Positions 1 to 64,000 of a stretch of DNA of 64,000 bases are shown here, piece after piece. The position numbers and the translations under genes are program-made. Position 1 is the stretch's first letter. Each line of letters begins with the position of its first letter. The notes under the pieces are model-generated. The model made no database searches and had not been told where the DNA came from. It saw nothing but the letters and a program-made list of their open reading frames with translations. Source of the DNA: Branchiostoma floridae (lineage: Eukaryota; Chordata; Leptocardii; Amphioxiformes; Branchiostomatidae); the NCBI RefSeq assembly GCF_000003815.2, contig NC_049979.1:3563520-3627519 (forward strand), given 5' to 3'.

Positions 1-1025
1 ATATTTCATTCCTCAAAGATGCTAATTGAGTACTAGTCTAGAAACATGTAGTTCTTGTAGGTTACATGTTATATCTATTCTTTCTAAATTTAGCGACTTT
101 TCGCCCACCTGTCATCCATTTGAGGCAAAGTCGCTAGGGGGCAAAGCTCATGACTAGAATATGAAAGCCGCAACGTACTTTGAAAAAATAAATCCTTTTC
201 GGCCAGTATAATTTCTCGTACCACACTCCAGCGATTGCTCGCTCATGCACACATGGGCACTGTACAACATGTTTTCGTTTCACGTTTGTGGCAAGGGCAC
301 TTGTGCATTTACTTCAGCCTCACGCCGATTGTCAAGGCGTGTGTGTGTAAAGCATCGTGGCCATGGCAACCGCGAGTGTTCTCCATAAATAGTCCTTGAG
401 ACCCTATTCACGGAATTGGGCAAATTGTAAAACGCACACACGGGCCATTCTGCAAACAAATCCTGCAATAGCCCTTTTCTATGAGTATCGCATTAATCAA
501 GGGCTTAACAAGGCGCGCCATGCCTTAAGCAAACCCTCCTTTGCCACCGCCTTTCTGATAGTTTTTCCACTAAATGTCAAAGGTCGGCGGCCGTGGTGAG
601 CGCATAGAGCAAATCGGTCATTATTTTCTGCTTACCGCCGACTAAAGCGGCCTCAGGGGGTGAAGACTTTGGACTGGACGGCTGGCCTCCAAACGGTTCA
701 CTTACAATAAGGCAGGTTTGGCTTTAACACGATGCAGTTGAAACTCCCCAAGTCGCAGCACCTTGACGGGATGGCCAGGCAGCTGCCATGAGTAGGTTCT
801 AGTCGTCAGAAACGTGGTTCACACTCTCGGGATTGGTACGAGTTCATCACCGCTACATCAACTGACTGTGTACCAAACGCACCTGCCGTCTATCCCCCAG
901 AGCCGCCAAAAACCGAGCCGTTTATCGTGTCCCTGAGCCGGCGGCAAACATGCGGATAGGCTGGATCGTCGACATGGCGTCTAAGTGACTTCTGATGAAG
1001 ACCACTATCTGGACAACAAGCAGAC
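1..1025. other. 5' flank of the GPCR gene, no gene seen
   Basis: I see no coding exon, RNA gene or clear TATA box here. It presumably holds the promoter and 5' UTR of the receptor that starts at 1026, but nothing in the sequence fixes the transcription start. Confidence 0.4.
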
Positions 1026-4000
1026 ATGAATACCACCGCTTGGATGTCTTCATCGTCGGCACAAGCCTCGCAGGGCTTCATTGTCAGCCACGTTCCGCGG
1101 ACGACGCCTTACGACGACGTCGAACCGACAGCCGTCAACGTCACGACGTCGTACGACGTAGTCCCGTCAGCTGAATACTTCAACATCGACGTCAACGTCA
1201 CGTTCTTCAACAACGTCTCGTCGAACGTCAGCGTCACGACGCTGGGCCCGCCTCCGCCGAACACGTGCCCGCCCGGGTTCTTCTGCCGAGAGTACTGGGA
1301 CCTCGCGCAGATCCTCGGCGTGCAGATTTTCTTCATCATCTTCTACGTCACTATTATTCTACTGGCCGTGGTGGGGAACGCCATGGTGCTGTGGACAGTC
1401 TGGAGAAACAAGAAGCTGCGAACGGTGACGAACTATTTCATCATGAACCTGGCCGCGACGGACTTGGTGGTGGGGTTGTTCGTGGTGTTGTTTAAGCTGC
1501 TGGAGTTCGCCACGCCCGTGGCAGTGGACTTCTTTAACGTGCCCCTGTGCACCGCGCTGAACTTTCTCCAACCCGTCTTCGTGGGGGCCAGCATGCTCAC
1601 GCTGGTGGCCGTGTCGTTTGAAAGGTATGTTTGTGCTCCTCTTCTTCATGATGTTTTCTTTTCTTGGTGATTTGTTTCTTTCTACGTGCTAGCGTAGAGA
1701 TGAATTCGCATTTTTCCTACAGAGTGGAACTCGTTGGAACAAAGTACTGTAGGGGCATCCTCGCTGTATATCTTTGAACAACTCTTACAACTAGATGGGA
1801 AAATGTTAAGCGTGACAGGCCTAGTTTTCAGTGTAATATAACCAGCTGCTGTCGTGCCAGGTGCATGCGAGGCTGGTGTGTTACGCTGAGCCCGAATGAC
1901 ATATACTGTCATACAGACGTTCGCTTATCGGAGTTAGCTCTCTGGTCTTAGAGTTGACAAGAGCGTCAATTATTTGGCAGGATGAAGTCTGACCGATAGG
2001 TCAGGCTTTAGAGCTATTAAAACTGTCCTATAGGTCGAGTTTTAGACAAAAAAAACAAGCATCGCGTCTGATGCTATGATAATTTCTTCACTTTGGCCGT
2101 TTAAGTAATACTTTCTAGTGGCCTTTTTGTCTTCAAGTTCAGACTGATTGGCGGCAATGCTGGTAAAATGGCAGCGAAAATAGTACTTTATCAGCAAAAA
2201 CGGTGATATTCGAACCCCCTGCTATGGACGTTAACGGTCTATTTACCATTAGCTCTACAGGTCAGACAAAGAAAAGAATGTTTCTATTTGTTTAGCGCGT
2301 GTTTTACTAGAAGTATCTCTAACTAAAGAGAGACTGAAAGGAGCGGCTCTTGTTTCCACTGTTCTTCATGAATAGAAACGCTTAACTAATATAAAGACCT
2401 CCCAGCGAACCATGTGTTTAATTTGGTTACAATTGCTTTTGCTACTTTTTGCCCCGACTTGCGACCTGAGCCAAAGCCTGTCTGCATGTCACGGTGCCCA
2501 GGTCTCATTCTTTCTTGTATGAAGTTGTATCCTTCAAGATTTGTGGGAAGACACACATACATGGATAGACAACGGCGGCCCAAATATTTGTAAGTACATG
2601 AAGTGACCGTGATCACCATTCTGGTTGGTTGGTTGGTTGGTTGGTTGGTTGGTTGGTTAGTGGTTGGTCGGTTGGTTGGCTGATGATACGTCATACATGA
2701 CCGTAATTACATATTCGATTCACGAGAATGCAGAGATATCACAATATAGCCGACAGTATTCGTGGTACTGAATGAAATTGAAAACTCCCGTCGTTGCTTC
2801 ATTCAATGTCCCCTCCCCCAGTTTAACTTGCTTGCATGGCAGATTCTCAGCTCTACCTCTAGCTACGACAGAGGCTTTGATGTCTTCATGTTTTGGAGAC
2901 TGCAACATCCCCCTGACCCAAGGAGAAATTCCCCTTGCCCCTGACTTATGCTACCCCAGCCACGGGAAAAGCGGGCAGACAGAAAGCGCTGGCAGTGAGA
3001 GATTAACGATGAAGGCTAGTACATCATGATTAAAAGATATCCATGTACATAATCACAGATACTCAAACACATTTCAGGTAGCATCGATTAGAGATTAGAT
3101 TTCGTCAATAACAGAGAGAGAGAGAGAGAGAGAATGGTTTATTTGTATCACAGCCAACTTGCGGCTCGAAAGCCGAATTATCAGGCTTGTTTACATTGTT
3201 CAACGTTACATAATTGCTATTCACAAAAACATTGTAACATTACATTAGACGTATAGCATGAATATTATAATGAATAAATATACGATTACAACGTCTAAAA
3301 TGCGGATGCGAGTACAATGGTCGAGTACAATGGCTAAAAGTCAAATTGAAATAGCATTAAAACTATTAAAAGTCTGATCGTAGCAAAACTGTTTGACTTG
3401 TCTTACAAAGTTAGTTAAAAACAGATTGTCCTGGTGGAGTATATACATAGAATCTACAGTTCGTTCAATGATTTGATCATTGCCGGTATAGCGCTGGTTA
3501 AGTAGCGGTTAGTCCCGGTAGGTTGTTGGTATCGCGCAGAGTTGCGGAGTTGCCTGCCATGTTGTTGTCCACGGGTAGGGGGCAGCCATGTGGAGAAGCG
3601 AGGAGACCTTTCAACTCTCAAGGCAAAGTCAGTACAGAGTTTCTGTCTACGTGTTGAAAGGCGCTCAAGGCCGATGTGCTGGAGAGCTGCCGTGTAAGAA
3701 ACGAACTGACGCCCCATCATCAACCTGCAGGCCCTTCGCTGCACCCGCTCTAAGGCGGCAGACTGTCTCTGAGTGAGTGCTATAGCCCAGCATGGAGCGG
3801 CGTACTCGAGTAATGGTCTTATATACCCGCAGTATATGGTGTTCAGGTCTGCGATCGGCACCCCGGAACGTCGCAACCTGCTGATGACGACCAGCCTTTT
3901 GCTACTTTTGGACACCATGACATCCACCTGGTCATCCCATTTCAGGTTAGAGCGGATGTGGAGTCCAAGCAACCTAGCCTGGGTGGTGGTTTTAAGTGTC

Positions 4001-7000
4001 TGTCCTGCAAGAGTCAGCACTGGAGGTTGTATGGGGGCGCGCACGAAAGAGAAGTGCATGGCCATGCATTTCTTGGGGTTGAGTAGCATGTGGTTTTCCG
4101 TAGCCCAGTTGTCAAGGTGGTTCAGATCACGTTGAAGCGATGACGGGGTAGAGATAAGCCTGATCTCTCCCAGATTGAAGTCATCTACGTATTTCCAGTG
4201 TGAGTTCTCGGTGACCGGTTTAACATCATTGATCATCGCCAGAAATACAAGAGGACCCATCAAGGTGCCCTGGGCTATACCGCACGTCAGGCTTTCCCGA
4301 TGTGACAATGCTCCCTGGTAACGTACGCACTGTCGGCGATCTGAGAGAAAACTGCACACCCAAGGAATTACAGATGGTCTTGCTCCGAGGCTTATCAGCT
4401 TAGCTATAGCGGTTGCTATAACACTAAACGAGATCCAACAGGTTCACAACATGAAGATTTTATGATGACGTTAAAAAATTGTGAACAAGAAAACTCCATA
4501 ATCGTCTGAATGAATCATTTCATAGCTACGGCCGCGTGGCGCGTTGGTACACCCGATCCCTCGATCTCGGAAGTTAAGCAACGCGACGGTCCGGACAGTA
4601 CTTGGATGGGAGACCAACCAAGGACGTCCGGATTGCTGTAGCCTCACGAAGCTTTCCACGAAATCGTCTTCCGGGAGGGACGTAAAACGGGGGTCCCGTG
4701 CTCGAGGAGGTGCCTCGACCACGTTAATCAGCCTCATTACTCATAATGGGTACCTACTGGCTGGCAAAATACACCTGGTGATTATTCAACAGCATGTCTC
4801 ACCTGCTAGCCCTTCATACAGAGTCCAGGACAGTGGTACCAGTGTTGTCCTGGTTCAAAGGCATCTATTCACGTGCCCCAATATGTGTCCCAAGTTCACG
4901 TGCTGTTCTTGTGCCCCAATGTCACGTGTTGTTGTTGCTGTTGTTGTTACCTCAGGTTCAATGCCATCTGACACCCTCTGGACACCAAGTTCACGTGTTT
5001 TGTTGTTCCCCTCAGGTTCAATGCCATCTGCCGCCCTCTGGACACCAAGTTCACCAGTAAAAAGCGGATCGTCGCCATGTTGGTTGCCGTGTGGGTCGTT
5101 CCCATGGTGCTTTGCTCCCTCCAGCTGATCCCAGCCGCGTTCTTCCGGATGCGCCTGAGCAGTGAGATGGGAACCATCAGCCGGGCCCGCTGTCTGGATG
5201 AGTAAGTCATGACTACATCGCTTCTCTTCTCTTTTCTTTTCATCTCTTCTTTTCCGAGTCTCTTCTTTTCCTCTCTTCTCCTCTTCTCTCGTCTTCTTCT
5301 CTCTCCTCTCTTCTGTTCTCTTATCCTCTCTTCACTTCACCTCATCTCATCTATCCCGTAACAGCAGCCTGGTAGTATATAGTTCGCTCCTATGTTCGCT
5401 TCTGCTACACAGAGAAACGGCTGTGTATATATATATAGTGTATGATAAACGTCAGGGCGAACTACTACAGTATCCGGATGGTACCCAGGCTAGCAGCACA
5501 GAGGATCTGGCAACCATCTCGGCTTTGTTTTTTTATGTTTCACTATAATAAGATTAGCTCAATCAAGGAGCTTTTATCAGGAGGAGAGAGTATGGAGCTG
5601 ATAAAAGCTCCTTGGCTCAATGAGCTAAAGGGCATCTCAATAAACTCAACTCAATAGTGTCTTGCCTTCCCATTACATGAGGGTCTGCATGCCTTTTTCC
5701 GTTAAGCGTTACGAGCCATTTTAATTCACCGTTAATCGTTACCGACCCGCTCTAATTCAACGTTAATCGTTATCGGTATATTCTTCGTGAAGCGTTATTG
5801 GTCGTTTTATTTCAACGTTAATCGTTATTTGTTATCCCAAATTTACCGTTAACCGTTACCAAGAAATTCTTCGTAACCCGTTATACTATACAAAGGAAGT
5901 CAAATGCCAGATAGAACCCCTGAAAATGCAGGAAATGGCGTTTCAAAGGGTCCAGATTTCAAAATTTCTCCGAGCCTCCCGGCCTTCGGCTCTGAACATG
6001 GTAAAATACGTTGCAGAAGCGTCTCCCTCAAAACTTTATCATTCATACAAATTTCAGTGTCAAACATAGCTAAGTTTCGGGCAAAAAGTTCTCATAGAAT
6101 GCAGAAAATAAGTTTTTTCCCGGACCTCCATCCAATGCGACGGCTTGCGCCTTTGGCGTTCACGGCGACATGGCGATCGCGAAAATATGTTTAACATAGG
6201 GGTGTGGGTTTTCACACAAAAACAACCTTTCTCTCTAATAAGATGTCATTTGATTTAGCTTCGTCTTACGGCAAAATCTGTCCTTCAAAATGCAGTAAAT
6301 GGCATTTCAGACGGTCCAGATTTTAAAATTCTCCCGGACTTATATTGCAACACCTCGTGCCTTCCGAGCTCGAATTGGTAAAATTATGTCGGGGCTCTGG
6401 GGGTGGAGGCCAAAGCTACGAGTATAATTTGATGAAAATATAATGTCAAAATCAACCTAGCTTAGTCGGTAGGCAAAATTTGCCGAAAATGCAGGAAATA
6501 GCATTTAAGAGGGTCTTGATTTTAAAATCCCCCCCCCCTGGAATGCGTCGCGCCTTCGGCGCTCCATGTGCTGAAACAATAGTTCAATCCACCCCCCCCC
6601 CTAAAAACTTTGCTGCCGCCGTCTCTGTGGCGGGCCGGGAGCTCTGCCTCTGTCAATTTACAGATGTCATGGACATTGCCCCTGTCATTCCTCCGGGTTC
6701 TGGGCACCTTTTGCTTCTCACAATGTATTTTCACCCATTGATATAGCTACTCTAGCGTTGTATGAATAGGAATGCACGTCAATATTAATGTTATGCTTTG
6801 TAACTCATTCTGAATTTACCGTTAAGCGTTTCCGAGCCTCCTGAATTTACCGTTAAGCGTTACCTGGCCTCCTGAATTCACCGTTAAGCGTTACCAAGAC
6901 CCCCCCATGCAGACCCTCTTACATTTTGTATATCGCAGGGGAGTTGCACAGTATTCAACCAGAACAAGGAGGCGTCTCAACTGACAAAACTCCCACAAAC

Positions 7001-10000
7001 AACTCTCCCTACTTTTCACAATAAATTATTTTGTGTTTTCACTTCCAGCATCCCCAACACCATCGGGGACCCGACCTGGTACCACGTGACGCTGTTCCTG
7101 GTACTGTACGCCCTCCCCCTGCTGTTCATCAGCGTGGTGTGCGTGCGGATCGTGCTGAGGCTTCGCGCCATGGAGACGCCAGGCAGTCAGCTGGTCAACG
7201 ACAGGGACATGGCCAGGAAACGGGACAAGAACAAGAAGATGGTGAGGCTTTTGGCAACGCCTAAGAGGCGAAGCCGTTAGTGTGGTACTGCGGTTGATAT
7301 TCTAGAAATTCCACGCATGCTAATTAACTCATTTGCATCGAGTTCGTCTTACCGTTGTTACCTATTGGATTGTCTTCATCTAATTTGCATATCGATTCTT
7401 AGTTATCATATAAAACATCTGCTCTCCAACAAGATCTCTTTGGTGGGTCTTCAACCCTTGAAAGCTATATATAAACTAGTTGATTTCTAAAGGGGTCAAC
7501 CATACATGTAAACAAGACAAAAAAAACGTGTTAAATCTAATCAATGTGATGAGTCATTCAGAGCAAGAAAGAATATGTATAAATCTTTCGACTGGTCCAG
7601 TTTCCTTGCCCATCATTCATGCATTTATCTTCCCGATGAATTGCAAACCCTTCGCTGTACGTGCTAGGCTCCGCGTCTACCAAAAGGAAACAAAAAAGCA
7701 ATAAAAACGTCGCTTACTTCAGTAGAACAGTGGAGGTATCCTATAATCGTACTGACAGGCTAACTTTCACACAATCATTCCATGGAGACTGTTTCGAGAA
7801 TGCTAACTTAACGTAAAGGTTACTCAAGCAACGGTATATCCTTTTCCAAAATGCATTCAGTTGGTTGAGTAAATGTTGTCTTGCATGTCTTATTTCCTGG
7901 ATGTCCAACTTTCATCGACGACTAAAGCATCACGTGAACTTGAACTCAAGAACCCATTGAGAGTCTTAAGAAATCTGAGTCTATTTCAAGCATGCTGACT
8001 AAAACCCACTTTCTTTGAATTTACGATATGTTTTCAGTTTTCGTCCGTGTCAGCTTCTCATGGGAGTGCTAGCCCATTGTTACCGCGTATGTTTTGTTTG
8101 CGATACGAATGTCTGTACATAACAAATGGCGCTATAAACCGATTGGTGAAACACCGAGGATTACATCAGCCTACTGTTCAGGCCAGGGTTCTCGTAAATT
8201 AGACAGAAATAGTGATTGTAGAACAACAAAGGATTCGTTCCGATCTAAATTTGCCAATATCCGCTCCTATTCAGGGTAGGGACCTTTGACACTTGGCACC
8301 GGCCGGCCCAAACACGTAAATATTGGGTGTAGCTAGGGGCGCGACGCGTCGTAAATTCGGATTTAGTGAGCACCGGGCTAGATAACATTGTGTGTGGGGT
8401 TCGACAGGATGCTTGTGAATTATAAAGGGCTCTTGGTAACATACTGGCAGCTGATAACTCCGCAATTGCGATGTTTGCTCTTTCTCCTGCAAGTGAAAAC
8501 CATCCCTATGATAGTGTCGTTAGGTCCCTAGTAGTACGTGGAAAGGTACAAGCTGCAACGGGCATGCGTTTTTCAAGCGTTTCATCCAAAATCGTACCAG
8601 TACAAAAGAAACGACGTCTTTTCGAAGTGTAGAGATTATAGTTGCTACCACCAGGTACAATAGAAACAAACGATCTCATCTCTTGGCAATGTGTGCCCTA
8701 TCAACATGCGAAAATGATAATCTGAAAGAAAAACAATAACAAACATAGGGACTCCAAGTCTGGAAATCATACGAGTATTACGGTCCGAGTTCATTGACGA
8801 AGTTTTGATGCATGTGAAAATGAGTGGAGAACAGATAGATGCTGCAACGCCGCCGCATATTCCCCTTTTGTAAATGGTCGTGTTTTGTTAATCAATCATA
8901 ATAACAAATAGGGACAAAGTAGCACAACACTCAAGTTGTGCACCTTATTTTGACTGTTATTATTCATTTAACATAAATACTTGACAGCAATATGAATATC
9001 TACAATCATAATAATATCATAAAAATAAAGTTAGTGTCCGTCAACACACCCCACCCACATACCGAGTTATCAATTCAATGCTGATAAGCCCTTAGTCCAA
9101 CAGAGCCACAAATGTGACGTGGACGATTGTCAAAGTGTGTGCTGTTATACATTCTGTAAATGACGCCGATTGCCTTTGGAATCGTGTGCTGAACGCCGAT
9201 CTGTGGATCTGTCGCTCATGGGGTTTATAATAGTGTTAGAGTTAGTGATAGCCATTAGTTGCTGCTGCTATTGCCATGTTTCGGACCAGTTCCAAATAAA
9301 ACTAAGGGTTTTGCGGTCACCTTCTGAGAGACGCCTTTCTCTGCTAGGGATTATAATTAGGTCAGACGTAGAATTAGGTAACAACTGTTGTTTACCGTAA
9401 CGTTACCTCAATGGTATTACAGGTGACGCGAATGGTGATTGCCGTACCGTGGCGGCTGCCTTCCCCGTGTGCTGGACTCCATTCTCTGTTAGGGTCAGGC
9501 TATTAAAGAGTTGTGTAACATACTGTTGTAACTGTAACGTTAATGGTTTTGTTCCTCCCCCCACGACAGGTGACGCGAATGGTGATCGCCGTGGCGGCTG
9601 CCTTCGCCGTGTGCTGGACGCCGTTCTACGTCATGAACATGTCTGCGCTGAACCCGGACACAAACTTCATCGCCAACAGTAACCTGTTCTTCTGGCACAC
9701 GCTCATGTACGGCCTGGGCTTCCTCAACTCCGCCATCAACCCGGTCATCTACATCGTCATGAGCGACAAGTTCCGCCGCGGCTTCTACACCGTCTTCTGC
9801 TGCGTGCCCTGCCGGAAGCTGTGCAGGTTCTCCGCGGAGATGGCCAACTCCAAGATGCTCTCCCACAGCAGCACCTCCGCGCCCAATCAGTCCCTCTCAA
9901 CCTCGCCCAGGAGAAACCTGGCGGTGGTCCACAAAAACAGCCCCAAACTCGTGAAGAGAGTTTCGTTCGCGAAAGACCTAACCCTGACCACGAAGGTGAA

Positions 10001-10649
10001 GGTATACGGTAATCGCCGTATGGTAGACACTGATGATCAGATAAAGGAGGCTGATGAGGATAAGGCCAGAGCGAGTCCGGGAGTGAAGCGGAAGACCACC
10101 TGGAGGAACCCCGCCAGGGAGAGGAGGTGGCTGAAACTGAGCTGGAGAAAAATCACAAAGAGAGTGAGCAGCCGGAGCAACGCCGACTCCGGAGTGTACA
10201 GCATCAGCGGAGAACCTCCCGACATTGCCACCCACGAAGACCTGTGCAATGACCTGCCGCCAGAAGACGGCAACCAGAAAACTGGCGCGAACGCGTGCCC
10301 TGAGTCAGCAGATGCCGACGATGTTAGTGCAATCCACAGTGACCATGCAATCGCAAACGTAGACATCCACATAGACATTGGCGGCAACGACAACCTGTCC
10401 TATAGCCACGCACCAGAAGGAACTACGCAATCCCTTCACCAGGAAGATGTCACGATACCGGAAGGGTTTGAGATCGCGCCGGGTTACGACCAGTACTCCT
10501 CCGAGGAAGAGGACACGGTGCCGGACTTCAGCGACATCCCGGACTTCCAGGAGTACTGCTACACGCTGGCGCCAGCCCTGCCCAAGAAACCGCTGAAGAG
10601 AGGGTTCCGGAGAACCTCCACCTCTCTGACAAGCGCCGTGGAGGTTTAG
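1026..10649 (+). CDS. Rhodopsin-class (class A) neuropeptide-type G-protein-coupled receptor, four exons
   Basis: Exons 1026-1624, 5016-5201, 7049-7241 and 9570-10649 join in frame (685 aa) with consensus donors (GTATGT, GTAAGT, GTGAGG) and AG acceptors. The N-terminus is long (about 98 residues) with NXS/T sites at N2, N38, N57, N63 and N67. TM1 is about 100-125 with GN at 117-118; TM2 carries LAATD (D146); C175 before TM3 is the usual disulfide cysteine. The DRY position is E199-R200-F201, and intron 1 splits the Arg codon in phase 2, as in many peptide receptors. CWTP is at 341-344 and NPVIY at 383-387. A Cys cluster after TM7 (CCVPC..LC) suggests palmitoylation. The C-tail is unusually long (about 295 aa), Ser/Thr-rich and acidic toward the end. 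TM6 and its flanks resemble QRFP/NPFF/orexin/CCK-type receptors. That it is class A is secure; the ligand and subfamily are not. Confidence 0.9.
1625..3111. other. GPCR intron 1, first part
   Basis: No exon is visible. A (GGTT)n microsatellite runs about 2619-2656. The rest looks like unique or old decayed intron sequence. Confidence 0.4.
2619..2656. repeat. (GGTT)n microsatellite
   Basis: Nine or so uninterrupted GGTT units in GPCR intron 1. Confidence 0.85.
3112..4440 (-). mobile_element. 5'-truncated CR1/L2-like non-LTR retrotransposon (reverse transcriptase remnant)
   Basis: On the minus strand an open frame (about 4430 down to 3454) encodes the C-terminal half of a non-LTR reverse transcriptase. 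It has a QGTLMGPL motif, the catalytic YVDD box, LNPKKC, LLGLHI, and a thumb region ending LEYAAPCW. The reading extends upstream of the first Met (AKLISLGARPS..WVCSFL), so the Met is not a real start. The fingers domain with the first catalytic Asp is missing, as is any endonuclease domain, so the copy is dead. After the stop come a 3' UTR with a small hairpin (ggctttcgagcc) and a (CT)n end at 3112-3134, which is (GA)n on the plus strand. It lies antisense in intron 1 of the receptor. Class is by motif only; CR1/L2/Rex1 cannot be separated here. Confidence 0.85.
4525..4740 (+). mobile_element. 5S-rRNA-derived SINE-like element
   Basis: Positions 4525-4644 follow the 5S rRNA consensus in order: gctacggcc start, gatctcggaag, taagca, the pol III C-box region tggatgggagacc and the end gctgtagcct. 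The match is diverged in the middle, so it is not a normal 5S gene. It continues into a non-5S body (cttccgggagggacgtaaaa, ggtcccgtg, gcctcgaccacgtta, cagcctcattac) of the sort expected for the core of a 5S-headed (SINE3-type) retroposon. A similar tail is found at 61725-61757, which supports a dispersed family. Confidence 0.75.
4956..4995 (+). repeat. Decayed tandem copy of the start of GPCR exon 2, with its acceptor
   Basis: ctcag plus about 40 nt matching the true exon 2 start (acceptor ending at 5015) is repeated 60 nt upstream. It has a change that creates an in-frame stop (tgccgc to tgacac). Short pieces of the preceding intron (ccaagttcacgtg) are also repeated at about 4889. It is non-functional as an exon. 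Confidence 0.85.
5219..5345. repeat. CT-rich low-complexity tract
   Basis: An imperfect (TTCTC)n polypyrimidine run just after GPCR exon 2. Confidence 0.8.
5553..5628. repeat. Small hairpin element (MITE-like)
   Basis: The arms tagctcaatcaaggagctt and its near reverse complement (aagctccttggctcaatgagc) surround an approximately 20-nt loop. It lies in GPCR intron 2. Confidence 0.65.
5699..6910. repeat. Two blocks of CGTTAAGCGTTACC repeats flanking a diverged low-copy repeat
   Basis: At 5699-5885 and 6813-6900 short units of the type accgttaagcgttaccg recur every 30-40 nt. Between them, units beginning atgcaggaaatrgcrttt and followed by gggtccagattt recur at about 5928, 6289 and 6487. The same unit is found at 39509 and 39680, so it is a dispersed family. 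No coding potential is visible. It occupies most of GPCR intron 2. Confidence 0.65.
7242..9380. other. GPCR intron 3, no gene seen
   Basis: No exon is recognisable. A decayed relative of the inverted-repeat element at 21326-21583 (ttactcaagcaa, ccaaaatgca, cctggatgtc) lies at about 7745-7915. Confidence 0.4.
9423..9490 (+). repeat. Decayed tandem copy of the start of GPCR exon 4, with its acceptor
   Basis: An acceptor (attacag) followed by gtgacgcgaatggtgattgc copies the true exon 4 start at 9570, 147 nt downstream. A 5-nt insertion (accgt) breaks the frame and the match fades near 9490. Intron sequence before both copies (actgttg..gtaacgtta) is duplicated too. Confidence 0.85.
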
Positions 10650-10989
10650 AGACAGCTGCTATATATACTGTTGTTTATATTCGTGCTCTATGATATGGAC
10701 AGAAATGACACTTTAAGCACGATAGTGTCCTCGCTTATTGCCACATTTGATTTCAGCAATCAACAATGGAAATTCCTCCTTAAGTTTAGCGCTGACACCA
10801 GTTCTTATACCTCTCTAACAAACCATGTAGAAGTTAGCGACAGTTGCTATACATTAACGTGAGAAGTTTGGGTCCATTTAGGATCCAGGTAAAAGGTATC
10901 TAACAGTAACACATACAGCATGCAGAGAGGATCAGATCTTGTCTCTTCTGCCATTTATCCATTTACACACGTACCAGGGTATGTATCTT

Positions 10990-10995
10990 AATAAA
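10990..10995 (+). terminator. Poly(A) signal of the GPCR gene
   Basis: AATAAA lies about 340 nt after the receptor stop codon, on the same strand. A second AATAAA follows near 11028. Confidence 0.5.
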
Positions 10996-11647
10996 GGGTG
11001 CAAAAAACACCAGACACTGACCCAAAATAAACAGACTCCAACAAAGTTGTTGACGAAATTTTGTTATTGTTTCAAACTTTATCCATCTTAACCATCTCAA
11101 TATTCCTTTAGTGTCTGACTGATACAAGGAGCAGTTGAGGATAGGAGTACTGTGCAGTCATGTACTGTAAGTGTTGCTTGGGTACCAGTTCAGATCAGCT
11201 GCAGTCCTTTCTGTTGTTGACAAAGGCACAGATTGAGGCTGAGCAGTACTGCGTTCCAGGCTAGCCTTCTTCGCAGACTTCTTGAGCGGTGCATTAAATT
11301 TTTGGGGGGAGCGTTCCCTTTTCAAGAGAACCTTAGCCCAATAAATGTCAGGAATCAGCACTAGCCTGTGTTTACACAAGCTCCGGCTGGCTGGGCTTAA
11401 TGACCCCCTCCTAGGGCGGCGGCAATCGTAGGGCCGGCTGCTAGGGGCGCGATTTTAGTCAGGCTAGAACCAGCACCACCCGGGAAAATAAACACCGACA
11501 GTACAGACGTCTGCAAGGGAGGCTACTTTCAGGCTATCAAACAAACACAATCAATTTACACTACAAACATTTTCCAACACAGGCAGACAAACTAGTTTAA
11601 CCTTCTACTAGCTGAGGTGAGCCTTTCGGTAACAAATTGAACTGGTA

Positions 11648-11857
11648 AGGCATATGTCCCATTTCCAAACCTGGGCCTGGTCGGGCAGCTTTTGGGAGTT
11701 AAAAGTATGTTATACAAAACACAAAAACTACACAAGACGTGAAGAGAATAGTCGTGTGCATTATTCACGTATATTTTTTACGTATACATTTCTATTTTTC
11801 GTTTCCACAAACAGCCCAGTCGCGCCCCAGTTTGGAAATGTGACGATAGCCTAACAC
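11648..11857. mobile_element. MITE, copy 1 of the GGTCACATTTCC family
   Basis: About 200 bp with inverted ends (catttccaaac / gtttggaaatg). It is clearly related to 16196-16385 across its length (gcctggycgggyagctt, cgtatat..ttcgttt). It lies between the GPCR and KAT7 3' ends. The rest of 10996-12520 shows no gene. Confidence 0.7.
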
Positions 11858-12520
11858 ACTGATGCAGCCAAAAGAAGGTTAAAATGGTTCCACCCTGCCA
11901 TGTGCGACACCATTTCTCTTTAAAACAATTGTTCCTGTACACATTTCATGTCAACCTGGTGAATACATTGTAGGTAGGACACATATATAGCACACAATGT
12001 TCTCACAACGTATGTACAATAGCCTATAGTCTATACACACTGGGGCAGTTTGAATTTACAAACCAGGACTTCGCATTTTGTTCCACAGAACATTTTTCCC
12101 AATGCAGCTTCCACTTTCTTCCTCTATTATCCATTTTTTTCACCCCTGCATCTGCTTGGAGATTGCCCCTCTATTAATAGTAGCAAAGCAGACATACATG
12201 TGTAACTTACAATAACTGTTCGCTAACAGTTATGTGAAAAAAACAGCAATAGTCAGAAGTACATTGTCAGATTTTTAGGATGGGCAGCATCAAGCTCATT
12301 TCATGCTCTAGTTCATTTTGTTAGTGTTGTGTTTATGCACAGAAGGTCTTATTTAGTTGTTGCATTAACCTGTTGTGTTTCTATCAAACATTTATACATT
12401 AGGGGGCGCAAAGAACTCTTTCTTTTACCCAGTCCTTGGAAAATAACAGTGCATAACACACAACAACCCTGAACAGTTTCATCAGGTAGTTAAGTCACTA
12501 GATAACAAAACTTTTTGTAC

Positions 12521-12526
12521 TTTATT
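12521..12526 (-). terminator. Possible poly(A) signal of KAT7
   Basis: TTTATT on the plus strand (AATAAA on the minus strand) lies about 320 nt past the KAT7 stop codon. Confidence 0.45.
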
Positions 12527-12842
12527 CAAGTCTGACGTTTTGGAGACCATCTGTCGCCTTCTTACTGGAGGCCTTGAACCAAGTACATGTACTTGGTTGT
12601 GTACAAGTAATCTTGTTTTGGTTGTGTACGAATAATCCTGCTATCCAACACATAACTGTGTTGCATGCTGTGAGTACCCCGTGGTTGTGCACTGTTATAC
12701 CGTGCCCTGATCGGTACTGTACGCCCATAGTTAAGCACTGAAGTTATCTGTGCTGCAAGGTTTAAAACATAACAGACCCCCCCCCCCATCTCTTGGTAGT
12801 GACGGGAGGTGCTGCAAGGTTTAAAACATGATAGACCCCCCC

Positions 12843-26994
<14,152 letters not shown>

Positions 26995-27240
26995 GGCTGT
27001 GCCCCGAAATTTCCCAAATTTCGGTATTTTCTCGGCGTTTGCCGGCTGCGAGCGGTCAGTTCCGGTTTCTGATTTCTGGTCTCGTCACGAACACGCGAGA
27101 CTGCGGGGTCACGTGATCGTCTTGGCGGGAAACCCTGGCTGCACTTTGGCTCGCTATCGGCAGATGTCGCTTATTCATAGTCACGGAACAAACCGGTACT
27201 TCCGGCCTAGAGCAGAACACTATATATTATGTTGATCTAG
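26995..27240 (-). promoter_or_regulatory. Likely KAT7 promoter/5' UTR region
   Basis: The block upstream of the KAT7 start is relatively GC-rich with several CpG (27030-27200) and no clear TATA box, as expected for a housekeeping gene. The transcription start cannot be placed. Confidence 0.4.
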
Positions 27241-27374
27241 AAATCCGGACTCTAGCATCTGCTTCTGCAGAGTCTGATCTGATGGGCACAGCTGTTTTAT
27301 GAATCTATGTGTTAAGCAGCACATAGCGCCGACCTAACAAGAGTCCAAGGACATCAATGACCTGTTCCATAATA

Positions 27375-27548
27375 CAGTGGAAGCCGCTTAATTGTACACC
27401 CAATTTGCCAGCGAATTCCGTGCAACTATCCGGCGTGTGCGATAATGCGAAGTTACCCAGTTGGTCCGTACCACCACGGGATTTGGGGATTCCGTGCAAT
27501 TGACCGAAGTGTGCGTTTACCCGACGTGCAATTCACTGGCTTCCACTG
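27375..27548. mobile_element. 174-bp TA-flanked MITE (pogo/Tigger-like), copy A
   Basis: Inverted ends CAGTGGAAGCCGCTTAATTG and CAATTCACTGGCTTCCACTG, flanked by TA on both sides. It has the same length as copy B at 37594-37767. Confidence 0.85.
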
Positions 27549-27596
27549 TATGCTATTATTTTCCGTGGCCGCTCTGATTTGAAACCGGTGTGACAG

Positions 27597-27690
27597 CGAT
27601 CTCGCCCCCCTCCCAGCGATCTCGCCCCCCCCGGGGGGCGAGATCACTAGCGTTTTCGCCCCCCTTTAGCGTTTTCGCCCCCCCCCAACA
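27597..27690. repeat. C-rich array of GCGATCTCGCCCCCC units
   Basis: Short units agcg(a/t)(t/t)ttcgccccccc and cgatctcgcccccc around a palindrome ccccccggggggcgagatc. It is related to the G-rich array at 28579. Confidence 0.75.
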
Positions 27691-28578
27691 TTACTAGTAT
27701 TCCTCGGAGGGGTCTTAAGAGCAGCTGCTGGTTACTACATATTAGGTGCACTACCTGATACTATACTGCACCTGGGAGTAACATAGTTGGTGTGTTACCT
27801 GGTACCTATATGGTACCTTATTACCGTAAGATGTCATACCTTGTTCGGTGCAAACACTACATTGAAAGGACATTTCTTTTTGCAGCTGACATGGCAGAGG
27901 TGGCATAGAAAACAATGCTATTGTGAACGTATAAATCAACACCGTCTATGGCACGGAATACGTCAGCTATATGTTTTCAATTTGTCACAGTATTTTCTTT
28001 CTTGTGCAGAAAACATTTCCAAAGCACTAATAAAAACACAATTGAATAATAGTTTCTCATTATAAACACTATCTACGCACAAGTTCATATACCTGTTGCT
28101 AAATGCTACAAAAAACTGGTAAAGTACCAGTCTTAAGAAACACGGGTAAAACACCAGTTCCTAAATACTAGAAAAACAGTCATATTGGAGGTGAAGATAC
28201 CCCTTGGCCAGGTGCATACACCAAAATATGCATTATTCTAATGAATACCTTATTTGCATAATCAATAAAGACATGACATAGTTCTTTTGTGGTCAATTCA
28301 TAATAGAGGCTTCATATTGGAGATATATAGGTTGCTTGAGGACAGGTGAATACAATGAAATATATCTCATGTCGAGACTCAGGTACATGCAATAAAGGGA
28401 ATACAAGGGACCCAACCCTCCTTGTCTGAAACAAGTTCAACTATCTTATTGCCATGTACTTACGTGAATATTAATACTATGGATGGAGTTATGTATCAAA
28501 CTCGTGTACTTATGTCATTTTGAAACTGCATTGTGTGATTTATACCAATCAACTTCTAAAATATCATGTAAACCCGTT
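27691..28578. other. Spacer between the two G/C arrays, no gene seen
   Basis: AT-rich sequence without a recognisable exon or repeat boundary. Confidence 0.35.
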
Positions 28579-28752
28579 TTTGGGGGGGGGGGGGGCGAAA
28601 TCCCTAAAGGGGGGCGAGGTAGGGGGGCGAAATCACTAACCGGGGAGGGCGAAATCGCTAGTGATTTCCCCCCGGGGGGGGGGGGGGGGGGGGGCAAAAA
28701 CCCTAGGGATTTCCCCCCCGGGGGGGGGAAAAACCCGGGGGGGGAAAAACCC
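28579..28752. repeat. G-rich array of GGGGGGCGAAATCNCTA units
   Basis: Long poly-G runs alternate with cgaaatcnctaa and aaaaaccc. The plus strand could form G-quadruplexes. It shares the gggggcgaaa(t/a)cnct motif with 27597-27690. Confidence 0.75.
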
Positions 28753-29458
28753 TTTCCCACCGGGTCAGAAGGGACCGCTCGCTAGCCGGCCTCCAACCTG
28801 TACTGCGTGTCCCTCTGCATCTGAGGGACCGTTCGCTAATACTACTGCTAGGACTAAAAAAACAAATACACTTTTCTCTTTATTTACGTCGAAAATATGT
28901 GATTTCGGAAAAATTGCATTAGTTCTATAAACAGCTACTTTCAATGGTGGAAAAAGAAGAACGTGCATCATTTCGCACATACAATCAGACGACATACCAG
29001 ACTACATAGTTACGAAAGCAGAGTGATAGTGAGATACAGGTAGCTAGCTGCGTAATGCATTACAACTACAATACACCATCAGAAGCTATAATACTCCATC
29101 CTGGAGTAATAAAACATACAAACCGGACAAGACAGACCTTGCATCCTCCGAGACATTCCCTGAGCGCTGGCGGCGCATGCCCAAAATGGTACCAATGTGT
29201 CAATGTTCCTTTCCTCTTACACCCTCATTGGAATGTATTGACAAAAATGCTCCTGCAGCTCAAACATCAAATGGTAGGGGGCTTAAACTCGTCACGCCCC
29301 CCCCCCCCAAAATGTCAAGACTACATCATATCAGCGACAAGAAATAAATTACAACAACTACCATGATAAAATATTCTCAGAAATTAATCACATTTCCTCC
29401 TACTTTGCATAATTTATATTTCAGTGAGTGGATGTGCATACTTCTTTGTCCGAGATAC

Positions 29459-29650
29459 TTACATGCCAAATATCAGGACAATCCATTGTTCCTCTCTTGA
29501 GTTATCCTCCGCGGAACATTTCATCAACAATGCCCCTGCAATTCCAAAACTAGCCACTAAGAGGCCCAAACTAAATGTCAGTTCTTCCAGAGCATAAGAA
29601 CTATCTATCACATCAAAAATCATCGCAACCAATCCTAAGATACTTATCAT
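29459..29650 (-). CDS. Weak candidate exon of a small membrane protein
   Basis: A 63-codon open frame starts MISILGLVAMIFDVIDSSYA and has two hydrophobic stretches (about residues 1-16 and 29-48). It runs exactly into a perfect donor (gtaagtat) at its end. I found no partner exon downstream on this strand and do not recognise the protein. It could be a chance ORF or the first exon of a lineage-specific gene. Confidence 0.25.
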   Translation of the reverse strand: MISILGLVAMIFDVIDSSYALEELTFSLGLLVASFGIAGALLMKCSAEDNSREEQWIVLIFGM

Positions 29651-32283
29651 AAGGGGACGGGCCGTGAAAGACTTGTAGCATGATGATTGCTGATTTTAAG
29701 TTCGAATCAAGAGGCACTACCATCACCCAGATGGCGGGTGTTGAGAGGTACCGCCTATAGTTGAAACGCTACAGAATAGCTTTCTATTAAAAGTTATTCA
29801 AATTGTTGTCCAAATCAACAATTCACCTGGATGTGATGCTCTAATTGAGGGCCTTGTCCAGTATTTTATTGAGATTGAGATTGAGATCAAACAAAGTATT
29901 GAGAACACTTCGACACCCGTTGATTCCCTGACGAAAAAAAATTAAAAGTCTTTCTGTTCTGGAAAATGTACTAAGTGAACGGCTTCACAGTGTTTTAGAA
30001 TGCTATAAGCTATTAACAGTACACCGGTCAATACCACTTACTCCGTATATTGCCCATCATGACTTGCACTTACAGCGTACAAAGTCGAAGAGTTGTAGTT
30101 CTAAGGTGTGTCCTGTGTGTGCGTGCACTTTCACTGGTTTCTAGAGCGATGTGTTTTGAGGTTCGTGTATGTGGCATGATGAAATACAATGGGCTTGTTT
30201 GTTTTACGCCTTTATACGTCTGTATAAAAGACGCGTTGTACGTGATGGCAACCACGAGAGATGTACCTGGGCGGAGAGTTGCAGAGAAGTTGAAGATTGG
30301 TAAGAGAAATCGTCAACAGAGCTCTTTAGGTTAGCAACGTTGGCAAAACACCCCTTACAAACGGGTTATAACTTCCCCAAAAAGCTGCAACGGATGAGCG
30401 ACTAAAACATTTGACAGACCGCTCAACGAATTTCAAAATTGAGAACTATACATGTAATATTTTCTTTTTTTGTCATTCAAATTGCACACTGTGTATCAGT
30501 TTCCAATTATAAATCAAGCTTCACACAAATCCAATTTTCATCGCTTATGACGGTCTACATACAGTACGTGTACCTGTCTTTCGGGAAGCTTCTCCCTGGC
30601 CAAAAAGCAGCAATAAACTTATTAGTAAAAAGACAAAAAAACACAAGATTTAGGAAAGTATTGTTCATCTCGTGAGCGATCTGTCAGATCTCTCTCATGA
30701 TCAGCGATCGCATCTTCTAGTGTGTCGGGTAGTGTGTCGGGGGTCTGACACTAGTACAGCAGTAGAACAGCTTACTTTTCGAGTACTCGAAACAGTGTTG
30801 TTAGACCATCATCCTGGGCACATCACACAGCCCTCCGTCATTCAGTCTCGTGTCACGTCTTTTGATGGACTGTCATCAAAAATGGCAATAATTTGTATTT
30901 TTTTTGCGTCTTATACCACCTGAAAAGAGACTTGAAATAAATGACAACAAGAGGGCAATATGTAGCACTAGTTCACCTTTATCCGTTGGGTAACTATATC
31001 CGTTGCTTATAAAAGAAGGGTATTTGGGGTATTTTGGACAATAAAGTAAGGTGAATAATTGGCCAAGAGAGTGAGCTCACGGTAAGGCATTTTCCCTCAA
31101 GTTCCAAAAAATTGTACATAGTGGATGTGAATGCTATCCAAAGCCCCATTTACACGTGCATATATCCAAGTCCGTATGGACTGACATCATTTTGGTTTAG
31201 ATATATAATGGTGGAAGAAATGTTTTTTTTTTCTCTCTGTTAGATATCTGGGCTCCACAATGGTGGGTCAGAGTAAAAAAAATATCCGACTTCTCGCAAA
31301 TTTTACGTGGAATATGGGAAACACTGGAAATATAGATTTTCCTCATTAAGTATGCAAATTAAGTCAAAAATTGCATAATTTGCACTACATTATGTACAAC
31401 TCTGCATCACAAGACCATAGCATGTTCAGGTCAAAAGATGCAAAAATTGAAGTTCTGATGCAGTACCAAGGTCGCAAATAAGAGGGCCCAAAATCGACCT
31501 TGATCTTGACTTTTGTCTTCTAAACACCTACCCACATACCGTCGCAAAATATCTATAATACTTGGCATCTATTCTGTAACTCTAAGCAGAGGTTACGGTG
31601 GGGGCGGAGTGCAGTAGTGGTCACAACAAGAAATCGCAGTCACTACTATGACCCGACTTGTAAAAAATTTGCTTAGTAATTACTGCTGGCAATTTCTGAT
31701 ATTATTTACCTAATGTGTACTACATTTTTTGTTCCAGCAACCAAAACAATCCAGTATATTTCTTGGTCAACTATAACGCATTTCCGCTGCCACAACAAAT
31801 CAGTTTAAATGGACAAACCACAAACGTGTATTACCACAGAGGCCCCATATTCTGGAATCATATCTGGATTAAACTAAATGATCAAAAAAGGATTCTGCTC
31901 TGCACCATAAAGCAGCGTGTGATGGAAAGGTGTTTACACAGGCTACATCCCCTCTGTCGGAATCCTTGATCCAGAATCACCCCCATTCTCTCCCTCGGCC
32001 GTGGAGAAAATAATTCAAGGGATAGTAACCAGTAGATAACAATAAAATAGAAATAAGCAGTTTTCGAGTTGTTTTCCGGCTGTTTTCGAGTTCTGACTGG
32101 TTGTTTATGCTTGTTTTGGCATATTTTCGGCGGTTTCAAGATGTTTTCGATATTTTTAGAGTTGTTTTCGGTATTTTCTAGAGTTGTTTTCGGTATTTAG
32201 TGAGACCGTCTCCAAATAGGGTCCCTGTCTACAAACTGAAAGAACAGGAGTTAATTGACTCGTTTGCCGAACGTATCCTAAAA
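29651..32283. other. Intergenic stretch, no gene seen
   Basis: I see no supported exon. At 32060-32200 a short tandem repeat of gttgttttcggtattttctaga type (period about 20-30 bp) is present. Confidence 0.4.
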
Positions 32284-34593
32284 GACCATGTCAGGATCAC
32301 AGGTGTGTCAGGTGTCTCTCGTCTTCGTGAAACTGAAAGTGCCAGAGGCACGCCTCTATGGTTTTTACAGGGCTGGGCTGGCGTTACGTTTTACGGATGA
32401 CCGTCTTGTTAAAATACTTTATTTGTACAGGTGAAGGACGGCAACGCTAACCCACTTTATTAAACGTCAAGGTAACGGAAATGGGCTTTGATAATTCTGA
32501 ACAACTCCGGCCTCACAGGAAAGGATATTTGGTTTGTAGTTTGTATACTTCAGAGGCCGCCGCTTCGTGACTTTCCGCTGTTACTGAAAGCCCGGCTCGT
32601 GATTCTTGAACAACATGTGTGATTTGAACAAACATCATTTCCTGTTTTTTGTCTCGCTTGGCTTGGCTGAACAACTAACATGTCACTTTGTGATCTGACA
32701 AAATATGCAGTTTGCGGGGTCATTGTTATCAAAGCCAAATTCCATTACCTTATAAGGTTAGCGTGGGTTAACGTTGGCGTCCTACAACTGTATCAATTAG
32801 ACATGTATAAAAACTCTAACTGTTCTTTGTTCCTGTGGAACATGCAACAAGTCATTTGTGAAATATGCATTAATGCAAATCGTTTGTGAGCTTTACGCCA
32901 ACTCCTTCGTTTACCTCTAATTGGTACGACGCGTATGATAACACTCAACAGTATAATCAGTCAATTACTGGAAAAAAGAGATTTGTGTCTGTGTGTGTGT
33001 GCGCGGGGGGGGGGGGGAGACTGGTAGAATACTGTAATAGAATTGTGACGACCGTTATCACATGTAAAAGTAGTTATCATGGGTTTCGACTGAAAAACTT
33101 TTTTTTATGAAAAATTGATAAATAAGCTGAGATAAAATGTAAGAGGAGGTGAATGATTTTGTATTCAACTGTAGGCCGTTATCTCACACATACCAATTAG
33201 GTAAAATCAGAAACATACTAATGCCTAAAAAGTACAGTTTTTGAAAACGATATCCTAGCAGAAATTTTTACAGCGCCGATTGCAGGGTTTTTGTACACTT
33301 TCGCCGAACGGCGAGGATCTGAAAAAAATGGTACCAATAGTTCCGGGCTGTATTCTAAAGTTCAGGACACTGTAGAAAGCCGACGGAGATTGTTGTTCGG
33401 TTTCACGATACGCAAAATTGTAGGATAGATCTATCATTTATAAGCTACAATTAATTTCTACGGGTTCTGAAAACGACGTCTACACAGGAGTGTTACCTGC
33501 GCCGATTGAAGGCTTTTATGTTCCCCCGAACGGAGTCCATCTAGAAAATTGCCAGGTGTGTCTTGTTAGCTAAAGTAGGGATGCTGCAGAATGTTGGAAG
33601 TCTTAGATCACAACGTAGAAAAGGTTCTAGAATACCAATATAAGGTACAGAAGACTTGTGGAGCGTAGCCTGAACATTTTCGGGCTGGAAAATCGGTAGT
33701 TTATCGTGCTGTTTTCAAGGTCATGAACAATATAGAAGTCTATAACGACTTGTTGTTAGTATAAATGAACAATTCTGGTATATCATTATAAGCTGTGACT
33801 TCTACGCCGCCTTAACCGGAATATTGCAATGGACTGCGCCGAATGACTTTCCCCGAATGACGTCTATCTGGATTTTCGATAGATGAGCGTTGTTTTCAAA
33901 GGTAGGAACGCTGGACAAAAATCATATACATGATTCTAGTATGCCATTATTCACCTACGTGTGATTCTTTAAGTGTTGAAACGGCGGTCCTAACACAAAT
34001 ATTGACTGTCGAAGGGTAAGGTACACTTGAAAGGTACAAAAGTAGTTTTTCTATATGTGGTATCCATCGCACTAACGAAAATTTGGGGAACGATATTTGG
34101 AGCAAATGTCTGCAAGGATCGAACAATGGTGGCAGTGGTCATATTTTGCACAGTGATCCCAGTTAGCCCACAACCTCTCAAAATATTTTTTCTTCTCTTC
34201 AACACCAACTGTTGCCACGGCCTCCGGATAAGCAAGTTTTTGAGCCATTTTCTCTGATCTGAGCATGTAAAAAACATTGGCATATGTTGATTTTTTGACC
34301 CTGTTAGAAATAATTCTTACTTAGGGACAAGTACATAGCACCGAAACAGGACCCTCTTCTTTAATGACGTAATGGAAAAAATACTGGTGCCGCACAGCCA
34401 AACGGGTTTACTTGGCTCCACGCCTCCATTTTGCACTGTATGAATGAATTAATGAATGAGTCACATTTTACACGTCTGACATTGCTTAAGCTTTTGAATG
34501 TCGTTGGTGAATGCATTACCGGCACTCCAATATAAATTTACATGACAAAAAAATATTTTACTGGACCCAACCAGAGAAGGATACGTACTTTGG
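32284..34593. repeat. Low-copy 2.3-kb direct repeat, copy 1
   Basis: From gaccatgtcaggatcacagg to gatacgtact this segment matches 36119-38595 nearly throughout, with scattered substitutions and small indels. No long ORF, TIRs or LTRs are visible, so its origin is unknown: a segmental duplication or two copies of a non-autonomous element. Copy 1 preserves the empty TA site (33779-33780) of the MITE inserted in copy 2. Confidence 0.85.
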
Positions 34594-36118
34594 GCAAAAT
34601 GTAGGCCCTTAGAGAGTAGGGATTTCTCTGGTTCTGTAAGAGTATGACCACTAAGATTACTAACCCACCTCTCGTCTGTTCTAGTCTGACCTGTGGTTTT
34701 AGAACTGCCTGATTTTGTTTCGATTTTCTTTTTAAAAGCATTGATAGCAATTATCCCTCGAATACGCACCAAAATCTCCTCAACCACTTCTCAAGACACG
34801 CAGTGTGTGCAAACTACCGGATATGGCCATGTCCGGGAATTCAATGATTGGAGATATTCGGCACCGGACACACCGTGGCTAGAAATTCCTATATGACCCG
34901 GACATGTCAAGTGCCACTGTAGTTTATATTGAAATCCAAATTCTTTTTAGTTTGACTTTGCCTTACCTTTGTTTCTATTGGAATTCAAATTGTCTTCAGC
35001 CAGAATTCGTCTTACATGTTTCCTATTAGACAGCTTAAGTCTGACCGTTTCCAAAATTAAATCCAGTTGCTTGAAGCCTAAGTTACACATAGCCGAATTT
35101 AGCTCCCGAATACCCGCCGATCCTTAGCCGACTCAGGTCGGCTGGTGTTCGGGAGCAGTCGGACCAGTTTAGGCCACACCTATCTTTTAGCGCTGAACAT
35201 GTCCCGAACATGTCCTAACCATCTCCCGACCAATAAATGACTTACTCCCGGCTGTGTGCCGAATGCTAACTAACCATCCCGACCTCTAGCCGCAGACTGC
35301 CGAAATACTCCTGACTGATTCCTAACCGATTGCTGACCCTCTCACAACTTGAATTGGACATAATCAGCGACTTTAAAAAAGTGGCCATTTTCGTTTTTTA
35401 ATCAAAATGAGCCTTTCTTCTATCTTGTAAACATTACCAAAAGATCAAAGTTGGCTCACAGATAGCTCTAATAGGGCATTTTTGGTTCTTTTAGTTTTTG
35501 GCTGGATGTCGGTCGTGTGAAGTTCGGGGGTGATTCGCCTACGCCCTTGGAATTGAGTTAGCAGAGATTTGTCTACGGTTTTGGGGTGAATCGTTGATAG
35601 GTTGAAAACAAGCTGGGAGTAAGTCAGCGTGTTTATGACTTGGTTAAGCAGTTAAAACTGACTGCTGACTTACTCCCGAACACGGCCATGGCCGAACACT
35701 AGCCGACCGTGCTGAACACCAGCCGACCACCAACCAACCCATTCCAGACCTGCCATTTACAGCCGAATGTTTTGAACATTTCAAAACATTAATATTTTCG
35801 GATGGCGCAGCCGAACACCAGCCGACTCAGCCGAGCGCCAGCCGACTCAGCCGAATGCCAGCCGACTTAGCTCTCGAATCACCCCTAACCATAGTCGGGA
35901 GAGAGTCGGGAGCCAAATTCGGCTATGTGTAACCTAGGCATCAGTAACTGCTTTTTAGCATATACTAGTATATCCGTAACCTTCATCGACGCATATTATA
36001 CCATGCTTACAAAAACGTAGTACCGGCCTCCTGTCTTCTTGGAGGAAAAATGATCTCTCAAGGTTACATCTGGCCTGTCATAGTTAAGACTCGCTCTGAC
36101 ATGACAGACAAGTTTGAC
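34594..36118. other. Spacer between the two 2.3-kb repeat copies
   Basis: Contains the MITE at 35081-35933 and broken arms of the 21326-type element around it. No gene is seen. Confidence 0.5.
35081..35933. mobile_element. 850-bp inverted-repeat element with CTA target duplication (Harbinger-like?)
   Basis: Ends agttacacatagccgaattt and aaattcggctatgtgtaac form about 28-bp inverted repeats, flanked by CTA at 35078-35080 and 35934-35936. The interior is filled with short agccgaac/agccgact repeats. There is no transposase. It has split an older inverted-repeat element (gttgcttga to the left, agtaactgct to the right). Confidence 0.75.
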
Positions 36119-38595
36119 AAGACCATGTCAGGATCACAGGTGTGCCACGTGTCTCTCGTCTTCGTGAAACTGAAAGTGCCAGAGGCACACCTCCGTGGTT
36201 TTCACGGGGCTGGCCTGGCGTTACGATTTACGGAGGACGTGTTGTTAAAATGTTTTATTTGTAAAGCTAACGCTAACTCACTTTATTAACGTCAAGGTAA
36301 CGAAAATGGGCTTTGAGAATTCTGAACCACTCCGGCCCCACAGGAAAGGATATTTGGTTTGTATACTTCAAAGGCCGCCGGTTTGTGCCATTCCGCTGTT
36401 ACTGGAAGCCCGGCTCGTGATTCTTGAACAACATGTGTGATTTGAACAAACATCATTTCCTGTTTTTTGTCTCGCTTGGCTTGGCTGAACAACTAACGTG
36501 TCACTTTGTGATCTGACATTAGATGCAGTTTGCGGGGTCATATCAAGGCCAAATTCCATTACCTACAACTGTATCAATTAGACATGGATAAAAAGTCTAA
36601 CTGTTCTTTGTTCCTGTCGGACATGCAACACGTCATTTGTAAAATATGCATTCATGCAAATCGTTTGTGAGCTTTACGCCAATTTTTACTTCTTCTTTTA
36701 CCTCTAATTGGTACGACGTGTAGGACAACGCCCAACAGTATAATCAATCAATTACTGGAAAAAAGAGATTTGTGTCTGTGTGTGTGTGCGCGGGGAGGGG
36801 GAGACTGGTAGAATACTGTAATAGAATTGTGACGACCGTTATCACATATAAAAGTATTTCATGGGTTTCGACTGAAAAACTTTTTTAAATGAAAAATTGA
36901 TAAATAAGCTGAGATAAAATGTAAGAGGAGGTGAATGATTTTGTATTCAACTGTAGGCCGTTATCTTACAAATACCAATTAGGTAAAATCAGAAACATAC
37001 TAATGCCTAAAGTTTAGAGTTTTAAAAACAATATCCTAGCAGAAATTTTGACAGCGCCGACTGCAGGGTTCTTGCACGCTTTCGCCGAACGGAGAGGATC
37101 TGGAAAAATGGTACCAATAGTTCCGGGTTGTTCTAAAGTTCAGGACACTGTAGAAAGTCAACTGAGATTGTTGCTCGGTTTCACGATACGCAAAATTGTA
37201 GGATATCATTTATAAGCTACAATTAATTTCTACGGGTTCTGAAAACGACGTCTGCACAGGAGTGTTACCTGCGCCGATTGAAGGTTTTTATACACTTCCC
37301 CCGTACGGAGGTCATCTAGAAAATTGACAGGTGCGTCTTGTTAGCTAAAGTAGGGATGCTGCAGAATGTTGTAAGTCTTAGATCACAACGTAGAAAAGGT
37401 TCCTGAATACCAATATAAGATACAGAAGACTTGTGGAGCGTTGAAAAAAAAGGCCGTTTAAACAGAAATAGTGACTTTAATTAGCCTGAACATTATCGGG
37501 CTGGAAAATCGGTAGTTGTTTTTTAAGGTCATGAACACTATAGAAGTCTATAACGACTTGTTGTCAGTACTGTATAAATGAACAATTCTAGTACAGTAGA
37601 AGCCGCTTAATTGCACGGCCTATTTGCCAGTGAATTTCGTGCAATTATCAGGCTGGTGCAATTATGCGAAGTTATCCAGCTGGACCACACCAGTTTGGGA
37701 TTTTGGGAATCCGTGCAGTTAACAGAAGTGTGCGTTAATCCGTTGTGCAATTAACTGGCTTCTACTGTATATCATTATAACCTGTGACTTCTACGCCTTT
37801 TTAACTTACAAACAACGCCTTAACCGGAATATTGCAATGGACTGCGCCGAATGACTTTCCCCGAATGACGTCTATCTGGACTTTCGATAGATGAGCGTTG
37901 TTTTCAAAGGTAGGGACGCTGGACAAAAATCACATACATGATTCTCGTATGCCATTATTCACCTACGTGTGATTCGTAAAGTGTTTAAACGGCGGTCCTA
38001 ACACAAATATTGACTGTCGAAGGGTAAGGTACACTTGAAAGGTACAAAAGTAGTTTTTTCTATATGTTGTATCCATCGCATTAACGAAAATTTGGGGAAT
38101 GGTATTAGGAGCAAATGTCTGCAAGGATCAAACAATGGTGGCAGTGGTCATATTTTGCACAGTGATCAAACTTGGCCCACAACCTCTCAAAATATTTTTT
38201 TATTCTCTTCAACACCAACTCTTGCCACGGCCTCCGGCTAAGCAAGTTTTTGAGCCATCTTCTCTGATCTGAGCATGTTCAAAACATTGGCATATGCTTG
38301 ACCCTGTTAGAAATAATTCTTACTTAGGGACAAGTACATAGCACCGAAACAGGACCCTCTTCTTTAATGACGTAATGGAAAATACTGGTGCCGCACAGCC
38401 AAGAGGGTTTACTTGGCTCCACGCCTCCATTTTGCACTGTACGCGTGATGAATGGATGGATTAATGAGTCACATTTTACACATCTGACATTGCTTTTGAA
38501 TGTTGTTGGAGAATGCATCGTCGGCACTCCCATACAAATTTACATGACAAAGAAAGATTTTGCCGGACCCAACCAGAGATGGATACGTACTCGGG
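36119..38595. repeat. Low-copy 2.3-kb direct repeat, copy 2
   Basis: Partner of 32284-34593. It is longer because of the 174-bp MITE at 37594, an insertion of about 40 nt at 37440-37482 and smaller indels. Confidence 0.85.
37594..37767. mobile_element. 174-bp TA-flanked MITE (pogo/Tigger-like), copy B
   Basis: Inverted ends CAGTAGAAGCCGCTTAATTG and CAATTAACTGGCTTCTACTG, with TA at 37592-37593 and 37768-37769. The unoccupied allele-like site in repeat copy 1 reads ctggTAtatcatt, proving insertion with TA duplication. Confidence 0.9.
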
Positions 38596-38634
38596 CTACA
38601 GTTTGTCATTTTGAAAGGTATTCTTCTGACCCGC

Positions 38635-38775
38635 TATAAAAGGGGACGCTACCGGCCGTGTGCAGGCAGTTCTGGTAAGAGAGGACACCTGTTAGACCAG
38701 CGAGTCCATCTGATCGTCAGGTGAGAGAAATCAAGACAACAGCGGGAGGCAAGACATCTTCTCTGTAAGATAAGG
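38635..38775 (+). promoter_or_regulatory. TATA-type promoter with possible 5' noncoding exon
   Basis: TATAAAAG at 38635-38642 lies in a GC-rich setting. About 30 nt downstream is a plausible start, then caggtgagag (38719) and aaggtgagaa (38773), which fit splice donors. There is no coding exon nearby. The next plus-strand gene is the peptide precursor at 42332, whose first coding exon has an acceptor-like ctgcag just before its ATG. A link is possible but unproven. Confidence 0.35.
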
Positions 38776-39504
38776 TGAGAACATTTTATTCTCCTTAAAG
38801 ACATGCAATTCTGTGTCAGTTTATTGCAAGATTTTCATGAAATGATAGGGTCAGTTACGGGCGTGATATTGCTTTTCTCTTGTGCTGCCTTTGATTCGTC
38901 TCCAGAATTGTAAAAAAGCAGTTACCGGTCTATCTCACGGATTCTGATGCAGTACGATCACAGAACAAAATACCGATGATGATTCACAATTTGTCATTAT
39001 TATGCTATGTACATTTCTGCTAGATGTGCCTAAGGTTACTATGATTGCAGGTGTTTCAAAGCTAGTGAAATGGGTCGCTCTTTTGTTGAAATTTTGCCAC
39101 ACCCGGCGACCATGTATGTCTCGTGCGGGTCTACGACAATGTCAGTAGAATTAGAGGTCGCGTCAACATTTTTTTTTGGGGGGGGGGGACTAAATGTAAC
39201 CAAAAGAAACAGGGTTAGTGGACAAAAACATCCTCATCCCACACATCACATCTGTCATTTCATACAACAGGTATGCCGCATATCGTTCAGGTGATTTCTC
39301 GACCTACGACGAATGTGATCACGCCCTCATACCCATGCCCATAGCCAGGGAGGGGGGTCGGAAGTTCCCACACACACGCTCGAAGGTCCACTTTTCACGC
39401 TCAAAGGTCCGCTTTTTCATGTCCAAGATTCATTTTTCAAAGGCATGACTGATTGCGTTTTTCACTGATAGACATTTGGTCAGCAAATTTTGCCCCCAGA
39501 AAGT

Positions 39505-39765
39505 GCAGGAAATAGCGTTTCAATGGGTCCAGATTTCAACATTTCCCCGGACCTCCATTGCGACGCCTCGCGTCTTTGGTGTCAGACATTGTGTAAATAT
39601 GTCGGGGGAGTACGCCGAAAGCCTTGTGTGTTTTAATAGAAATTCCATCAAACTTGGCCAACAAATTTTGCCCGTCAAAATGCAGGAAATAGCGTTTCAG
39701 AGGGTCAAGATTTCAAAATTTTGGTCGCACAAGCACTTAAAAGAACCCCCCAACCAAAATCCTGG
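39505..39765. repeat. Dispersed repeat (ATGCAGGAAATAGCGTTT family)
   Basis: Two units (about 39509 and 39680) share tgcaggaaatagcgtttca, gggtcnagatttca and cgacgcctcgcg with the array at 5928-6570. Confidence 0.65.
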
Positions 39766-40061
39766 CTACGGGCATGCATACCGTACATCGGTGAACCGGT
39801 GAGTTCACAGAGACGCGTACCAGCAACATGCTGGGTTTAGTCAGTCGCTATTCTTACATGTATGCTGAGCAATCCGCACCGCACTTGCCGGCAACATGCC
39901 CTTTTATTGGCCGCCCTTTTATTGGCCGTCCTCCCGCTAAAAGGGCCTTCAAACGGAAACCGAATAAGCAGGAATCAAGCAGAACCAGCCGGAATGAAGT
40001 ATTTGCAAAATTCTTGCCACATTCGGGGCCATTCGGATGGGAATTCCAAATGGACCTCATA

Positions 40062-40536
40062 TCCCTTTCACATGAGAAAGAATGAGCCCAAATGCCGTCA
40101 GAATGAAAATTAATTTCTATTCCTGGGAATTCGTAGTGTATTCTAGATATTCTCACTGCATTCCGGATATTCTTTTGGCCACATTCTGACAGGAATCGAA
40201 ATGACTTGCCGTTTCGGTTCTTCATCGAATGAGATAAGAATGTTTCTAATAATGTTGGAATGCCATAGAAAGCGGTCAGACTGCAGTTAGAATCGTTAGA
40301 ATGCACTCAGAATCCACTTTGAATGCCATTCGATATGTCTCCACTTCGAATGCACCTGGACAGTTTTTAACATGTTAAAAAATTTCAGGCCAGGCAAAAA
40401 AAAAACGGGCACAAATAGCTGGAATGGAGTGATAATTCCTGAAACACACTACGAATTGGCAGGAATTGACAGGAATAGAAAAGAATCTTAATTCTGACGG
40501 CATTCCGGCTGATTCTTGCTCTCGTGTGAAGGGGGC
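40062..40536. mobile_element. 475-bp MITE with about 85-bp inverted ends
   Basis: The left end (ccctttcacatgagaaagaa, then atgccgtcagaat, aattcgtagtgt) pairs with the right end (ctctcgtgtgaaggggg preceded by attctgacggcattcc). There is no transposase. Confidence 0.8.
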
Positions 40537-42121
40537 TACCGTACATCGCACCGGGGATTTTTGAAGGCATGAAGAAGAGTAACAGGGCGGGTCGAGTTAT
40601 AAGTCGTAACCTAGCCTGGATACCAGACTTTTTCGAGGATCTACACAAGAGAAATCCTCGGCTCCATGGCCAACATGCCCCAAGAAAAGTCAGGCTTCTC
40701 TTCGTTTAAGGGTCTGATAACACGATAGATATTTCTGAGATCTGAGATCTGACTAGACGTCAATTCTGAAGACAAGATGGAAATTTCCTACAACAGTACA
40801 AGTCGTCCCATGCAAAATAAAGGTCCTCTCAGTGCCATGTGCCAACATCCCTTAGTTCCTTCTTGTAAACATCTTTGAAACGCAGTTGTGGTCGTCCATT
40901 CTCTAAGAAGGCTGCCTATGATATGAATAATGAAAAACAATCCAATTGCAAAGTTAAAACTTTATTAGAATAATTGACTATAAATGAAAGGTGACAACGA
41001 AGACAATACTTTTTGCTTCATTTTCGCTATTGGTTTGAATGCATTAATTTACATATTCATTAAGTAAGACTAGTCTAAAACTGAACTCTCTGAACCAGCA
41101 CTTACCTTCCCACCAAACGAATAACAAGTTCAATGTTGAAATTTTATTGCAAACGACGGTGGATCGAAGCTCTCGCGAGCCTTCACCGGCCTTTCCCCTC
41201 GGTGAAAATTACTGTATTGACGTCAAGCAGACTGGTCTACTTACTTTAAGTCTCCTGGGTAGCATTTGGATTGGTCTGTCACAAAACTAGTGAGGTTACT
41301 GTTTTCAGTGTGCCGTCCACTCTACCCATGCCCTAGGTATTTTCCACAGCTCAGAAATTAAAATTGATCCAAATGTTGGCTTCTTATAGCCAGCGTCACG
41401 ATTCAAGCGAATGTCGACCGAATTTGTAAATCGGTCGGACCTCGCCGAAATTCAAAATTTCCCGAACGTCGACTGTATTAGTTGCTGAAAATCTGCCCCG
41501 TTACAATTTGCAGTGCGACCAAAGTGCAAGCTGCACCTATCCTGTTCAGCTAATAGCGTCATTGTTACATGTATCAGCTTATAGACAACAGGAAGAACTT
41601 ACCTGGATGTCCCGAATTTTCGACTTAACAAGTTATAAGCAAATTTGCACCAATCACCTAGACAATTACAGTTATTTTGTTTATTTAGGGCCTGCTGGGA
41701 AAACAAAATGAACATTGGATTTTTTTTTTACTTACGCCCTACAGACTTGTTTCGCCAATTATGTTCAGAAACGATCGCGATCCATTTGCTAGACGAATTT
41801 TCTGCTACGGAGGACATGTACAGCGCGTTTAGACTGACCAGTTTAGACAGGGCGGTGTCACTCTTTTGGCAATAGCTCTGTAAATAACTTATGAGTTGAT
41901 CTCACACTTTCTGTGGCCATACTAACATGACATGATTTGCAGTGGGGCTAGTTATATATCATGGCTTAACAATGTGTTCTAATTTGAGGTTCATGTACTG
42001 GATGCTCGGGTTGGTTTGAAATCGCTGGGAGTACCGCGGGGTTTCGCCCTTTACTGTAGCGCGTAAACTGCCCGTAACGGCTATGATAAAAAGGGCAAAG
42101 CGAGTCGAGAATGATCATCTG
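40537..42121. other. Upstream region of the peptide-precursor gene
   Basis: No exon is recognised. It contains solitary hairpin-element ends (tagcctggataccag near 40613). Confidence 0.35.
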
Positions 42122-42258
42122 TACTCTTCAAGCAGCAGAGGTTGAATCGCGCAGACATAGTAGTAGTCAGAAAAATTACACGGGGAGCGCCTGTGTAATT
42201 TTAACCGACTACGGTAGTACTACTATATCTCCGCGACTCAACCTCTGCTTGTAGAGTA
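42122..42258. mobile_element. Hairpin MITE (TACTC..CAAGCAGAGG family), copy 1
   Basis: tactcttcaagcagcagagg pairs with cctctgcttgtagagta, and tagtagtag/actac pair inside. It ends 73 bp before the precursor ATG. The ends match those of 59111-59316. Confidence 0.75.
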
Positions 42259-42331
42259 GATCATCTGTTCAACCTGAAAACTAATTATGTTGATAACTCT
42301 ATGTCATCGATTCTGCAGCTCAAGTGGAAAG

Positions 42332-44043
42332 ATGCAGCTGTTCTTTACTGCAAGCCTTTTTGTCATGCTGGGCCTTCTGGCTTATGGGAGCTCTGGGGCT
42401 CCGACGGCTCTTCGATCCTCTGGGAACGATGACAATGCGGACGATGGAGAGCTGCTTTCTCAACTGAGAACCATAATGGAGAAAGAACAATCTTATGAAG
42501 GTATGAAAACCTATCATTTTTGTTCAAATACACATACGAGTATGCCTTATGTTTATTAATTTTTTATTATTAGCCAAGTCATTTTGTAGCTTTTCAAAAG
42601 TTAATGCAAATGTTTTCGACAGGCAATGGAGACGAGGACAATGCCGACCCCGGGGATGTGTATGCCGCGTCTCAGACAGAGAAGCGAGGTTCCAAGAACA
42701 AGTTTGGCAAAGGAGGGAAAATAGTGGGGAATATAATTGGGGGTTTGCTCAATGGAGTTCTGGGGGGCGCCATGGGAGGATCTGAGAAGAAAAGACAAAC
42801 TTATGGAGGTAAAACTTTCCGTTTTTTGGTAGTACACGTACTGTTCAATATGTTAGTTAAAATTAATTGTTTCTTCTTTTGTACCAATATTTAATCAGTG
42901 TTACTGGCGAAAAACAACGGATGTTATTTGAAATGTCTGACCGTTGTTGGTGAATGCAAATACATATAGAAAAATTGTGTATGATCCAAGTCGTATTCTT
43001 GACTTTTGGAAGACATTTACAATGTACATTGTACGAGTTGCCCAAAGTAATGGTGCGTGTGATTGGTAAAGTTCTGGGGGGGCAAACTGATTGAAGGATC
43101 TGAGGAGAAAAGACAAAGTTATGAAGATAAAACTTATTTTTGGAACTATATATTCGTACTGTTAAGAAGCATTAAGGTTAAGGCCTTGTGTTAACGTATC
43201 TTTTACTCATTTTGCCGGTCTTGCAGGCATAGCAATGGCGTCACTTGTGATACGTATTGTAATTGTGCACTTTTTTTATACACAGCCAATGGAGACGAGG
43301 ACGACGTCGAGGGTCCTGATGTGGAGGACTTGGAAGATCTGCTGTTAGGGCTGGAGCTGGTCGAGGAGCTCAATTCATTGGAGGAGGAAGACTCCGATGG
43401 AGGTAAAACCTACTAAAACATGATTTAAAAAGGATTCTTTGTTTGTTTAGCCACGTAATCTACTGGCCTTCCAATGACTGTGCAATGTACAATGTAGCTT
43501 ACGCATTGTGCAAATGATTTACACGATGGAAACGAGGCCAATGGCGGTGCAAGCCCTGGTGGGGGGGGGGGGGGGGGTGCATTAAGCGCCACAGTTGAAC
43601 AAGCTTGGTTTGTTGGGGAAATTTGGAGGGAAAAGAAAAAGAGCCAATAAAAGGTTTTGGAAAAGTGGCAGTTGGGGGTCTTCTGCCAGTACTGGTGGAC
43701 AAGCTCATCCCAATCCAGAAGAAAAAACAATCTGATTTAGATACAGTCTGTATGTGTTTTTAAAGCCAAGTATAGATTTAAAACACAAAGGAGAATGCTA
43801 TATAGGTTCAGGTATCTTTAAAAAATTCAAACATTTTGTTACTTTTCAATTTCGGTCTGATGTCGCTCACCTATTGTACAAATGTTTGACACAGGCAATG
43901 GAGACGAGGACAGTGCCGACCTTGTGGGGGAGAATGCCGCCTCTCAGACAGAGAAGCGCGGGTTTTTGAATAAGTTGAAAAAAGGAGGGAAAATAGGGGG
44001 CAAAATACTCGGGGGTGTGCTAGATGGAATTCTGGGACGCTAG
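42332..44043 (+). CDS. Secreted precursor of two cationic glycine-rich antimicrobial-like peptides
   Basis: Exons 42332-42500, 42623-42808, 43286-43402 and 43895-44043 join in phase 1 at every intron (206 aa). The start is M at 42332, which begins a clean signal peptide (residues 1 to about 23, LFVMLGLLAYGSSGA). Exons 2 and 4 are homologous modules. Each has an acidic spacer (GNGDED.AD), a conserved SQTEKRG dibasic cleavage site, then a basic Gly-rich amphipathic segment. Peptide 1 is residues 79-111 (four Lys, repeated GG/GxxxG, closed by KKR at 112-114). Peptide 2 is residues 180-205/206 (five Lys, one Asp), ending ILGR: trimming Arg would leave a Gly amide donor. Exon 3 is an acidic spacer alone (residues 119-157). 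This layout is that of a multi-peptide AMP prohormone processed in the secretory pathway. I recognise no family; a neuropeptide precursor is the main alternative. Confidence 0.8.
43052..43135 (+). pseudogene. Decayed copy of peptide-precursor exon 2 (3' part)
   Basis: gttctgggggg, ggatctgaggagaaaagaca, agttatgaagataaaact matches the end of exon 2 and its donor. The donor G-GT has become G-AT and the frame is broken by a G-run. Confidence 0.8.
43510..43735 (+). pseudogene. Decayed peptide module between exons 3 and 4
   Basis: caaatgatttacacgatgga, acgaggccaatggc matches the acceptor and start of exon 4/2, with the acceptor lost (acag to acga). A poly-G run follows, then ttgaacaagcttggtttgtt..gggaaatttggaggg, which in one frame recalls the LNKL..GGK peptide core. 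It has in-frame stops in other frames and no intact splice sites. Confidence 0.6.
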
Positions 44044-44138
44044 TAGCCTGGGTACCTTCATGGTCGGTTAACACCCCCCCCCCCCCCCATTGGAGTCTGG
44101 TAAACTGCCTACTAGGAAGGGTACCAAGGCTACTACAC
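44041..44138. mobile_element. Hairpin element of the TAGCCTGGGTACC family
   Basis: tagtagcctgggtacc pairs with gggtaccaaggctacta around a C-run. Relatives are at 53613-53720 and 59905-60004. It begins at the stop codon of the peptide precursor and so probably lies in its 3' UTR. Confidence 0.65.
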
Positions 44139-44285
44139 CAGTAACTAGGGTATAAACAGATTTTATTCTTTTGTGTCGATGCGGCACTGGATTTTTTTTT
44201 AGTATGGTTAGCTGAAGTCTTATAGGCTGAATTTGCTCGAACCTTTCTTGTTTTATCATCAATTCGTTGCTTTTTTTGTTTATTG

Positions 44286-44713
44286 TAGGGGTGGGTACAA
44301 TACCATTGGTCTTGTTGGACCGGTCCGGAAAAACCGGACCTGAAACAAAAAGCATTGGACCGGATTTTGGACCGATTAGAGAATGAATAGATTATCCCGG
44401 AAAGTTGTCACGTGTTTTGGAGCTTACCGATTCAACAAAATAACAAGAGCTAGGAAGAGGAAAGTTGACAGTCATTTTCACCAACTTTTTACAGTCAAAC
44501 TTGGTATAAGCTAACAGAGGCATTAGTGTTGTTAACAAGAACGGATAGAATTTCAAAACGTTAGAAGTCGGGTACTCATCAAACAGATTCCTTTGTAGCG
44601 AAATTGACCATCTTTTTGAGTATTACTCATTCACAAAACTTAGTTTTCATGGACAATTAGGTTCGGACCTGAACCTGGTCTTCTTGTCCCTAAATTACTT
44701 GTACCAATACCCA
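44286..44713. mobile_element. Possible hAT-like MITE (GGGGTGGGTA family)
   Basis: Starts taggggtgggtacaatacc and ends ttgtaccaatacccaca, with ggaccggtccgg and ggacctgaa motifs inside. The same motifs are at 22622 and 63890. Confidence 0.6.
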
Positions 44714-44849
44714 CATTTAGTGTATTGGGATGGGTTTCCAACACGTATATGTATGTATGTAGTACATTCAAGAAAAATATTTTAACCGACCCACTGGAGA
44801 TCCTAGGGGTGTGTTCAGGCAACCCTTGAGTCTTTGTGTATTTGGACCT

Positions 44850-45250
44850 TGTGATGAGAAACGAGTCTCTTAACATCTGCATCTTGTTTAGCATTGGTAT
44901 ATCATCTCCAGTGCATTTATTGAAATTGTGCCATCTCACACGATGAGCACATAGTCTGATAAATAAGTCAGACCTCTTGATGAGAAAACAGTTGTTTAAC
45001 ATCTGCATATTGCTCATCATTGGTATGTCATCTTCAGTGCATTTATGGGAATTGTCCCAATACAAAGATTGAGTTTGAAATGTGTGCATTAGTTATCTGG
45101 GAACGATTAAGCATATAGGAAACGAAACGTGCAAGTAAGGACCTTGTGATGACAAAACAACTGCATAACATATTGTTTAGCATCGGTATGTCATCTTCGA
45201 TGCTTTTACAGATGTTGGATCATCACAAAGATTAAGTTTTTAGGTTGTGC
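44850..45250. repeat. Three diverged tandem units of about 130 bp
   Basis: Units share gaccttgtgatgaraaaac, acatctgcatnttgttnagc, attggtatgtcatcttcagtg and tcacaaagattaagttt. A 149-codon open frame across them (minus strand) repeats with the DNA and looks non-coding. Confidence 0.7.
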
Positions 45251-46330
45251 TCGCTATTATGTGGATTTTAGGGATTAAATTTGTAAGTAAGGGACAGCTC
45301 TGTGATTAGCAAGTGTATAACATCTGTTGTTTCAAGGAAAGTGTCTTTCATCTCTGATTGTGTCAGTCAGTTGTCAGATTGGTTTATCATAGACTGTCTT
45401 TAGTTCTTATTATTCTTCAATTTGTAAGCAACGTTAATGTTAGGGTACACCAGGCAAGAGAAGTACAATGTGATGGGGTGAACGTGTTCAACACCTGTTT
45501 GGTTGTAATTGCATGATCTATAGAATACCATGGTTACAAAGGGCAAGTTTATTCTGATTCCACCAGAATGGCTCTCATCACAGAGCTACAGCTCTTTGAA
45601 TATGTACCAAGCTTTAATGTTTTAAGTTTTAATAGTTTGATACAATGTGTGGCTTCATTTAGACCAAGTAGGCACCTGGCGATCAGTATTTGTTATCACC
45701 TAGGGAGCACCTGAATCAAGGAAGAAAATCTTGTCAAGGTGTTTTGGAAACATCTGAAGTGCGTTGTAATACAAGTAATAATATGACAGGTGTATGACAA
45801 GTAAAGAAACACAACCTGTCTTGTCAGAACAGATAAGGTGCAGGTAAGCACAAGAAACACCTGCGCACCTCTAATTCTACCTGTACTAATCTGTACATGC
45901 AAATGGTATTTCAAGTCTAGCTATATGTCAACATTAGAACTTGTTCACGTTTGTTCTTATAGCTGACTTGTTACCCTAAGGCTAGCTGTACTTATACGGT
46001 TTCCTTAGTCTCTACAATTGTGCTGAGCAGCGCGACGCATAAATATTCCATCAAATTGTCTCCCGGTGTAGCAATACAAATCGCCATGATTTAAGCAACA
46101 ATACTTTGAGTGCTTTTGTATTGAGGTAGTATGTAGGTAAACAAGAATGAAACTATAACATCTTCATGTATGTGCTAATAAAATCCTCCTGTGAAGTCCG
46201 AGGAGGAAGACAGTCAGCAACTTTTGTTTCGCTGCTGTGAAAAATTCTTGAACATACCAGAATAAAGTACAACATGTGGTTTCAACTCCAGCTTGCAAGA
46301 TATGCTTTGTTTGTGGTAGTGGATAGGACT
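45251..46330. other. Intergenic, no gene seen
   Basis: AT-rich unique-looking sequence. AATAAA signals at about 46176 and 46261 are far from any supported coding end. Confidence 0.4.
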
Positions 46331-46334
46331 TTAT

Positions 46335-46518
46335 GTAAGTGGGTGAGCGTCAGGGTGAGTAAGTGAGTGATAAAGTGATTGAGTGAGTGACTGACTGAAT
46401 GAGTTAGTGAGTGAGTAAGTGATTGACTGAATGAGTTAGTGAGTGAGTGAATGAGTGTTAATGTGAGTGAGTGAGTGAGTGAGTGAGTGAGTGAGTGAGT
46501 GAGTGTGAATGTGAGTGA
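46335..46518. repeat. (GTGA)n microsatellite with interruptions
   Basis: gagtgagtgagtgag runs, followed by CA-rich tracts (cacacacaaca). Confidence 0.9.
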
Positions 46519-47062
46519 GACCCATAATGATCGGAGGAAACGAAGCAAACTTTCCCACCACCTCCCACCCTCCCCCCACACACACAACACACACGCACAC
46601 AACACACACGAAGAAGAAAAATCAAAGAATTTATACACACATCTGCAAATCACCTCCCCTACAAATAACCCCTGAGGCCCCCTTCTCACTAGACAGCGAT
46701 GGCGGAACCACCAAGGTTGGTTTTATGTGGCTCTTGCATTTGTAACTGGAATATGATGCACGGTTTTAAAGTGTGATTTAAAACGTGAACTAAAGTGTGA
46801 ACTAACAGAATTTGTTCGTAATGTACGTAATTAATTGAACGATCGGTCAGAATTTGGTCATTCGGTTTCCGCAGATTCTCGTTAAAATAGCAAAGGTACG
46901 AGGGTAACAATAATCAAAGTCTACATGAAATTAATCTCCAAGTAAATTTAGATGTTGAGACGGAAGATGGCAAGCCTTCCCCTTGGACGATAAAAGCCTC
47001 GCGGTCAGAAATAATTACTATATTCCATCTCAGTCAACAGAGGCAGAACATGGCAACTTCAA

Positions 47063-47572
47063 GTGCAGGGCAAGAAACTGTCTTCCTCCAGTCATGAGTA
47101 CCTCCGTGAGGATCTGCCTCCTTTTCTGACTACTAAGTCCACGTGTGTTAGTTTTTTCATCTACCTGTCACACTGCCATGTATGCGATGGAAATGTGGGC
47201 TATGACGCACTTCTAGATGCCAGAAGAGTGGAGAGAATGGACTTGGCGATTTTCAGGGATGTAGACGGCAGGGTAGCAGCTAAAGAGGAAGTGGGATCAG
47301 ACATCAAATACAGCAGGACGATTCGACATGTGGACTGCCAATTGCTTTTGCCACCCAATAGGATGTCAGCAAGGTGTGACAGGTGTATAACGTACGGCCA
47401 CTATTTACGTGGTGCAGCCGCAAACATCAGAGGCAAACAGGGCACAAGCATTTCGCAGGACATTTCGCACGATGCCCCAATACCCCAGAAGCATTTGCAA
47501 GGGGAGCAGCTCAAAGTCAAATCCGAAGTCAGTGATTCCCAGATGAAGAGAAAATACCAAAAAGTCCTGTAA
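47063..47572 (+). CDS. Unrecognised ORF, possible 3'-terminal exon
   Basis: A 169-codon frame with a stop at 47572 and AATAAA about 65 nt later (about 47638) looks like a gene end. It contains a CxxC..Y pattern (ARCDRCITYGHYLRG) and an earlier CHVCDG, and closes with a Lys/Gln-rich tail. The CxxC..Y..LR arrangement reminds me of zinc-binding segments in transposase-derived proteins, but this is weak. The start is uncertain: M at 47063 may be internal to an exon beginning earlier. It converges tail-to-tail with NAAA. Confidence 0.4.
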   Translation: MQGKKLSSSSHEYLREDLPPFLTTKSTCVSFFIYLSHCHVCDGNVGYDALLDARRVERMDLAIFRDVDGRVAAKEEVGSDIKYSRTIRHVDCQLLLPPNRMSARCDRCITYGHYLRGAAANIRGKQGTSISQDISHDAPIPQKHLQGEQLKVKSEVSDSQMKRKYQKVL

Positions 47573-47671
47573 CCTTCTTACTTGATCTGATGTTGTCAAA
47601 AGTAATCATATCATAGCTAAGTATCTATCAGTCAGTCAATAAAGGCAAATGATGTTGGTAGATTGATGAAA

Positions 47672-47677
47672 GTTTAT
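47672..47677 (-). terminator. Possible poly(A) signal for NAAA
   Basis: TTTATT on the plus strand, about 730 nt beyond the NAAA stop. It is the only canonical signal noticed in that 3' flank; 47680-48409 has no gene. Confidence 0.35.
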
Positions 47678-48409
47678 TCTCTGTCAGCATATGTCATTTT
47701 AGGCAAGAATAGCACTTAAAAATTTTACAATTTTTAATCTTCATATTTGAGATCTATTAAAACACCCAAACACAGACAATTTTTGTAGCAAAAATCTTTT
47801 TAAAAGCTATTTTTACATTCTAGCCGTGGTTGCATAGTTCATATCATAAAAATAACACATTCTATACCAATAGTACCATGTATATCAGTGGTTAACATTA
47901 ACGTGTTGTACTATTATAAGTGCATCTTGAGGCCCCAGATCGTGCAGAGTTAATTACAAAATATAACACATTCACGTTCAAGTGAAAGTCACATTTTTGA
48001 GTGCAACATGAGCCCAGAACTTTCACTCTTTCACACATTATGGACGTCCAATAGAACTGAATGGTCTACAATAGTGGGGTGTATCAAGCCATCTCCAAGC
48101 AGATGTTGGGTCCAACCGAGTTCTGGCCCAACATTTATAACAGAGATGCAAAACCAGCCGTCAAGCTTACATCTGCTTGATGATTATTTGTCCCAATCTA
48201 TTTTTCTTACATGAGTATGTAATCTGGGGACCTTCCCACTTCTTACATCACCAAATGCCTTGCTACCCTGGGTTAAAGATTAAAAGTTCATTGCACATCT
48301 GTACCTGGGAAATGCAACAATAATTTTTTCTGCAAGATTTAAAACTCTAAGGACAACCTCACTTCCCCTTACAATAAAATTAAAAGTAGTGGCGGCCTCA
48401 GACATTGCC

Positions 48410-51400
48410 CTAGGGCTTCTGACCCGCGGCCTGTGCCTCTGGCCAGCGTACCCAGGTGTTGTAGACCTGCGGCTGTGCTGCGCTCATAATGGCTGTGTAG
48501 GTAGTGTGCCTGCAACATGAGACATTGTCAGAGATCAATCTCCAGAGAACCATTAATGCAGTCCGAAAAATTAATCATTAAAGATCTTTTCACTGGAGGT
48601 TCCTTGAAGCGGTTGCCTATCACACATGGTGTTTCACATTTGCATACAACTATCTATAATGATTGTATGTTTATAGATGTAGAAGGACTTCAATCACGTA
48701 ATCTGTATTCTCAATTCTGACCCTTACCTCTAGATATTCTCTCATGACCTCAGTGACATGCGATAAGCAGACAGAGTTGAATTTTTCATGAATACAAAAA
48801 AATCCTCAAACAAACAAACGTTAAATATGGGGTGAACATTATATGACATATGGAGTTCACCCAAGACACAATAAGACACTGCTGCAAGCCAGTAAGTTCA
48901 TAATGTTTATCATTTAATTACTTATTTATTTATTTACTCCTACAAGCAGGATGTAATCTAAGCAGTTGGAACAACTATATATTAAGATAACTCACCTGTT
49001 CAGCACCTTTGGAACAGACAGCACCTATATATATGAAATAGATATATAAAAATACAGGTTTTCAAATGTTAATTGAGAAACTGTTGCATCCAAATATGTA
49101 AATTCATGATCTATCTATCTATTTCTCTTAGAATAAGTCTAAAGGTTTATCAGTTTTGGTCGCAGAAGTTTTAAAAAACAATTTCTGATATAAATTGTCA
49201 TGTATCTTGATCCCAATAATAGTATTAGAAATCATGTGTACTGTATTACTACCCTTTGTATCTATATGCCTGTACTAAGCCCGATAGGGCATGAATGCGG
49301 AATAAAGGTTATTATTATTATTATTATTATTATAATAATGCTCCAACCCGGGTTGACCAGGTCAACCCACTCCTCTCAGTGTTGGATTCTCTCTTACATG
49401 TTGTCTCAGTTTGACACTCTGTTGACTTAAGATGGCCCAGGGCATATGAGCGCTACTTTCAAAGTCCTGTAGGAAAATTGTCATAACTCCGTCATAGAAG
49501 CTTGAAAATGCCTCAAATCTGGTGTATACGAAAAACACAACTATAAGAATGCAAACATGAGTCATTTATGAAGTTACATACTCTGAATTTTGAGATATTA
49601 CAATTTATTATGATGTATAATTTTTTCAACAAAATGTAGTCTAGAAAACCATTCCCAACGCGCAAATTACATGAATTTTTTTTAGTACATACTTACATAT
49701 GTTCCCTTTCAGAAGTAGTGAGATTTATTGAGAAACATGTTCCTGCTCTGTGAAAAATATTGATTTTTTCACATTTATGCATATAATTTTAGGGTACCTT
49801 TTTCTATAATCACCTTATAACTCAAAACAAAGACCATATACAATATATTCAACTACACCTGAGTGTAGAACAGGACATTTCCAACGATTTAATTTCCTTT
49901 TCAATCATTCTAAGTCATTGCTACCGTTTTCTACAAAGGTTTGAAGTTTGTACCATCAATTTTTACCCTGTAAGCCATGTTTTAGTAAATCTGCCCATCA
50001 CTCAACGTGACAGGTCGTAATTAGCACCTCCATGGGAAGGAATTAGCTGTAATTTGCACTTGTGCCATGACAAAAGAACCAAGGTTTATTGTTATGCGTA
50101 GACTAGTCTGTTGGTATAAACAGTTGTTTTGTAGCAAGATTGTTATTATGCTCATAGAACGAGAAAAGTTTTAGGCAGTCTTAGAGAATCAGTCTCTCTA
50201 TTTACGTTGGAGATGGATTCTACAAGATGCACATCCAGAAAGCCGTACAAAATGTAAAAGTAGGGTTCAAGCGCCACCAACTGGGCCGGGCATTTTGGCC
50301 CCGCAGCGCGGCTTTGAATCCCTGGTGTCAAGAGACTGTGCTATTCGGCAAAAACTCAGCAAAATTCGCTCAAAGCAAGTCCGACTTGGCCTCTGTTGCA
50401 GTCTTCGAACGGGGCTGGTTTTTATTGGGGATGGGGGGGGGGTGGGGGTTGGTTCGCGATTTTCAACTTTTAGCTACGTTTTCATGCGCCGGGAAAGGGG
50501 TTTTGCCCAAGGAGCTTGGTTTGCCGAGGAAGGGAGTTTGCCGTGGCATAAGATAGCATCATTAGCTTGGGAAGGAAGGCGGAGGCTAATGAAACTCCTC
50601 ACTAATACTATCTTATGCTACCGCAAGTTCTGCTTGGAGATAAGTTACTGTATATAGCTCAGATATTAACCCCCTTGTTCAATACATTACAACCTCCTTG
50701 ACTCAATACTGCCAAACTGGGGTATGAAATGACGCGATTTTGGTCCAACAATTTTTTCGAACGCTCCAGAATAGAACAGAGAGCCAAATTGTGTGCTTTG
50801 AGAAGTAAGACATAATACGGGTTGCTATAGTTTGCATGAAATAGTGTATAAAACTGACCATGAGAACAACAAATCATTAGACAATACTATGCAATCTACA
50901 GCCATAATGATTCTGGCCTGTCGCCATGTTTGTTATCATTACTGATTAGAATGTTTGTTTAGGGCTGTCAGAGTAAAATTGCCCATGATGAAAAGAATTT
51001 TAAATCCACCCAAATGCACGTACAGTATACTTCGATGTGTAAACTTTTGTAGAAAAACGTGAAAAAAGTGCCATTGGTCTCCTCCTTCTATATTTCCCCC
51101 AAGACAATTGTACATAAGTTGTGTTATTTGGAGGTTGGTCCAGGCAGACAACCATATATATGATCTAGGCCGATAAAGGAAAATAACCACACTAATTCAA
51201 CTCGTATGTTCTTTTCTTTTTATAGCTAGAATCCTGTGCTTCCCTTATCAGAAACGCCCATGTTGGTGAAATGCCCTTTCCCCGGCCGTTATATTGGGCA
51301 AAAAAGTCTGGTCATTTAGGGCAAGGAGTTTATATAGAAATATATAGGGTATCTTCTATTTAATGTGTTTATGTTGTGCTGTGCTCTTTTGCAGTTTACC

Positions 51401-54400
51401 TGAAGCACTTCAAGTATGATGCATAACATTTGTGATAAATGTTTATAGAGCAGCGGGAGTGGTTAAAACTTTCAGAAGCATGTCAAATACTTCAAACATC
51501 TATCTGAGTATGAGACTGTGATTTTTTCCCCATCTTTTGTATGGGTTAGATTGTAGTTCTCCCTGGTTGTGAAGAAGGTACCTTTTGTTTGTCGTTCACA
51601 CCCGGACAGAGACAAAAGACCAGACTACACATATGCCGTGGCAAATACAACTTTTACAATGGCTGCCCTGCTGAAACTTAGGATTGAACAAAGAAGCTTC
51701 CATGTTTGCTGTGATTGACAAACTCAAAAGTGTCATATTTAAGTGTCAAATTTATGGTTAAAGAAAATGAATCAATAAGAAAAAAGAAATGACGATTAGA
51801 AAATAGAATGAAAGTTAATCAAAGCGCGTGCATTCCCATATCCCCATTCAGCGTTTCACAGATGTGTATTGTTTCTTGTTTTGTCGAAATCATTAGTGGT
51901 CATGAACCAGTATTCTGTATGTATAAACACACGACTGTCTTGTCCTTTCCTTTGCACTTCCTCAGATTTTAGATATTGAGTGCGAGCAATTACCTCACCA
52001 GGACAGATTAGCGCCTGATTGGGATGCAAAGTGAAGGCGGGACACTGGGCGGCAATTATCACTCAAACTACTGCATATTTACAAGCTATGTGCTCGCACT
52101 TGGCTCATTTCAATATCCAAGTACCTAATAATCATATTTAAATGAGATATCTGGCAAGGCAGGCCTGGGCAATCTTAAGTGAATGGAGCACTTGCAGCTA
52201 AAAACTGCTGCTGGCTCATATATCATATTAGGGCCACCATCTTTACATCACCATCCAAAATTACGACTGCAATTTCCCTTACCGGGGTGTAGTGTTATGT
52301 ACCTGAAACATGGAGGATGCGTTGATGGCGTCTTGTCCTGTGGTGTTCATGGCCTTCATTCCTGGTGTCCTGGCGCAAAAATAATTAAGAAATTCATGAG
52401 ACTGCATTCGTAGACAGTCAAGTCAAACTCTAGTCTAAGTGATTTGCATGCAAGTTTGAAAATTATTATACTGTATAAGTAGAAGTCTGATCAAAGTCTA
52501 AGATATTCCCATGAAAGTTCATCTGTGAAGATTTTCAATGCTATATCTGTATACTTTCAATGCTATATCTGATAGATTTTGGTCAGTCCTACCAGGTTAA
52601 AATAACCCATAGCCAAAGTTACGTCAAACTTCTCGTCAGGATACGGCTATCCAGCTCACTTCAACTTGAGACGGGTCTGAGGACTGACCAAACGCTTTAA
52701 GTTGTTGTTGTTAAGAGTTTTATTGTCTTTGTGTATGGATACTGTACAGCATTTTAAATCTTCACAACTGTCTAAGAGATTTGGTATAAAAGTCAGAAAA
52801 GTGGTCACATGCTCAAATAACATTAGGTTTTGTGATTTCATGTTGAAGTTCTCTCACCTCCTGTCATCATGTGCAGGTGGCTCTTCCCAGTGGTCATAGT
52901 TAGTTTCCAACACATACCACCTGTAGGACAAGCAAACAAACAACATAAAGGGATAAAGTATTAAATGCTGAACTAGAAGATCAACATGCGTCTGGGAGAA
53001 AGTCTGAACTTTAGAATCCACTGTGTTTCAAGCAGAGAATATATTACAAGTACTGCATTCTAAGTCAATTTTTCCTGCAGCATAGTTTGTTTTCATGTTC
53101 CTGTTGCTAATTTCTTACTTTGAATTATCTGAAAAGCAAACAATGCTAAGCAATAGTGCCATCCTCAAAGCCTTCACTTTTCGTGTAATGCTTCATTTTT
53201 CACTAGGCCTAGGAAAAAAAATGTTGTGTTTACTGTTTCCCTACCTACCCTAAAAAAACCTGCCGACCCTATACTTTTTTTGGGGGGGGGGGCAGTGGAG
53301 TCACATAGCTTCCAGTTAGAATTTTTATTTTGCCTGCTTCCTATTGAAGTAAAACACTGCTTCTCCCATCTAATGAAGGATAAATGTATCTATCATGCAC
53401 AAAATTAAAGCTTGACATTGAAAGTGTCATCATGCATTTCATTTTACTTTGTTCAACTGTATTGTGATAAGTATCACTAGAGTTTTGGCCAGCCTAAAAA
53501 AGATACAAGAAAAAAAAAAGATAATCCCTACCTACCTACCCTAATTTTTTCAGGACTGAAACAGGAAACACAACATTTTTTTCCCTAGGCCCTAGAGAGA
53601 CAATGTCTGAGATAGCCTGGGTACCACCCTTCTCCCAGGGCTCCTTGCACTCACTACCCTAGTTTTTTTATGGTAGCGAGTGCAAGGAGCCCTGGTAGAA
53701 GTAGTATGATACCCAGGTTATATCTGAGAAGCAAAAGCAAAATGTTCGGTCCAATTCAAGCCCTGTTTTCACTTTACTTGCTACAATTCTAATTTGAAAT
53801 ATTGAAGAAAAAGAAATGAATCTGTGGGGGCTTCACACACCTGCCCTGTGCGGGGTTCATAGTCCAGATGTCCAGTGCCGATGTTCGGTCTCGCGTGATG
53901 ACCGCTCCCTCCGCCACGTTGGCTCCTCCCACGATGAAGTACACGGGCGCGATGAGTGGCGTGTATGCCAGCCTCTCTATGGCCACATCGTAGCTGTCGG
54001 CTTCTGCCAGAGTCTGGAAAGCAGGGATTTATGATATAAGAGGGTCTGCATGCTCCCTTTCTATTGTTGGCATCCGTCTGTCTCGTAAGACAATGGTAGG
54101 TGGACGGGTTTAAGGCGACCCGTCTGCCTGGCCTGCACTTGGGTTTTTAAGGTGAAGGAGGGGTGTGCACGTCCTTCTCCACCCTCTCGTCCACTGGACG
54201 CACTAGTCCTACAGGGGCAACTGTATACAACGTGTAAGACGGTCCCAGCAGATGCAGGCCGTAGGGGCATGTTCGGGCATGACACACCCGCCATGACACA
54301 TGAGTCAGGGGTAGGAGGAACCCCTTGCATCCTTGGTCGGAAGTCCTCCTAGGAGACGGAAACTCCCTTTCTATTAATGATTAAGGTAAAGGCATTTAGC

Positions 54401-57400
54401 TATTTTGATTTACCAGAATTTGGTGTCAACTTTTTGCATTTAGCATAAAGTGTTGTCCAAATCAAAATTGGTTTGAACTGAATGGAGATCTAATAAAGTC
54501 TAAGACTTTATTATATGTTTTGTGTCTTGTCTTTGTATCATTAACTTTTTTTCCAAAACTCCATTTTCCAAATGTGACAAAGGCTCTAAGTAGCCTGAGT
54601 ATCATCCTCCGTAGTAACCGTTGGCTCACGACTTTCTCTTGCTAACCACGGTTAAGGCTCTAAGTATATTAGTAAGGACATTAGCCTTTTCTGTTTGCCA
54701 TGAGTGAAATTCAGGGTAGCAAACTATCAAAGCAAGTATCAAAGCCCAACAAGGAATGGCATCATTAGGCTACAAGCTATTTGGAAGCTGAGTTTCCTCA
54801 CCTCTCTGACCAGGAAGCTCATGAGAGAAGCCTGTCTGTTCAGCAAGGCCTCCAGGGCGTTCATCCACCAGGCTCCCTGGTCTGGGGAGGGGGGCACATA
54901 AACTCAGTTAGAGGTCGTACACCTGGTTTGGGAAGGAGGCACATAAACTCATTTAGAGGTCATTCACCTGGTCTGGGGAGGGGGCACATAAACTTATTTA
55001 GAGGTCATTCACCTGGTCTTGGGAGGGGGCAAACAAACTCCGTTAGAGGTCATTCACCTAGCTGGTCTGTCCGGGAGGGGGGTACACGGGATGTCAGAAC
55101 TCTGACCTTGAGACCTTTGTCTTCCTTAGTATACTGCTAAGACTCATGAAAATGAAAGTTCTCACTGTGCACGTACACATGTTAGTTACAATACAAGTGA
55201 ATGGTACAAATTAACAAGCAAAACAAAATTATTGTAAGGACATTAATTAAAGATCTTTTGCAATATAAATGAGATTAAAAAACTGATTAAATTGTGTGTG
55301 CAGACAAGACGAGTGAATGTTGTGTGTTAATATTTACATATACATGTAATGTTAGCGTTTGACCTTACCTTAGTGTCTAGTCTCATACAATTTTGCCTAA
55401 ATGCATCTTGTATCTATTGGCCTTTGCTCCTACTCACCCCTCTCGTCCACTGACACGGTGAACCCGTTTGGCCTCTGACCCGTCAGCGCTCCCACGTACC
55501 CCAGGTAGGTGGTGGTGGTGTAGAGGGTCTGGGGATGAGGGAGGGGGGCAGATGCTCTGTCAGGGGGTTCATCCGTCATGTCATGTCATGTCAAATCTTT
55601 TATAATGATTGCTATGTGAGGATTGCACTAGACTACATGATTAGATGACATGCAGTAGTCTTATTACTCAATACACCTGTTAAAACTGTTTTAACAGGAT
55701 ATTGAAGTAATAAAGGATTAAATAAGACTACTGCCTGTCATCTAATCATGTAATCTAGTCCAATCCTCACAGAGATTTTTAGCTCTAAGGCAATATTGAT
55801 AGGGTCACAATGAAGTGTTATAACATTATGTCCTTTTGTAATTATAGTCATGTCAACTTGGATATAAATAAAGAGCACAGGTGCATGGAAAAAGGAAATA
55901 TTGCAAAAGACTACCAGTAGTATATATTGAGCAATCTGAAGCAAAAGTTGAACTGTTATTTCCAACACAAAAATTGGACATACTCAAATTTTCCACTGTC
56001 CAACTCATCTTTGTCAATTTTCAATCCCTGTGGATCTCCTCTGCAACTCCCCTCCCTAACTAAGATATTTAGTATTCTTTTATCCCATATATACTTCCTC
56101 TGAAATCCACTACTTAACACCCTAAAAATAATTTTTTCTTCTGTTGTACCTGTCAGGGTTTCTGGAAATAATGGGATTGGCTAGTGGGGTGGACTGGCGC
56201 CAAAGGCTAGTGAAGATAATGCTACCCCCTTTTAAACTGACTTTCAATTAACGGGTGACGCCCTCTTGCGGAAGCTGGAAACTCGTACCTGTCCTTTGGT
56301 TTGGAAGTCGGCCATGACGGTTATGTTGCGCAGGAAGTCGCCGAAGCCGTAGTCCAAGTTCCGCCCGTGCCAGATGGTCCCCTTGGAGTCCTGGGCAACG
56401 ATACTGGTGCAGAAACTACAGGAGAGAAGGGATACAGGTAGAGTTAAGGCAAGTTGTAGAAGGTAGTGCGTTAGCCTAGGAACTTAACCTCAGTCAGCGG
56501 TTACGTGTAGGTAACTTTTCGAATGCGCCAATGTGTACAGTGACTGCATGACTGGCTGCCCAATACAGAGATAAAGAAAGATCTGTGTGTGTCTCCAGCT
56601 TTAAATATTTTCCATCACACTCGTTGTTTGGCAGCCCAGGTTATTAGTTACCGTTGTTAAATCTGCCATTTCAAATCAAGGTTACAAAAATATATTTTCA
56701 TCTATTGCATGTCATGAACTTCAGCTACCTACATTATTATGCTGGTACAGATAGAAACTGATATATTGATGGTGACCTACGCGGTTAAGTCGTACGCCAG
56801 GTTCAAGGTGACGATCTCCCCCAGGTTGATGCCCGTGCAGTTGGCGATGCCCCGCATCTCTCCCGCGAAGGGGTGTGGCAGGTACTGGTCCAGGTCAGAG
56901 GTCAGCACGTCCAGGAGAGGCAGCGCCTCCTCCGGCACCAGGCTCCTGCACAGGGGAACAAGACATCGAAGATTTGTCGCTCCTAGGCCGGCTAAACTGC
57001 TTTGGTACTTAGAAACACCACAAACGACCACAAACGACTCTAATATGCAGTGTATATGGGTCAAAAACCTTGTGTGGCGCTCTGGAGACATTGTTTATAC
57101 ATTTATGAATTTAAAAAATGCAGCAAGTCCTATGTATTCACCAGTTATTTCGAGTTAGTCCGGTTTCAAGATCAAAGCAATTCTTGGCCACCATGTTGGA
57201 TTGTGCGTGTTTGCCTTTGATACTGAAAAACACTTAATATATAAGTATATATATCACTTGACAATGATAGAATTGCGGTATGAACCAACAGCTTCCATAG
57301 TTTTATCGTCCTGTCGTCTATGGTATCGAGAACTTCCCCATACAGACTCCTAGCACGGGCGATCCAACATGACGGCAAAGAATCGCTTCGATCTTGAAAC

Positions 57401-57895
57401 CGGCTGACTGACTCGAAATTACTGGTGAATACGTAGGACTTGCTGCATTTTTTAAATTCATAAATGTGTAAACAATGTCTCCAGAGCGCCACACAAGGTT
57501 TCTGACCCATATACACTGCATATTAGAGTTGTTTGTGGTCGTTTGTGGTGTTTCTAAGTCGTTTGTGGTGTTTAGGCAGACCGAACTGCTTTGCCAGCTT
57601 TTGATACTATCTTAAGCTACTGCAGGATCTGCTTGGACATTTATATAAATATCTCTGCTCAGTCTTATCAAGGAAGTTTTTCTTGCACGTACGTGATCAT
57701 ATCCTTGACGTCCTTCTTCAGCATGGGGATCATCGCCTGTATGTCGGGGTCCTGGCAGATCGGGAGGAAGTGCTCCTCTGGCGCGGTGTCCAGGTCCACC
57801 ACGTACCGCTTCACGGGCGCGTCCCTGGCGACGGTCAGCGACAGGGAGACGGACAGGGCACACAGGGCCAGCAGCAGGGCTCGGCTGGACCACAT
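48410..57895 (-). CDS. NAAA: N-acylethanolamine acid amidase (acid ceramidase family), ten exons
   Basis: Exons 5' to 3': 57895-57693, 56945-56781, 56415-56289, 55528-55438, 54881-54802, 54013-53841, 52920-52858, 52369-52303, 49024-48996 (29 nt) and 48509-48410. All junctions are GT/AG and in phase: 365 aa. It is a lysosomal Ntn-hydrolase that hydrolyses fatty acid ethanolamides such as palmitoylethanolamide. The signal peptide is hydrophobic (residues about 1-23, [15 protein letters not shown]). The autoproteolysis site gives the N-terminal nucleophile C125 ([11 protein letters not shown]). R141 and D144 (HGRNLDY) and N287 (ETNYDHW) match the known active-site set, and N287 even keeps the human number. 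Motifs APVYFIVGG and GAVITRDR are family-typical. NAAA is favoured over acid ceramidase by overall similarity, but lancelets have several paralogues. Confidence 0.92.
49307..49332. repeat. (ATT)n microsatellite
   Basis: About eight TTA units. Confidence 0.85.
50542..50622. mobile_element. Small hairpin element
   Basis: gtggcataagatagcatcat pairs imperfectly with actatcttatgctacc. Confidence 0.55.
53613..53720. mobile_element. Hairpin MITE of the TAGCCTGGGTACC family
   Basis: tagcctgggtacc, then agggctccttgcactc pair with gagtgcaaggagccct and tacccaggtta. It lies 120 bp from NAAA exon 6. Confidence 0.8.
54882..55085 (-). repeat. Minisatellite copying the acceptor of NAAA exon 5
   Basis: About four extra units (period about 58 bp) of ctggtctggggagggggcac, ataaactnatttagaggtca. 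On the minus strand each carries ccccctccccag followed by the first exon bases ACCAGG. Only the unit at 54881 continues into the true exon; the others have about 6 exon bases. Confidence 0.85.
55616..55770. mobile_element. Palindromic MITE in NAAA intron 4
   Basis: Arms of about 60 bp: gtgaggattgcactagacta and its partner ending caatcctcac. Inner arms tagatgacatgcagtagtct / agactactgcctgtcatcta surround a small central stem. Confidence 0.85.
56988..57592. mobile_element. Large fold-back element in NAAA intron 1
   Basis: Imperfect inverted repeat with arms about 200 bp (actctaatatgcagtgtata.. versus ..tatacactgcatattagagt) around a spacer of about 150 bp. Short open frames in the arms are mirror images and not genes. 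Confidence 0.85.
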
Positions 57896-58129
57896 GTTGC
57901 CTCCTGGTCGTGCAGATCAAGCTACAACAAAAAGCAAAGCATCTTCATGTTAGCATAACGGTTAGGTTTTTGGCCCCAAAAACAGAGGTCAGAATGGTTG
58001 GAGTGTTCAGCCCCAAACCCAGAGGACCCCAGTTCCTTGATATGCCCCAATGTTATGCTATGGCTATGAAAAAGGCAGTCTATACACGACGATAGGATGC
58101 TAAAGCGAGTTCAAACCAATCAGCACCAG

Positions 58130-58205
58130 GGACAGGGAGACGGACAGGGCACACAGGGCCAGGAGCAGTGCTCTGAGCTGGACTCCATGGTGCTGGTACT
58201 GCCAA
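58130..58205 (-). repeat. Decayed copy of NAAA exon 1 (signal-peptide region)
   Basis: gacagggagacggacagggc, acacagggccag.agca repeats 57838-57897 about 295 nt upstream in gene sense. The ATG remains, but an indel shifts the frame and a stop follows. Confidence 0.8.
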
Positions 58206-58459
58206 GTTGTGTGGATGTCATGAAGCTAAAGTAGAAACTAAGGCAACATTTTTTAGAAAGCGCAGGATGTTTCCCTTCCAGTAAATTGCCTTTTGTCAAG
58301 CCAAGAAAAAGAATTTTTCAACCTCCTTGGTCAAGCTTCTCGCACAATATTACCATTAGGCTCGCTCCTGAAGAGTCGCCAAAAAAACAATACACTCGCC
58401 CCTGCCAAAAATGACAAGAACTTGAAGAAGTAGAAATGAAGAAGAACACACCAGCAAAA

Positions 58460-58521
58460 CAATACGTTTTCCTTACGGGAAACCAAGGAGCTCCTTGGTT
58501 TCCCGTAAGGAAAACGTATTG
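58460..58521. repeat. Perfect 62-bp palindrome
   Basis: Arms of 31 nt (caatacgttttccttacggg..) meet at gag|ctc with no loop and no mismatch. It can extrude as a cruciform. It lies 565 bp upstream of the NAAA start. Confidence 0.95.
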
Positions 58522-59110
58522 GGGAAACATAATAATTATCTGGGTCACCTTTTCCAAACAGGTCCGACCACCTTTCCAGTGATTTTCCTGTGTGTTTGAC
58601 TTTCCTTTACCACTGATTTCTGAATTTGTCAACAGCGACAGGACTCTCGAGCGTTTTCTATCTTCTCACCTGTATCACAAGGTTTTCCTATAAGATCCTA
58701 GAAGACCCGCGTACAACTTCAGACTCTTGTCCAAAAGTTAAACAGTCGACCCTCCACTGAGATCTTCGTGGCTGCTATAGTCGCAGCCACCGGTAACTTT
58801 ATGCAACTTAAATAATCCTTGTACCGACTTTATAGTCGCCAGCCTACTGAGCCGAGCTGGAATACCTCACGGCTGTCACGAGACCCAAACGACTCGCCAG
58901 GGCGGTACAAGGTACAAAGTTGCCGTCATGTTCGTTCTCGATATCGTCAAATTCTTGCCTCCAGTTCAGAACCCACACTGCTACAGCTACAGGTCATCGG
59001 TCATACCCTCCCTTGACCCGTTCAGCTCAAGATAGACCTCTAGCGGAACCTTAGCGCTCTGCAACGTCCCACTGACGGTCGGTGAACGTGAAGAGGTCCG
59101 GTTACGTTCC
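58522..59110. other. NAAA upstream region, no gene seen
   Basis: Probably intergenic between NAAA and the ZP gene 3' end. No exon is recognised. Confidence 0.35.
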
Positions 59111-59316
59111 TATTCTCCAAGCAGAGGTTAGGCTCCGACTTGTTTTGGACGACTTTGTAGGCGTTTTTATGGGACTTTCTGTCTTGTCAGGTTTTGGGTT
59201 TTGCTAAAAACAAAAATGGCAGACATAAAGAAAACCTGGCAAAACAGAAAACCCGATAAAAACGCATACAAAGTCGTCGATAACAAGCCATAGCCCTATC
59301 CTCTGCTTGGAGAGTA
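59111..59316. mobile_element. MITE (TACTC..CAAGCAGAGG family), copy 2
   Basis: tattctccaagcagaggtta pairs with ctatcctctgcttggagagta. Inner arms are cgactttgtaggcgttttta / taaaaacgcatacaaagtcg. It shares ends with 42122-42258. Confidence 0.85.
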
Positions 59317-59904
59317 ACGTTATATGACCCATGGGTCAGTAGGTAGCCTCCTTCACAGATCGATATTTTGGGCCTGATTTGCGATTTTCAACATGGGCCA
59401 GGTATGGTAACGATAGAAATACTCTTTTTGGCAAAACTGTAAGAAAATTTCCTAACCTTAAATCTTTATCTAGTGTTTTTCTTATACCCTTTGACCTTTC
59501 TAACGCTACTAGTATATCATAAAACACATCACTAAGATACGAGAAGAAGCCAAGGCGTCCTCTCGACGTCACCATGTGTACTTTGGTACATCTCCGCGAT
59601 TTCGCGGTTTAGGCTACTGTGTCCCAGGTCCATTTTGATTCCGACGTAAAAATAAAGAAGCCCGGCCGGGCCCAAAAATAGCCCCGGACCCCAATGTCCA
59701 ATTGAAACCGTGGCATAAATGTAGCTTCTATCAGACCCCTAGCTGGAGCTAAGAGGTCCCATCAGCCCCTAACATGGCCATAGTCATGGATAGATTGTAT
59801 ACCACAGGCTAGGAGCTGATGATAACGTAACCGGAGGAGCAGTCTATGTTTTTTTCTGGGTGTACCTCCCCAAAATCCGCTAGTAAGGCACGCTGTAGCC
59901 AAAG

Positions 59905-60004
59905 TAGCCTGGATACCACACCCCAGCCCGACGTCAAAAATATCTATCCTGCACGATCGATATTTTTGAGATCGGGCTGGGGTACAGTGTGCTATCCAGG
60001 CTAG
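59905..60004. mobile_element. Hairpin MITE of the TAGCCTGG family
   Basis: tagcctggataccacacccc pairs with ggggtacagtgtgctatcca plus ggcta, and an AT-rich tip (aaaaatatc/gatattttt). Confidence 0.85.
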
Positions 60005-60377
60005 AGAAGTGTAACCCATGTGGAGGACCTGGACAAAATGAAGCAGATTATAAAATGCAGAGGTTTGTTAGCAGAAGAGTTCTTTTGATAAATATTTTGT
60101 TCTTTCGCAGCTTTTTAAGAGTTACTAAAATCCGTGGCCTTAGTAAATGTTCTGCAGCACCCTGTACGTTAAGCCGTGCTGCCGTGACGTCAGACGGAGA
60201 AAGACTCAAAGAGAGAAAGACAGAGAGTCCCATCACGTTGGGGCTGCTGAGCATCATCACACTATCGCACAGAAACGCACAGAAAAGATGATGAGACCGT
60301 AAATTTGAATTCCCATTTTAATCTGGACTACTGTTGCAAACGCACGTAATAGCAGACAGAGGGAGCTCATTCCCTGT

Positions 60378-62715
60378 CTAGTAGCTGTTCTGCAACACGC
60401 TGTAGCCTGCCTGACTGCCGTGCCGCCGCGCCTTGTACAGGAGACCCACAGACATGGCGATGGCCAGCACGGCACACGCTCCAACCACGGCCCCGGCAGC
60501 TGTGACCTGGCTCCCACCGGTCTCACCTGGAAAGAAAGAGAACATGGGGACGACCTTACATGCAGTTTTCCTTTCGCAGGTAGACAACATACATTATGTG
60601 GGGAAAGTGAAAGACCAAAGGCTATTTCTAATGGCGACATGCCCTCTTGACAACACGAAGGCAATATATAACTTGTCGTCGTGGTCGTGGTCTGGTGGCG
60701 ACTGCTGTGCCGTAGACGTTGATGTTTACTTCACAGGATATGAGACAACTCAAATGGCAGGCAGCGTCAGAATGAACACTTGTCGTTTCATACGACCAAT
60801 GAGGGTTGAAAGAACCAAATGGTTTAACCTACTGGATGAAATCTCTTTGATACAACCAGCTGTGTCTAAACCTGCCGCGCCGCCATGCTCACCATTCTGG
60901 TCCTTGCGAACCACGATGGGGCCCTGGATCAGCCGGTACACCTCGGGTTCGCCCTCGGCCTCCCTCCGCCTCCTGCCCGAGGGCGGCTGGCAGCCCAGCG
61001 CGCAGCGGGAGTTCGGGTCCGAGGCCTTACAGAGCAGCACGTTACAGTGTAGGTACACCTGGGGAATATCGTATTTGAAATACAAACCTTACATCTTTGT
61101 CATTCATTACCCATCTTCAAAAACCTGGTAAAAAAAGTCATTATTAGATAATCAAACATTTAAAAAATCTCCTATTTATTGTTCTTCTATTTCAACATTT
61201 TTAGTTCTTACATTTCTTATAATGTTATATTCTTATTTCACTCATTTCATTTATTTCGCCGTTATGATGTTTGCTTAGTTATACTGAACTATTATACTTT
61301 CCTTCCATTTTTGTTAATTGATATAATACATTTGGTTATATTATTGTCTAATGTATAATTTTTATACATTTATCCATTTGTCAAGTCAAGTCAAGTCATC
61401 CAATCTTTATCAGCTTATGAATTGTTAAATTGTATCATTATTTGTTACTTTTGGGGGAAGACTATGTATAAGCCAAGCACGGTGAGCCAAGAGGCTTTTT
61501 TCTTCCTTCCTGCACGTTCTTTCATACTTTAATTTGTGTTGCGTTATCGCAAAGTAAATAACAAATAAAATAAAAAATCGTCTGGAGATAACGTTACATT
61601 GTATATACACCTGGGGGATATTGTGTAATAATAACGTTACATGTGAAGTCTCTATCGCACAGTCGACCAGCTTCGACTAAGGAGGGCGTCCGATTTTAAA
61701 ACCAACAGAGGCATAGGATCACGTGTTGTAGCCTCGATCACGTTATAGCAGCCTCATTACTCGGTTTAGCTAATTATATACATGTAAGGGCACAACCCGC
61801 CGTACGTGCAATTTGTCTGTACGTTTTTTGGGGAGGCCACGCACGTCCGCCACGTATTTCTGAAAACGTTCAGGCTGTACAGGACAGGCGCGTCGCCCGT
61901 ACTGGCACGTACGAGGGGCGAATCCGATGCCCGATGGCACACGAAGTTTGCCTGCACGTAAAGTTCTACGGCGTGTCTGCGTGCTCCAAAATCCGTCGGA
62001 TACCCTACGAGTTCGTACGGAGGCGGTACTTACCACTTACGGAACCCAAAAGACTGCCCCGATGTTTTGGCACGTAGACAGCACGTATTTGCACGTACGG
62101 CGAGTTGTGCCCTTAGCTATCGGTACCTACTGTCCGTATTAAATGATACAGCAAGATGGATACAACGAGGATGCCTGGTATCCAGCCGTCTTATAGCTGC
62201 GCAGCAAATACGCGAGGAGGTCAGAAAAGTCTCAGCAGCTATAATACGGCTGGACACTACCTGTTATGCAATAACGGTAATACCATGTTAACGCCGCTGG
62301 TGTAGGCGAACGCCTGGAAGCCGAAGCGCCCCCTGTCCGGGCCGGGTGACGGATAGAACTGCAGCGTCGGGAGTTTGGCACAACTGGAGAGAAAAGAAGG
62401 TTCATGAAAAGATGATACAGCAAAAGAAGATCAGGTGATCCACGGAACAGGAAGATTGAGATACGTTAAGATCGATTTCACCTTGCTACATCTACTTGGA
62501 ATTCAAACAGAATCTGAACACTGCTTAAATAACACCACGCTCAGGAGTTTTCTTTAGCATGTATCTAAAGAATATTGGTGTTTTACTGACCCGTCGACGA
62601 TGACGTCACTCCGTATATTGTCGTTCGGGTCGTCGCTAGGCGTGGCCACACAGGTGTGAGCGAACACCTGCAGGTCGGCGTCACTGGAGTTCACCTGGAT
62701 CTGCACGTGGATCAT
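60378..62715 (-). CDS. ZP-domain membrane protein, last four exons (5' part outside window)
   Basis: Exons 62715-62591, 62383-62284, 61058-60893 and 60526-60378 join in phase (179 aa to the stop). They give the ZP-C half: VQIQVNSSDADLQVF, the conserved Cys of CVATP and of VDGC, YLHCNVLLC and further Cys (RCALGC). A basic furin-type site (GRRRREAEGE) follows, then a linker, one TM helix (VVGACAVLAIAMSVGLLY) and a 17-residue tail. ZP domains polymerise into extracellular filaments after cleavage at such a site. The first exon here begins in phase 0 at ATG ATC, but this Met is internal: the minisatellite upstream carries donor-like exon ends (VELRQ|) that would splice to it. Which ZP protein it is cannot be told. 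Confidence 0.85.
61588..61626 (-). repeat. Decayed copy of the ZP exon 61058 acceptor junction
   Basis: cgttacattgtatatacacc, tgggggatattgtg copies gttacagtgtaggtacacct, ggggaatatcgt at the true exon edge. About 20 exon bases are included, with point changes. Confidence 0.75.
61675..61757 (+). mobile_element. Tail fragment related to the 5S-headed SINE
   Basis: gcctcgatcacgttatagca, gcctcattactc matches the 3' part of 4525-4740 (gcctcgaccacgttaatca, gcctcattactc). No 5S head is present. Confidence 0.6.
61785..62115. mobile_element. 330-bp MITE with TAA/TTA-flanked inverted ends (Harbinger-like?)
   Basis: Ends taagggcacaacccgccgta and tacggcgagttgtgccctta. The interior is rich in cacgtac-type motifs. 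There is no transposase. Confidence 0.8.
62177..62271. mobile_element. Small hairpin MITE beside a ZP exon
   Basis: ggtatccagccgtcttatag pairs with ctataatacggctggacact. It ends 13 bp from the donor of exon 62383-62284. Confidence 0.75.
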
Positions 62716-62754
62716 CTGTAACACATAGGTCATGGTCATCATTTACACCCTGTA

Positions 62755-63890
62755 ACATTGGAGACCTACCTGCCGTAACTCCACAAACACTGGATACTCC
62801 GGACCTACCTGCCGTAACTCCACAAACACCGGATACGCCGGACCTACCTGCCGTAACTCCACACACACAGGATACTCCGGACCTACCTCCTGTAACTCCG
62901 CACAAACACCGGATACTCCGGACCCACCTGCCGTAACTCCACACAAACACCGGATACTCCGGACCTACCTGCCGTAACTCCACACAAACACAGGATACTC
63001 CGGACCTACCTGCCGTAACTCCACAAACACAGGATACTCCGGACCTACCTCCTGTAACTCCGCACAAACACCGGATACTCCGGACCTGCCTGCCGTAACT
63101 CCACACAAACACCGGATACTCCGGACCTACCTGCCGTAACTCCACAAACACATGATACTCCGGACCTACCTCCTGTAACTCCACACAAACACCGGATACT
63201 CCGGACCTACCTGCCGTAACTCCACGAACACCGGATACTCCGGACCTACCTGCCGTACCTCCACAAACACCGAATACTTGCGGACCTACCTGCCGTAACT
63301 CCACAAACACCAGATACTGCGGACCTGCCTGCCGTAACTCCACACAAACACCGGATACTCCGGACCTACCTGCCGTAACTCCACGAACACCGGATACTCC
63401 GGACCTACCTGCCGTACCTCCACAAACACCGGATACTCCGGACCTACCTCCTGTAACTCCACACAAACAAAGGATGCTCCGGCCCTACCTCATATACTCC
63501 ACACAAACACCGGATACTCCGGACCTACCTGCCGTAACTCCACACAAACACCGGATACTCCGGACCTACCTCCTATAACTCCACACAAACACCGGATACT
63601 CCGGACCTACCTCCTATAACTCCACACAAACACCGGATTCTCCGGACCTACCTGCCGTAACTCCACACAAACACCATATTCTCCGGACCTACCTCCTGTA
63701 ACTCCACACAAACACCGGATACTCGTAACCTACCTCCTGTAACTCCACAAAGACCGGATACTCCGAACCTACCTGCCGTAACTCCACACAAACACCGGAT
63801 TCTCCGGACCTACCTCCTGTAACTCCACAAACACCGGTTGCTCCGGACCTACCTCCTATAACTCCACACAAACACCGGATACTCCGGACT
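62755..63890 (-). repeat. Minisatellite of about 26 units carrying a splice donor
   Basis: Period about 41-43 bp; plus-strand unit ccggacctacctgccgtaac, tccacacaaacaccggatact. On the minus strand every unit contains CGGCAG|gtaggt (or ACAG|gtaggt), a near-perfect donor. Units with cacaaacacc read GAG TAT CCG GTG TTT GTG GAG TTA CGG CAG up to it. That ends in phase 0, matching the acceptor of the ZP exon at 62715, and EYPVFVELRQ fits the ZP-C sequence expected just before it. The array thus appears to be a multiplied exon end. Confidence 0.85.
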
Positions 63891-64000
63891 AGGGGTGGGT
63901 ACCGATACAGAAAATTCAGGTCCAGGTCCAGAAGATCAGGTCCAGGTCCGGACCATACAAGAAAAAACGGTTTTGTACCGGTCCAGCCCTACTCCGGCCC
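63890..64000. mobile_element. Fragment of the GGGGTGGGTA family at the window edge
   Basis: taggggtgggtaccgatac plus repeated caggtccaggtcc and ggttttgtaccggtcc, as at 22622 and 44286. It is cut by the window end. Confidence 0.5.

Follow-up and report, generated by a model that had tools for sequence, protein, structure and literature searches.

A four-exon lancelet gene with the layout of a precursor for two cationic amphipathic peptides

A gene of four exons, found in a 64-kb window (the whole stretch of lancelet DNA that was analysed), on balance probably encodes a secreted precursor of two linear, cationic, amphipathic-helical, membrane-active antimicrobial peptides. Judged by its likeness to known precursors, the antimicrobial reading is the best fit because the predicted product combines an acidic pro-region, cationic amphipathic helices and an amidation signal. 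The sequence of the precursor is new, while its kind is already known. That the gene grew through duplication of symmetric phase-1 exon modules is well supported. In addition to what a sequence-only reading of the same DNA had described, we observed that introns 2 and 3 contain dead module relics, that exon 1 carries a copy of the module and that a segment junction lies at the stop codon.

Gene structure and predicted peptides

The precursor gene extends from an ATG at 42332 to a TAG at 44041-44043 and encodes 206 amino acids, none of them cysteine. Its exons measure 169, 186, 117 and 149 nt. All three introns run from GT to AG and all three are in phase 1 (Table 1), confirming the four-exon, all-phase-1 gene that the sequence-only reading had placed here. 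The hydrophobic N-terminus was called a signal peptide by eye. Each peptide is preceded by SQTEKR, with the cut predicted between this site and the following Gly; peptide 1 is then followed by KKR, and peptide 2 ends in Gly-Arg directly before the stop. Both of these C-terminal features had been reported earlier and are present in the sequence, and the residue limits that had been given for the two peptides proved exact. Along the precursor, convertase-type sites, which are not specific to neuropeptides, occur in the order EKR, KKR and EKR, followed by the Gly-Arg end.

Table 1. Positions of the gene, its predicted peptides and neighbouring features in the window
Feature	Position	Strand	Description
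Exon 1	42332..42500	+	Start codon, hydrophobic signal-like N-terminus, acidic pro-region with diverged module start and end
Exon 2	42623..42808	+	Acidic spacer, SQTEKR site, peptide 1, closing KKR
Predicted mature peptide 1	42688..42786	+	Residues 79-111, 33 aa, net charge +3
Dispersed repeat (part)	42878..42945	+	Within intron 2; at least 40 further genomic occurrences
Relic A	43048..43129	+	Dead module in intron 2, limited to the module end; every frame interrupted; splice donor mutated from GT to AT
Exon 3	43286..43402	+	Acidic-only module; start and end common to other modules
Relic B	43519..43743	+	Dead module in intron 3, reaching from module start to end; every frame interrupted; both splice sites (acceptor and donor) lost; contains a poly-G run
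Exon 4	43895..44043	+	Acidic spacer, SQTEKR site, peptide 2, terminal Gly-Arg, stop
Predicted mature peptide 2	43960..44040	+	Residues 180-206, 27 aa; 25 aa plus a putative C-terminal amide if Gly-Arg is processed
Degenerate inverted-repeat element	44044..44132	.	Adjoins the stop; first three bases form a second in-frame TAG
Downstream segment	44044..46781	.	Matched by two patchily collinear copies on the minus strand of contig C4, at about 6.634 and 6.552 Mb

Charge pattern and helical character

Charge is strongly partitioned along the precursor. It amounts to -5 in the pro-region, -4 in the spacer up to SQTEKR, +3 in peptide 1, -22 over the 65 aa after KKR through EKR (exon 3 together with the exon 4 spacer) and +5 in peptide 2 including its terminal Arg. 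Exon 3 by itself carries -18 over 39 aa, in agreement with its earlier description as an acid-only module. Such segregation exceeds that of shuffled sequences (P 0.0008). An acidic pro-region is thus followed by a cationic amphipathic-helical peptide, as in the precursors of linear amphipathic-helical antimicrobial peptides (AMPs).

Helical amphipathicity was assessed by the hydrophobic moment. Over the full length, the moment at 100 degrees was higher than in shuffles for peptide 1 (P 0.016) and peptide 2 (P 0.0014), and for both it was maximal at 100 degrees on a 5-degree grid; exon 3 displayed no excess (P 0.71). Windows of 18 residues gave P 0.013 and 0.012 for peptides 1 and 2, windows of 11 residues a weaker signal (P 0.08 and 0.04). 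The hydrophobic faces of both peptides point in the same direction (139 versus 140 degrees), and the polar faces are turned from them by about 170 degrees. Face orientation and charge are retained despite 10 differences among 25 aligned residues. Single-sequence AlphaFold2 models placed a helix at residues 29-49 of the exon 2 module (mean pLDDT 64.7) and at residues 7-46 of the exon 4 module (mean pLDDT 77.7). Since the latter helix also covers the acidic spacer, the models lend mild support to helical peptides. GxxxG motifs were no more frequent than expected from composition, as judged by shuffles (P 0.07 and 0.17), and with counts within chance, a glycine zipper or pairing of the two peptides was dropped as evidence and figures only in the bolder reading given below.

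The amphipathic sequence speaks for membrane affinity and says nothing of the target. The product could be secreted and either membrane-active or structural, with no part in immunity (a deterrent, say, or a component of egg coat or mucus), and Gly-rich peptides are also found in structural secretions. Yet the precursor pairs an acidic pro-region with cationic mature peptides and carries convertase sites and an amidation signal, which together make up the usual AMP layout. A non-immune product is, in our view, very unlikely.

Database searches and copy number

The assembly holding the gene comprises 513 Mb in 431 contigs. Translated searches of this genome at E up to 10, which scored candidates from a loose first look only (six for the precursor, two for peptide 2, one for exon 1), revealed no second copy of the whole precursor, peptide 2 or exon 1. 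A 20-base module pattern, allowing up to two mismatches, matched the genome five times. Three matches were exact and all lie inside the precursor gene; the other two, located elsewhere, carry two mismatches, and a control gave as many. The precursor gene appears to be single-copy in the 513-Mb genome. Pattern-matching stretches were also collected from viral (188) and prokaryote contigs (59); none of either set was confirmed as related.

No Pfam family was assigned to the 206-aa precursor at E up to 10, a piece of it giving one sub-threshold match (E 1.1), and NCBIfam yielded sub-threshold matches only. In the PDB, the precursor had one chance match (E 1.2) and nothing below E 1, and the peptides had none. 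Rfam gave no match between 38000 and 48000. A text search of a library of papers for five peptide strings found none of them, and no similar lancelet peptide appeared among the literature matches listed or in excerpts from a review on the AMPs of marine invertebrates (PMC10608444). The earlier statement that no named family contains these sequences therefore stands for the Pfam, NCBIfam, PDB and literature text searches run.

The dibasic sites and the Gly-Arg end would also suit an ordinary prohormone, that is, a neuropeptide or peptide-hormone precursor in which both peptides are ligands of G protein-coupled receptors (GPCRs). About 32 kb upstream, the same strand carries open frames of a rhodopsin-type GPCR, a proximity that is probably due to chance. 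However, neither Pfam nor NCBIfam gave a family match above cut-off and the PDB gave none below E 1. Peptide 1 would end in Glu and peptide 2 in an amide, leaving no common C-terminal motif, and the divergence at 10 of 25 residues with faces and charge preserved would suit membrane action better than receptor recognition. We therefore regard a neuropeptide precursor as quite unlikely.

Exon modules and dead relics

Exons 2 and 4 share 80% identity across 158 nt, of which 16 belong to the preceding intron. Across the locus, the module start and the module end each occur five times as direct repeats. The exon 1 tail aligned with exon 2 at a score reached by none of 500 shuffles, with exon 4 at a score reached by 1/500 and with exon 3 by 12/500; exon 1 carries a weaker, diverged copy of the module, represented by its start and end. 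The middle of exon 3 displayed no detectable kinship with the cationic peptides of exons 2 and 4 (341/500 and 492/500 shuffles reached the score). That it arose as an acid-converted cationic peptide is unsupported, this part aligning with exons 2 and 4 no better than shuffles do.

Two further copies reside in introns. Relic A matches exon 2 with a score of 80 (0/500 shuffles) and exon 4 at a score reached by 46/500 shuffles, and relic B matches exon 2 with a score of 75 (0/500). All six internal splice sites of the open modules are intact, versus none of the three readable relic sites (Fisher P 0.012, with counts entered by hand after the relics had been recognised). Intron 2 also holds part of a dispersed repeat, for which 40 of the 41 matches listed lie elsewhere in the genome, covering only query bases 527-615.

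The sequence-only reading had proposed a lancelet defence peptide family made by exon duplication. Duplication holds, with more copies than were seen at that time, whereas the word family says too much for this genome, in which a single gene was found. In the scenario that we favour, a phase-1 exon would have been duplicated in tandem, and the copies would then have diverged, turned acidic-only or died. Because living and dead module copies stand side by side, birth, divergence and death of peptide exons could be traced across lancelet species and individuals.

Coding potential and selection

Comparison of exons 2 and 4 gave 31 nucleotide differences in 144 and 17 residue differences in 48, with neither a stop nor a frameshift; the homology of the two modules suggested earlier is thereby confirmed, the frame being intact in both. 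The coding frame is open in exons 2 and 4, and the other two frames of exon 4 contain stops. For this pair, dN was 0.21 and dS 0.41 (dN/dS about 0.52), an excess of silent changes that is suggestive only (Fisher P 0.083). Neutral simulations produced an open frame with equally few residue changes in 5.4% of cases. Among open simulations, amphipathicity and charge were kept by chance in 2.7% when exon 2 was evolved towards exon 4 and in 16.7% in the opposite direction. None of the selection tests run reaches P 0.01, and the evidence for selection is marginal, at best suggestive. Open frames alone are weak evidence as well, because random frames are frequently open in the 64-kb window (7.8% at 186 nt, 12.2% at 147 nt and 18.3% at 117 nt). 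It is the joint picture of in-phase exons, kept splice sites and repeated modules that persuades us of a coding gene; no single test does so.

A rearrangement junction at the stop codon

Directly 3' of the stop, TAGCCTGGGTACC forms one terminus of an inverted-repeat element, which ends at 44132. When a 20-base pattern from the terminus of this element was searched for across the genome, allowing up to one mismatch, 88 matches were obtained, one of them being the far end of the gene-side copy; the reversed control had no match in the same genome. The element, lying beside the exon 4 stop codon, marks where homology to two segments of contig C4 sets in. These two segments share about 88% identity with one another across 3.2 kb, their longest common stretch, and both have the element at the matching place. 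In the gene-side copy, a separate high-copy repeat occupies roughly 44285-44725.

Left of the element, neither exon 4 nor exon 2 matched the C4 segments above shuffles; exons 1-2 taken together gave a borderline score with one of the two segments (4/200 shuffles). Since collinearity with C4 starts at the element and exon 4 fails to match C4, exon 4 ends at a segment junction. The stop codon stands at the start of the C4 homology, and the Gly-Arg amidation end therefore sits at the rearrangement junction. Exon 4 is shorter than exon 2, which continues to KKR where exon 4 stops. A rearrangement likely cut exon 4 short, leaving the Gly-Arg end. Simple insertion of the element into exon 4 was considered. 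Of seven other loci examined, two (L021 and L022) carry element copies that start at TAGCCTGGG and are flanked by 9-bp target duplications. At exon 4, the flanks agree at five of nine positions, which together with the collinearity to 46781 weakens an insertion; a junction fits better.

A 39-bp stretch of intron 2 (42980-43018) matches both C4 segments, perhaps as a repeat common to them. A scan for frames with an acidic-KR-cationic order, covering about 19.8 kb around each C4 segment, found none there, and a related peptide gene was rejected; the two matches of the scan were exons 2 and 4 of the precursor gene. In each of the C4 segments, which lie about 82 kb apart (L031 and L038 at about 6.634 Mb, L039 and L040 at about 6.552 Mb), a conserved acidic open frame, DADENDG.AHKDKDADERD, was observed left of the element on the strand opposite to the collinear match.

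No AATAAA or ATTAAA was found in the 1.2 kb from the stop to 45274, and a TATAAA is located at 44151. The junction bears on the possibility that the gene has recently been lost, being a former modular precursor whose introns and 3' end are decaying. The two dead modules, the segment junction at the stop, the shortened exon 4, the absence of a canonical poly-A signal within 1.2 kb and the weak selection signal would all be expected of such a gene. On the other hand, the four exons are open, in phase and bounded by canonical splice sites, and decay is limited to the intronic relics, as the splice-site counts (6/6 versus 0/3) indicate. We judge loss of function to be unlikely.

Neighbourhood of the gene in the window

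Two open frames on the plus strand, 999-1667 and 9519-10646, match 7tm_1, the former in its first part (E 3.4e-19) and the latter in its last (E 3.3e-8), and probably belong to one rhodopsin-type peptide GPCR. In the PDB, the first of them is nearest to NPFF receptor 2 and to the NPY2 and orexin receptors. Between the two frames, on the minus strand, lies a reverse transcriptase fragment (3457-4443; RVT_1, E 2.3e-8). At 23173-24393, long open frames are present on both strands (406 aa on the minus and 272 aa on the plus strand), the minus frame being rich in Ser, Pro, Lys and Arg repeats and without a Pfam match. Just upstream of the precursor gene, 42112-42271 forms a MITE-like inverted repeat whose 54-nt arms are separated by 52 nt. 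Downstream of it, at 44844-45250, three copies of a unit are spaced 126 to 169 nt, and similar repeats occur in the C4 segments.

Proposed processing and action

If the precursor acts as an antimicrobial one, its signal peptide would route it into the secretory path and its acidic stretches would hold the cationic helices neutral. Furin or a prohormone convertase would cleave after SQTEKR and KKR, a carboxypeptidase would remove the basic residues, and PAM would amidate peptide 2 at Leu. The freed peptides would fold on bacterial membranes, most likely permeabilising microbes. Against the antimicrobial reading count the charge of peptide 1, which is only +3, and the end of the gene at a rearrangement junction. 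A search of 40-46 kb of the window for the NF-kB consensus GGGRNNYYCC gave no match, which counts against it too, as does the lack of AATAAA and ATTAAA between the stop and 45274.

A bolder version of the antimicrobial reading, which we think rather improbable, is that one transcript supplies a fixed 1:1 complementary pair, a longer Gly-rich peptide 1 and a shorter amidated peptide 2, that act together, with exon 3 as a built-in acidic antidote and the amidated end created by the rearrangement at the end of exon 4.

Comparison with known systems

Published lancelet AMPs include defensins, mBjAMP1 and a ribosomal protein, and in the portions of these reports consulted none resembles the precursor (PMC4683396, PMC12373286, PMC10608444). 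Big defensins and arthropod-like defensins are likewise lancelet antimicrobial genes, according to the parts of the reports at hand (PMC10608444, PMC12373286). Lancelet defensins are cysteine-stabilised, however, and the precursor has no cysteine in 206 aa. Closer in layout is mBjAMP1 of Branchiostoma japonicum, as far as it is described in the text available, also a lancelet precursor with a signal, an anionic region, a dibasic site and an amphipathic peptide; its 21-residue peptide has two cysteines, in contrast to the cysteine-free precursor described here (PMC4683396). BLASTP of the precursor against the published mBjAMP1 21-mer, at E up to 100, returned no alignment. If the antimicrobial reading is correct, a cysteine-free multi-peptide antimicrobial gene would join the handful described in lancelets.

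Among vertebrates, precursors of the Frog Skin Active Peptide superfamily, which served as our comparison for the AMP layout, share a signal, an acidic spacer, a basic cleavage site and a C-terminal peptide with the lancelet precursor, in the passages seen (PMC7070584). Unlike them, the lancelet precursor has an acid-only module between two different peptides. The conserved signal and propeptide of this superfamily constitute a Pfam family, and the 206-aa precursor matched no Pfam family. Within frog peptides, plasticins are described, in the sections consulted, as Gly-rich with several GxxxG motifs, and PGLa as amidated, its GxxxG motif being required for synergy with magainin 2 (PMC5640672). 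Like PGLa and magainin 2, the lancelet peptides would be two different amphipathic helices from one animal, to go by the same sections (PMC5640672); unlike in that pair, their GxxxG count is within chance and their synergy is hypothetical.

The closest parallel is found in pipid frogs, whose AMP precursors, in the extracts available, have tandem exons and an acidic spacer: hymenochirin transcripts contain two to six tandem repeats and magainin genes tandem exons (PMC3899252, PMC3731216). Within the same extracts, the magainin and hymenochirin precursors share with the lancelet one a signal peptide, an acidic spacer, peptide repeats ascribed to duplicated exons and cleavage at basic residues (PMC3899252, PMC3731216). 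Duplication of peptide modules as exons, the mark of the pipid tandem-exon genes, is seen in the precursor gene. There are also differences, as far as those extracts tell. The lancelet module is one exon, whereas the pipid repeat consists of exons 2 and 3, and pipid repeats are of low or near-zero divergence, whereas the lancelet peptides differ at 10 of 25 residues. In the profile search bearing on kinship with the CCK-related pipid precursors, the lancelet precursor matched no Pfam family at E up to 10, and membership of a frog family is not supported. By analogy, the best fit is that the precursor works like a frog tandem-exon AMP precursor; if this is real, the solution of the clawed frogs, exon duplication of a peptide module, would recur in an apparently unrelated lancelet gene.
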